Shown here in pieces: positions 1-64,000 of a stretch of DNA of 64,000 bases. The notes beneath the pieces were generated by a model. That model had not been told where the DNA came from. It worked only from the letters and a program-made list of their open reading frames with translations, and did no database searches. The first letter of the stretch is position 1; every line of letters starts with the position of its first letter. The stretch comes from Letharia columbiana (Eukaryota; Ascomycota; Lecanoromycetes; Lecanorales; Parmeliaceae), in assembly GCF_014066305.1 (NCBI RefSeq), contig NW_023501067.1, positions 496,001 to 560,000 on the forward strand, read 5' to 3'. A program made the position numbers and the translations under genes.

Positions 1-313
1 GGGTGAGGCTTGTTGTGTTGGCTTCGTAGCGTCTTAGGTCTATTGCTTTTAGGGGCTCGTTGGCGGCGACGCGGTCGAGCTCCGATTGTATGAGAGGTGA
101 AAAACTGGTTGCGGGAGCGTCGAGCATTAAAGGGTGCATAACCGACTCTGCGTCTGGGGACAAGGAAGAAGCTATGAGTTCATGGGCGGCGGCAGTTTCG
201 GTGTCATTGGGTGCGCGGTCGACATCTAGGTTTGCAAATCAGCTCAATCGTAGAAGATGAAGAGTTCTGCTAGTACAGGGCAAAGAGTCGTAAGATTCTG
301 TAATCAGAGGCAT
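1..313 (-). CDS. spf27: SPF27-like pre-mRNA splicing factor, N-terminal part (cut by window edge)
   Basis: This is the beginning of a gene that continues beyond base 1. Exon 1 (277-313) gives MPLITESYDSLP, then a 51-nt intron (226-276; GTACTA donor, GCTGAT branch, CTAG acceptor). Exon 2 (1-225) gives YVDRAPND and, further on, LKAIDLRRYEA. The SLPY(I/V)D start and the 'PL.A.DL.RYE' block are the hallmarks of BCAS2/SPF27, a small coiled-coil subunit of the Prp19 (NineTeen) complex that acts in spliceosome activation. What is visible is the ordered N-terminal third; the coiled coils would lie outside the window. The assignment rests on remembered family motifs, and the spliced frame is clean. 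The first exon is too short to show as an ordinary long open frame. Confidence 0.7.
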
Positions 314-956
314 GACTGTGACTTGGCGAGTGAGATTTTCCTTTTGAGTTATGTGTAAAGTGTTGGAGAGAAGCCGGCCAAGACATCTCTTGGCGCTAGT
401 GCTGTCACTTCAAGATCGACTAGGTATATCACAGTCCGCAGCGACAGCCCGATGGGAGTGCTTGGCAAGCACTTCTGCGAGTGTACTCTTGGTATCACGT
501 GTGTTTGACCAGCACGCAGAATCGATTTACAGGTAGGTTCGAATCCTATAAGGGCACAAGGTCGCCAGCACGAATAATTTCTGGAGCAATTTACCCTGCG
601 TTCAACACGCGTCCCCTACAACGTCCACTCTACGACATCCAGAGACAGCCGGCCCACTGCCTAGCGAAAGAGCACCGGACATAGCGGTTCACTACTGCGG
701 TTTACATCTCGGACTCTTAATGAAAGGCACACGGAGACGAAATGTTGCATTGAATTTGATATTCGCAAGAAGAGATAGAACCCGTCTAGATTATATAGAC
801 AATGCAGCAACAATGCAGCAACAATCGAGGCTTGGTATCATGCAAAACGGACCATCGAGCCCCCTCAAAGCCAATTTGACCCACCGCGTGCGTCTTCCTA
901 CTCTGTCCAATATCCATTACCCCTCTACAACCGCTGGAGTAATCCCATTATCAACG
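314..956. other. Intergenic, no gene recognised
   Basis: This is the divergent/terminal spacer between the SPF27-like start and the 3' end of the CBM48 gene. Open frames here are short and resemble nothing I know. A tRNA-like T-arm (about 530-552) occurs without a complete cloverleaf and was not called. Confidence 0.6.
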
Positions 957-3318
957 TTACTTCTTATCACTAAACTTCGACTTCAATTTCCCAAAGAATC
1001 CACTTGCTCGTTTCGCTTTCTTGTCCGCGGCCGTAGAATTTGCTGCAGGGCTCGGTTTTGCTGCAGGGGCGGCCTTGTCTGGTTGTTGTGATGTCTGAGG
1101 AGCAGCGCTGGAGCCCACTCCGGTCGTCACAGTTGGCTGACTTTGGTTTTGCGTCTGCTTGATGGGCTTGGTCATCGGAGAGATATCTCGAGAGTCAGGC
1201 TGGGACTGCACTGCTTGCTTCATTGAATTTCCGGTAGCTGGTGTTTGGGCGGGCGCTCCAGCGGTAGTGACGGCGGCAGAGTCCTTGGAGATTGGTGGTG
1301 GAACATTCTCGGATCCAGTGGGAGCTGGAGCAGTCTCGGCCAACGCAGCGCTTGAGGAAGGGGCTGGCTCTCCAACACCATCTTCCCTCTTGACGTCAGA
1401 CAGAAGTTCCTTCTCCATTGCACTCTTCTCTCCGACCATTGTCTTGTCTGCGGCTGCCTCTGGTGATTGATGAGATTCGGTGATAGATTCTTGGACAACG
1501 TCTGGCACCGTTGGAGCGATGGCAGACCCTCTGTTCATCTCGTCGATCGAGTGCTGTACTGACGCTGGGAGACCGTGAGAAGCTGTAGCGGCGGCAGCCA
1601 CTGCACCTCCAGCCGCAACACCTCCAGCGGCCATCGCAGCGTCCTTGCCCATGCCACCACTGGCGCCATCGGTGCCTTCAGATGCAGCTACACCAGTGCT
1701 TTCAGACGTAGCTGGCTCTTCTGGGACTTTGGTCTCGAGCTCTTTCTCCATTGCAGACTTTTCCTTCACAGCCTCCCTGTTTTCACTAGCCTCTGGACCG
1801 AATCCAGCTTCTTGCTGACTCTCCTGAACGATCTCAGGTACCCCTCGCCGCTCCAACGGCACGTTACCCGCAAGTGCAGCCGTTGTGCTTTGTGCTCCAG
1901 CGGATTGTATCACTGGGCCTTTATCTACTTCTGATGCAGCTCCTCCTCCCATTGGTAAGCTAGATTCAGGAATCATGGTTCCTCCGATCCCTGGCATCTT
2001 GAACATTCCTCCCAGAGCTTCACGCTCGTGGTCCGGAGTGACGACACCTGGCAGCTGTGGCGCACCCCCTGCGTTCTCATATGACTCTTTGTCCGTGGTT
2101 ACGTGCGATGTTGTAGTATTTTGAGTGAACTCGCTGGGGTGAGGAACTTTCTCGCCAGGCTGTAATGAGACCGGATTCCCAGTGCCAGTGGTGGCGGGGA
2201 GAGGAGCTACGCCAAAGGTCTGCTCAGAGCCCTCTGCGCTCTTCTTGAGTGACGAATCATCACGAGCAGTCGAGGACACAGTGTTGGAAGTGAGAGTATT
2301 CGGATGAGGGACTTTCTCTCCAGGTGCCAAGTTGACGGGGTTACCCATACCAGAAGTCGCCGGAATCGGATCGACGTAGAATTCTGATGCGTCATGGAAC
2401 GGTGTCTCGGCCAAGCTGCCCGGTACATCAGAAGATGCTGACTCTGGCCTTACATCTCGTTCTGCTTCCTTTGGCACATTGCCCGCCAAGCCTGCAGTAG
2501 TAGATAGAGGGGTAACTCCGGACATTATCCCTACAGCTGCTGGGCCTGAGGAGTGTGGTCCTGTGATGTTTTTGGGAAGGAGGACGTTGTTCACGTTGCT
2601 TGCGCCGTCACTTTCCTGAGGAGCTGTATGATCTGTCGTCCAGTTGCCGTCAACGACAAACTTGAACAGAATAATGATCAGCGAATGTGCTCAGTCAGAA
2701 GATCAAGTCGAACGAGATTATGCACTACAAAGCAAAGAAAATAGGAAGTCGTCCTTGTAAATTCACTGCAGCCGGATTCTAAAGAAAGAGAACATTATGG
2801 ATGTCAGCAGCGTTGCCTTATCGCCGAGCAAGACCCTTTGCGCTTGTTTTTGAGCTAGTCGAGCAGCGGAAGGAACTCGCGCATCCACCATTTTATGTAG
2901 CGTGGGTATGTGGAAACAATGGCGTTTGACCAGCTCAATCCGAGCCTCGTGGATTGGCCGGATTTCTTCGCGGAGTACATTCAAAAGGCGCAGCTGTGGG
3001 GTAACGTACTTTGTAAAATATGTTCTCTTTCGACAAGGGTAGCTCTACAAGCTTCTCGAAATATTCACCCTTGTTTTCCAGCTTCACACTCTTTGCCCAA
3101 TCGTCGAATGTGCCGGTCACGTAGACCTCATGTGCTGGATGATGCCTATTGTGAGGAGAAGTCAGCGGGCTTGGCTTTTACGATGAGCGCGCTATTGTGC
3201 CACGTCTTCACATGAAAGCCTTCTCCTGGCTCTCTCATTGACGTCTTCGTGGCTGCTCTCTGATCTGTGCCATTTCCCAATGTCTCCCAACGCACCATTT
3301 GAAGACGAAGCTCCCCAT
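957..3318 (-). CDS. CBM48 (AMPK glycogen-binding-like) protein of the Crp1/Mdg1 type with long disordered tail
   Basis: Three exons are inferred: 3296-3318, 3010-3145 and 957-2660, separated by introns of 150 nt (GTGCGT donor, CTGAC branch) and 349 nt (GTACGT donor). They join in frame to about 620 aa. Residues 1-85 read MGSFVFKW, then HEVYVTGTFDDW, then FVVDGNW, which is the AMPK1-CBM/CBM48 fold found in yeast Crp1 and Mdg1. The remaining ~530 residues are low complexity, rich in Ala, Pro, Ser and Glu. They contain paired internal repeats: a GNPV-L-PGEKVPHP motif twice and a VPE/DVVQES...KSAMEKEL motif twice. The protein ends in a basic tail, GFFGKLKSKFSDKK. Yeast relatives bind cruciform DNA or act in pheromone signalling; the role here is unknown. 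The second intron is long for this window, so a small exon could be missed inside it, although the CBM48 fold needs none. Confidence 0.75.
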
Positions 3319-4029
3319 GCTGGTCCCGGGACCAGAGGCCTCAAGTTGTACCGAAGACTCAGAACGCTCTTTGACCGGGCTTGTGTCAGGTGGGGTCAGA
3401 GGGTAGCCAAGTGCGAATTGGTAGAGCTGGCTGTTGATGTCGCTCCTCCGGCTTGCTGGTCGAGGGGTGGAGTGTGCTGAAGACGTTGCGCCGGATTGTC
3501 TACGTGATGTAGAACGGCTCGAGATGGGCGGAGGGGAGCTTGAGGTATCAATGATGGCGACTGTGATTATAACGTAGCAATAGAATGTGCAGGCTCTATA
3601 GTGATGCTTGTGAAACTGAGGACGACTGTAAGGTGCGTCAACAGAGACGGACGTTTCCCTTTTCTTCCTGCAATTTCCCCCTGGAGATAAGATAAAAGTT
3701 CGGCAATAATGCTAGCGTTCGCTGGCGCTCCTCGCCGGGGGAACAGGGTCTTTTTTGACTTGACGGATCCAGATAAGTGGTTTTTGATGGAACCCGGAGT
3801 GATTTGGTGATCCGCTTCACTGAGTGGGAGAGGATTGAGTATAAGGGAGTTTGGCAAGTGGAAGACCTTGCGGCCAATCGATTGTAGGGTAAGAATCTAT
3901 TTACCATACGACAACGCTCAAGGGAATGCCGCGCAAAAAGACAATATGCTCCTTAATTCATTCGGTACGCACACATCAGGGCCTTCCTCAGCTCCATGAC
4001 CAAGCTATCTCTTCGATTGGAATGCCATG
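3319..4029. other. Intergenic between CBM48 gene and SEC24
   Basis: This stretch is the 5' flank of the CBM48 gene and the 3' flank of SEC24. Only short open frames are present and none is recognisable. Confidence 0.5.
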
Positions 4030-7000
4030 TCATCCCTCCTTACCCGTCCACAGACTCGTAATTCCAGCTACTGCGCTCTCCATGCCCATCGTGGACATAC
4101 CACCGCCATCTTCTCTTTTCCTTTGACCACTCAATTCCATCTGAATATGTCGATGTAGGTTAACGAGCCAGTCCACGTAACTCTGCGCCTCGTTATTTCG
4201 ATCCTCCACCAGAAGCCTTGCAAACTCATATTCAGACCCATCGAGGCCCTGCCGGGCTAGTTGGATGGTAATTCCTTTACTTCCTCTCACGCTCGCCCAG
4301 TAGGCTAGGAGGTTGCGGACTTGAGCATTCAGATGCGTTTCTAAAGTTGGCAGCGAGGACATCATAGGATCCAGCGATGACAGCGACGTTTTTCCTTCCC
4401 CAAAAAGGTCCTCTAAAAGATTAGGTGAGACGTGCGCGTGGAGCCAGAGAAGGCAGACCTGGCCATCGTCCACGAGGTAGGCGCCACCTTCTTCTATTCG
4501 GGAAAAGGAGGCTCGTATTGCAGGAGGCACAACCAAGTGACCCGTAACAGGATGTGGGAAGCCTGATTCCGGCGGGAGAGTATGTACGGGGAGAATGCGA
4601 GGGTAAAGGAACAGCGACAGTTCGAGCGGCGAAGCCGATTTGAGAAGGCGCATGGTATGAGTGCGGCGGTCGGAAGGTTCGTGACCAGCCTTGAACGCTC
4701 GTGATTTCATCAAGCCGAGGACATACATGCTGAATTCCTTCAGATTTTCCGGCAAGACAAGCTGACCGGGAGGATGTGAACCAGAACCAGTCTTTCGATA
4801 CCCTGCCAAAATATCGATGGTCTTCTCAGTGAGTGCATTGCGAACATCCTTGAGTGGTCGCTCAATCATTCTTGTCGCAGCTGTGAGAATGATTAGCAAA
4901 GATGGAACGAAAAGCTCCAGCACGGATTGCTCTCGCCTACCCTCTTTTGCAATAATGTTGACCACAGCATCTTGATCAATAAACCTCATGCTTTCCATAG
5001 CCCCTTCACTGACTCCAGCAACTGTATTCGTGCAGCGAACGCGACGTTCTCCACTAGCCGTAGTGTATAGCAGAGCGCACTGGAAGTGAGCGTCCAATTT
5101 GGCATCTAGCTTGCCGTCATAGCTGAACATCACACCCACTGATTTGTCAGAATCTATGACACCAAATTCGAGATCAGCACCAAAATTGTGCTGTAGGAAG
5201 TTGCCGTGGTATGATGAGACTTGTAGGCCGTTCGAGCATCGGACTTTCATAAGCGCTTGGTATCCTGTCTCTCGGGTGAGGGTATGCTTGATCTCTTGCG
5301 CAAGCTGGAGCGAGTCGCGAGGCGCAATGTAGTTAGGATAAAAATAAGTCTGGCCACCGGAAACTGCGGAGAGATGACCTGATCCAGCCATTAGCCACAC
5401 AACAGCATTAAATTTCCAAATACTGATGAAACGAACCTATGGTGGCAATATCCATGTATTTTCCGGCTGGAGCAGCGATAAAGAAATCGACGCCAACACC
5501 ACTCTCGACCATTTTGCCAGCAAGCTTCTTGAAACCAGGATGGTCTGTCTGGAATAGCTTTTTCTCAGTTTCGATACCGTGCAAATCATTTTTATCTCTG
5601 AGGAACAGCCTGCCTGGCCCCCATGTCGGTAATGTTGCTAAGGAACACACTATCTTTCCACCTGTGGCGCTCAGTGACGACAATGCCGACTCCAATGTAG
5701 GCAGCAGAGCCGGCTCTGGATTCTTGACGTGCGAAAAAAGGGCTGGCAATTGCGTGAGAAGAGAGGTTATAATCAACCTAATGGGTCAGTCTGTCTCCGA
5801 CGTGATATTGGATACAGGAGACGTACTTTGATTTGTATGGGTCGACGAAGAGTCCTTCGCTACCGAGTGGCACGAAGGGATCCTCGATGTCTGGCATTAC
5901 GAGCATTTGAGCTCTTTCCAAATTCTCCTGCCAATTGTCAGCTATGCATGGTACATGTTTCAGTCGACCACTTACATTACAATTATAGAAATGCATAGCT
6001 TTGTCAAATGTCACGAATCCAATTTTGGAGCCAATAGGGATTCTTCTCTTCTCCGAGGCATTTTCGCTATTTGTTTTCTCGTCATCTACATCGTCTTCGT
6101 CCTCACCATAAAGAGCGCCGAGAATGCCCTCACAGAATGCTTCTAGAAAACCTTTGCTAACCGCATCTTGACTGACATCAATGACAAACAGCCACCGTAA
6201 GCCTACGGGTTCCTTAGCCCAGTACTCCTTTGGCACCAAGTATTCCACAGTCCCTGTCGTCAATTCGGGCCGTTGTGCTCGATCTACCCTGACGCCACTT
6301 GGATCCGTGGGCGCAAAATATTCTGGAATGACATCATTGGGGAAGGTGCACATATTACAGACGAGTTTGTTGCCGCCAGATCGAAATGTCATGAAAGGAT
6401 TAATGTAGGCTCTGCATCTACTGCAACGAGGAGGACCCAGTTCTCCAAAGTCGAGGACAGGTATCGGTCGTTCCCCGGCTTGGAGAGGAGCCAACGGTTG
6501 GAGGACCAGCCCCAGTGGTAGACCGGTCTGGGAAAGGAAATTTGATGTCGATGGGATATTGTTGAGCGTGAGTCTGGCATATTTGGGGGACGAATTGCCT
6601 TGATCTTGGGCAACGAAAGGCACAGCCCCGGGTGGGGGGAGATGTTGCTCCATTGTGGGGTATATGTGATCTAGGTAGTACTGTGCAGCACCATCCCGAG
6701 CTCGTGGTATGCTCGGTATTTGCTCTGGATCCACTCGCCCTTGAGCTGATACGCCAGGTCCGCTAGGCGCTGGCATCGGTGTAGCTGCATTTGCGACCCC
6801 TGCGCCCGAAGACTGTAGGCCCGGAGAGAAAGAAGGAGCGGCTTGCGCAGGGAATTGGTTCATAGCGGGTGTAATTTGCTGGCCACCGTATGGATTGCCA
6901 GCCCCCGTTTGCTGAGACGGATCCTGATTCACGTACTGTTCGGCATTTCCAGTGCTCTGGTTGAACGCTTGTGAAGACACCACCGGCTGGTCGATATTAT

Positions 7001-7388
7001 GATATGCGTGCCGGTTTTTCTTCTTATTCGGCCGACTTGCAGCAGCACCGTCCCCTCCTAGACCCATTCCTCCCATTTGTGAAGTCAATCCCCCCATTGC
7101 ACCTTGATCCTCCATCGCAGCTTGGCTCTGGAGAGAGAAGTCCCCCTGGTCTTGGCCCGGTGTCCCCTGATATTGATACCCATTCTGGGGCGTTTGGCCA
7201 TACTGGCTGTGCTGGAGACTCGGGGTGTTCTGTGGATAATGCGACCCTCCTTGCTGGTACCCAGGCGGAGTGGGAGCTACTTGAGGACGGGATTGCGGTG
7301 GTCCTGACGGTGTTCCAGATTTTGCTTGTCGAGGGTCACCGCCTGGGACTTGGTAGCCTGCTGCATTGTACTGGCCGTAGTGGGACAT
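4030..7388 (-). CDS. sec24: SEC24, COPII coat cargo-adaptor subunit
   Basis: Sec24 pairs with Sec23 in the inner COPII coat and binds cargo sorting signals on vesicles leaving the ER. Four exons (5976-7388, 5827-5927, 5437-5777, 4030-5378) join to 1067 aa, normal for fungal Sec24. The first ~230 residues are a Gln/Gly/Pro-rich disordered tail. A zinc finger follows (C322-x2-C325 ... C344-x2-C347, in PPRCSRCRAYINPF). After it come the trunk (GLRWLFVIDVS), the beta-sandwich, helical and gelsolin-like regions, ending at ITSLWTGKEG. Introns are 48, 49 and 58 nt. The first (5928-5975) is a multiple of three without a stop, so an unspliced reading would add 16 residues in the trunk after HFYNCN; the family alignment shows it is an intron. 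The third intron starts with GTTCGT. The start ATG at 7388 opens the long Gln-rich exon. Confidence 0.93.
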
Positions 7389-9948
7389 TGCTAAGACAAT
7401 CCTCCAATCTCAGCACTGCGAAGGTCAGCAAGACTGAGGGCTACTGTGTTTGGGGCGCGAGTCCTTTATCTTTCGAGACCATCTCCGTGGTATAATTGGC
7501 TTTGTAGCCCATGGGTCGGTGTGCTAACAGCTTAGATACCTGATGACTAGAAAGCGCAAGACATGAAGAGTTGAAGGGCGCTATTGGAGAGGCAAGTTGT
7601 CTAGAAAAAGTTGCCGAGAAGACAAAAATTAACGGCACCCTCACGGCCCTCAACCTCGCGTGGAGTCATCACGAATCTTCAATCTCCAGAACCTGAAGAC
7701 AAGATGTAATATCTTGAAGTGTTTGAAATATCATTTTGAGTAAATCTGCAGGCAGAAATATCATGCCAGAGTGGTTGGTTGTGAAGATGAGTATACTCAG
7801 GGCAATTTGAAGCTTGACTACTCTACGGAGAATCAAAATTGCAGAGCCTGCAATCGATACCTTGAAACTTGATACTACCTACCCAGGTCAATCCGCAGCA
7901 AGAGCGTACTGAGATATGACCTATCAATACTAACAGATGTCACGTTGCCTTCTACTATGGAGGATATGTTGCGATGGCCAGAAAGCATTTGTACTCTAAT
8001 ATATCCAACTCAGACCAATTAACAGTACCAGACGAGCCAAGGCCTAAGAGGACGTATCCATCTGGATTAACAGTATCGATCTCCATTCAGAATGTATATC
8101 TGAAACCCTTGCTCTTCACTAGCGATCATGGCGAACAAAAGATTTCAGAGAATATATCCTCCGCCCCGACTCGCAACGTCACACAATGCCCCGGTCTTCA
8201 CATTGAGCTTCTTCAGATAGTGTTGTGCTTGCGTAGCGAGGATCCCTCTGGCGTCTCCATACTACATTCATTGGAATTCGGCTTCTATCGAACTCTGGTG
8301 AGGACCCTGGGTACAACATACGATGCTGGCGATAAGAAGTGTGAACACGTCAAGGGTAGGAGACGTAGTCTCGTGCCGTAATAGATGTCATGATGGGATC
8401 TAACGAACTCAACGGCGACCAGCTGGATGGCCATGGATATGACAGCGACGAACTGACGATGATGAACTCGCTGCGATGACATACAAGCAACATGTCGTCG
8501 ATGAGGTGACTCCTATATCACTTGGAGACAAAGATAGTGAGAATTTGAGTGCAGATGAATCCGATGAAGGCAAGAAAGCCTTTAGTGATTTTCCGAGCTC
8601 TGGGGAGTACAGCCGCGAATAACATAGAAGCGGTAAGTCACTGGTCGCTACTCCGGACGTGCATGGATTCTAAAGCCACATCAAATTTCGAGCAGGACCG
8701 GCCATGTACAATTCATTGCAGCAGGATGATAATTGCAACGAAGACACGTCGGATCTCAAGCCGTCGGACGTTACGTTGCTCAAGGACGAGCCGTGGGATC
8801 GCGATCTGGGATACGACGAGCTGCCAGAAGATGAGCTGTCATTGCATCAGGGCATTCATAGTACGCTACTTTTACTTGCGCAGCAAAGATTAGGATAAAG
8901 GGAATATCTACGTTGTCGAAGACCGATCTTGAATTTTGAGAAAAACAAAATAAGTCTACCAATGGCACAACAATCTTTGCAAGAGTGATGGTGGAGTGTG
9001 CGTGCCAGCGGTCTGGCATATCCCCAAAACTCTCCTCAAGGACAGAATTTTCGAGTACCCAGCGAAGTTGAGCGAGAACGCAGATCTCAGCTTCCCGGGC
9101 ACAGCAAAGCCGACTTTGACTTCCCGTAACGAATGGCAAGGTATTGCAGTTGCAATACGGGAACAAGTAGTGGAGATTCGAAGCTGAGGAGGAGCTTTCT
9201 CCGGACGATGACTGGGCCTCGATTTGAACTTGCAGCCGACGACCTGCTAGAATACCTGGTCGAATCCAGTCCAACAAACGAAGGCAACAAATATGTGGAT
9301 GTTCAATAGACTGTACTGCGGGACTCTATGATCCAAATGTCCGGGTGCACACAGGTGATATTTTCGCGTTAAGTACATATTCTTCATTCAAGACTCGAGT
9401 GGCAAGCACGATCTAGACATACGGGAACCTGTGCTCGGCACTAATGAGGCCAAGCGGCGAGGATCCTACATGAAGGTCCTACTGTCCTGAAGCTGCAACC
9501 GCTGGACCAAACCGCCTTTCGCTCCTGCAGAGCGGCATGCGACGTTTGATGGGAAACATTGTCGAAAATTCAATGGGTTCGCTGGCATCGAGAGCTTTGG
9601 TCAGACGGCCAAGGAGCACGCGGCTCCCTGACAATGAGAGCACTAAGGATTTGCGTCCGCAGCCAACGTCCTCCATGGACATCGGGAATGCGACGGTCGT
9701 CTCGAGCAAGAGGAGCGCAAAGATGTTCCTCTCCAAGGCATCCTGTGGACATCTTTCGCAATTCCCTTTCATTAAGTGTTTGGCGGATACTTGAAACTGA
9801 TTTGAAATCACCGCCTCAATCTTCGTCTAAGGCGACGAATCTTTAGTGGTTTGGTAGCACTTTTGAATTAACAATAAGGCTGCTATCTATTCACGAGGTC
9901 CGAGTGATTCTATATAAATCTCGGTAACTCATACTCAGCGTAAAAGAC
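7389..9948. other. Gene-poor 2.5 kb with possible decayed coding remnants
   Basis: No intact gene is recognisable. A plus-strand acidic stretch (about 8440-8620, with DKDSENLSADESDEGK) and another at 8704-8898 (SDLKPSDVTLLKDEPWD) look like fragments of one disordered protein. They could be joined across a possible GTAAGT intron at about 8632, but an in-frame stop lies just before it. Frames at 7974-8381 and 9479-9811 match nothing I recognise. The area next to the methyltransferase pseudogene may be a degraded gene cluster. Confidence 0.35.
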
Positions 9949-10910
9949 TCATTGCCTGATGACTCTGAGGTACAGCCAACTCATATCGGGTTTCGCCCAG
10001 GACTTACTTGAGACATTGGCTTTCCACCGGTTCAAGGAACGCATCGACAGTCCACGTACTACCAGTGGCAACAGCTACGTCCTCCAAAAATGCTGGAAGG
10101 TTTTCACGTTGCGCACACAGACCGTGGTATCTTTCGTGAATCCATGATATTGTCCGGCCACTGGAACTCCAATCTGTCGGCCTAGGATTGTAGAGCTGGA
10201 GACTTGCTTTGTAGATCCCATAAGACGACACGACACGCGTTTTTGCTCTTCAAGGCGGATGAGGTAAAGAAGGTTCAGAGCGCTTATCATATCGATCTTC
10301 GCATCCAACGATGGTAGGTTTTTGGCGGGTTCGAGCAAGCCTCCAACGATGAAGGTTGCATGAAGCTTCTCCTGGTCGCGGAAAAGCTCTTTATTATAGT
10401 GATTGCGTTTTTCCTTATTTGTTTTTTTTTGTGTTTTGGTACGTTTTGACGTGGAGGTAGAATAGGTTGTAGCCGAGGTTGAAAAGAGCCGGCACAATGT
10501 CCAAGTCATACAGGGCGGTTGAGGATGGCACACCATCGAAGAGCAGCTTGCGTAACCATGGCCGAAACAGCATCCTGCATTAAAGAAGGTTTGCCCGTTC
10601 CCAAGACGCGAGAGTACTTCTGGGTAGTCAGGATGCTTGGATAGGGTGAGTCGAGGAACAATAGTTGATCAATACATGGATACGACCATTCATGGAAAGC
10701 CTGGGTGCGCTATTCAGTCGTTAGCAGCGGTCAGGTGCTTTTTGGGATCGAAGTTCAGAGAGGTAAGATGCTCACCACGCTCTCCACATGAGGAATGATT
10801 TCTTCTGGCAAAAAACCTGGATACGTCTTAAGGGTAGCATTTACTGGCTTGGGGATGTTTTGAATTTCTCGAACCATTCAGACACATTTTTGGTATTGCT
10901 GATCTCGTCC
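9949..10910 (-). pseudogene. Decayed SAM-dependent methyltransferase of the fungal secondary-metabolism type
   Basis: Read on the minus strand, successive frames give pieces in the right order for the fungal methyltransferase family found in meroterpenoid and related clusters (Trt5/AusD-like). The pieces are YPGFLPEEIIPHVESV, an intron (GTGAGC ... GCTAAC ... AATAG, about 10704-10773), then FHEWSYPCIDQ, SKHPDYPEVLSRLGNG, the SAM-binding turn NAGCCFGHG, LRKLLFDGVPSS, then EKLHATFIVGGLL, KIDMISALNLLYL, ILGRQIGVPVAGQYHGF, TGSTWTVDAFLEP, and a C-terminal MSWLYLRVIRQ ending at the stop at 9949. At least four frame changes are needed between these blocks. There is also an A-rich interruption of about 60 nt after FNLGYNLF. 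It therefore cannot make the full enzyme. The family assignment is from remembered motifs. Confidence 0.65.
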
Positions 10911-11850
10911 TACGTGGTTTGCTTGTCTCCTGGCTTGCTGTCCGAACGAAAGACCAATTTGATACTGAAGCTGGAAGAGGTAGCCTGCACTTGATCTGAT
11001 GCTTGTGATTGCGTCTGAATGAATACGTGAATAAAAAGCCTTGTGGTTTGGAAGCTGGATCAAGCGGCCGTTGAGTGACTCTCTCTAACAGTCTATATTG
11101 AAGTACGAATGTGGTGCAAGTATGTTCATCCGTCTCTGTGTCTGAAGGGTGATTTATCTACCTTGAAGCTTATGTGCCAAGGTACGCATAGACGTGTTGA
11201 CAATTCGTCTTGTGACACACCCGAGTCTCACTTTTGATGATTCGTTTCTCATCCAATCGCAGATTGCAGGAGTCACTAAGGCTGAATGACGAGGAAGCCG
11301 AGACCAAGATGTTGAAGAATACGCTTCCTCTATCAGAGAATATGCGAGCTGGATAAGTGTGTGGATGTGTCACATCACCATCTGAATCGTAATGTGTGTG
11401 TGAGAAAAGGGGCCTGACAGCGCAACGAGATACTCGAGGTCTGATTGGAAAGTCGTGCCTAGAGAATTTGAGGATGGGCCTCTATTTCATTCTTGGAGTT
11501 TTAATCCCTGAGACTGACATGGTTTCCAGCTTGAAAAAGTTGCTCCTATGTTGTGTGAAATGATGCACGTGTCGATGAGATACAGGTATTAAAGATTTCT
11601 GAAGTATATACTGGGGGACCTCGTAGGTCTCTAAATTCTTAGATTTGGATCTAAACCTTGAGATTGTCCCTATATTGCGCACACCTTGCCGTAATGCCAT
11701 AATTTTCGTACAACTTGCCGTAGACTGTTCAACAAGAACCTTTTCCCGCCGCATCCTTCTCTAACCCTCCCAGCAACTCGACTCTTGCGCCTATGAACGT
11801 ACTCGTCTTATGTCAATGTCCATCTCACATCCACAGCGGAGCTTACAGAT
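10911..11850. other. Intergenic, upstream of neutral ceramidase
   Basis: No gene is recognised. The last 100-200 bases before 11851 are probably the ceramidase promoter and 5' leader. Confidence 0.5.
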
Positions 11851-14195
11851 ATGGCACGCTTCCATATCGCCGCCGCCTTGGGCGCTGCGACTTTGGCACT
11901 ACTCGTCACCTTCCAATTGATCTCACATTTCGGTCTACCCGCACTTGACTTTATGCATCTCACAAACGACGCTTCCATAATAGGATCTGCACACAACCAG
12001 TACCCCATAAATTCGCCATACGATGTGGGGGAAAAAGCCGCCGACGATGGGACTTTATACAGTATTGGTGTGGGAAAGGCAGACATAACAGGGTATGGCT
12101 CTCGAGTTGAGAATTCGGGACTGTGGAAAGTATGTGTTGCTGAATCAATACGAGTAGGCCTGTCGTGGAGATCAATATGATGGGCTATGCAGACCCCGCA
12201 CAAGTTGGATCAGGTCTTCGGCAACGCCTTTACTCCCGCGCCTTCATTGTTGGTGACATTGTCAACTCAGAGGACCGCTTCGTGTACTTAGTACTGGACA
12301 CCCAATCTGGTGATACAGCTGTCAGATACGGTATACTCCAAGGATTGTCCGAGTTGGGACCGGAATATGCTATCTATGGGCAAAAGAATGTGGCTGTTAC
12401 AGGGACACACTCACACTCAGGACCTGGAGCATGGCTCAACTATCTGTTGCCTCAAATCACCAGCAAAGGATTCAACAAGCAAAGCTATCAGGCTATCGTT
12501 GATGGCGCGATACTTTCAATAAAGAGGGCGCACGAATCTCTTGGGCCGGGTCATCTAAGCCTTGGCTCCGTGGACATTCATGACGCAAACATCAACCGAA
12601 GCCCGTTCGCATACCTTGCAAATCCTGAAGAAGAGAGGAAGAGATACGAACACAGCGTAGACAAGACTATGACTATGCTCAAATTCCAGAGTGCCGGGAA
12701 TGGCAAGAATCTGGGTGTCCTGACATGGTTTCCTGTACATGGCACGTCAATGCTTGGGAATAACACCTTGATCACTGGCGACAACAAAGGCGTTGCTGCC
12801 ATCCTTCTCGAACAAGCTGTCCAAGGATCAGAAAATGCCGAGGAGGGTTTTGTCGCAGGCTTCTCCCAAGCGAACGTTGGAGATACCTCTCCTAATGTAC
12901 TGGGAGCTTACTGCGAGGACGGATCTGGAGAGATGTGCAATTTCGAAGATAGCACTTGTGGTGGAAAGAATGAGCCCTGTCATGGCCGAGGACCCAGATT
13001 CAGAGAAAAAGACGAAGGTGCTTCCAGCTGCTTTGAGATTGGCAAGAGGCAATTCGAGGGTGCAAAATCTCTCTATGATGACATGGCTGAGAACGGCAAG
13101 CATGTGCAAGGAGCCGGCGTCAAGTCATTGCATGCATTCCATGACCTTTCCAACTTTTCATTCGAGCATCCAAATGGATCAACCGTCTCCACATGTCCAG
13201 CTGCACTAGGGTACTCCTTCGCAGCAGGAACAACAGACGGACCGGGCGCCTTCGACTTCAAGCAAAACAACACCGGCTCACCCAATGCCAACCCAGTCTG
13301 GTCTGTCGTAAGTGGCTTCCTTCGTGAGCCAAGTGAGGAACAAATAGCATGCCACCACTCAAAACCCATCCTCCTCGACGTAGGCGAGATCGAGAACCCC
13401 TACCTCTGGACTCCCAACATTGTCGACGTCCAACTGCTCCGAGTCGGCCAGCTCATCATCATAGTAAGCCCAGGCGAAGCAACCACTATGGCAGGCCGCC
13501 GCTGGAAAGAAGCTATCCACTCCTCCGCCCTCGCATCCTCCTTGACCGCCGGAGAAGATCCTGTCATCGTCCTCGGCGGTCCCGCGAACAGCTACACCCA
13601 CTACATAGCCACTGAAGAGGAATACGGCATCCAGCGTTACGAAGGAGCCTCCACGCTCTACGGCCCTCACACTTTAAACGCCCACATCAACCTCACAACG
13701 TCCTATCTACCCTACCTCGACTCCTCATCCACCACTAGCCCCCCTCGAGGTCCCGCACCACCAATCTACATCAATGAATCTCTCAGCTTCATCACCGGCG
13801 TCGCTTTTGACCGCGCCCCCTTTTTCAAATCATTCGGGGACGTGCTCTCGGACGTCGAACCCTTTTACCCACCCGGATCCATGGCAAGTGTCAAATTCGT
13901 AGGCGCGAATCCACGCAATGATCTTCGCCTTGAAGACACTTACGCTGCCGTTGAAAAGGCTGATGGCAATGGGAGATGGGTGCAGGTCAGGAACGACGAT
14001 GACTGGAGTCTGATTTTCCGCTGGCGGAGAACGAATAGCGTGCTAGCTACCAGCGAGGTAGAGATCACGTGGGAGATTGAAGACGATGTCGAGAGGGGTC
14101 GATATCGTATCAAGTATTTCGGAGCTAGTAAGACGCCGATTAGTGGGACGATTGAGCAATTCGAAGGCGTCAGTAGTGCGTTTGGGGTTACATAG
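11851..14195 (+). CDS. Neutral ceramidase
   Basis: Neutral ceramidase hydrolyses the N-acyl bond of ceramide to sphingosine and fatty acid, usually at the cell surface or in the secretory pathway. Exon 1 (11851-12092) and exon 2 (12158-14195) join across a 65-nt intron (GTATGG donor, TGCTGA branch, GAGTAG acceptor) to 759 aa, the normal length. The N-terminus has a hydrophobic stretch (about residues 4-28, AALGAATLALLVTFQLI), a signal anchor or signal peptide. The spliced junction restores DITGPVVEINMMGYADP, the conserved start of the catalytic domain. The metal-binding GTHSHSGPGAW block and the GDTSPN block holding the expected nucleophilic Ser are both present. The Ig-like C-terminal domain (MASVKFVGANPRNDLR onward) is complete. 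Possible N-glycosylation sites (NNT, NLT, NES) fit secretion. Confidence 0.92.
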
Positions 14196-14881
14196 AGGGA
14201 AATATGATGGTCTGCGGGATCGGCGTTCTTGGGCAGGAGGCGAAGAGGAGAAACGAGTTGGGACAATATGATATGGGCTTTCACGTGACTCTGAAGAGGA
14301 TTGTATGACTGATGAACGTACATAGGTAGCAAGTCTTGGAAATGTGACGCAGACATGTACGAATACACCTCTGTGTACTACATCGTTCGAGATGACTTGC
14401 CTTGCATGATCGATCTTCACTGGACACTCACGTTAATGATGCTGGTATGTTGTCAATGGTGCTCAATTCGCGTCCTCTCTCAATACACGAAATTCAAGAT
14501 ACTTTTAATAAAGGCTCACGCCGTCCGAGGTACAAGTAGAGCGCCATAGACACTTCTCTGGGTGTACAAAAGCAGCTTCTGTACAAGGCAGGCTAAGAAC
14601 GAACAGCCTTCGCCTTTCCTAACACACAGAGATCCATCGTACCGTGCCACACGCCCAGATCCATCCATTCAAGAAGCTCGGTCCATCATAACGTATCGTG
14701 CCATAACCTAGACCTGATGCTTCCATCAATTTCGGCACATCCACTCATCGTATCGTATCGTATCGTATCGTATCGTATCCAGATCACAAGTCGCTTTTCA
14801 TCGTTTCATAGTCGTTGCAGCAGGCAGTTGTACAACACATCCTCCTCACTACCGGTAGCCAGTTCCCTCACAATCTCGCCC
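14196..14881. other. Convergent 3' spacer with pentanucleotide repeat
   Basis: This is the spacer between the ends of two converging genes. It contains a perfect (CGTAT)n run near 14748-14778 and no recognisable gene. Confidence 0.6.
14748..14778. repeat. (CGTAT)n microsatellite
   Basis: About six uninterrupted copies of a five-base unit lie in the 3' spacer between ceramidase and the next gene. Imperfect copies (CGTATCGTG) lie some 60 bases upstream. Confidence 0.9.
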
Positions 14882-17800
14882 CTAGCTGTGATGGTATCCC
14901 TCTCGGTGTTCGAACAAGGGCCCCGCATCCGGAACATCCGCACCCCCAACACCACCGCGCGTGGACCTCCTCGGTTTCTTCTTCCGCGGCTCGTGGCTCT
15001 GCACTCCCTCAGTCTGACCTCCGTCGTCCTCGTCACGAGACCTCACGCTCGGCACCACAACGGCCTGAGCCACCTTTCTTCCACCACGGGCTCCGAGATC
15101 GAACCTCGAACCCATGGGCCCGCGTGTCTCTGGACCCCCTTTCCCTTCTTTGTACACCTCGACGCCTTCCTCCCCAGCTAGCTCATCCCCGTAATCTTCC
15201 GGAACCTCTCGCACAGGGTGTCCGCTTCCTCGCTCGGGGCTCAGTTTCAGGCTGTTGAGCACGTTCTTCGTATCCCTCTCGTTCTTCTTCGCCTTCTGGA
15301 AAAGCAAGCCCTGGCCGCCGAAAGGGCTACCGCCATACCGATCGCCGGCTCCAGCTCCGGCCGTGGGGGTAGTAGGGGCGACGGCGATCTCGGGGCTCGG
15401 TCTTGCACGCTCTGGGCTCCGGATGCCCAGCTTTGAACTCTGGAAGATTTTCATGACGCTCTTCTTGCTGGGGGAAGAGTCACCGCGAGGCTGTTCGTCA
15501 GGTTTAGACGCCGGAGTGGGCGTGCTTGGACTATCGAAGCGATGGTTGCGATCGTCATGCTGGAAAGGCGTGGTAGGGCGGAGGGAGGCGGAGTCCTCTC
15601 CATTTGCTGGTGTAGCGGGGATATGAGCTGCCTTGCTAGAAGAGGGGGTTTCTTGTGATGCTTTAGGCGTGCCGAGAGTGAATACCGCATCGCTCTTCTT
15701 CTGATGGAGCTCCACACCTTTGCTGAATCCTGCATGGCCCTCTGGTGGGCTGGGGCGCTGCTGCGTGGGAATCAGCAAAACTTCCTCGGATTCGCTGCCA
15801 TCAAGGCTAACCGTGCTACTGCCTTGAAGGGCGAGATTTGGTTGCGATTTCGTCTCTTGCACGTAACGACCCAGCGCGCTCTGCCCCTTTTGAGTATCAA
15901 TGGTTGGAGAATTGGGCAGGCCAACTTCGAGGCTGCCATCAGAGGCATCATCAGCATCCATATCACTGTCGTACTCCGGCGTGAGATTGATGTTGACCGT
16001 CGCAGGAGTTGCTGGGGTATCCACTTGGACCTTTTGGACCTGTCTGATTCGTTGATTCACTGGGGTGGTGAATGGCGTAGTAAGGATGTTGCGACGCACA
16101 TGCACCTTTACGTCAGTTTGGATCTGTGGGACTTCTCCAATGACGTGAGGTGCAGATACAGAGGGTTCGTTGTCGCTCCCGTTTTCGATGGAGCCAGGAA
16201 AGTGTTGAGATCGCTCCTCGCTCACCAATTGAGTTACAAGTTCGGAAGTCTTGTTGTTGTCTGTTTCCTTGTCGGAGGTGGGAAGTTCATGAAATCGTTC
16301 TTGATTCTCGATAAATCTTCCGCTCTTGTTGTTGCCATGGAGAAAGTGAGATTGCTCCTGGCCCAACAGTTGAGGTGTAGGTTCCGAGGGCTTGTCGTCG
16401 ACTTTGCCCTCAACAGGTTCGGAAACTTCTTGAGCACGCTCCACCGACTCGATTGATAATGTGACCTTAGCTGGCAGTGGGGACTCATAAGTAGTGTCGA
16501 CAATTGGGGTGTCCACCATCTGGTCTGCATCTCGAGTTTCAGCAACAGCCAAAGCTGCCGTGAATCGTGCACCTGTGGCGTCGACATCTTGGCTAACGGC
16601 CGCTTCGATATCGCGACCAACGGAAGTCTCTCTCACAACAGGCTGCGGAGTGAAGGACCCCGCCATATCTTGACTACCGTTGCTGCCAGCTTCAGGTTCA
16701 TTCAGAATCTCCACATGATCGCTGTTTGAAGCGCGAACCCAAGACTGAAGGCCATCAAGATCGTAAGGCCCTTGCCGTCTTCCAGGCCATTCACACTGCT
16801 TCTGGTCTCCAACCAGTCCGAGCCATCGACCTCTCTGAATCGGGACTCGAAGAGATGCGACGTCTGCGTTGAATGTTGGCCAATCACTTGGGACCATTCC
16901 CGTGATTTCTTTGGCAGTGTTGGGGAGTGAGTGGGCAAGAGAATATTCGGCGTAACCTTCATCCATGGAAATGCCCGAGTCTTGGAAGATCCCTCCCGGG
17001 GTAACTCCTTCTTCCAAAAGAGATTTATCGGGCAACGAGAATGTTGTGGTGACGATGGTATCTGGCTCACAGAAGCCTTCATCATCAGAGCCATTGTCAA
17101 TAGGACGTAGATCAGTACCGTCGGGGCCATAGAATTCGTCAAGTTCTTGGTCGATGATAGTACCAGTGAAGTTGAGAATCTCATCATCCTCATCCGAGCT
17201 CTTTATCCACTCGTACTGTTTTCTGGCTTGCTCGAAATCTATCCGAGCCGCGTTTCGCGCTTTCTTCACCGTTGTCAACTTCCCTCCTGTGGTCCAGCTG
17301 TGCTCTTGCTTGGCGAGGCTATGGTTTGGGATACTAGGTAGATCTCGAGCGACCTGAAAGGCGGCCTTGACCGAGCATCCAATCGGATCATACTTCCAAG
17401 CATTTGCAAGAGCATGCTTCACTTGCTCTCTCAGATTGTTTGCATAGGTGGATTCTGGGGGCTCAGAGCTGTATGATGGCAGAAGAGCAGTGTCGCCGGG
17501 GTAAGGGTATGGGTTCTGGATGTGCTGAGATGCAAGCAGAGTTTCTAGTTCAGACTTTGGTTGTTCCACATAATCTGGCTCAGACATGAAGGCCTCAACA
17601 TCGTCGAGGTTCGGGACAGCAGTTGGTCGCCCTGCCTGATCGCACAGTTTCTTAGTTTTTGATGGTGTTTTTGATGGTGGGCCGTAGGGGTTCACTGTCT
17701 CGGTAAGCTTATCTTATCCTATGTTGAGGATATCTGATGCTAGCATACCGACAGTAGGCTTGAGGAAATCGCTCTCACTGGCATACTCAAAGCTTGGGTC

Positions 17801-17933
17801 TGGGCACTCATAAGGATATTGTTGGAGAGAAAGCCCTCCGGCTGTTTGATATCAGTTACGGCCCAAGGAGATATTTGGAAGAGACATTACCGGCTCCAGG
17901 TACCAGAGCATTTTCGATGTCTTGGTCGCTCAT
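14882..17933 (-). CDS. Large disordered, probably nuclear protein of unknown function
   Basis: Three exons (17891-17933, 17749-17841, 14882-17694) join in frame to 982 aa. The start MSDQDIENALVPGAG lies in a tiny first exon, and both introns (49 and 53 nt) have good sites (GTAATG..CAAACAG; GTATGC..GAGACAG). I do not recognise a catalytic domain. A short possibly folded N-terminal part (about 45-200) has a helix-rich segment, NLREQVKHALANAWKYDPIG. The rest is acidic, Ser/Thr/Pro-rich and low complexity, with many SP/TP dipeptides (possible CDK/MAPK sites). A basic C-terminal patch, RKKKPRRSTR, fits a nuclear localisation signal. A chromatin or cell-cycle role is only a guess. Confidence 0.65.
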
Positions 17934-19830
17934 ATCAAGTGAGCGGAGCGACATAAGGATAGGCCAATGTAGCAAAAGGTAGAGGTGGATATGGTCAAGC
18001 TCAAAAAGATATGAAGAGGTTGTGTGTGTGAAGGTATGGATGTTGACGGTGTTGCAACGGTAAACGAAACAGGTGAACGTAAAAAGCGTGAGCAATAACG
18101 AGTGTGTGCGTCTTATAGGGCGTAGCAAGGTCAAAGGTCGTGAATAAAGGTGAAGTGTTGGCCGAAGTCAACACATTGGCTTGAGTTTGAGCCAGCCGGC
18201 ATTCACTTCTTGCTATAGGAATTCGAGCATGAATTTCCCACCGACATTTCTTCATCTTCGTTCGGAAATTACAACTTGCATTAACGTTATTTGGGCTTAT
18301 TTCTCAACGCCTTGTCGTGTTCAAACATCTACACAGTGGAGGCACTCATGCAGTATCTTCCAAGCAATTGATTTATTCTTCTCAGCTGGTGTCCTCCAAT
18401 GCTCGGCAACAGTAATAAAAGGATAGTTGTTCTTGTGATTTATGAGACCTATGAATTGAAGTTTCTGTACCTTCTGCGGAATCAATGCTGTTCTCAGTCA
18501 ACAAGGCTTATTTCAATGCCTGGCACCATGGAGAAAGACATGGCCGCTCGCTAGTAGTAGCTGCCATGAAGAAGCTGCCCGCTGGCAGAAGTTTGGATTC
18601 CTGTCTTCAGAATGGTACCGCGTTGTTGACAGCTCCACCAGAATCCACTGGAGCAGCAAGCATCCTAATTTCAGAAGTCAGCTAACCTTTTCCGTGCATC
18701 GCAGTATCCCAGCGTACCTCTTCCCAGTATCAGACAGGCAGCACCCGCACAGCAAAGCTCCTGGCCAGCATATTACCTGAAACATCTTCAGTCAAGGGTC
18801 GTGGAAGGAATTTTGAGGTTCAAGCGTACGGCAGCAATGACAGTGGTGGCAAACCCTAAGCCATGTCAGTCAGCAACTTCTCTGCTTGCGCAATTGGACA
18901 CTCACCCAATGTGGGGCCCACGATCTTGCAATGGCATGGATTTTGATCGGTTCCGCATTGGAAGCATACGAAGGGGATTGGAAAGCAATCCATGTCTCTG
19001 GGATGCAATTGGTGAAGCTCGCAGTTGGACGAAGGTTGCTTAAGACAACCCTAGCTGATACGGAAGCTGTAGGTTCTAGAGGCCAGGACGCACAGGCAGA
19101 TCCAGGATGGACTGAAAGTTCTTTCTCTCACTTCCATCTCTCACAAGAATCATGGAAGTCTGTTAAGCTTTCAAGCTTTCCGAAGGAGTGACGTGAAGAT
19201 CTAGAGTACGTTGCCGATAGCCGCTCTCTAGTTTCTTGGCATCCCTCGCCAGTATCGTACCTTACCTCACATTAGAATTATAAATTCGCCACCACACCAC
19301 GTCTGTTTCCTGTTTCTAATCACTTCCGACGCGCCCTGTTATCTCGTTGGAATGATTTTGCCCATTTTACTGTCAACGAAGGTGTCGAAGGATGTGCCAA
19401 GCAACGATAGAGCTAATCCTGATTTAGCCAAGTATCAAAAGCTCATGTAGATATCACCACTGTAGGTCTACCAACTTACATAGCACCACGAACACCATTC
19501 CACTACATCCGATTGGCTTGACTCGTTGCATGCATCATTATCATCCCCCATGGGCCCACTTGCGACTGTTCTATGTCCTAGGTCCATTACAAGGAGTTGC
19601 CCCACTGGCATTCCTAGCATGAACACAATCGAACCTCACCATGACAAAGCAAATCTTTAAGGTGACAAGCCATCTTTGCGTTGAGCTCCGTCTTTGCTTC
19701 CTGAAGCTCTTCCGGCAATATGGTTTCAATCCACAGCGATGGAGATTTGCGTGGGAGGACATGAGATCTACAGCCATCGTGTGGTGTAGATCTGCTGGAA
19801 TTGGAGACGAGATAGAAGATGCTATACCGC
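17934..19830. other. Intergenic 1.9 kb, no convincing gene
   Basis: This is the upstream region of the disordered-protein gene and the downstream flank of the repeat-rich secreted protein. A plus-strand frame at 18886-19191 is open for 101 codons and contains LAMAWILIGSALEA, faintly like the middle region of fungal Zn-cluster regulators. Flanking frames do not support a gene. Confidence 0.4.
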
Positions 19831-22781
19831 TCACAATGCATATGCAACCATGCCAGCACTCATTCCAAATACAACTAGAATCGTGCTCCACGCTCCAGCT
19901 CGCAACCTCGGACTTCCTCCCGTGAAAGGCATCGGGCTCGAAACATTCGTAGCTGCTCCAGCCCCGTTGCCGAAACCCGACATGATCAAGCCTCCGAGGC
20001 CAACATCAGCTGTTTCCTGCGCAGGTGTCAGAGGCCATGTTGTAGAACCGATCTGCAGCCCCTCAGATCCCAATGATACCACCGTTCCGGACAGCGTGAC
20101 TGCCGATCCATCCATAGACACGCTATGACCATCGACTGCGAACCCGGTTGGATTCGCAGTGAACGTTTGACCAGCTATTGTAAATACTGATTGCAACCCA
20201 GCTGTCTCCTGCGGAAAGGTGAGAGGGATTGTCGAAGAGCCAATTTGTAAGCCCGAAGGTCCTAATGATACTATCGTCCCCAAAAGCGTGATTGCTGATC
20301 CATCTCGCGAAACACTATAACCATCAACTACGAACCCAGTCGGATTCGCAGTGAAGGTTTGACCAGCTATCGTGAAAACAGATTCTACCTCGGTTGGGAA
20401 GGCCATTGTCTTGCCGTTTACAATGAGTTCTCCATTGTCCAAGGGGATCGAATATGTTATGCCAGATACTGCGGCTGCACTACCGCCTGCGCTAATGACT
20501 ACTCCGTTTGCAAGCGTGAGCAATTGGGCAACCGCATTCTCAGGTACGGTATTCGTTGGTAATGCGTATGTGCTGCCATCAATAACCACTGATGAGGAGC
20601 CGGCGGAGATCGTGTGACCTAATACGATAGCTTGACTGCCTGGCGCTATAGTGGTATCATCGATGACAGCGCCGCCATTGGAAGCTCTTGTAATAGACTT
20701 GCCGTCGATAAGGATGGGTTTTCCCGTCGGAGATGTTGGGAGAGTGTAAGTGGAGCCGTCCACGACTACATTGTCTGCTCCTACGGAGAGTGCGGTGCCA
20801 AATACTTTAGCTTGGGTTCCTGGCAAGTATGTGGAACTTCCAATAATAACGCCACCGTTCCATGCTTTGGTGATTGTTTGTCCGCCAAGCAGAACCGGAG
20901 TTGGACTATTTTGGGATGGTAGCGTATAGGTGACGCCGTCTACAACCACGTTATCAGCGGCGACAGAGACGGCGATACCAGATATCATGGTGTGAGCCCC
21001 TGGCGAGTACGTTGAGCCTGCTATCAAGACTCCGCCAGCTGGAAGTCCATGTACCGTATTCCCACCAACAATGATCGGATCTGGTGCAGCCATGACAATT
21101 GTATTGGGATCCGAGAAATCACCAGTAGGTGCAGCTAGGGGTATTGTGCTATCACCTATGACGACGCGGTCACTGCCGACTGATATCGGGGTGCCATCTT
21201 TTGTGACCTGATCACCAGGACGAAGCGTTGTGCTTCCAATTACGATACCACCGCCATCCGCTTTCTGGATCTGATCGTTTCCGATCGAGGGAAGAGGCGG
21301 GTCGCTATCATTATTGCCTACAGCTCCCTGGGGATCCCCTTCGCCATTACCTTCAGAGTTGTGCGGGTCGTCAGGGCTGGAAGGCGCTTCGGGATTGTTG
21401 CCGCCCAATGGCAGGTTTTGAATGATACTTGAGACCGCGGCACTGTTTAAGACCGGAATGGCCGGAGGATCGGCTAAATTTGGTGGATTACCTTTCGTCG
21501 GGCCTGCGATTGGAGGGTCAGATTCTGGGGAACCAGGCGGGGGGACCGGTGGTTCTGCTGCATTGTTTCCACCATTGTTAGCCGTCGGAGTTGGCGTCGC
21601 TGACACTTGGCTAGGTGTTGGCTTTGCTCCAGGGGCCGCTGTCGAGGTTTGACTTCCCCCTAAGCCTAAGCCCACCAAGGCCGTCGCTTTATTGAGAGTC
21701 CGGGGAGGGTCAAAAACGCCTGGCTGGAAATTTTTGCAGGACTTCCATGCAGGGTCTATTAAGGAGAGCCCGGGGGGAAGGAAAGGTAGAAGGGAACAGA
21801 ACGACTGGTCCAATCGTTTGGATTGCCTAGGACTGTGTAATCGCGTTCGCTACAAAAGTCAGTTTGCTGTTCCATTTGTGTGTAGTTGACCGCTTTGAAT
21901 CCACTTTCGAATACGAAAGGGTCGTCTGACTCCGTGCCGGGCGTACAGGCTTGTGTGGACAAGGCTTCTGGTGGGTATGCTATTAGAGTGCTGTAAGTCC
22001 CTCCCGTTCTTACGGCGTCTGTGAGTACACAATTGACAGTGGCAAACAGATTGGTGTAGCTGATATACACCGACGGAGATACGCTTGATGTAGTGTCAGC
22101 TCATGGTGCAAGAGTACAAGGTAGCACGAACTATGTGAATCCATCAGATACCAAAGTGTATGGAGTTGTTGAGTTTGCCTTTGACGCATTCCTCATGTCT
22201 TCTTCGACGGGCCAATACAAAAGGCTCACTTCGTCGGCCAAGATTTCGCAGTTATAGCAGCAGTCCATCGGCATTTCCCACGTGGGACCATGCTGATATA
22301 TATAAAACAAACTACCCGTGACCAAGGATGTCCCCTCTTGGAGGGTATAGAACGCCGTGGACGTACTCTCCTGAGCACTCAGAAGCTCGGAACATGAGCA
22401 TTTTGTTACCCATGAGTTGACGGGATCAGTGCACCAAGATGAATTAGTGTATGACGTTGTTATGGGGGAACTTCCATTTGCTACAGAGGAGGGAAAAGTC
22501 GAATTTGCGGTATACTTCACGGATAAAGCTATAATTTGTAGCCCGTCAGCCTAACATACTCTAGTCCTCCGTTTCATCAAAGACGAAGACGTTGCAAGCC
22601 AAGATCTTTCATCAACACCACTTTTGTACTTTCGAAGAGCACACAAGCACCGTACATCGATTATCTTCTTGGACGGAGTCTCAGCAACAGGGTATGAGAG
22701 CAGCGACGTACAAGATGTTGCGATTACGGTGGAAGCCAACAAAACGAGGGCCCTTAGATGGAGGACGTGACAAGGAGCCAT
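19831..22781 (-). CDS. Secreted repeat-rich protein with GPI-anchor-like C-terminus, unknown function
   Basis: Exon 1 (22656-22781) encodes a signal peptide (MAPCHVLHLRALVLLASTVIATS). Exon 2 (22132-22550) and exon 3 (from 22083) encode a Cys-containing ectodomain with NST/NSS sites and the block YTLVSDGFTYVSPSVYISY, joined across a 48-nt GTTCGT...CTGAC...AAG intron. The long last exon begins near 21813 (SLIDPAWKSC...FDPP). The joint between exon 3 and the last exon (about 21830-21930) is unresolved. A TTTTGTAG acceptor with an AACTGAC branch at about 21855 fits, with a donor at GTATTC or GTCAAC; a frameshift is the alternative. The last exon holds six or more ~40-residue units of the type GG-V-IGSSTY-PG...VVVDGSTYTLP, then two near-identical ~61-residue units (FTIAGQTFTANPTGF). 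The tail, with a hydrophobic end (WSTILVVFGMSAGMVAYAL), suggests a GPI signal. A cell-wall or surface role is inferred. Confidence 0.7.
19960..20420 (-). repeat. Near-identical coding tandem duplication (~61 aa x2)
   Basis: Within the secreted repeat protein, two adjacent units starting FTIAGQTFTANPTGF differ at only a few positions. The duplication is therefore much younger than the diverged ~40-residue units upstream of it in the same protein. Confidence 0.8.
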
Positions 22782-23915
22782 GGAAAATGAAGTCTAAATC
22801 TAAGATGACTCGGTACAAAATATCAAGGAAACCAAATAAGAAAGGGAAGAGGTCCTGTGTGATCTTTAAATTCGAGAGGGAAACTAGATGCGATGCAGCC
22901 CTAGCTTGCTGCATGTAACGGAAAAGACTTCTGCAAATAGATTCTACTAGGCCGGTATGCATGTAAGGGAATCCTTCGACTCGGCTCGAACCTACCATTA
23001 GATTTGCGACTCTTTGTGGAAAGGTCACACTGGGAAAATGGCGGGGTTGTCACGTTGTATCCTCGAGTCTCGAGGCAAGCTGCTGACAGACTTTGATCTC
23101 TTTTCATCAATATTTCTTTCATGAGATGATGAGAGAATCGTCGGAATATTCTACTCAGTGTTTTGTTGAGGAATTATAAGTATACTGTACAATGCCAAGC
23201 TTTGATGTATACCAATGGCAATGGAGTCATGATCATTGATTGGCTCTCAGCGCCATCTGAATTTTGGCTGTCGTAAAAAGCACTTCTATAATTGTAGTAG
23301 GCTGCGATCATCGCTGGTGGTTCCAATCAGCACTCAGGATGTCTTGTCAGCCCGCAGGAGCTGAAAAGCCATCAGGCTCCTCCGAGGTAGGCGCGCTTAC
23401 GCCGAGGTTTGCCAAGAGTGGGAAGATCTCACCTCTTGGACAACATGTCAGAGCCCCAGCTTCAGCTACTACCTATGTGTCACATCGCTCAGCTCATCAA
23501 TGAATTTGGTTCAGGTCAATTACGATTGCGGCTTCACCCGGAATTGGCGGTAGAGTACCATCCGGACGCTCCGGAGAGCTTCGTGGAAAGTGCTTTCCCT
23601 TCTGCGACTACCAGCCTACCTGAACTTAGCTAGCGTGCAACTTCGCTGCAAATATACGGGAAATAACACCCCGGAAGCTCAGAAGAGTGGGCTGGACCAG
23701 GATAAGACGAGGAAACCACGAGGCATGTGGAATGATTTGTTATTCTGCGATGGAGGAAGACGTCGCAGTTGCTAGCATTCCAGGAGGTGAGCATGGATTC
23801 GATAGTACATATTCCGTCCGAAAGATGGACGGTGGACTCATCCAAACGGCTCTGCCTGTACAGCCACAGCCACAGCCTCCTCATCGATATCGAAAAGACT
23901 CCCACTGCGGGCTAT
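22782..23915. other. Intergenic, no gene recognised
   Basis: This is the upstream flank of the secreted repeat protein. There are several short open frames on both strands and none has a recognisable motif. Confidence 0.5.
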
Positions 23916-25189
23916 TTACTTGTTGCTCTTCAAACTAGAGGACACACTTGCACTCTCTTCGATAACAGTGATTTTCTCCAGCCATTCTGGATTCTGCACC
24001 ATCTTAGAAGACCAAACGTCAACGACCATGTTGCCATTCGGGCCTCGCGTCATACTCACGCTCGCCTTCCAATTAGTGTTCAACGAAAGTTGGCTGTCGT
24101 GATTTCCAGTAGTCGGAGGTACATGCAACGCTCTGACTCCATGCGCTTTGATCTCGTTCTCCCAAAATTCTTCCGTCTGCAAGCGTTGGATGTACTCCAT
24201 CGCCAAAATCCAAAAAGTCTCATCCTTCGTCAAATCACCCAAAATCGGCGGTGGGGGACGACTCGCAGGCCAATTCTAGGGTTGAATTTTTCTGGTGGGG
24301 TGATGATGGTGTGGGGGTGGATCAGACCACCAATGCAGGCCGGCTTCTCCATCCTGATAGGGTTGATAGAGCTGATCGCGCCGCCAAGGCCCAGCACCCC
24401 CACGCTGACCTAGCTCAGCCATTATTGGTTGCCATATAGGGTTCGTATCTACTGCGGCTAAAGATTTGTGACCGCGTGTGCGAGTTCGTGAAGGAGTTCA
24501 TGGCAATCAAAGGTTTACCCTGAGCAATTTTGTCTCGAGAGTACTTCCTTGCCGCTGCAATGGTCATGGGTGATCGGGTTCCATCTCCTCCCGAATAACC
24601 CAAGCGGGTTCTTCGGGTTCTGCCCAACCTCGTCCCCGTAGGCACCTGGAAGCTGAATAAAGTCGGCTTCTCCTGCGAAACCTTGAGCCAATGGTTTTGC
24701 TGCCTTTTGTTGTATGAGCGATGGTCCTTCAGCAGAGAAATGTTCAAGAGCGTGGCCGAATTCTTCGCACAGATCTTGCGTTGTTTATCTTCCCCAAACC
24801 AGATGGTACCAAAAAGCTACCATCTCGTCTTCGCCGATGGCTTTTGACGCCAGACTCAGAGCAGGTTGCAGTGGAAGCCAAGCATCTTGCGCTGATTTCC
24901 GCCACCTCTGTTTCTGGAAGATTGGGTGTATTGGGTTCTTTAGCAGATTTGCATTTGCATCTGTGAGTTCTTGGCTTCCGAGTTTCAAAAGCGCTTCAAA
25001 TTCAGTGTTCTTGTTCTCGTGGGGAACGCTGTCAGAGATTGCATGATCGGGAGCCCTCGCGTTCCTGTCCGTGTGGATGGCATCGTCGGAGCCTGCAGAA
25101 TTGCGAGCCATCACGATCCCAGTTTGGAGGAAGCATATTTCTGAAATCCAGAATGGGTTGCCGTAATCAGTGAGGATTTGCGGGATCAT
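23916..25189 (-). pseudogene. Decayed HExxH (zincin-like) fungal protein
   Basis: On the minus strand, adjacent frames give conserved-looking blocks in order. They are an N-terminal piece (25108-24785, FEALLKLGSQELTDANANLL ... AFWYHLVWGR), then CEEFGHALEHFSAEGPSL, then a zinc-site motif HELLHELAHAVTN (HELAH at 24476-24490), then RYEPYMATNN, GGAISSINPIRMEKPA, and an intact C-terminal part (23916-24242, FWENEIKAHGVRALHVPPTTG). Fungal genomes carry uncharacterised proteins with this layout: a HELxHA site followed by YEP...ELG.AWE..VFGG-type blocks. Stops and frame changes separate almost every block, and no set of plausible introns joins them. I therefore call it a pseudogene; a badly mis-called sequence is less likely. 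No function is claimed. Confidence 0.55.
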
Positions 25190-25335
25190 AATTCAGGCTT
25201 TTCTTTGCCGAGAACCTAGTTCATCATCTACGCCGAGGCCTGAACGACGATTGATATAGGCATCTCACGATACTAATTACTATGACCGCTGATGACAATG
25301 CAACCAAAAAACACCTGCGCCGATATGCTCCGATA

Positions 25336-26988
25336 CTATGCCTTGATAGTGTCGAAATGACTCTTCTCCCTGACCTGCGGACCGAACTTGAACAATACCC
25401 AAGGGATCGGCAACATCGTCAACGACAAGAACCCGAGCAGACTGGTAGCCCATGCGATACCCATTCTATCATACACTGACAGGATCGAATCAGCAAGAAT
25501 GCCCTTCACAAGGCCTTTAGGGATGCATGACTTACTCTGGACAGTGAAGAGAGGAGAAACAGCTCCTGCTATATACCTGACCAGACCAGTGGCCGCCAAT
25601 GCCGAGGCACCGTTCAGTGGTCCGTAAACATCGACAAGATACAGCGTCGCAGCGTTGAAAATGGAGATGTTGCCCCATGCGAAAGGAACCGTTGCAAGCA
25701 CTGGGCTGATCCAATGGACGTCATGACGTGATGTCCATGCAAACCAAAACAGGCCAACTGGTACACCAAAGCTACCTATCATTGCCGCATACAAACGATG
25801 TTCTGGTGCGACGGCACCACCTCTGCCTTCTTTATGACTTCTAAGATATTCTTTGTGATAACGCAGTCTGTTGAAAATCATGGTGGTTGCCACTCCTAGG
25901 CAGGATCCGAAGCCAATGCCAAGGAACGTCAAGCCGGAAAAGCCGCGGTCGAAATGGTAGACGCCCTCAAAAACGATTGGAAAAGCGTCGAAGAACGCGA
26001 AGAGAACGGAGAAGTTGAAGCCAATGTAAAAGCTGAAGAAGAAGACTATAGGCTCTGTGAAGATCATCCGGACTGGCCGGAAGAGTGTGACTGTGATTAA
26101 GAATTTGACAGCTGCTAATCCTGACGGGCCCACTTTTGGCGGTGGAGGTATCCCCAGTCGCTTCGCACGCTTTTGCAAGATGATCTTCTTGTACGTCTCC
26201 TTCATACCGAGCGAGTATAAGTAGACAGGGACCAAAAGGAACAATATCGGCCACTGTGTCCACCTCCATCCTTTGTACTGCGCAGCAAACCCTCCCACAG
26301 CCGGCCCGATAGCCGGACCCAGGACCGGCGCAAGCAGGAACGCGGATGCGGCAGCAGCGCGATGGACTGGGGCCCATAAATCCACGTTGGTGCCTGCACC
26401 GACGGCTAAGGCTGGTGATCCGAAGAAACCTGCGAAGAACCGAGTGATAGCCAAGGCAGCAATGGTATTCGAGAAGCCAGCGCCCAAGGTGAACATTGCT
26501 GCGATCGGCGAGGAAATCAGATACACGACCCTCCGGCCCAGGGTCTCTGAGATCGGTGCAGCCAGAACGGGCCCGAAGGCAAGACCAAGTACATAGAGCG
26601 AAAGAGGTAGCAGAGCTACTGTTGACGAAACCTTGAATCTTTTTTCAACGTCAGGATAGCCTGGTGTGTATACTGAAGAACCCAAAGTGACAGCAAAACC
26701 AAATAAGCTCGGTACTGTTGTGTGGTAGATCCGCTGCCATAAGGGCCAGTTGAGTGGGTTCTCTGGATCATCAGGGCCGTTCCAATCGTGGGCCGTGACG
26801 TTTATTTGAAGCGCATCTTCTTTTTCTGGGATGTCCGACCCATCAGCAAGGGTAGTCTCTGGGCCCTTTCCCACAACATCTGCAGTTTTGTTGTGTCTTC
26901 CTTCGATCGCGTTGGTCACTCCACCTCTGCTGGAAAGCTTCACAGCTTTCTCTTGAGACGAGTCACCGCTCAAAGTGTACATCGACAT
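25336..26988 (-). CDS. MFS exporter, DHA1 drug/polyamine type
   Basis: This is a twelve-helix major-facilitator transporter that would export drugs, polyamines or metabolites by proton antiport across the plasma membrane. The family signature NPLNWPLWQR lies just before TM1, and motif APISETLGRRVVY sits between TM2 and TM3. The conserved GSPALAVGAGTNVD follows, and a long cytoplasmic loop lies in the middle. The ~95-residue N-terminus is hydrophilic. An intron of 60 nt (25476-25535; GTAAGT donor, GCTGAT branch, CTGTCAG acceptor) is a multiple of three with no stop. Unspliced, the protein would be 550 aa; spliced it is 530 aa and restores SPLFTVQMYDRMGIAWATS in the TM11-12 region. The substrate cannot be read from the sequence. 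Next to the zincin pseudogene it stands alone, with no evident cluster. Confidence 0.88.
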   Translation of the reverse strand: MSMYTLSGDSSQEKAVKLSSRGGVTNAIEGRHNKTADVVGKGPETTLADGSDIPEKEDALQINVTAHDWNGPDDPENPLNWPLWQRIYHTTVPSLFGFAVTLGSSVYTPGYPDVEKRFKVSSTVALLPLSLYVLGLAFGPVLAAPISETLGRRVVYLISSPIAAMFTLGAGFSNTIAALAITRFFAGFFGSPALAVGAGTNVDLWAPVHRAAAASAFLLAPVLGPAIGPAVGGFAAQYKGWRWTQWPILFLLVPVYLYSLGMKETYKKIILQKRAKRLGIPPPPKVGPSGLAAVKFLITVTLFRPVRMIFTEPIVFFFSFYIGFNFSVLFAFFDAFPIVFEGVYHFDRGFSGLTFLGIGFGSCLGVATTMIFNRLRYHKEYLRSHKEGRGGAVAPEHRLYAAMIGSFGVPVGLFWFAWTSRHDVHWISPVLATVPFAWGNISIFNAATLYLVDVYGPLNGASALAATGLVRYIAGAVSPLFTVQSKSCIPKGLVKGILADSILSVYDRMGIAWATSLLGFLSLTMLPIPWVLFKFGPQVREKSHFDTIKA

Positions 26989-29172
26989 GTCTGAATCTGG
27001 TATAGAGAGCGTATGTGAAGGTTTCTCTGAGCGAGCGGACGAGGGTTGAGGAAACGCATGGAGGGCATAAAGGCATAATGAAGCAACCGATTATTAGCCA
27101 GCCGAAACTTCAGATTGGAAATCAAGTCCGCCCATTAGACAGAATCACAACCGAGCAGTGCTCCCTTGCCTGGTGTTTGCTGAGAAGCCATCAGTCGGTA
27201 CCTCGGTGACATTAACAATCAGAGCCGAGGGAGAGTAAGTAGGGCGAGCGCCCTCGTATGACTTGAGCCGAGGTAACAAGCAATGTTGGGATAACGCGAG
27301 AAATAGTCTTTCGACTCAGCTATTGGTAAATCACTGCGGAGAAAATAAATAGCACCGCAACACCATTGTACCAGCGCCATTAGGAATCGAACCTAATACG
27401 AACTAAATATCTCCGCCAAACATGCGGTTCCTGTTGCACCAAAGTCATGGTCTCCTTTTACGCACGACGAACGAGCAGTTTCGACTCTTACTAAGCACCC
27501 GAAGGCCCTGCCCACTGCTGGGGGATAATGGCAGAGAAGTTGCATCTGGGAAAATTAGTTTGTCTTAAAGCACAGGGAATGTTGTCGGTCACTGAATGCC
27601 TAAGAACGGCACGTTACACGTAACAGGTTTGACATTTAGTTTCAGATGGAAACGTGCTCCAGACTCGGGTTTCTCTGCTGTCCTCGGTGATACTATTGTC
27701 ATAGAACAGGTCTTACCATTTCTTCAAGTTCCAGGACATCCATCAACGTTGCACGAAACCAGCATTCCTGCAACGCAACGACAACGCTAGATCAAGCACT
27801 GTCAAACACAAATTTCGAGGCTCCGATCGGGCTTTTCCAAGCGCTCCTTCTCCTATCCGTTAGATCCCTTCGACAAGACCGCGTCAATTGCTCTACACCT
27901 TACTAACGCCGCTGCGACTTGGTCATCCCAGCCGTGCAGTCAGAAAGTCGATCGAGTCGATTTCAAGAAAGAGTCTTGTTGCAAGTTGAGCGAAGAGCTC
28001 CAAAATATCTGAGGGTATCTATCTCCCTGACGGAGGGAAATTATTCGCCATGGGGGGACACATATGATAGCTATGCTCTGCTGTTCACCAGGCAAGCGTT
28101 GGAGAAGGTTGGCATTTTGGTTCACCGGTACTCGCTGCTTCGTACCCGATTAAGGGCCGCACAGCGAGCAATTCGGTCGAATTTGTCGAATGATCAGCTC
28201 GGCAGAGGGTTCAAAGATTGGGGAAAAAAGAAAGAAGAAAATTCTTCATATTTGCAACATCCTGGGAGACTGGACCAGAGAAGTACCTGTAAGTGCACAA
28301 ATCTTGCTTACCTGCTGACTGTCGAAAAGCATTGACTTCCTCCATGATAGGAATTAAGTAATGGCACTGCATTTCTTTTGCAGAGTGTGGGTTCGGGCAT
28401 CAAGTTTTATTTCTGTTTATGGCATGTTCTTTGGCAATTATTAGCAGTGGGGCGGGCTCTGGTTAATTTATGTTGTCTCTTGCTGTAGATAAGTCCCTGT
28501 AATTTGGAGGTTCTAGAACGGCGGGAGAAAAGCAAGCGAGGAGCGAAGCTTTTCTAAGCGTGGCTCTGGTGCGTCATTTCGTCGTTTCAGTTCACTCCTC
28601 CCACCGTTCACCAACTCCTTGTCCCGTTCTGATGGCATTCGATGACGTCTTGATAATGATGATGATAATAATGTACTGTAGATGTTGAGCTGAGATTTGC
28701 GCTTCCAGGATCCATGGTAGCAGTAAAGTTGAGACGAGAGAGTGCTTTGCAATAGATAGTGAAGTAGACTGGCGAGTGACTTGAACTTTTGGGCGGTTGG
28801 ATCGGCGCCCCGCTGGTGCCGCTACAAAATAGAATCCACGCGAACCAACGTTCTGACAAGCCAAAACCTTTCAGCCTCATTCAAGCTATCCCCCTTGCAT
28901 CCATCGTCACTCACAGCAAAGTATCTCAGTTTATATCGGCGGCAAAGTCGTGTGTCGGTGTTATTCAGCTCGTGTACACGGTGGTGCGCCATGGTTCAAC
29001 GATTCGTGACGAGGGTGTAGTGCGTCAAGACCGAGCAACTCCCGTCAGTGCCGTCGCTTGCTCTTGCCAGCAGCCGACCCTTCCTTCCAACCGTCATTGG
29101 CCTCTACTCTCAACCGTGCATGAGAGGTTGATCCGTTGATCCGTTGATCCAACCTTACTCACTACTCTAATC
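26989..29172. other. Divergent intergenic region, 2.2 kb
   Basis: This is the shared upstream region of the MFS exporter and PRP24. It contains only short open frames. A T-arm/B-box-like sequence on the minus strand (about 27377-27400) lacks a matching tRNA body. A triplicated TTGATCCG-type motif (about 29127-29150) lies just before the PRP24 start. Confidence 0.5.
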
Positions 29173-32100
29173 ATGGATATCAATCTCCTGCTTTCTCCCC
29201 AAGAAACTCCTCGCGCTACTCCCGCCCCATCTGTCAAACCTGCCTCCGCGAAGAAACCACGAAAGCCACGCACATCCAAAGTGAATCAACCTTCACCTCT
29301 TGTCCACACCACTCTTCCTCCCCCTACCCTACCGCAGAACGCTGTGGTGCAAGCGCAAAATGCTGCCCCGAACTCATCCGCCATGGGGCCTGCTGCCTTA
29401 GGAGTGCGGATGAGTGCTAGTAGCACATCCCCCAGTGATGGCGTCCGGACAAGCAGGCAGCCTTCAACACCCGGTATGGATACATTAGCGGACCTGGCTT
29501 CGATGCAACATCATCAGCAAACAGCACGGGCAAATGCTGGCGGCCTGCGGAGTGCTGAGATCTACGATCATTCGACTTCGTCAGCAGCAATCCTCCCAGC
29601 TCTACAGGCAATGTCAAGACCAACAGTCTCGAGTCAGCTAAGAGGAGGGTCTTATGACATGGCAATGGCAGACGGACCAGCGGAGACCCCTTCGCCGCGA
29701 AGGTACTCAACGAAAGCTCTCTCGGAAACCGATCTCCAGACCGTCACACAGCTGGTCGAGTACCTCGCTGCCAACCCATTTTCTTATGATTCTCACTTTC
29801 AACTCATTAAGATTTTGCATCAAGGCCTATCCAACCATTCTCATGTCCATTCACCCGCATCCTACGACCTACTGCAAGATCTACAAAGCGCAAGAGAAAC
29901 CATGAGCTCCAGATTTGCCTTGGGAGAGGACCTGTGGGCGGACTGGATACAAGACCAAACACTGCTCGCGAGCTCACTCGAGGATAGGATTTCGGTCATG
30001 GAAATATGCGCAAAAGCTGTGGAAGAAGAGCCTGGCAGCACGAAACTATGGCTGGCATATGGTCAATGGATGTTGTCACTATACAAACAAGCACATCCCC
30101 ACGACCAGAGGGTGTCTGGTATTGGGACGATCCCGGCACGGCACGGATGGTCTGAGGAAGATAGTATGGTGGCAAGAGAGGTCTTCAGCTGGCCGCAAAT
30201 GATGGACGTCTGGAAGTGTGCTGAACAAGAAACAAGGTGGCGGATCAATGACAGTCACCTCGTCTGGGACATATGGACGGAGTTGTTGATGCTAGAGCTC
30301 GCGTCATCTCCTCTGCAAGAGGCGATCAACGATACGCAGTATCACTTCATCAATCGTCTTCAAACGCCTCACGCAACATGGGATCAAACTTTTCAAGCCT
30401 ACTCGAACTTCGTCTCGAGGTACGATAATGCACAATACGAAGTCACGATGGTAACAGCGAATAGGCTGGGATTAAATGCCAAACAAACGTACAGTTTGCG
30501 CGAGATTAGGGAATTCGAAATCATGCGCGCGGGTGACAAGAATGACAGAGACGCCGAATTGAAGGCATATAACGACTACGTCGACTGGGAGCTCTCCCAA
30601 AGTCGGAAGAAACACAGCTTCAAGTTCGAACTTGCGAATGCTGTTTATCAACGGGCTACCCTTCGGTTTCCTTCCAACTCCGTGTTATGGGAGGGCTACG
30701 CTATGTTCCTGGTCGAGGAAATCACAACTCATCGTCGTCGAGATATATCAGCTCTCCAAATTCTCGACAAGGCAACCCGTCATTGTCCTTGGTCAGGAAG
30801 TTTATGGTCACAGTTTCTCTTGTCAGCAGAAAACAACAATCTGCCGTTTCCCGATATCGGAGATATCAAGCACAAAGCCACAAGTACTGGTCTGCTTGAT
30901 GCTGGAGGGTTGGAGGAGGTACTCAAAGTCAGCACGGCATGGTGCGGCTTCCTCAGACGGCGAGCTTTCCATCAAGACTCTACAGATGAAGATATGGATG
31001 TGGCAGAGGTCGGTATTCGTTCTGCAATTGAGGACATGGACAACGTGGGCCGTACGAAGTATGGCACTGAGTACCAAGGCGATCCAGAATACCGCTTAGA
31101 AAAGATCTATATAAGATATTTGACTCAGAGTCGCAATTGGGAAGGCGCCAGAGAGTCCTGGAAAAAGTTGATTTTGAAAAGAGGCGATAGCTACGAGTTC
31201 TGGCTTCGTTTCTATCTATGGGAGATGAACACCTGGAGCAAGCTGGTTTACGTTGAGACCGATCCCAACGGCGGTGGACGACCCTTCAAGCCCACCGAGG
31301 CCACGAAGGTACTGCAACAAGCATTGAGGCGGCCAAACCTAGATTGGCCGGAAAAGATCATTGAGACTTTGCAACATCATTGTGAAGACAATGAAGATGC
31401 TGAGGAACTTCAGTCTTCAGTCGCACAAGTCTGGAAAGCTACAAGAGCTGTGCAGAAGAGGAGGGAGAATGAGGCTTACGCGGCGTATGAGAAGGCACAA
31501 GCCGAAGCGTTACAGCAACAGCAGGGGGCCCAGCAAGATCCCGCAAGCTTTGAAGACGACAGCCAGATTTCCAGCAAGCGGAAACGGGAGGACGTGGATG
31601 AGGCAGGGTTCAGCAAGAGGAGTCGACCAGATGTCGCCGAGTCAACAGAAACGCAGTTAGAAGAGCAGCATCTTGCGGCTCCTTCGATACTCAAACGTGA
31701 TCGTGAAAATGCCACCGTAGTGGTGAAGAATCTACCTCCCGAGACGACTGAGACAAGGCTGCGACAGTACTTTAGAGATGTGAGTCCCATTGCCTTGGCA
31801 TCCACTTTTAACGTGCTGATTATCTAACAGTGCGGCATAATAAACAGCCTGACGCTCATGTCAGAAGGCTGATGGTCGATCGGCAACAGCGTCCATCGAA
31901 TTCGATTCGAAAGAAGACGTTCTAACGGCCCAAACAAAAAATATGAAGACACTTGACGATAGGGCAATCGAAGTTCAAATTGGCTCAGGATCGACACTGT
32001 ACGTTTGTAATTTTCCTCCTGTTGCTGATGAGACTTGGATACGAGAGAAGTTCAAAAGGGTGAGATGCCTCTCTCAAAATAGATGCTCAAATGGCTGACT

Positions 32101-33291
32101 GGCTTACAGTATGGAGAGATTGTTGACATACGCTTCCCATCCCTCAAGTTCGACACGCACCGGCGCTTCTGCTATGTTCAATTCAAATCATCAAGCGATA
32201 CTAAATCCGCCACTGAGCTTGACGGTGAGGACCTTGGAAACGACCTCAAACTTGTAGCCAAATTATCGGATCCGGGGCAAAAGAAGCCGAGAGAGGGCGC
32301 CATGTATGATGGACGAGAACTTTACCTGGTCAATCTCGATCGCAATACAACCAAGGCAGACATCAAACAAGCCTTCAAGAGATACGGCCACATTGAGAGC
32401 GTGAGGGTACTCACCAGAGTCGACGGCACTAGTAGAGGCATAGCCTATGTAGTCTTCCGAAGTAAAGTAGGCTCAAAATCATTGAATGTATTCTCGGTAC
32501 TCTCGCTAACAGCTCGTCAGGATGAGGCCGAAGCGGCCCTCGAAATGAACCTCACAACGCTCGGAAATCGCGTCTTGAACGTCTCGGTCTCTACCAACGA
32601 CAAGTTGAAACGCAAGCAAAACCAAATCATCACCTCTACCTCGACATCTCAACGCGGCACCACTTCCCCACCTCCACATACGAATGGCGACACCCACAGT
32701 GTCGCGTCGCCCGCCCCTCCCACCAACTTAGCTGGCCAGTCCAAATTTTCCGAAATCGAATCCCGTACCCTCGCGCTCCTCAATATACCAGATATAGTCA
32801 ATGACGCCCGAATTCGAGCTCTCACAGAACCTTACGGGGAATTGGTCAAGGTATCCCTCAGACCGAATCATCAGGGAGCTATTATCGAGTACAAAAATGA
32901 AGCCTCGGTAGGCAAAGCGTCACTCGCCCTAGAAGGGCATGAGATAGCTCCGGGAAGGAAGATACGCGTTGGAACAGTCAGTGAAATGAATCAGCAGAAA
33001 GCTGAATATCGCAGCGATCGTATAGCAGTCGGTGCAGCAGCAAAGACTACCAACGCACATCTACAAGGGCCGGCACCAATACGAAGGCCTGGTCAACCTG
33101 GGACAAGAAGGGGTGGGAAAGGCGGATTGGGAATGAAGAGGGGAGGAGTAGGCTTGAGCGGATCAAGAGCCACGAAGGATGGGGAGGACAAGGATGCGGA
33201 GATGAACGGAACGGTGGAAGGAGAGGAGAAGGGAAATGCGAAGAACAATGCTGATTTCAAGGCCATGTTTCTCAAGAAGGACGGGGCGTAA
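29173..33291 (+). CDS. prp24: PRP24-type U4/U6 snRNA recycling factor, with an apparent +1 frameshift
   Basis: Prp24 (SART3 in animals) reanneals U4 and U6 snRNAs. Exons are 29173-31779, 31831-32059, 32110-32466 and 32521-33291. The N-terminal two thirds are HAT helices (WADWIQDQTLL, LWLAYGQWML, SVLWEGYAMFL, WEGARESWKKL). Four RRMs follow (RNP2 blocks VVVKNLPP, LYVCNFPP, LYLVNLDR, ALLNIPD). The C-terminal ADFKAMFLKK matches the Lsm-binding box of Prp24. About 1320 aa if the frame holds. The 54-nt last intron (32467-32520) is in-frame and stop-free. In exon 2 the frame breaks: after LTLMSE the reading hits TGA at 31870, while the rest of RRM1 (ADGRSATASIEF) continues one base later. Either there is a one-base insertion near 31865-31868 or the sequence is wrong there. 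A second acceptor (CTGAC..CATGTCAG, ending 31864) would restore frame at the cost of RRM1 strand residues. Confidence 0.85.
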
Positions 33292-33922
33292 GTGGTCTCA
33301 GATGGCTTTAACCAAGTAACGTATTTGGAAGTGGAACGAAAGCACTGTATGGCTGGCTAGCTACCTCGGACAATGAATCATCGGCTATGTAGCTCTATTG
33401 CACGATTTCAGTCACTGATAACCACCATTCGATTGAAGAATGTCTTTCCCTACATCCCTCTCACCGCCCGAATAGCCATGTAAGGTACCTGTCTCAGCGA
33501 CACACATCTAAGAATTGTCGACAAGCGCAAGATCATTTTCGACGCTCTTCTCGAAAAGAAACCAACGATTATTCTGCTTGATTGATGCCTGAAACCGACG
33601 TCTAAAAAGCATCTAGGCCTTCAGAATGTAACCCTTTCTGAGCAGAACTTTTCTGGCTTCGATCCGTCTTGATTCGTGCTCTAACAACGAACCAGGGTTG
33701 GACTCCATCTCTATGCGTGGTTATATCACGCAGTGTAAACGAGCTGCTCGATGTTAAAAAAGCACGATGATAGATGATATCAAATCTCTTCAGTTGTACC
33801 AGCTACCTAGTCTGCTAGTCTAGCATGTCACGCTAACGACTCTCTGACAACGCACGAGGGTTGTTCCGTTTGAAGCAATACGGACGAAACTACCTGGCCA
33901 CTTCATCTTTTGCCCATTGACC
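33292..33922. other. Convergent 3' spacer
   Basis: This lies between the ends of PRP24 and the aldolase gene. No gene is recognised. Confidence 0.6.
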
Positions 33923-34895
33923 TCAACACCCAACGTTTTTCCCCTTGGCCGGAAACATCTCCCTCGCCACAGGCAGTACGTCTGCCAAGCCCGTCAACGC
34001 CGCCACATCTGCCCGCGATGAAACTGATGCAATCGTCCTTGCCCAACTCCCTCACGACCTCCGGCCTCCCCATGGCGAGCCCTCCGCGCGGCTTGTCGTG
34101 TTTCCTCAGCACGCGCGCGAACTCGGCGACCGCTTCCGAGTACTCCGGTTCCGGGGTCCCCGTAGTCCGTCGCGGCCGGATCCATGCTCACCCGGATGTC
34201 GAGCGTGCTGGCGTCGATGTCCGGGACGTGGGTGAGGATGGCGTCGAGGTTGTCGATGCCCTCGACGGTTTCGATCTGGATCATGATTGCCGCTTGGCGG
34301 TTCATGTTCTCGTGGACGGTTTCGGCGGGATCGCTGGGGAGGGTCGTGACGCCCGGGATGAGGCGGTAGGGAGGGGCGGAGCGGGTGCCGCGGTTCTTGA
34401 CACCGTATTTGGCGGAGGAGATGGCGTGTTGGGCTTCGGCGACGGTGTTGACTTGCGGGATGACGACCGAGGCGCCGGCGTCGAGGGCGAAGCCGATGGT
34501 GGCGTGGTCGTGCCCTGGGACTCTGGTTGACGTTGTCAGAGATGTAGATTTGAGTGGATAGGTCGAAGGACATACCGGACCCAGGGGATGGTTCGACCTT
34601 CACTCATGAATTGTATTTCGTGGACCATCTAAACATCTAAACACAGTGTTAGACAGCATATTGCTGAAAGGGATCTTATTCGTACCGTGGTCATGGTTTC
34701 CACGCCACAAGAAGAATGCTCCCAATCGATCCAGACGGCATCAAAACCGAGTGGTGCGATGAATCTTGCAGTGGGGACAGTACTCAAAGCGAGAAACAGG
34801 CCAAGGAGAGGTGGGATCTTGCCCTCGTGGGCATCACGTATCGCTTCACGGGTATGATGAGGCTGGAATAGAGACGTCGCACGGTAGGCTGCCAT
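33923..34895 (-). pseudogene. HpcH/HpaI-family aldolase with two apparent frameshifts
   Basis: Class II HpaI-type aldolases cleave 2-keto-3-deoxy or 4-hydroxy-2-oxo acids to pyruvate and an aldehyde. Exons 34686-34895, 34576-34628 and 33923-34522 are separated by 57- and 53-nt introns (GTACGA and GTATGT donors). Visible motifs are WIDWEHSS (catalytic His region), WVRVPGHD (Arg), GFALDAGASVVIPQVNT, IQIETVEG (metal Glu) and VPDIDA (metal Asp). After YGDP the frame must shift by one base (run of C at about 34157-34160) to read EPEYSEAVAEFARVLRKH. It must shift again near 34007-34011 to read ADVAALTGLADVLPVARE before a stop at 33923. Both are extra bases in short C or G runs, so sequencing error and genuine decay are both possible. 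The coding potential is otherwise excellent. Confidence 0.75.
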
Positions 34896-36255
34896 GCCTT
34901 TGCCGGCGACAGACTCTGCGGCTCTCGTTTTACCATTGTCTGCGGCTTGAGAGGATGAACCAGGTATATAGGACAGGAGTTATTTTATCAGGAGAAAGTT
35001 GATAGGTGGTAGCGATTACGGTGCAAAGAATGGTTAGGCGGTGCCTTGGTGGGTCATCATTGTCATAGGATGACTATGAGACTGAACAATTATTTCATAA
35101 AAGCTCAATTCAGAATCTCTAGGATGATGACGGTATGCAGATACCCGAAGAGCGAATGACCGAATTTGAACTTCCAAATCTCATAAGCATAGGCAAAGTG
35201 GGTCAGCTGAGTGAGAATCCAGTGTCTATTCCATCCCCAAGAGCCTTGTTGTATGCGCGCCAACTGGCCCAGACTGAAATCGTAAGCCTTGCTTTCACGA
35301 TAATATGTTTTAAGACAGAGGCCCGTAGCTTGGTGGTAAGGTCAAGGAAGGATACATAGGCTACACTCTTGGCTGATTCTGTTATCCAAGGGAAAGGAAA
35401 GAATAGTCAACGGGCTCAAAGAATGGATGACCGCCGGGCAAGCTGTCAGAGCGCCGCACTCTCCCCGAACTTGGTCGGACACCAGCCAATCAAGACCAAT
35501 TCTTCCATTGATGAACCCCGCTTCTAGGCAGTGGATCCCACCATGTCCGCGTTGCCATGATTGAGAGGGTACCCGACGTCTTGGTCGCCAGGCATTTGTG
35601 GTGGTACCTTGATTACTTTTGGACGATAACGACTTCGCATTAAGGCAAGAATTTCGTATCATAGGCGTCCAACCGCAAGCAGAGCGATACAGCCAGGTCC
35701 TGAGTTAGAGCGTGTACGTTTACGCATGCATCCGGTGCCACTCCAGGAGATGTCAGAGGAAAGAATAGCTGTAAAATGCCGACGTCTGGCTGCCGTGTCA
35801 TATTCATGGGAAAATTCTGTCATCGTGGAATTGGACTGTCTAGGTACCTGCTGGAAAACATGAGCCTCGACGACTGACAAGGTGCCTAGATCAGAAGAGG
35901 ACTACAATTTTCTAGTCAGAGCGCAATAAGAGTAACAGAAATCAGGAGTAAGATGCCGCCAGATCATCAAACTTCTTGGGATCTATGTTGTTTGAAATGA
36001 TACGCAGTGAAAGCTTTGGGACCAAATCTTTGTTCTAATGAACTAGGCAAGGAGTGCAAAAACCACAAAACTGTAAAGACTGAAGCTCTGGACCTCTATG
36101 GAATATAAGACGTCACGTGCGCATTCTTTAGCGCGCTTAACGCGATCGCGTCTCTTCGTCAGTGCAACAGCCACTGCGACTTCATTCAAGGCTTCCCCTT
36201 ATTCGTACCGGCCATTAAGGACTCGAGGGGCTTCCTCCGCCACGCGCGACGAAAG
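34896..36255. other. Intergenic 1.4 kb
   Basis: This is the divergent upstream region between the aldolase and the conserved gene at 36256. No recognisable gene or RNA was found. Confidence 0.5.
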
Positions 36256-37872
36256 ATGCAGGCTAAGAGCCTTCCACCGACATCTTCATTGACTATACTC
36301 AGCTCCTCGCAATCAGCCAAAGAACTGGATGCTTCCCCCACAACGGCATACTCCGCTGGCCATTTACCCTCATACCGCGCCGTTAAAAATTTACCCTATG
36401 AGCTCCGCGAGCATTGCATGATATATCTCGAAGAGGGTCTTCACTGTCAAGCCTTAAATCTTCTGACCTCACTCTTAACATCCGGGTTTACCTCTTCGAG
36501 CCCACTTCCTGCCTTCCTTCCGCCGCCTCATTACCTCGCGCTGATCGCGACCCTAGCCGTCCATCCTACCCTGACGACACGGGCGAAGACCCTGGATCGA
36601 GTCCAAGCCGCCAATCTTGCGCTTCGATATCTACGCTTGGTGCTAAAGCATGCTGGTCCTGTCAATGGCAATCTCAATGACGCATTCACATTCAATAGTC
36701 TTAGCTTTTCGTCGCGGCGCGGAGGAAGTGGGAGAAGAAGAATTACAGGCGAAGGGGCAATCCCTCCTGTCGACGATGATGAGCGCATTGATACCGAATT
36801 GGCGAATGCTGGGTCATTGTGGGCACATGCAGAAGGTTTCTGGCATGTTGTCGGGTGGTGCTTCAATTGCAGTATCCTGCACAAACGGCGGTGGGAGAGA
36901 TGGAACGCCTGGCTGACGTATATGATCGAGGTTCTCGAAGTGGACTGGGATGCGCGGGAACACGGAGAGGGGCATGAATCGAGAGAGAAGAGCTTGATCA
37001 TGAAATATATCAACTCCGGAGCCACCACTGCGGGGAGGCAACGACACATTTTAAGGGCCGTCTTTGCAGATGGCAGGACAAAGTCAGTGGCTGAATTTGG
37101 CGAAATTTGGAAGAACGAGACAAAAGAGCTGAAGAAGGACGTCGACGTCACAAAAGCAGAGAAGAAGATCGATATCGAAGCCGACAACTACGGCGATTAC
37201 ATGGAAGACGAAGATGATGAGGACTTGACGGACTCACCAGAGGATCTCTCGCCTCCCCCTGAGCAAATGACAGAATCCATCCCCAATGTCGCAGATGACC
37301 TTGGCGGTATGGACTCCGTCAACCTGCGTCTTCGTCTCCTCTCCCTCCTGTCCAAAGTGTCCGCCGGCCTCCCCGACGATTTCACAGACCTTAACACACT
37401 CTACGATAACTTCCTTGAGCACATCCGCTCTCTACCAATACCTGCATTTTTCCTCATAATCTCACCGACCACTCTCCGCGTCTTCGCCCCAGCCGCAGCA
37501 TCATCACTCGCACAATACATACTACGTTCCCTCATCGCGGCATCTGCACCTTTGCCGCTTAATGACAACATTTCACAAGACATACTCGGAAGGAGCTATC
37601 TGCCTTTTCCGGCGAACACAACCAGTATCGTGGATAATACGAAGGTCAGTTTGTGCGTTGAGACTCTGCTGCGACTTTTGGACCACCACATCGGACTAGC
37701 GTGGACGCCAGGTCTACAGGAGGCAGCGGAGGCGGGGATTAAAGCCAGGACTGCAAAAGCGAAGAAGAAGCAAACAAAGAGAGGGACTGATAGGGATTGG
37801 GGTGGTGATGGGACGTGGTTGGCTGCTAGTGCAGAGAGAATAAGGGGCGTGGTTGGGATGGCAAAACCGTGA
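36256..37872 (+). CDS. Conserved fungal-type protein of unknown function
   Basis: A single exon encodes 538 aa. The ATG at 36256 is followed by a short Ser/Thr-rich leader, then a helical region starting YELREHCMIYLEEGLHCQALNLLTSLL (about 45-75). A Trp-rich block follows, reading EGFWHVVGWCFNCSILHKRRW then WNAWLTYMIEVLEVDWDARE (about 195-250). Next comes an acidic linker (about 315-360, EDEDDEDLTDSPED). A second helical region (about 365-480) contains LRLLSLLSKVSAGLPDDFTDL and the basic tail KAKKKQTKRGTDR. The layout (alpha-helical, TPR-like start, acidic hinge, basic end) suggests a nuclear scaffold, but I recognise no named family. Codon use is regular and no frame breaks are visible. Confidence 0.75.
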   Translation: MQAKSLPPTSSLTILSSSQSAKELDASPTTAYSAGHLPSYRAVKNLPYELREHCMIYLEEGLHCQALNLLTSLLTSGFTSSSPLPAFLPPPHYLALIATLAVHPTLTTRAKTLDRVQAANLALRYLRLVLKHAGPVNGNLNDAFTFNSLSFSSRRGGSGRRRITGEGAIPPVDDDERIDTELANAGSLWAHAEGFWHVVGWCFNCSILHKRRWERWNAWLTYMIEVLEVDWDAREHGEGHESREKSLIMKYINSGATTAGRQRHILRAVFADGRTKSVAEFGEIWKNETKELKKDVDVTKAEKKIDIEADNYGDYMEDEDDEDLTDSPEDLSPPPEQMTESIPNVADDLGGMDSVNLRLRLLSLLSKVSAGLPDDFTDLNTLYDNFLEHIRSLPIPAFFLIISPTTLRVFAPAAASSLAQYILRSLIAASAPLPLNDNISQDILGRSYLPFPANTTSIVDNTKVSLCVETLLRLLDHHIGLAWTPGLQEAAEAGIKARTAKAKKKQTKRGTDRDWGGDGTWLAASAERIRGVVGMAKP

Positions 37873-38802
37873 AAATCTTACCATCATCACACATGGAATG
37901 AATCTTGCCGAGGTCATCGTCATCGCAGGTATGTGCAAACAACTTGAAACGGTTTGCACTGGTGTGCTCGACCAAGCTGTTATTGTGTTGTGTGATTGCA
38001 TCTTCAAAAGCTTCAGCGTTGATGCTCAAAAATGTCGTACTCGCTCATTTGACCCACCTGCGCAAGGCATTGAATGCCTGGTGATAAATATTTTGCTTAC
38101 ATTGCCCTCCTTCCCGAATTTACGTCTGTCAACAAAGCCTCGCCCGCTTTTTCGGCATATAGGATGGTTGCTAGTCGAAGAACAGTAGCTATAATCATCA
38201 TAGATCGGAGTCACGTCATGCGGAATCCTAGACGACCAACAAGCTTCATTGCAGCAGATATCCGAACAACAGGCATCCGCCCCAGCCGCACGCCCTGTAT
38301 CAAACTCATATCCTGCAAAATCGATCCTCGGACAATCGCTGTCAAAATCCACAGAGACGTTTGTTTGAAAGCTAGTAATCGAAGTAAGATCTTTACATTT
38401 TTGATAGAAAGATCAGATAGAGAAGAAAAGACAAAGAAAAGTATGAGTCTTAGAGCTATCACAGAAGTGAAAAAGAGGCGCAAGATCGGAGTGGGGTGGA
38501 TGGACGGTCCGAGGTTCAATGAACAAGTTCAGGCATTTTGATAGATAGTTTGTTCAAACCCTCAAGAGCGCTTGCGCACCCATCCCCCACGAACTCAAGC
38601 AGGCACCACCGACACAGTGTTTGGATTTTGGAAGGGAGGGAGGTGAGCAGGATAGCGTGGTAATGTCATTGTTCTGATGAAGCAAGAATTGGATATTTTT
38701 GCCGTCCGTGCAAGGAGCATTATACAGACGTCTTCGCTATATTGGGTATCTGGCGCAGTGAAACTCCGTAACGGTACTCACCGGGAACCAGCCCCGAAGA
38801 CA
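37873..38802. other. Intergenic; small uncertain frames
   Basis: A minus-strand Cys-rich frame (38026-38352; DACCSDICCNEACW) and an overlapping plus-strand frame (38074-38541) are open but not recognisable. I see no supporting introns or motifs, so no gene is called. Confidence 0.4.
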
Positions 38803-39432
38803 TCAAGCGAGAGCAAATAGAAGGAATCGCCAAAAAAAACCCCGCAAGAGCCGCAAACGCGAAGAACAAGTCCCCTCAGCCACCCAAGCCGCCCAGTCGT
38901 AACCCTCACGCCTTCCTCCCCACCCCCGGAATCCAATCCCAACTCCCCCTCTTCCCCCCCCCCCCCCTCCCCCCGCTCCCAACACTCGACCCCCCACCCC
39001 TCCTCCCCACCTCCTCCCCGACCGCATTCCCCCCGCCCCCCCGCGCCCGACGTGATAAACCGGCACCCCGCCCCCCGTCAACGCCAACTCCTCGTCGAAG
39101 CTGAAGACGCGCCGCTCCTCGCCCGCGGCGTGCATGTTGCCCGCGCCGCCCCGGCCCGTGCTGTAGTTGGGCGTGCGGCCGTGCGTGTCGGACGGCGGTG
39201 CTCGGATGGCGGATGGGTAGGGGGGGGGGGGGGGTGCGGTTGCCGGCGCCGCCGCGGCCGAAGGTGGTCCTTGTGGGGGCGGGTTCGTGGAGGGTGTAGG
39301 GTGTGGAGGAGGAGGAGGAGGGGGGTGGACATGTTGGCGGGGGGGGGTGTGGTGGTGGTGGTGGTGGTGGTGGGGTAGACCGACCTGGTTTGGGCGGGCG
39401 GAGAGGTATTCGAGGATGAATGCGTCGCTCAT
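38803..39432 (-). CDS. DUF3602 (Par32-like) low-complexity protein
   Basis: The encoded 209 aa begin MSDAFILEYLSARPNQVG. A His8 run and polyproline follow, then two copies of the family motif: STGRGGAGNMH (about residue 91) and HVGRGGAGGM (about residue 127). The GRGGAGN motif repeated along a disordered chain is diagnostic of DUF3602, whose yeast member Par32 is a phosphoprotein that restrains ammonium transport under TORC1 control. Here the C-terminal half after the second motif is an extreme Gly/Arg run encoded by long C/G homopolymers (up to ten or more identical bases at 38956-38968 and 39219-39232). The true frame beyond residue ~140, and the stop, are therefore unsafe; a length error in any homopolymer would change the tail. 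Confidence 0.6.
   Translation of the reverse strand: MSDAFILEYLSARPNQVGLPHHHHHHHHTPPRQHVHPPPPPPPHPTPSTNPPPQGPPSAAAAPATAPPPPPYPSAIRAPPSDTHGRTPNYSTGRGGAGNMHAAGEERRVFSFDEELALTGGGVPVYHVGRGGAGGMRSGRRWGGGVGGRVLGAGGGGGGGRGGVGIGFRGWGGRREGYDWAAWVAEGTCSSRLRLLRGFFWRFLLFALA
38940..39375. repeat. Extreme C/G-rich simple sequence with poly-C, poly-G and (GGT)n runs
   Basis: Inside the DUF3602 gene there are poly-C runs (38956-38968), a poly-G run (39219-39232) and a GTG/GGT run encoding polyhistidine (39350-39373). Such tracts are prone to slippage and to sequencing error. Confidence 0.85.
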
Positions 39433-40688
39433 GGGTGTGGTTGTGGTGTGGGGAGGGGTGTGGATGGTTGGGTGGTTGGGTGGAGGGTGTTCAGTTGGAT
39501 ATCAGACAGGTGGGTAGATGTCTTTGATTGATTGAATGGTTGGATTCTAAATTGATCTGAGTGTGGATGTGGAGGTAGGTAGATGTGTCTGATGAATGAA
39601 TGCTCAAATCAATCAAAAGACAGTCGCACTCCCACCCCCTTATATATCCTCTTTCCCCATCGGAGCCACCGTCTGGTTAATAATGACATGTTGGAAGCTT
39701 CTTCAACAATTGCACCTTACTTTGCCATTAGGTGAAGATACTAATCCGTTAACTGGAAAGACCAGTTAAAAGCGAGGATTTTCGATGGGTGCGTGACCGC
39801 AGCCAACCGAGGCGCCTTGCAGTTAACGGCAACCGATGGGGTAAGTAAGGCGAAAGTTCCGACAAAGCGGCGTCTGGATTGTCCAGAAGCTTCCACTGAA
39901 ATTTCACTGTGTCGGAACATGCTCCGCGAAGAGCCATCGGACACGGCAGAATTTTCACTCGCTGCTTTTGAAACGGAAAATCAAGGCAAAACGTAATTCG
40001 AAAATAATTGTATCCAGTCATGATTCAGGTTTTGGGAGCATGTTGGTTTGATTTACCATTTGCTTACGCCTTGATGTCTCTTGGCTTCGGGAGGGGCAAT
40101 TTCATGAGGGTAATATTGCATATTATGGGGGTAATGGAAATTCCAAAGCGGATGCTACGACGCTGCCCATGTCCAGTTGAAGAACGTGACGCATCCACTG
40201 GACACAGTATGACCCCCTGTAATCAAAGCAGTCTGCATTTCTTGCATTGTCTTGACAGCGATGAAGGCTGTAATAACTTGTGCATGCATCCAGCTACATA
40301 TTCCAAGCTCTCGCTCTTCCCATGCCACCTCTCGGATTCATTTGACCATACCACGAGTCTCCATGCCAGCTTGAATGGACCTGCCCCTAAATTTGGGCTC
40401 GTGTAGTAGTGCTTTTCCCCGCATTCTAACGATCAGGTACGACGTTCAGAAACCCGGATAAACACCTAGAGCAAAGTACGCAGCCTGGTAAGCGGTCTGG
40501 AATCTCTAAAACCTGGGCTCCTTAAGGTCGGTCTGCCAGTCTTCCCTCGTGAAGTCGTGATAGGAAGTAGTGCCGACCTCGAGACACAGAAGATCGACCT
40601 TTCCCCTCTTCTCGTGACGGACTGCTTGCCATTGTTGACCATTGCAGTGGAGAAATCATAGGCTGGCAGTCAAAACACATATAGCTCC
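39433..40688. other. Intergenic between DUF3602 gene and ARP1
   Basis: The first ~200 bases are the purine/GT-rich upstream flank of the DUF3602 gene, with a TATATAT-like site at about 39641. No gene is recognised in the rest. Confidence 0.5.
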
Positions 40689-42016
40689 CTAGTTGAACTT
40701 CGTATGAATGATCTCAGGGTTCTCGTGCCAGTCATCGATATTGACCCACATCTGCGAGCGCACATTAATACCGAGATCCGACTAATCGGGACTGGATGAC
40801 GAACCTTTCGGAAAGTACTCAACCCAGCAAGAATACTACCTCCGATCCAAGTACTGTATTTCCTCTCGGGAGGAGCGAAGATCTTGATTCTCATGTCCTT
40901 GACCGCTAGTCTCTGCACTTCATGCAGCAGCCGGTCTCCGAAACCCTTTGTGAGTGTTGAGCCCCCTGACAACACGATATTGCCAAACAGGGATTTCCGA
41001 AGGTCCACGTCCGTCCTGTTAATTGCATCGACAACGATTTGATGTATTCCCGGGTATTCGAGTCCGATGATCTCAGGGTCGAACAGGATCTCAGGCGCGC
41101 GATATCTCTCCGAACCAATCTATTCACCCTTAGTGTCGTGATTCTCAAGAACGCATGCCAAAAACCCACTTTTATCTTATTCCCGTCCGGTAGCGGATAC
41201 TCCACGACCTTGCTCTCTGGCCTTCCCGCATGCTGCATCCACTCCTTCTCCTCCTTCTTCGGATCCAACGCCACGTATGAATGCTTCTCCTTGATATTCC
41301 TCACAATCTCCTTCTCCGCACTCGTGTGGAAAACATAGCCGCTCTTCCTAAACAGCAACTGCATATATTCCGTCACATCTCTCCCCGCAACGTCGATTCG
41401 CCGTATACTGCTTGGCATAGCGAAGCCTTCGTAGACTGGTACTGCGTGTGATACACCATCGCCTGCATCAAGGACTATGCCTGTTGTGCGACCAGAGGCG
41501 TAAAGTGAGAGGACAGCTTGGATGGAGGTGTACAGTGCCGGGACATTGAAGTTTTCGAAGAGAATTTGGGCGGCAGTGTCCCGGTTCGCTCGTGGGTTTA
41601 GGGGGGGTTCTGTGAGAAGGACTGGGTGCTGTAGTCACGAAGGTCTTCAGTCAGCCGAGCTCTAGGGGCAATTCATGGTGGAAGTGCCAGAGATCCTGTG
41701 AGCAGCGTACCTCTTCACTCAAAGTCTTCAGCTCTTCCTGATACACAAATTGCCATATCCTCTCCATATCATCCCAGTCTGTGACAATGCCATGCTCTAA
41801 GGGATATCGTATCTTCAATAATCCTCTAAACTCCTCCGCTCTTTTGCCAATAAACACATCCCCTTCTAGAGCCCCAGCCAACACCCTCAAATGTTTTGGC
41901 CTACCCACAAAGGATGGAAAGTAGCATTTCGGGAGGTCCTCCCCCGCGAAGCCAGCTCGTATCGTCCCACTCCCATTGTCTAGCACTATGGGCGCGTTGT
42001 GGAGCGTCTCTGTCAT
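40689..42016 (-). CDS. arp1: ARP1 (centractin), dynactin filament subunit
   Basis: Arp1 polymerises into the short actin-like filament at the core of dynactin, the dynein cofactor needed for nuclear migration and long-range transport in hyphae. Four exons (41711-42016, 41170-41628, 40805-41119, 40689-40751) join with all junctions in phase 0 to 380 aa, the exact family length. Visible landmarks are the phosphate-1 loop [15 protein letters not shown], the Arp1-specific [38 protein letters not shown] (phosphate-2), [13 protein letters not shown], and the C-terminus [16 protein letters not shown]. Introns are 82, 50 and 53 nt; the last starts GTTCGT. Arp1 rather than conventional actin is favoured by DDLPK-like [20 protein letters not shown] and the end HTKFN. 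The gene looks intact. Confidence 0.95.
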
Positions 42017-42409
42017 TATTGCGGCGATGTAGTGGCCTCAAACCAGCATTTGGAGTAGGAGGTAGATGCTCAAAGATGCTACCGGTAGGCATCACGAGTT
42101 GAGAGTAGCGGATGTGTCATAGCAAAAGGAGCTGTCTGTTTGGCAGCGTCAATTGTTGTAGAGTGAGACGCGAAGCGCGATGCCAAGCTATACGAAATGT
42201 ACCCCGATCTCGCCGCCCTGTGGTCGCACCACCTGGGTAAGCTGGGAAATTACACACTAAGGCAAATTACGAGCCACAGCACAAGTCTAAACGAGAGTGA
42301 AAACATCGTATTTTACACCGCGTACACCTTGTGCATAATTTGAAGTTCCCACCTCAACATTTTTTATTAGAACTTATACTAAAATAGCAATCATTTATCC
42401 AATAACAAA

Positions 42410-42551
42410 GACACTTTGGCGGAGTGGTTAACGCGATGCCCTGCTATCCGGCTAAGGCATTTCTTTCGAGGTAAGTCAAGGTTGTAAAGAAAGTTAGACC
42501 TCAATTGACTAACAATTTGACAGAGCGCAGGTTCGAATCCTGCAGGTGTCG
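42410..42551 (+). tRNA. tRNA-Ser(GCU) with an anticodon-loop intron and a second, spliceosomal-type intron in the variable arm
   Basis: Cloverleaf parts are all visible. The acceptor stem is 42410-42416 with 42544-42550 and discriminator G42551. The D stem is GCG/CGC (42419-42421, 42432-42434). The anticodon stem is ATGCC/GGCAT (42436-42440, 42456-42460) and the T arm is GCAGG-TTCGAAT-CCTGC (42527-42543). The anticodon loop reads CTGCTA, then an 8-nt insert (42447-42454) at the canonical 37/38 position, then A. The internal promoter fits: A box TGGCGGAGTGG (42417-42427) and B box GGTTCGAATCC (42530-42540). A T8 tract follows. The variable arm is interrupted after TCTTTCGAG by 53 nt (42471-42523) that start GTAAGT, contain TTGACTAAC and end TTTGACAG. 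Removing them restores a TCT-TTCG-AGA variable stem. G as discriminator and a long variable arm are serine identity elements. Confidence 0.85.
42471..42523 (+). other. Spliceosomal-type intron inside the tRNA-Ser variable arm
   Basis: The 53 nt match the protein-gene introns of this window in length and signals: exon AG, donor GTAAGT, branch CTAAC at 42509-42513, then 10 nt to acceptor CAG. It is not at the site cut by the tRNA-splicing endonuclease. Confidence 0.7.
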
Positions 42552-42555
42552 AATG

Positions 42556-42563
42556 TTTTTTTT
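42556..42563 (+). terminator. RNA polymerase III terminator (T8)
   Basis: Eight T residues begin five bases after the discriminator base of the tRNA-Ser gene, the standard Pol III stop. Confidence 0.85.
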
Positions 42564-43140
42564 CCAAAATCATTGGAATGAACTTCAATTTTTGCTAAAT
42601 GTTACTCGTATCCACCCCCATCGTGAACATCTTTCCTTCAACATTCAGTTCCGGTCATATGACTACAATTTGAGAGAACCACACAACGTAGACACACGCG
42701 AACACTGGGTTAGTATGGACATAAAGGCTAGCGTGGCAGGCGTGGGCAGATACATAATGAAGGTTTCTCATAGCGAACTTGATTCTCTTTTCTTTTTCCG
42801 TCGTGTTCGTCTTACATCTTAGACCAAATCTCTAGCTACTTAATATTATCTTAACTTCTTGACACACTCGAGGCGTGCTGTCACGTGTAGGTAGATGAAT
42901 TTCTTCCGTAACACTCTTAGACTAATACAAATAAGTGTTCTACCTCAAGCTGCCGTCAAAATCACACCTGGCTCGCCTCAATCCATAGTTGGAGAGCTTT
43001 CAGGAGAATAGTGCATTCCATTTTGAATAGGTCTTTAGCGGCGCACAGCGGAAACACGCTAGACCACGGTCTAAGCTCTGTTCGCGTAGGATGGACCTTG
43101 TGGCACACTTTTTTGTGGCTTAACAGACGACAAACTTCGG
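42564..43140. other. Intergenic, no gene recognised
   Basis: This is the spacer between the tRNA gene and the unknown gene starting at 43141. Nothing was found beyond short open frames. Confidence 0.5.
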
Positions 43141-44474
43141 ATGGAGCGGAGCTACCATATTATGGGTGATCTCAATCTTCCTCGTCCATCTGACTGTGAC
43201 CTTTTCAAAGACCACGAGACTTTGGCTCCTTCGCTCCAGAAAGATCTCCAAATGCTTCACAGTCGAAATTTGAGAGGTACGTATAGTATCTGTGTCTTGC
43301 GATTCTCCATTCTAAAACGGATCTAGAGCTCAACAGGCCATTGAAGTCTTTAGATGTGGCATATGACCAATTCAAAGTCAAGGAGCTACACAGCTGGAGA
43401 CTAGCACGCCAGAAGCCCCCTCCTCGAGATGCACTAGTCCGTGCCTCTGGATCATTGGATGCTCCTCTAGCGCATCATCTTTCGCAACCATCCCACACAA
43501 CTTTATCCCCGCAAGATGACAGTGAAACGGCCGACCCAACTAACGGTTGTATCGCTATGTTGACTGGCAACCTTTACACCCCGAGCACTTTAGTATTCGA
43601 CCATCTCCATCGACGTTCCGAGGATTCTGAGGGTCTTAAAACTCTCCCAGAACCTGTTCTAGATTGCCATGAGGATCATACGAGGGACATCTCTGAATCA
43701 ATGTTAGCAAAAGTCGAGTTGCTGCATGGCCGCAAAGTTCACAACAGAATCTTAAGCAGTAGGGGCAACGTCAACAAATTCACGGCTCTCCCACTCTGGG
43801 GTCCTCTCGAAGGCGTCACTTTATTTTTGGCACATGAATCAAACTACCGCAATGCCGACTTGAGATACAGATTTCGAAGGATCTGCCTGCTTGTTTTACA
43901 TCCACAGAGACTCTTCTACGAACCAAAAGATTCAGCAATCACTCTTTTGCATGACAAGATTCATATTGCAGCCTCGAAAATGACAGGTATGCCCGTCAGA
44001 GAGTTCTATTTTCGCCGAAAGGAGTGGAATAGACTGGTAAATAACCCATTCCACGCAATGGTCATCAAGGAATTAGGTTCTGTTTTAAATGCTTTGTATC
44101 GCTCCGAATCTGAGACGGATGTCGAACAGATGACCAACAGCGAATGCAAAACTGAAAGGGTAGACCATCGAATGGATGAAGCGACGCAAAAGCCAGTGCA
44201 TTCGACCGGATCTACGATTTTGGAAACATGCTTGCAGATCGAGCCTGCTGACTCTGGTCTCCCTTTCGAGGTAGAATGCAGCTGCATCATTTGCAATAAC
44301 TCCATCAAAGCTGGTCCAAGGCAAATCCTAGTCGATAGCAATCCACGCTGGACGCTGCATATGAATCGTCCTCTCTATGTTGAGCGCGTGAGGTTCTGTC
44401 GCACGTGTAACCAACAAAAGAGATCATCCCGATTCGAGAGGAGATACTTTCTGTTGAACGCAACTATCTTTTAG
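43141..44474 (+). CDS. Unknown protein with a possible zinc-ribbon (two CxxC pairs)
   Basis: Exon 1 (43141-43276) and exon 2 (43327-44474) join across a 50-nt intron (GTACGT donor, GATCTAG acceptor) into one frame of about 427 aa. The ATG at 43141 or an internal one at 43162 could be used. I recognise no family. A central region (about 190-290) is rich in aromatic and basic residues (GVTLFLAHESNYRNADLRYRFRRICLLVLHPQRLF). Near the C-terminus there is CSCIICNN, then, some 45 residues on, CRTCNQQ, a spacing that fits a treble-clef or zinc-ribbon site. The frame ends with a TAG at 44472-44474, but the same frame stays open for a further 89 codons after that stop. The true end may therefore involve another intron or a recent nonsense mutation. 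It lies beside the split tRNA gene. Confidence 0.4.
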
Positions 44475-44518
44475 GTTTTGCGCAAAAGTTCCAACAATTT
44501 GACAGCAACATCAAAGCC

Positions 44519-45566
44519 ATGCTTCTGGACAGATTGCCCCCATCCTCAAAGCTTCCAAGGAATACACGACGAAATCCCTCAGACTCGGCAGTACCGTATG
44601 AGGCTCAAAGCAGTACGAATCAAAATTGTAGGAACAAGAGGTTCCGTGTACCTCGGAAGAACCCTCGACAAGCAAGGAACAGTACTGCACAGGCTCGAGC
44701 AATTCTACAATTTCAGACTCAGATTTCAATGGCCAGCCCTGCTATAGCGCTGTCCTCTACGCCAAATCCAATAATTGTATCTGGAGAAGCTGGCCACGAG
44801 TTGCTTTCAACTGAGAATGATATGATTCTATCCAGTTTAATCACAAACGACAGAAATGCACCAAAATCGAGGAAAGGACGCAGTGACAGGGTAGCGACTT
44901 CCGTATTGAGTGATGACTCGTATCTTCCCGTCAGCAAAGAGAGCGACAAACGATGCAAACGCAAGAGAGGAGCGGACGGCGATCTCTTCCAAAAGAGAGC
45001 AAAGGAAAATCCGGCGGACGACATCCCACGGATGGAATCGAATTTGAAGAGTCAAACAGAGCTTGCGAAGGTGAAGGCTATCGACTCTGAAACTGAAACT
45101 TAACGTTTAGGCACTACCCACTTTGGACCTCATAATAAGCAGGAGTCAACGACTTCTCTGGTTCTCTCTAAGGAAGTTAGTGTCGATGAATATGTGGTCC
45201 GAGAAAATTTCTTGCACCAACCGTCTCGAGCATTTCTTTCGAGACCTTAACTTGGTCCAAATTGACGACATGGATTGCGCCACTAGACACGCCAGACTCA
45301 AAACTCTGATAACGATCATCAAACGAGGCGACGAATTGACTGAAATTGAGAAGGCACAATTGGCTGAGTTAGAGGCTAAAGGAACTCGAGTTTATGGCCG
45401 AGATCTATCAAGAATAAACGTCGCAGATATGGATATTGGGATGAGGAAGAACTGGCGGAACGTGTTGCGCAAGAAAGTCGATCGATATAACGTTCTGAAT
45501 GAAGCAGAAATGAAGCAATTAAAGGATTCTGGAATGCTACTTTATATGAAAAGAGGAATAAGATAA
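44519..45566 (+). CDS. Possible continuation or second unknown gene
   Basis: Two open stretches follow the previous gene on the same strand. The first, 44519-45103, is basic and low complexity (KCRKRKRGADGDLFQKRAK-like, with a likely nuclear signal). The second, 45123-45566, is charged and helical (RLKTLITIIKRGDELTEIEKAQLAELEAKGTRVYGRDL). Between them a frame change with a plausible acceptor (AATAAGCAG, ending 45141) suggests an intron. Whether they are later exons of the 43141 gene or an independent gene cannot be decided from the sequence. The second part has the look of a short helix-turn-helix-like repeat (two 'T/NE-IE/AE-Q-L' segments), but no family is recognised. Confidence 0.3.
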
Positions 45567-46233
45567 GTACGCGCTGTTACGGGGAACTCTTGACACATAC
45601 TGGCAATCAGGCCTAGTGAACTTGATACATGCTTCTCTCATTATTTTGTATCTAGATTTCTGGAGAAGTAGTTAATGTCATTGACTTGATCTTAATTCTA
45701 TCATAAACCGAATCATTATACTCGCGTCGACGCGTACGAACAATTTATATATATATATTAAATTCTACTTAAACTTAGATTACTTTAAGTAATAACTAAC
45801 AGTTAGTATGGCCTTGATTTACACCGCATAATGCAAGAGTATTGTAGGATAGGAGAATTCCGTACGTGGAGAGAGTATCGTAGGGTAAATCATTATCATA
45901 CATAGGGGGGTTGCAAGACAGTTGCTAGGTCTTGAGTGAGTGGGGGTACATTTCTTATGCCTTGTACTGCCAAGCCGGTTGAAAGGTACCCCGGCCTCGA
46001 CCCCCTACATACTCAGGGTGACCGCCGCTTGTCATAGACAGTATACTACTTATTCACATACTATGATTCCACATCATTGTTCGATACACGTCGAGCCCCT
46101 GAAAATACTGGACTTCGTTGAGCATTGCATTACCTTACTGACCGCTCATCTTTTAGAGATGTGTAGACCTGTATCCTCACTGTTACTGTCATAAACATCC
46201 AATTGTCCGACCCTTTGTTACTACGCCACCCCA
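45567..46233. other. Intergenic with short AT-rich patch
   Basis: The segment 45740-45810 is AT-rich (TATATATATATATTAAATT-like), perhaps a small RIP-affected relic. No gene was seen. Confidence 0.4.
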
Positions 46234-47364
46234 TCAACTCCCAAACCCCTCAATCATCCCCTCCCACTCCCCCGGCTGTGGCTCATCATCCCAAATTCTA
46301 CTCCCTTCTACTACAGGCCAAGTGTAATTTTCAGGCAGCGGCGTCGGTACCTGGTGCTTATACGCCAAGTCCAGCACCTCATCGAAATTCCTGCATTTAT
46401 GCCATGTGTTGAAATTGGCAAACGGACGCGGATAGTTCTTGATCCAGTGGTTGCTCATCAGCCCAACATCGGCGTGGCACATGATATTCTGGCGTGTCAT
46501 TTCGATGCAATGGTCTTTTCCTTTCTTGTCAGCGGAGAGGTCCTTCCAGGTAGGCAAGAAACAGTGCTGGGATAGGGTAGGAGGGGAAGAAATCACCGAT
46601 ATGCAAGCGCACTGTTCTCGGCTTATCGGTGAATTCGATCGCTTTGTCTTTATAGTAGTCGAAGTAGGTGGCCATGCGGATGAGGTTTAGGCAGTGCAGC
46701 TGATGGATTACCTCGAACGATGTCATGTAGCCACCGCCAAGTTCTTCCGGCAGACGCACGTCGTCTGCTGTGCCGCCCGAGAGGAGCACTTCTTCAAGGG
46801 TGGAGCTGCCAGGGTATACTAGTGGTGAAGAAAGATGTTACTGCTACAGCTCTGAGAGGAAGAAGGAAGGATATTGCTGTGTGGGGGGGGGAGGGTACGT
46901 ACGTGACTCCAGTTTCTTCCATTCAGCGTCGATTTCTGGGCTTGGGTGGCCGCGATATGGCGATGGCCAGTTTAGGGAGCCGTTGAATTGCACTAATCTG
47001 TAGCGATTGTCGATTTGGTTCAATACGGGTGCTAACATTTTCAGTCAGGGCCTCTGAAATCTTTTGGTAAAATTTTGCGGAAGTGCCTACAATAGAAAGA
47101 TTGGAGTTCGAGGCAATGCTGGTTTGCATTGAGCTGCCAGCGCAGCCCGAGTACAAACATCAGGATGCACACCAACACTACTACTATTTCGCAAACTCGG
47201 AGCGTAACTGTCTTCCATTGCGACCGGTCATACTTTTGCCTGTCAGGGAGCTGCTCTTCTCCAAGTAAGCTTTCTATTTGTCCATGATGGAGCTTCTCAT
47301 GCAACGAATCTTCTGAAAGTGCGAGAGCAGTCTTGGAGTACTTGAAAAGGTCGAAAGAAGGCAT
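46234..47364 (-). CDS. DUF3328 / UstYa-like oxidase
   Basis: Four exons (47091-47364, 46903-47031, 46597-46818, 46234-46514) join in frame to 301 aa; introns are 59, 84 and 82 nt. The N-terminus is cytosolic and polar, followed by one membrane helix (about 60-80, VCEIVVVLVCILMFVLGL). The lumenal domain has both family motifs: HQLHCLN (46655-46675, HxxHC) and, across the last intron, HIDHCIEMTRQNIMC (the HC..R element). UstYa-type enzymes are putative metal-dependent oxidases that crosslink or cyclise Tyr-containing core peptides in ustiloxin, phomopsin and related RiPP pathways. Some members act on other metabolites. The ATG at 47364 is chosen because the longer frame upstream starts only with TTG. 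Its place 1.9 kb from a Kex2-type Tyr-rich repeat precursor makes a RiPP role attractive. The sequence looks intact. Confidence 0.85.
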
Positions 47365-47879
47365 CTCGAGTCCAAAGGTGCTTAGGTCTTTGTCAGGAAA
47401 TCCCTGATAACTTTCTCCGGTAAAGAATTTTGTTGAGTCGAGGCGTTCGAGGAGATGAAATGAGTTGCTCAAGGAAGGCTGAGGAGACAAGATTATCGGG
47501 ATCCTTGTACGACCTACATCCCAGATCTGAGGGGTTGGCTTTGATCCTGCTGCGCATGTTAAGGTCTTACGGGGCTCCCCTTTTCCCCAGAGAACAGTAC
47601 ATTGATGGGATACTCATGCTAGAGAAAAGCATAATCTCAATCACGCCAATCTTCCCGCAACACGTTTCTTTCAATTATGGAGATGAACAAGGATGGATGC
47701 GGAGCGAATTTACCACGTCCAAGCTCGTACGGGATCGGCGTCCTCGACCTCATCAAGTTTTCTTCAGCAGGCTCGCGTTCATGTCACGCGCAAAGCTGCA
47801 ACGAACGAAGGTCAATGGACGAACCACGATGCGAAGTGTCTCACATCCGTTGGCAGACTTGATGCCTGAAACAACGCAT

Positions 47880-48390
47880 GGCTTGGCACAGCATATACTT
47901 GACTCAGCCTAGGACCAGACTACAAGACTGATATTGCGGAGGTGGGCTCCCTTCCCGTCTGACCTGCATAAAATTCTCCAATCCGGTGCGGGACGACTGG
48001 ACGATGCGAGGCCCAACGCGCGTGCATGATACACCGGAATGGGCTTCCCCGCACTGTACCTAAACCCCAGCATGGCTTGGCATTGCACCTGCCATTTCAA
48101 TGGCAGGATCAGGATACAAGACTGATATTGCGGGGCAGGACGGTCCGCTGTCTGATATGCATGTGGTTTATAAGATTTCGTGTGGGACAAAGGGACGATG
48201 CGAGGCCCAATCTGCATGCAAGATGCCAGGAGTAGGTTTCCCCGCAACGGACCTAAATCCCAGCATGGCGCGGCATTGCATGGTCTTTGCTCAGAGCAGG
48301 ACCAGCCTATAGAACTGATGTTGCAGGGCCAGACGAAAAAGATTTGGTGTAGGACATGGGGACGATGACACGCTAGAACATTGAAAGGTA
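47880..48390. repeat. Degenerate tandem repeat, ~2.5 copies of ~190 bp
   Basis: The blocks TACAAGACTGATATTGCGG, GACGATGCGAGGCCCAA and CCCAGCATGG(C)..GGCATTGCA recur in the same order at about 47918-48090 and 48105-48290. A third, worn partial copy (ACTGATGTTGCAGGGCCAGA) starts at about 48310. Frames are broken in both directions, so no gene is called. Confidence 0.75.
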
Positions 48391-49282
48391 TACATGTGAA
48401 GTTGAATGGAAGTCAGATACATAGCCGAGTAGCGACTTCGCATACGAACAAGGTTTACGCTAACGCAGGGTACTGCTTGCTGAGACATACCTTAGAACAA
48501 CTATTGTACCATCATTTTGACGATTGATCGACTTGTTTTGAAGATACAGAACTATGAGGATTCAACTCGTCTAATTTTCTTGGCCTCTCATTGAAAATGC
48601 ATGAATGATAGCGCATGCGCATGCGAGGTGCATAGAAATTATCTGCTCCGGAAGTTCAGGTGCATGAGAACGAGCTTCCTTGAAATCTCATCTTCAGCTG
48701 GTCCCAAATTCACTCTGACGCAAAGTCTTTTCAGAATGCGGATATGATGCAAAAGCAACACTTGTCAAACCGGATTCAGAAGATCAATAGCCCAACAACG
48801 CTGTCCAACACCTTAACCACCAGCCCCGCATCTCGTTCTCTGACCAGTGGGAAGGGCTCGGATGGGACACGAGCGATGGTGCCTACAGATCATACAGCAG
48901 TGCAAAGTGGGGTACTCCACTCCGAGCATGGACTGACAGGATGTCGCTGGCGCACCACCTTCCTACGCAGCATTTAATTGGATGGCCGATCCAAAACTCA
49001 GAATGTGTTACGAGCATTGCGAGCAGGATCCAGTAACGGTGCAGGATTTTAAAATTCGACCCTAGGGGCTGCCGAACACTCGTTGTTCATTCCGAAGCTA
49101 GAGTGTGATAGTAAGGTCAGCTGAGGAGGTTGCAACCAGCACCAAGTCTCCATAAAAGCATTACAATCCTCTTCTATTTGAATTCCCCTATTCCTCAATC
49201 CGACTGTCCCCTACATCATTGTCTGTTGCTCAAAATTGCTTCGAAAATTACTCACCTCAAAAGGCAAGACCGATAATCCAAC
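48391..49282. other. Intergenic, upstream of the precursor-like gene
   Basis: No gene was found. The last ~130 bases probably hold the promoter and 5' leader of the gene at 49283. Confidence 0.5.
49152..49157 (+). promoter_or_regulatory. TATA-like ATAAAA upstream of the precursor-like gene
   Basis: An ATAAAA hexamer about 130 bases before the ATG is followed by a pyrimidine-rich stretch, a common arrangement for fungal start regions. It is only a positional guess. Confidence 0.25.
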
Positions 49283-49784
49283 ATGCATTTCCAACCCTCG
49301 GTCATCGCCGTCTTCGCGGCAATGCTCACTGTGACCATCGCAGCGCCAACATCTGGCTCTGAAATCAAAGTGAGTTTCCGGCAGACACGTTCCAACGTTT
49401 CAGAAGTTGAGATTTGAAAAGGAGAAGCGAGTGGCAGCTCCTGGCGATCCAGGCAAAGACTATGTCTACCCGTTCAAAACCTACCCGGAGGAAGAGAAGC
49501 GATCCGATCCAGCCAAAGACTACGTTTACCCGTTCAAAACCTACCCGGGAGAGGAAAACGATCCGATCCAGCCAAAGACTATATCTACCCATTCAAAACC
49601 TACCCGGAAGAAGAGAAGCGATCCGATCCAGCCAAAGACTACATCTACCCGTTCAAAACCTACCCGGAAGACGAGAAGCGCGCTGCGGCTCAGGTGAGTG
49701 CTTCGATAGACAAGCTTCATTCCTTCATGGTTGGTGGAGAAGCGCGGATCTGATGGTGTTTAGGAGTTCGAGGAGGGCAAATAG
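49283..49784 (+). CDS. RiPP precursor-like gene: signal peptide plus four Kex2-type Tyr-rich repeats, frame broken
   Basis: Exon 1 (49283-49369) encodes a secretory signal (MHFQPSVIAVFAAMLTVTIA, then AP). Exon 2 (49404-49693) encodes four tandem ~20-codon units, each with KDY(V/I)YPFKTYP followed by an acidic stretch. Units 1, 3 and 4 end in Lys-Arg, the Kex2 cleavage pair, and a Lys-Arg also precedes unit 1. Exon 3 (49764-49784) adds a short acidic tail and stop after a GTGAGT...CTGAT...TTTAG intron. This is the layout of dikaritin precursors (UstA, PhomA types), whose Tyr-containing cores are cut out by Kex2 and cyclised by UstYa oxidases. Two oddities are present. The first intron would be only 34 nt. 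Unit 2 also lacks one base relative to the others (about 49549-49560), so units 3 and 4 are out of frame with units 1 and 2. As given, the frame would stop near 49697. The product and any toxicity are unknown. Confidence 0.75.
49440..49682 (+). repeat. Four ~60-bp tandem repeats in the precursor-like gene
   Basis: Repeat starts lie at about 49440, 49500, 49560 and 49620. GATCCGATCCAGCCAAAGAC and GTTCAAAACCTACCCGG recur almost unchanged. Units 1, 3 and 4 are frame-compatible with each other at the peptide level. Unit 2 is one base short near its end. Differences fall mainly at third codon positions or as V/I and E/D exchanges, suggesting selection on the encoded peptide before any break. Confidence 0.9.
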
Positions 49785-50449
49785 GCGACCCAGCAAGAGG
49801 ACTTCAGGTCTTCGGTCTCGGGGAAGATATCAGAGGGGTTGCGCTGAAACGTGGGGTTTTTAATCTTCTAGGGCGAAGCACCGTTGACGAGACCGAGGTT
49901 GGATTTTTGGTAATTCAGAAGGGTCTCTCTTTATAGCCTATATCTCGATTGCGGATATTTGTGATGAAAGCAGCCATGAGCTTTGCTCCCAATCATTCGA
50001 ACCTTTTGCCTCGAAAGCGTAACAGATATCCAAAGTTGCATGCGCACAGATAGTTGCCAATTGCTTGATTGATGTCATGTGCGAAATCATGGCCAATGGA
50101 TATAGTTGACTCCTTATTTTATGTCCTGTAATGCTGATCGCGGATCGAACTTTGTCACCATCTGATAAGGTGAGTGAAAGCACGGAGGTCCCATTTGCAG
50201 AATCTCACGAGACATCGCATCCTGATGGAACGAGCTCTCTGCGCCCTGCATGCGACCATGTTGATCGGGCAGAGGAAGAAGGATAGGCCATTCACGTCAT
50301 ACGACCTTGCGTTCTAGACCTGGTCTGAGGTCTGAGCATCTCCCATTGGATATTGCATTTCTCCCGCTACTTTGCCCTTTGGTTTAACAAGGAGTAGAGT
50401 TATCCTTTAAAGGAAGCTTGTGTACAGACTCCAGGACATCGATCGAGCC
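49785..50449. other. Intergenic between the precursor-like gene and the UstY remnant
   Basis: No gene was recognised; only short open frames are present. Confidence 0.45.
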
Positions 50450-50998
50450 ATGAGCTCCTCTCAAGTCCTGATCTGCAAGGTCATTGCCGGTCGTCTAGCT
50501 TTCATTTGCACAACGCTCCTCACCCTTGAAGTTTCTCATTCAGCACATCTCCCTTCCTTCCGGACTATGAGGTGTAAACCTCGGTCGCATAGTACCAGGA
50601 TGCGTGCAAGTAGCCGAAGAAAATCAACTTGTTAAGCGAAGACTACTCAGATCGGAAGTCAGCGATGATAAAGCCCAAATGGGAAGTTGTGGGTGCAGCG
50701 CAATGAAACGTATAAGCAGGATGTTCCACGCCTTACATTGCCTGAACACGGTACGAGACGACTTGGAAGACAAGACGAGTCATCAAACGCGCGAGATATC
50801 AGGTCGGTCAGCAAGCCGTGGGGAGCCTGATCATCGCACGGGAGACTACGTTCAGCACCGCTTTGCATGTATTGCCAAGGTAAGTTACTCACAACTGGAC
50901 TTCGATTGTCGAGTCTCAAACCCCTCCTGCTTTGGGCGTAGAAAACTCAGATGGCATTCCTTTAGAACCAAAAAAGGTGTTGCCTGTCAATCTGATTG
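50450..50998 (+). pseudogene. Remnant of a second DUF3328 / UstYa-like gene
   Basis: A hydrophobic segment (VLICKVIAGRLAFICTTLLTLEV, from about 50468) stands in place of the usual single membrane helix. In other frames follow LGRIVPGCVQVAEEN (about 50583-50625), which resembles the family block before the first motif, and FHALHCLNTVR (50724-50756), the HxxHC motif with its usual LR end. The expected second motif is only faintly visible (DYVQHRFACIAK, about 50848-50883, with Arg where Cys is expected). The ~60-100 residues that normally separate the helix from the GRG/GRI block are missing, and the frame changes at about 50573. I read this as a decayed or internally deleted paralogue. An unusual multi-exon gene continuing to 51144 remains possible. 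Confidence 0.5.
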
Positions 50999-51640
50999 AA
51001 CGTTTCCTCCTCTTCGGAACCCTTGTTTTGGCTCAGCGGACTGCATCTAAATTTCGCTACAGTAGCACCTATCCCGTATCTTGGCAGGTAGTAAATATCA
51101 GGGGCTGCCGACCGTATAGTACATCAAGAATTCGTTGCTTTTAACACAGCACAACTCAGTAACAAAGCGACTTATAGGGAAAATCTTAGTATCGCGAACT
51201 CTTTTTCTGAGTAGATATAAAAGTTTGTCATACAAAATTTGATGGTAAACCTTTTAAGTCAGAGGTTATTCCGTTGCAAAGAAAGCAGTAATCTTTGATG
51301 TTCGGCCAAGAAATTTACTATCCATCTGCCAAGATATGGGATGGCCCGATTTGGTCCCATTCATGCACAGATCTAACGTATCCTCAACATCCTGTGGGTC
51401 ATTATGTGCGCCCCTGACGGAAGCATTGAGCCACCATGGGAGGAGACAGATACTTCAGGCAACATCATGAGGTATGGGGTCGATGGAGAGGGTTACCAGC
51501 ACGAGCGCAAAGATACGCGACGGCTTTGGAGGTAAGTCTGCAGTCCGAAGAGCAGGCAGTGGAGCTTTAGGATTGGTACACGGGAGATACCGTGGAGAGC
51601 GTCAATTTGCAAGGAACCCGCAAGACTGACGTTGGATCCA
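50999..51640. other. Intergenic
   Basis: No gene was found between the UstY-like remnant and the 3' end of the gamma-glutamyltranspeptidase gene. Confidence 0.45.
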
Positions 51641-53519
51641 TCATACTGGAAAGGCCGCCCCATCCCCTCTAGGATCACTCCCAGCACTAAACACATGCCG
51701 CCCATCTTCCATATGACATCTGATTACTTGTCCTCTACCAAATAGTCCCCTCTGATGTCCTCTGACTGTTTCAACCTTATGCCCCAATGCTGTCAAGCCC
51801 TTCTTGACCTGCTCGCTGATGCCATCTTCGAGATAAATAGTATCCAACAAACTGCCCTGATCTGGCATACCAGCCCCTATACAGAATCTCGGCGCATCTA
51901 GCGCAGCTTGTGGTTCGTACTTGAACGCTAGCATGTTCAACAAGACTTGGACATGCCCTTGTGGCTGCATGAAGCCACCCATCACGCCATATACGGAGTG
52001 TAAGCTGCCATCATCCGGATTCGTGATCATAGATGGGATGATAGTATGATACGGCCTTTTCCTCGGCGCAAAGACGTTGGGATGGCCTTCTTCCAATGAG
52101 AACCCCGCACCACGATTTTGCAAGGTGAAGCCGCAGCCTTTGGGAATGATGCATGTGCCGAAGCCGCCGAAGTTACTGTTGATGAAACTGCAGCCGTTGC
52201 CATCCTTGTCGGTGGTGGCGAAATAGACGGTATCGCTGTGGTTGTGGGCCGGTGAGCCGTGAGCTGGACGTTCTGATGCTTTTTTGGGGTTGAAGAGTTT
52301 GGCGCGTTCAGCAAGGTAGGGCTTTGAGATCATTTCCTCGGTTGGTACTTTGACGACGTTGGGGTCTGCGACAAACCAGGCGGCGTCTGCAAAAGAAATA
52401 CGGAGAGCTTCGATGACCGCATGGAGGTACTCGGTGCAATTGTGCTCCTTTTCCGCGAAATTACGAATCTTGCCCGCTTTCTCGAGTTCTTCCAGTATTC
52501 CAAGGGCCATCAAAGCAACTATTCCTTGACCATTAGGTGGGTGTTCCCATACTTCCACTCCATGGGATGGGGCGGTCTGGCTAGGTTGTCCATCGAGACC
52601 TTTACTCTGGATGGCACCGATGTCTTGGCTGTTGAATATCAAGGAAATTGGTTTTGTTTCCTCGGTTCCTGTTTGGGCGTGGTATCTCATATCTTCAAGA
52701 GTTAGATGACCTCCGAGGTCCTGAACGACTTTTACCAGAGCTTCGGCTACCGAACCCTCGTAGAATCCAGCTTTGCCATTTTTGGCGAGAAGCCGGAACG
52801 TATTAGCGAGGGTTGGATTGTAGAACAATTCTCCTGGCCTAGGCGCTCGTTTGCCGTCTGGTGCTTTGCTGTCCGTTTTCAACATTTCGCCAAAGTTTGG
52901 GGAAGCATTGCGGATGAGCTTCTCGCTGGCGCGCCACTACCAATGATTAGCGCTGATCCATATGTGATGAAATTTCGCTGCTCACAAAAAACGAAGACAG
53001 CTCTGCCACCGGAAAACCCTCTTCGCCAAGCTCAATCGCAGGTTTCAGGATATCCTCCATGCTGAGCTTTCCACTACCGAACCTCTCAATTGTGTCTACC
53101 CATCCAGCTGCGGCCCCTGGGGTCGTAACAGCTTGGACGCTTGTCATAGGGATTGTCCCAGGCTCTCCGGGCTTCACCCCTAAGTCCTTTCGCATTTGTT
53201 CCAATGAACCGCTTCCTGAAGACCGGCCAGACCCATTCATAGATTCCACCTTCCTAGTCTTGGCGTTGTAGAAGAGACAGAACATATCGCCCCCAATCCC
53301 GGTGGAAGAGGGTTCCGTCATATTCAAGGCAGCTGCCACGGCCACAGCCGCATCTGCTGCGTTCCCGCCAGCCCGTAACATTCTCTGCCCTGCTTGAGCA
53401 GCCAGCGGCTGGGTACACGCAACGATGCCATTGGTACTATGAACAACGCTTCGACGACTAGGAAAGGAGATGAACTCGGGATCTGAGGATGGATAAATGG
53501 CAGAGGCATTGAGAGGCAT
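51641..53519 (-). CDS. Gamma-glutamyltranspeptidase family enzyme
   Basis: The enzyme removes or transfers the gamma-glutamyl group of glutathione and its conjugates. Exon 1 (52986-53519) and exon 2 (51641-52936) join across a 49-nt intron (GTGAGC..GGTAG) to 609 aa, normal for the family. Visible motifs are [21 protein letters not shown] with GIGGDMF (large subunit), [15 protein letters not shown], the [14 protein letters not shown] site where the catalytic Thr starts the small subunit after self-cleavage, [12 protein letters not shown], and [19 protein letters not shown] near the end. No signal peptide is seen ([12 protein letters not shown] start), so a cytosolic enzyme like bacterial YwrD-type GGTs is likely. 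In ustiloxin-type pathways a thiol is attached to the cyclic core and trimmed, so a GGT beside a UstYa-like oxidase and a precursor-like gene is suggestive. It may equally be an unrelated housekeeping gene. Confidence 0.9.
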
Positions 53520-53689
53520 TGTCGATGTAACAGCTTACGAATCATATATGAAGTACGTGACGGATACCGCGAGATCTATTGACATTGAAATTGAGAAGGA
53601 GGGGATGGAGTGGGGTTATTAGTAGACAGGCTCGCGGGTGACAAAAAGATTGGAACGCCAAGCCCGCACTAAGTGCGGGGAATCGCACA

Positions 53690-54060
53690 CAGATTTATAT
53701 ACGATTCTCCATTTTCTTTGCATCTTTCTATTTATATACTATCTTTATTAAGTTATTATACTATCGATATCGACTAATATATATCTAAGCGAGTTTATAT
53801 TAAAATACCTTACGTAATAACGTAGATCTATTATTTCGTAAAATATTTAATATTATAGATATCTCTTCTAGTTTCTTATCTTATATCTATTACGATATAA
53901 CTCGTTAAGCTCTTTATAATCTAAATTATAAAGAAATATATAATTAGTTTAATAAAATTATATTAAAAGATATTAAAAATATAGAATTAATATTAAAAGA
54001 AAATAAGTTTTATATTTTAATTTTAATATAAGAGTAATTAAAATATTTTAAAATACTACG
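53690..54060. repeat. AT-rich block, RIP-like
   Basis: An abrupt change to very AT-rich sequence with TA-dinucleotide excess and no coding frame begins ~170 bases upstream of the GGT start. It ends as abruptly at 54060. It looks like an unidentifiable, heavily mutated repeat relic. Confidence 0.7.
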
Positions 54061-54894
54061 CCCGGACTCGCCGAGATATGGGGCACAGGCAGCGCGAGGA
54101 AATACCCAGGATGACTATATCTCCAGATGGTACTGTAAAGCAGAAACTAGAGAGATTTGTGTTCTTCGTGAGTAGATCACTTAATTAGGCACCCGATATA
54201 TGTAATATAGCCATCCCTCGCCCGGAAGGGGATTTGATACCCGCTTTTAGAAAGCCGATCAGCGGAACTCCAAGAGCAGATTAGATAGGGATGATTCAAT
54301 CGAGGAGACAGCATCACGTTCACTCTGAGTGCTACCATCACGGATATCGAGTGCGAGATGTTGACTGAAAAGGGATGCTCTAATAATCCTATTGTCATGA
54401 TTGTTGTGGCAGGCTCTCTTCCGCATTGATATACCCTTTTGTCTTGACGGTACCTTCCAACCGCTTTCCCCAATGTGCTTGCCGCGCGGTGCCTACTCGC
54501 TTTAGGAGATCACTTCTAATGATGGTTTCTTGATCCACAGTGACCTGAGCACCTTTCAAAGGACTGGATTCTTCACCCGTTATGCAGCTTCGGGACAGTC
54601 CAGTTTCTTCGTTGTCTAGAAGTATTACAGTTGTTGCAGACTTGGTAGAATCAATTATGAGTGTTGCTCAATAAAGACCTTTCGAAAAATGCATTTGCCT
54701 CCATGCCGTCGTAATCTTATCAGCAGCTTTTCACTAACTTGACAGTGGTATACACAAATGCTGGGCTTGAATTTTTCTTTGCACAAGTGCCATTCTGTAC
54801 CTTCCGGTACCAAGTATAAGTCTCTGTTAGCTTCATGTTCGTCTAGGATCACTGTTGCTTAGAACGGCCCAGCGGCTGCTATGACTATCTGTTC
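54061..54894. other. Normal-composition island between AT-rich blocks
   Basis: GC content returns to that of the gene-bearing part. There are several short minus-strand frames and nothing recognisable. Confidence 0.4.
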
Positions 54895-55410
54895 GTGAGG
54901 ATGATCAAGACTGGTATGAAAGCGAGGCATCGTGTAGAGTATGATGATGAAAAGGACTTCATTACTATAGAGGCCAGTAGGAGGGAGCCCACCAGCATCA
55001 ATAGATCACTTGGGGATCTACTCGAAGAGATTATCGCCGATTTACGATCTCGCAACCAATGCTTGACAGACTTGAGTGGATTATTAGACGGCCCAGCGGC
55101 CGATGCTGATCTTGATGAAAGGCGAGCCACTCCGATAGTATCCTTCAAGATCTCCGGAACAGCAGAGGTTTGGACTCGAAAAGCCATAGATAGCTTTCCC
55201 AAAATAGACGTAACACTTGCCGAGCGCTTGGGCGAGGCCAACTGGCAGAGGTACCAGAGAGTATCAAAGAAGCTGAACGGGACAATTATTGAAAAAGAGA
55301 AAATTCGCGACCTGGGCCATCCGACCATAGAAAAAGCAAATATCTCCGATCGTATTCAATGGGTGATCTACCAGCTTAAATACATCAGACGAAAGCCGAG
55401 TGGGTGTTAG
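54895..55410 (+). CDS. Truncated hypothetical protein, cut by a foldback element
   Basis: The open frame of 171 codons has good fungal codon use. It resembles the N-terminal/middle part of a widespread, uncharacterised ascomycete family. It has a helical segment SLGDLLEEIIADLRSRNQCLTDLSGLLDGP, then an LAERLGEANWQRYQRVSKKL block that in relatives precedes a Cys-rich or ankyrin-bearing C-terminus. The stop codon falls exactly at the left edge (55411) of an inverted-repeat element, so the remainder was probably lost when the element inserted. The ATG at 54895 or 54901 may not be the original start. No function can be assigned. Confidence 0.45.
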   Translation: MRMIKTGMKARHRVEYDDEKDFITIEASRREPTSINRSLGDLLEEIIADLRSRNQCLTDLSGLLDGPAADADLDERRATPIVSFKISGTAEVWTRKAIDSFPKIDVTLAERLGEANWQRYQRVSKKLNGTIIEKEKIRDLGHPTIEKANISDRIQWVIYQLKYIRRKPSGC

Positions 55411-55575
55411 CAGACCCCCGGGGGCCTATTTAGGTCCAGATAGGGGTGTCTGGCGCGAAGGGACACCCCGGGACTAATTATTAGCAACACAGCTAAAAAG
55501 CCTGGTCCCGGGGGTGTCTGCGCTTGACAGCCAGACACCCCTATTTGGACCTAAATAGGGCCCCGGAAGGGCCGA
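55411..55575. mobile_element. Foldback / MITE-like element
   Basis: The left arm (about 55420-55477, GGCCTATTTAGGTCCAGATA then GGGGTGTCTGGC, later GGGACACCCCGGGACTA) is mirrored by the right arm (about 55500-55564) as its reverse complement with few mismatches. The arms enclose only about 20 bases, so nearly the whole element could form a hairpin. It has no coding capacity. GC-rich and not RIP-mutated, it contrasts with its neighbours. Confidence 0.75.
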
Positions 55576-55773
55576 GGGGCCCCGTGGCTAAATTTGGCCC
55601 CCCAGCCTGTCTACACCCAGTCTGTGACTCTCACACACACTCTTCACCCCAATAGTCTACATAGGTATAGACACCTAGATTACACTCTTGATGGGCAGTA
55701 TAGACATAAAGTAGACACCTAGCTGCATCTACAAGTAGGCTATTCAAGTAAGCCACTATGGCAGAGTTTAGTA

Positions 55774-55910
55774 AATTAGCCGAATCATACCTCCCGGACT
55801 TAAGGCTACCGAATCATACCCCAAATTTTGGTGTAGGGGTATGATTCAGTAATTAGGGGTATGATTCGGTAAGGATTCATAGTTCTCGGGGGTATGATTC
55901 GGTAATTAGC
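55774..55910. mobile_element. Small inverted-repeat element built of GGGGTATGATTCGGTAA units
   Basis: The motif GGTATGATTC(G/A)GTAA occurs three times on the plus strand (about 55837, 55857, 55890). Its complement (CCGAATCATACC) occurs twice (55780, 55809). The outer copies form terminal inverted repeats ending in ATTAGC/GCTAAT-like bases. This is the structure of a very small MITE, non-coding. Confidence 0.65.
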
Positions 55911-56529
55911 CCTCCAACAACCAGTTTGAAAATAATTTTCCTGTTAGGACGCGGCGCGTTGTCAAGGATTTTAGATCCCAAGCCACCTACACGTCGGTGG
56001 CAGTGGTTATTCAGGCGAAAGAGGCTGGCTGAGGATTCCTGCAATGCCCAGAGCCGCAGACTCTTCGAAAGGATCCCGCAGCACAGTCTGCGGGGACAAG
56101 CAAAAGGACATTGCAATTCAAACGGAATGGAGATAGCATATGTTCGCGGACCTAGAGCCTTACATCCGCACATTCCAAGACTGTGCACTAGGTGTAAGCT
56201 CTTTTGGTCTGAATGGTATGGGCCGGCCACGAATCTTAGAAGCTCGTATTGATCCCTTCAAATAGGGATGCGGATGTGTCATATGACACGTGACGTCAGG
56301 TCAGACCTACTCGGTCATTTGACAGTCATATATAGCCAAATGACCGCACTGCAAAAGGCTTGTAGTAAGGTAAAGCGTGAGATTCGAGGGAAACGGTAGG
56401 ACTCAGAGGTTGTTAGGGCTGAAATCCAGTATCACCAGTAATACCATACCAAGCTAGGGATTAATAACGCCAAGCCTCTATTTACTACGCCCGACTTTGT
56501 TAGCCTTATATATCTTTCACGGTTAGACA
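55911..56529. other. Spacer between foldback elements and gypsy element; possible LTR
   Basis: Composition is normal up to about 56460. The part near 56400-56580 (starting TGTTAGGGCT, with a TATATAT box at about 56506) may be a long terminal repeat of the adjacent gypsy element. A second copy was not found within the window. Confidence 0.3.
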
Positions 56530-58799
56530 CCTACTGGATACGGTTAGCGCTGTCATTTAGTCGAACCGAGTCGTAGACGCTAAAAACTCTAATTTAATAT
56601 CAAATGACTTTGATATAGTTCTCTCTATAGTATGTTATTTAGCTGATATCGATTATATTTCGTAACGACGATAGCGTAGTTCATATATATGCTAATATAG
56701 CTTCGAAAGATCTTTAGAATTATATTAGCAAGGGGGCTTACGTAGAAGATTATATATAAGATAATTCCCGATTAACATAAGCCTAAGAAATCGATTCTCG
56801 GGTTTGAAAAAAATGAGGCTATCGTAAAGATATCGGACGATTTCAATTCGACTGAAAACGAGGTATCCTCTGTTATTCTATAAGTTAACCCTTTATAGAT
56901 AAGACTCTTCGAAATATCGTTTATAGAAGTCGTCTATTAGGTCTTGGCAATTTTCGAATTTACCGCCGTTCGCATTATATTAGATAGAGTTATTATCGAG
57001 GCCTTCTCACTTAATCTTATACTTAAGACGACTATAAATTAATTTAAAGCCAAGTATTTCCTTAATAATCTATTTGATTCGACCGTTAATAGTAATATAT
57101 TTCGGCGAAGGATTTATCTATTCTGATAATGGGTTATTTATCGTAAGACTTAAGAGATTAAAGTGAAAGATGTCGTGAATTCTTATACTTGATAGAAGTT
57201 TTAGACGATAAGAGGTTTTAATAAAGTCTATAATCTTAAATAAACTGAGTCTCTTATAATCTAATTTGCGGGAAGGGCGATTAAAGATAATATTCTTACT
57301 ATTTAGAAAGATCGTATCGTTTACTTAAAAAGTAATCTTTTATTAATACTTATTAACTTATATAACTATAGTCTTCTAAGCGTAATTTATATTACTTCGA
57401 ATATACTTAAGAACTTATTTTATATAATTCGTAATATTCTTCGTCTAAGTAGTATTAAGACGCTTACGTATAATCTCGTAGTCGATAGTATTCGAGCTAA
57501 AAGTTATTCGAGAATAAAACCTCTTATTTACGAGAAAAGATGGGATATCGATAGTCGATAAGATAGTATTATTATCGGCGAACTCGGTAATAGATAACTA
57601 TCTTATCTAGTCGTTCTATATATAATTATAGTATATTTAAAGATAACGCTCTATATTCTAATTCGCTCGTTCGGTCTATTTATCGATTTTAGAGTAAAAG
57701 ACTATTAATAGCTTAGCTATAATATCTAGTCTCTCGTAAAAAGACTTCTATATAATAGCTATGAATTAAAGACCTCGATTCGATATTATTAAGATCGATA
57801 GATCGTATAGACGAAATACTTTCTTAAGTAATAAGTTAACTATCTTCTTAGCGGTAATATCTTTATCGATATCGAAATAGACTACGTAGTAACATTTCTT
57901 AGTAAGTTAATCGATCGCTACTTAAATAGCGTTATAGTCGTTAGATATAGATAAGCCTATAACGAAGTTAATCGATATATCTTATTATCGCTTCTATAGA
58001 ATTAATAGAGACTATAGTAAATTATACTCTCGATTGCGAGACGTCTTAGTTCTTTAATAGATATAGTAATTCTAAATATAGATAGTTATAATAGTCCTTA
58101 TATCTCGTTAATAATATTCTCTTTTAAGTAGCTTATAAGTACGTACTATCTCGAAATGTTCGTAGAATAGTTAATCGTATATCTCTCGAATAACATCGAT
58201 ATATATATTATCGAATATTTATAAACGATCCTAATAATAAAGTACTTCGTCTTATACGAAGTATTTACTAAGAGTAATTCCTTAAAACTTATTCTTATTT
58301 TCGACGATAGCCTTACGAATTTCCGTATAATACTCGTCTTTCTTATTAGCCTCTACTATCTTATAATAAATAAAGTTATTAATTATATATATATCGATAT
58401 ATTCGCCATTTAATTTCAATCGATTAGGGGTAAGAATTATTTAATGCTATTAACGTAATCATTTATTCTCGAAATTAATTAATTTATACTTAGTTATTTA
58501 TATAAGTATATTCGTCTTAATATTCTAAGACCTTAATCGATAGATAATCTTTATATTAAATTCGAATAGTATATTCAAATAGCGAGCCTAACGACGGCTA
58601 AGGTCTCTTTCTTTAGCGAAGTACATTAAGTTCTTATAGTCCGTGAAGATCTTAATAGAGATATTGATATATTTTAGCTTAGAACGCTAGTATTTAAGAT
58701 AGCGAATAATGGCTAGTAACTTCTTATCGTAGATCTAATAGTTATACTTAACTAAAGTAAGATTCTTACTATAGAAGACTATCGAATAAAGTACTCCCT

Positions 58800-58965
58800 T
58801 ATTATTAGTATATATAAAAGAATAAGATAGAGCTAAGCTTAAAAATCTTGAATTTATATATATAGCCAATCATTAATTAGTATATATAAAAGAATAAGGT
58901 AGGGCTAAGCTTGAAAACCTTGAATTTATATGTGTAGCCAATCATTAATTCGAGGTTATTACGTC
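58800..58965. repeat. Direct duplication, ~75 bp x2
   Basis: ATTAGTATATATAAAAGAAT followed by AAG(A/G)TAG(A/G)GCTAAGCTT...AGCCAATCATTAATT occurs twice in tandem. The copies differ almost only by A/G changes, as RIP would leave. It lies at the left edge of the inserted segment. Confidence 0.85.
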
Positions 58966-59649
58966 TTTTGGCTAGACTGACTAAGTTAGCCCGCTAGCCC
59001 TTTCGAGCTCCCTTATCAAAAATTTATATATAGAAGTTTTACACTCTGAAATAACCAGCTCTCTACGAATGCTATTTCTTTATAATTTCGTAAATTATAG
59101 AACTCGGTGTACACTTTCTAACGCTGTAAAAATAATGAAGTTTGGCCTACTATTGGTGGATTAAATGAACATTCAAATATAGTAGTCATGGTAGTCACAC
59201 TAGACGCGTCCGGGATCGGATAATAATCCTTCCACCTGTTTGTTATTCTTCCATTATTCTACCAATTCTACCAATTCTATCAATTCTACCAATTCCACCA
59301 ATATGAACACAATCGTCTTCGGTACCCCTCGCCCAATTAGAGCCCCTTACTGACGCCCCCAGGCCACCCCTCGGCGAATCCGCTACTACTGGCAATCGAG
59401 GCCGCAAGCGAGCTTAACAGCTACCTACTACTGCTTATAAACGCGTTAGAAGACCCTTAAAAAGAGCCTGAACGGATACGTCCTCCCCTACATACTCCTC
59501 TTAAGCCAGCGGTAAGTGGGTTAAACTAACATTCAAATATTATAGTCACACCAAACGCGTCCGGACGTTATATACTCTCTACGATTCCACATCAAATTAT
59601 TACTTAGTAAGCGGAGAACACCACTATAACTTAACCTGTTATCCCCACT

Positions 59650-60700
59650 GCATTAAAGAGTAAGAGGAGGAACTATAATAGGCAAATGCGGAGAATACTA
59701 CGGAGAAACCAAGCGGCAACAAGGCCACCATCGTCAAGAACACGGCTCAGCTCTCCAAGATCCCACGTTATATGCTCTCCACGGTTCCGCATTAAATTAT
59801 CACTCAGTAAGCGGAGAACACCACTGCAACTTGGCCATTCCACATCAAATCATTACTCAGCAAGCGGAGAACACCACTGCAATTTGGCCTGTCATCCCCA
59901 CTACATTAAGGAGCAAGAGGAGGAACTACAACAGGCAAATGCGGAGAACACTGCGGAGAAACCAAGCGGCAACAAGGCCACCATCGTCAAGAACACAGCT
60001 CAGCTCTCCAAGATCCCACGTCATATCAGTCAGCCACTCAGCTAGCCACTCAGCTAGCCACTCAGCTAGCCACTCAGTCTGATACTCTACAAGAGGAGGA
60101 GCAAGAGGAGGAACTACAACAGGCAAATGCGGAGAACACTGCGGAGAAACCAAGCGGCAACAAGGCCCCCAGCACCAAGAACACGGCTCAGCTCTCCAAG
60201 ATCCCACGTCATATACTCTCCACGGTTCCATATCAAATCATCACTCAACAAGCGGAGAACACCACTGCAACTTAGCCTATCATCCCCACTACATCAAGAA
60301 GTAAGAGGAGGAACTACAACAGGCAAATGCGGAGAACACTGCGGAGAACACTATGGAGAACACTGCGGAGAAACCAAGCGGCAACAAGGCCCCCAGCACC
60401 AAGAACACGGCTCAGCTCTCCAAGATCCCACGTCATATACTCTCCACGGTTCAATATCAAATCATCACTCAACAAGCGGAGAACACCACTGCAACTTAGC
60501 CTATCATCCCCACTACATCAAGAAGTAAGAGGAGGAACTACAACAGGCAAATGCGGAGAACACTGCGGAGAACACTATGGAGAACACTGCGGAGAAACCA
60601 AGCGGCAACAAGGCCCCCAGCACCAAGAACACGGCTCAGCTCTCCAAGATCCCACCTCATATGCTCTCCACGGTTCCACATCAAATCATCACTCCAGAAC
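59650..60700 (+). repeat. Array of ~200-bp tandem repeats with coding character
   Basis: Five units start near 59650, 59905, 60100, 60305 and 60530. Each has GAGGAGGAACTACAACAGGC, AAACCAAGCGGCAACAAGGC, CAGCTCTCCAAGATCCCA and CATCATCCCC/CTACAT blocks. In one frame a unit reads LQQANAENTAEKPSGNKA, then TKNTAQLSKIPRH. Units 4 and 5 share an extra GCGGAGAACACTATGGAGAA insertion. Unit 2 carries a 4x CCACTCAGCTAG sub-repeat (60033-60080). The first unit shows more C-to-T changes than the last. No complete gene can be drawn around it. Confidence 0.75.
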
Positions 60701-61067
60701 GATGCATATTTGAACGAATTGAAACCGTCCGATGTCTTGCTCTGACAGCTATTTCATTATTCGAATGATTTCACTGCGGTAGGAGATAATGTGGGATTCA
60801 CACCACTAATTGGCATGTTGTCTCCATTTCTTTCCGGTATTTCGATACTTCTTGCCATAAGGACATGGCCTTTCTCTGTTTTTTGTGGGCAATTATTACG
60901 GATTAATTCTTCACTTAATACACCTTCCTAATTAGGCCTTAGCGCGCCTCTCTCCGCACATATGTGCCTGTATATCACATAGATTAAATCAATTTTGTAG
61001 TGGTGGAAGTAGGTTAAAAACGCACAGCAAGCGATCAGAGTTCGATTTGACTTAGGGCTAGGGCTAA

Positions 61068-61135
61068 AATTCCATTTGACTTAGAAAAATCCAACTCCAT
61101 TTGACTTAGAAAAATGAAAAATCCAACTCCATGAA
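61068..61135. repeat. Short tandem repeat CCATTTGACTTAGAAAAAT
   Basis: Three near-identical units begin at about 61070, 61094 and 61120 (the last partial). They lie at the right edge of the insertion, beside a GAATTTAATTC palindrome. Confidence 0.7.
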
Positions 61136-64000
61136 TTTAATTCATGGGCCTTTACTTGTTATATTAGAAAAGAACATCTTCGTTAATATAGTCGAAAGAG
61201 TTAGTCTTCAGAATAGCGTTCTTTATTCTATTGAAATAAAGTAGGACTAAGACTTTCGTAATAGCGACTTTCAGAAAATGAAAGGCCTCTTAATATGCTG
61301 GGGACCAATTAAATATAATCTCTTTTACGATGAGTTTTATTATAGATTTAACTATTCTAGAGAAGTCTCTAATAAACCGCTAGTAAAAATTGCAAAATTC
61401 GATAAAGGTCTATATCTCTTTAAGATTAATAGATATAATTTACTCGATAATAGTCTAAATTTTAATAGGGTTTATTTATAACCCGTCTATAGACATTAAT
61501 AGATCTAAAAATTTAATTTTCTAGACGTGAAATTCGTACTTAAGGATATTTATCTAAAGGTTAATATCTCTTAATTTCTAAAGGATTTATCTAACGTATT
61601 AGATGTATTTCTTTTTTATCTTATTATAGATAAGTATATTATCGAGATAGACCTAATAGAAGTCATTTAGATACTCGAATAGAATATTATTTATATACTA
61701 TTAATATATAACTAGATCGTTAGTTAGATCGAAGAGGAGAATCTAATACTTATATACTTTAAGAGAGATAATAAAAATAGTAAAATCCTCGCTATCGGAG
61801 TATATACGTAGTTTATTAAACGCGACTATAATATCCAATCGAGTAAGATATTTATATTCCTAGATTCTTGCTAAAATCTCATCTATTAATAGAATTAGAT
61901 ATCGGTTTCTTTTAATAATAGCGTTTAGCTTTCGATAGTCCACATAAAAATGTAACCCTCTATTCGGCTTTTTCGCGAATAGAATAGATGAGGCGAATAA
62001 TACATAGCTTAGTATTATAAATCCCTTCTTTAAATATTCATCCAGATACTTCTTTATCTATTTTAGTTTATATCCCGATATTAAATAGATTCTACTTTTC
62101 GAAAGTTTCGTTTTATCGAAGCTATCGTTAAATTCCAGCTTATAATTATAAGAACGATATAAAGAAAATATATTCGCTTTAGCTCTATCGAAAATGTCGA
62201 GATAATCGTAATACTTTATAGATAGCTTATATTTCATCTTCTTAGAATTAATCTCGTCGATGCTATTAATCTAAATAGGGCAATTAGAATTATAACACCT
62301 TTTATATTTCTTTTCTAAGTTATAGAAATAGAGTTTATTAATCGATATATAAGAATCGTAAGATATTCGAGTAATAAAAGATATATGTAGTATTAACGAG
62401 TTATTATAGATCTTATTTACTATTAATATAAATAACTTATTATCTTTTTTATAGACTAGCTAATAGTAGACCGCTATATTAATCTCAGCGATGTTAATAA
62501 ACTTAAACTTCTTATTATTCTCGTTCTTATTTAATAAGAAGATATTCGAATTAGTCTCGTTATCGCAAGTAGATAAGAAAGAGCTTTATCGTTTTAGTAT
62601 AATAGATAGAGAAGTAGATGATATGAATAGCCGAAGCTCCGAAGTTAATAGAAAGAGAAGTTCGTTTATTATTAATATCTAATTATTATTATAGTTATAT
62701 CGATCGAGTAGAAAGAGTATCTTATCCCGTAACATATTAAGGACTATTTCATATTTATTTATTTAAGATTTTTTAACTATTATATCGTATTTCAATAATA
62801 TAATTAATATTAGATATATTTCTTTTCGATAGTCTTTTACTATTACTATTAGAAGTAAGTAGTATATAATTAATCGTTTTATAATTTAATCGTTATAATC
62901 TCTTAGCGATTTAGATCGTAATAGTAAAAGTAGTTCCAGATATAAGACTTTATATATCGCTGAGATTAAGAACTTATTTATAACTATATAAGCTTCGATA
63001 TATCTACTATCTATAAGGGAGTTTTTAAGTAAGTAGATTCTCTCTTATAAAGAAAGCGTAACTTATATACGAAAAGAATAACGTGTTAGAGCGTTATTAA
63101 GAGCGTCTATTAGATATACTTTATAAGTATCTCTTATTATAACTTTGAAAGAGGCTATTCGTTTTTCGAATCTAAAAAAGAATCGTCGCTACCCGTAATA
63201 TCAACGTTATCGATTTCGAATTCTTCGTTTATTTCTAACGCGTAAAGTCGTGCTTTCTCGAAGGCCTTTTTATCGACCTCGGTTTAGATAAGTATTATAT
63301 AGTTCTTTCGATAGTAGTCTTTCTTATCGTAGTTATAGCACATTAATTCTCTTAGCTTTAAATTAATTATAATATTTAGAGGCGTAGTAATTATACTTAA
63401 ACTAGATTCGATAACGAGTATAAGGCGTATATTAGTCGCGAGTACTATCGTCGAAGTTCGTATTATAGTTAACTTAATAGTAGTCTTTATAGACTTAGAA
63501 TTCTTATAATTAACACGTTGTAAATTATCTAGTTTTCGAAGATATTCTTTTACAGCCTTTAAAATAATAAAATCTTCTACGACCTATTATATCTCCTTTA
63601 ATTTCTTTCTTAATTTCTTAAAAAGATAGTTCTCTAGTATAAGAGTTTTATTATAGTTAAGAATAATATCTAGTTAAATAAAGTCTAAATAGAAGTCGAT
63701 AAAGGATTAAATTTCTTATTATAGAGTATATATATTACGTAATATATTACTACGTCGATTTAAGTTCTCGTAGATATCGATTAACTTATTTATAATCTTA
63801 GTAAAAGACTAGTATAGATTAATAAAGTTTCGAAGTCTTCTATATATCGTATATTATATAGTCTTATCGCTAAGTCGTAAGACTATATAAACTATCTTAG
63901 AGTTCTTAGTAAGATAATAATCGCTGTTAATCTTAAATTTCTATTCTATTCTAAAGAATCAGTCGTTCTAGATAAGATTAATATCGTTAATAAATAGAGG

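Follow-up and report, generated by a model that had tools for sequence, protein, structure and literature searches.

How can a tRNA gene whose variable arm is interrupted by 53 nt give rise to a tRNA, and which machinery would remove the insert? The question is raised by a tRNA-Ser(GCU) gene in the window, the whole 64,000-nt stretch of DNA analysed here (G000:C32:496001-560000). In the textbook view, a protein endonuclease excises tRNA introns, and spliceosomal introns are regarded as a property of RNA polymerase (Pol) II transcripts, U6 and rDNA being odd exceptions. Judged from the DNA, the insert is very probably a U2-type spliceosomal intron in a working, apparently single-copy Ser(GCU) gene and one of at least 14 such introns in ten nuclear tRNA genes; the cell probably needs its mRNA splicing machinery for some of its tRNAs. 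An initial sequence-only reading had proposed a spliceosomal intron in the variable arm next to an ordinary intron at the 37/38 site, which appears to be the best-supported interpretation after the analyses described below.

By its protein matches, the host is a lichen-forming, Parmeliaceae-like ascomycete. The best organism-named matches of a Prp24-like protein and a gamma-glutamyltranspeptidase encoded in the window are proteins of Alectoria fallacina (88% identity) and Mycoblastus sanguinarius (85% identity), respectively. Searches of the genome_contigs and viral_contigs collections brought up no DNA of relatives. Positions 56001-64000 of the window have a G+C content of 0.32-0.35, compared to 0.47-0.53 in the rest of the window; AT-rich blocks of this kind are left by repeat-induced mutation in ascomycetes.

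Anatomy and copy number of the tRNA-Ser(GCU) gene

The RF00005 match found by cmscan spans exactly positions 42410..42551 of the forward strand, the same ends as first proposed. At 44.6 bits it clears the gathering score of 29, and its variable region contains a long stretch of extra sequence. The unaided ARAGORN run called no tRNA in the window. Once the 53 nt at 42471..42523 are removed from the 142-nt gene, ARAGORN calls Ser(gct) with an additional 8-nt intron in the anticodon loop, as the sequence-only reading had suggested. The gene thereby has the cloverleaf with a long variable arm and the GCU anticodon of a tRNA-Ser(GCU). Exon 1 (42410..42470, 61 nt including the 37/38 intron) is followed by the 53-nt intron, exon 2 (42524..42551, 28 nt) and a run of eight T (42556..42563) that resembles a Pol III terminator. 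The anticodon GCT lies at 42443..42445. The 8-nt insert TCCGGCTA at the canonical 37/38 site was placed by eye at 42447..42454, to within one base or more, and has neither GT-AG ends nor branch signals.

The 53-nt GT-AG intron interrupts the variable stem in its 3' strand, and its position is supported by the sequence, ARAGORN, a restricted search and an alignment of Ser tRNAs. GTAAGT, TTGACTAAC and TTTGACAG were located where they had been described; the intron runs from GTAAGT to TTGACTAACAATTTGACAG, with the junction GAG/GTAAGT...GACAG/AGC. The putative branch site CTAAC (42509..42513) places the branch A at 42512, at a distance of 11 nt from the final intron base; TTGAC at 15 nt is an alternative. 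The part of the variable arm in exon 1 (42462..42470) comprises the TCT strand, the loop TTCG and, of the 3' strand, only AG; the last A of that strand is found at 42524 beyond the intron. Without the 53 nt the arm reads T-TCT-TTCG-AGA-GC, a plan common to the other Ser tRNAs of the genome. With the 37/38 intron also removed, the tRNA aligns with the genome's own Ser(UGA) over 81 columns without a gap. The proposal that exact removal rebuilds the variable stem is thus borne out.

Possible promoter elements were read from the sequence. The A-box-like TGGCGGAGTGG (42417..42427) is uninterrupted here and was recognised by its likeness to the A-box consensus; the B box GGTTCGAATCC lies at 42530..42540 (pattern match G000:C32:538530), and a TATA-like element is located 35 nt upstream of the gene at 42375..42378. 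As a protein gene might own the intron, open reading frames of at least 30 aa overlapping 42300-42700 were also considered; these are 30-105 aa long.

Other intact Ser(GCU) copies, which the sequence-only reading had named, together with a lack of spliced reads, as the sign of an inactive pseudogene, were not found by pattern searches of the genome. Searched against the 52.2-Mb assembly (161 contigs), the full gene matches at a single place. The pattern of its D arm and anticodon, with up to 3 mismatches allowed, occurs at 16 places, with an exact match only at the window gene. Viewing 9 of the 15 remaining places and running an acceptor/T-arm finder over all 16 loci revealed genes for different Ser tRNAs as well as unrelated sequence, but not a second Ser(GCU). 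The exact B box occurs at 49 places, one of them on contig C94, which we took as mitochondrial. A T stem accompanies 13 of the other 48 copies, of which six belong to tRNA genes (Ser(GCU), four Leu and Gln), and the Ser(GCU) acceptor AGGTGTC follows only the window gene among these 13. The gene is therefore apparently single-copy as far as these patterns reach, which could miss a copy with both a split D/anticodon arm and a different B box.

Interrupted tRNA genes and U6 in the genome

Genome-wide, at least 14 distinct inserts of this type were found in at least ten tRNA genes; their sites are the D arm, the variable arm, the T arm and positions next to the acceptor. The survey used B-box patterns, a T-stem/acceptor finder and reading by eye, in part over 100 listed matches per pattern, and most of the B-box places read are not tRNA genes. 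A whole-genome Rfam tRNA search scored 63 of 1723 candidates; the window gene lies outside that result. A dispersed repeat ending in GGTTCGATTCCTAATGGCGCTGGTACAATGGTGTTGCGGTGCTTTT, with a B-box-like core (e.g. G000:C2:1048313 and C26:214611), makes up many of the matches listed and is perhaps a tRNA-derived SINE.

Besides Ser(GCU), the interrupted genes are Ser(AGA) on contig C72, Ser(CGA) on C53, Thr(AGU) and Arg(UCU) on C16, Thr(CGU) on C2, Leu(UAA) on C3, Lys(UUU) on C79, Gln(CUG) with two inserts on C62 (L122, G000:C62:134700-135250) and Lys(CUU) with four inserts on C33 (L158 and L153, G000:C33:162260-162880). Ser(CGA) has an identical copy on C81. Between the two loci (L135 on C53, L136 on C81) the gene and all compared downstream sequence are identical and the sequence a little upstream is unrelated, suggesting either a recent duplication or assembly redundancy.

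The Lys(CUU) gene is 289 nt long, with inserts of 53, 52, 53 and 58 nt between exons of 10, 7, 10, 18 and 28 nt; two of its four GT-AG inserts split the A box. After the four removals a 73-nt tRNA is obtained, which ARAGORN calls Lys(ctt). In Gln(CUG), two 53-nt inserts, the second with GC-AG ends, separate exons of 10, 5 and 68 nt, which join to a Gln(ctg). With its additional 11-nt anticodon-loop intron, this gene combines both kinds of intron and has three in all. A point against spliceosomal removal is that the spliceosome would have to deal with exons as small as 5 and 7 nt; the two Gln(CUG) introns could leave one after the other, sparing it the 5-nt exon.

In total, at least 26 nuclear-type tRNA loci were recognized, of which 11 are interrupted (ten distinct genes and the one duplicate) and 15 are not (L008, L009, L021, L027, L064, L079, L080, L082, L084, L085, L089, L132, L145, L152 and L157). 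At the uninterrupted loci L080, L132 and L157, the names given by ARAGORN differ from the manual reading. The B-box patterns used, an incomplete survey, yielded no tRNA gene for many amino acids, among them Asp, Asn, Tyr, Trp, Phe and Cys. Four loci that by eye appear organelle-like or doubtful (L020, L081, L087 and L088) were kept outside the count, together with the matches on C94 and C110, taken as mitochondrial. L020 (G000:C25:364379-364449), a tRNA-Val(UAC) of bacterial or organellar appearance, lies on a large contig. Many of the tRNA matches on C94 recur ~90.5 kb further on, and some also occur on C110; these contigs probably represent a mitochondrial genome around which the assembly ran more than once.

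An Rfam search for U6 snRNA, in which 47 of 3742 candidates were scored, gave one genome match with 41.2 bits against a gathering score of 44. The gene (L161, G000:C17:919231-919323 and upstream sequence) matches the model in two pieces; the first ends in ACAG, the second is well aligned from AGAGAAG, and 53 nt lie between them. This insert (GTTGGT...CTACTGATTCCAAACTAG), with branch site CTGAT and end TAG, interrupts the ACAGAGA box at ACAG/AGA. A second insert of 57 nt (GTATGT...CTAATTCCGCAAAG) is likely present near the 3' end, where the U6 consensus is weak; its placement relies partly on known U6 sequences. A YTRAY branch site is found in both U6 inserts.

Rebuilt tRNAs and splice signals

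To evaluate the removals, rebuilt tRNAs were compared with the unspliced genes, with each other and with shuffled controls. Without splicing, ARAGORN found 5 of the 11 interrupted loci, two of them with the right isotype. With the inserts removed, all 11 were found, 10 with the right isotype (one locus being the duplicate); Leu(UAA) was called Ile because of the placement of its anticodon-loop intron.

The four distinct Ser tRNAs, with all introns removed by us and the second identical Ser(CGA) left out, align without gaps at 81 nt. All 92 pair cells in this alignment are standard (100%), a value reached by none of 500 shuffles. Changes on both sides are seen in 9 of the 23 pairs, including two of the three pairs of the variable stem. 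This stem is split by introns in Ser(GCU) and Ser(AGA), and its three pairs are kept in all four tRNAs. As the rows are few and related, the pairing counts as support rather than proof; a dead gene, however, would hardly keep it. Spliced Ser(CGA) and Ser(UGA) share 78 of 81 positions. A 55-nt insert in the T stem (GTAGGT..CACAG) is present in the Ser(CGA) gene alone, so that the two genes represent a filled and an empty site; their anticodon-loop introns also differ, with 17 and 28 nt.

A blind deletion search that disregarded splice signals gave the GT-AG product as the top or tied solution in four of eight genes and at a lower rank in the other four. For Ser(GCU) it ranked 20th, with a score of 36.5 compared to 37.5 for the top solution, and the Thr(AGU) product was absent from the top-listed rows because the score favoured long variable arms. 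The intron boundaries are not fixed by structure alone. As the blind search was not decisive, a restricted search with controls was added, in which only introns of 45-60 nt that had both a donor and a branch site were admitted; Arg(UCU) and its shuffles were exempt from the branch rule. Here the reported intron was the best solution in all eight single-insert genes, with scores of 33-38. Three of 2400 shuffles reached 32 and one reached 33, the lowest real score, while no decoy T-arm (0 of 30, 95 loci) reached 30. The minimum-energy fold of spliced Lys(CUU) is a cloverleaf (z -2.59); that of spliced Ser(GCU) is not (z -1.45), which speaks against the main reading.

The 14 tRNA inserts begin with GT (13) or GC (1), and all have an AG acceptor, AAG in two cases, and a U1-type donor under a match definition that we set and that one of five protein-gene introns fails. 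Donor and YTRAY branch site together are present in 13, the nearest YTRAY lying 9-18 nt before the last base; the exception is the Arg(UCU) insert, which has the donor and no YTRAY. This exception and the two AAG ends speak against the spliceosomal reading. The same combination occurs in 1.5% of 9564 GT/GC..AG segments of 49-58 nt from the window and in 3.7% of shuffled inserts. The variable-arm element had been called indistinguishable from the protein-gene introns of this genome, and for the small comparison set of five such introns in the window the likeness holds. Placed by homology, these lie in a Prp24-like gene (31813..31864, 52 nt, and 32060..32109, 50 nt, forward strand), a Sec24-like gene (5778..5826, 49 nt, and 5379..5436, 58 nt, reverse strand) and a gamma-glutamyltranspeptidase-like gene (52937..52985, 49 nt, reverse strand). 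Their lengths of 49-58 nt equal the range of the tRNA inserts; all five contain YTRAY, as CTGAC or CTAAT 8-12 nt from the end, four have the U1-type donor, and four pass both rules. A comparison of the introns with one another (91 pairs) gave a best z of 3.5, for the first introns of Lys(CUU) and Gln(CUG), both inserted after position 10, which is too weak to claim common descent.

Proposed transcription and intron removal, and relation to known systems

The anatomy of the gene, the splice signals, the rebuilt tRNA structure and the recurrence in other tRNA genes and in U6 are all features of the DNA sequence. For the maturation of the RNA, we propose that Pol III would start at the upstream TATA element, helped by the B box, and stop in the T run. 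The spliceosome would read GTAAGT, CTAAC and CAG and join GAG to AGC, completing the variable stem, and the tRNA splicing endonuclease and ligase would remove the 8-nt 37/38 intron. Of the 10 interrupted genes, 9 have a TATA-like element at -45..-25, compared to a mean of 2.8 in mononucleotide shuffles, of which 1 in 2000 attains this count; many uninterrupted tRNA genes have such an element as well. A run of at least four T follows within 25 nt in 9 of the 10, with Leu(UAA) as the exception, a count that is biased upward because part of the gene searches required TTTT.

The same introns might instead be removed by the spliceosome from tRNA precursors made by Pol II, alone or within longer capped transcripts. 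Spliceosomes normally act on Pol II RNA, and the introns that split the A box in Gln(CUG) and Lys(CUU) are awkward for a TFIIIC-dependent promoter. The T runs behind nine of the ten genes, even with their inflated count, argue against Pol II precursors, as does the interruption of U6, a Pol III gene in other organisms. In addition, yeast correctly removed one lichen rDNA intron from Pol I RNA (PMC8527467). We therefore regard Pol II precursors as unlikely, and spliceosomal removal from Pol III transcripts as the preferred interpretation.

A different enzyme could also be involved: the inserts would then be non-canonical introns, which the tRNA splicing endonuclease cuts at bulge-helix-bulge (BHB) motifs before tRNA ligase joins the exons. 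Non-canonical introns in D and T arms exist in some eukaryotes; those of the red alga Cyanidioschyzon, like archaeal ones, are ascribed to this endonuclease and to BHB motifs, and nucleomorph ones of 3-24 nt have a splicing mechanism called unknown in the same source (PMC4090602). They resemble the present inserts in lying outside the 37/38 site, with D and T arms among the sites and sometimes 2-3 per gene. In the predicted fold of the unspliced Ser(GCU) RNA, moreover, the insert forms a long variable arm. The inserts described here, however, are 49-58 nt long, with donor, branch and acceptor signals, and none of the 14 passed an exact BHB test (two 3-nt bulges and a 4-bp helix, in two topologies, run with no positive control). 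Cutting at BHB motifs predicts no GTRNGT donor, YTRAY or AG, in contrast to the donor and branch site in 13 and the AG in all 14 inserts, and the one insert of Ser(GCU) at a site expected for this enzyme, TCCGGCTA in the anticodon loop, has no donor, branch or acceptor signal. Endonuclease cleavage of the longer inserts is hence very unlikely. Most unlikely of all is that the genes are dead tRNA copies with chance insertions, the real tRNAs lying elsewhere or being absent from the assembly: eukaryotic non-canonical inserts are usually ascribed to pseudogenes among many copies (PMC4090602), and our genome search used patterns and was not exhaustive, but these searches found no intact second Ser(GCU), pairing is complete with compensatory changes across the introns, shuffles or decoys almost never gave such results, and the only U6 match found would have to be dead too.

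Spliceosomal introns in these tRNA genes can be compared with three further known situations. Canonical 37/38 introns occur in many of the same genes, e.g. the 8 nt in Ser(GCU); they differ in their site and, in Ser(GCU), in having no GT-AG or branch signals. Many rDNA introns have been noted in lichen fungi (PMC6652019). For ectopic spliceosomal introns in the rDNA of lichen-forming ascomycetes, excision from rRNA has been reported (PMC8527467, which cites Bhattacharya et al. 2000). They likewise represent mRNA-type introns in a structural RNA gene that is not transcribed by Pol II in lichen fungi. There, however, Pol I makes an rRNA, whereas here tRNA genes are affected, with up to four introns per 73-nt RNA, 5-nt exons and anticodon-loop introns alongside. 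The fission-yeast U6 gene contains an mRNA-type intron thought to stem from reverse splicing (PMC10484740), a spliceosomal intron in a Pol III transcript similar to the one in the ACAGAGA box of the U6 gene described here. That case concerns one snRNA gene, and tRNAs, unlike U6, are not parts of the spliceosome. No report of spliceosomal introns in tRNA genes was found in the open-licence PMC literature, searched by titles and abstract openings, in which the exact phrases were unmatched.

ARAGORN finds 5 of 11 unspliced genes cut out for it, names two correctly and calls none in the window, so that essential tRNAs may appear to be missing from lichen genomes. We lean, somewhat beyond even odds, towards the view that tRNA processing is a regular task of the spliceosome in this lichen fungus, perhaps also in related ones. 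Codons such as Ser AGY and those for Lys and Gln would then depend for their decoding on the spliceosomal removal of up to four introns per Pol III transcript, including splicing across exons of 5-7 nt. Pol III RNAs would have acquired these introns in bulk, perhaps through reverse splicing. Slow growth and tolerance of drought, which have been proposed as effects of lichen rDNA introns, may be reinforced where the tRNA supply depends on the spliceosome. If this is true, the spliceosome would routinely handle very short Pol III RNAs, the story of the lichen rDNA introns would extend to tRNAs, and the spread of introns into non-coding genes would become testable.
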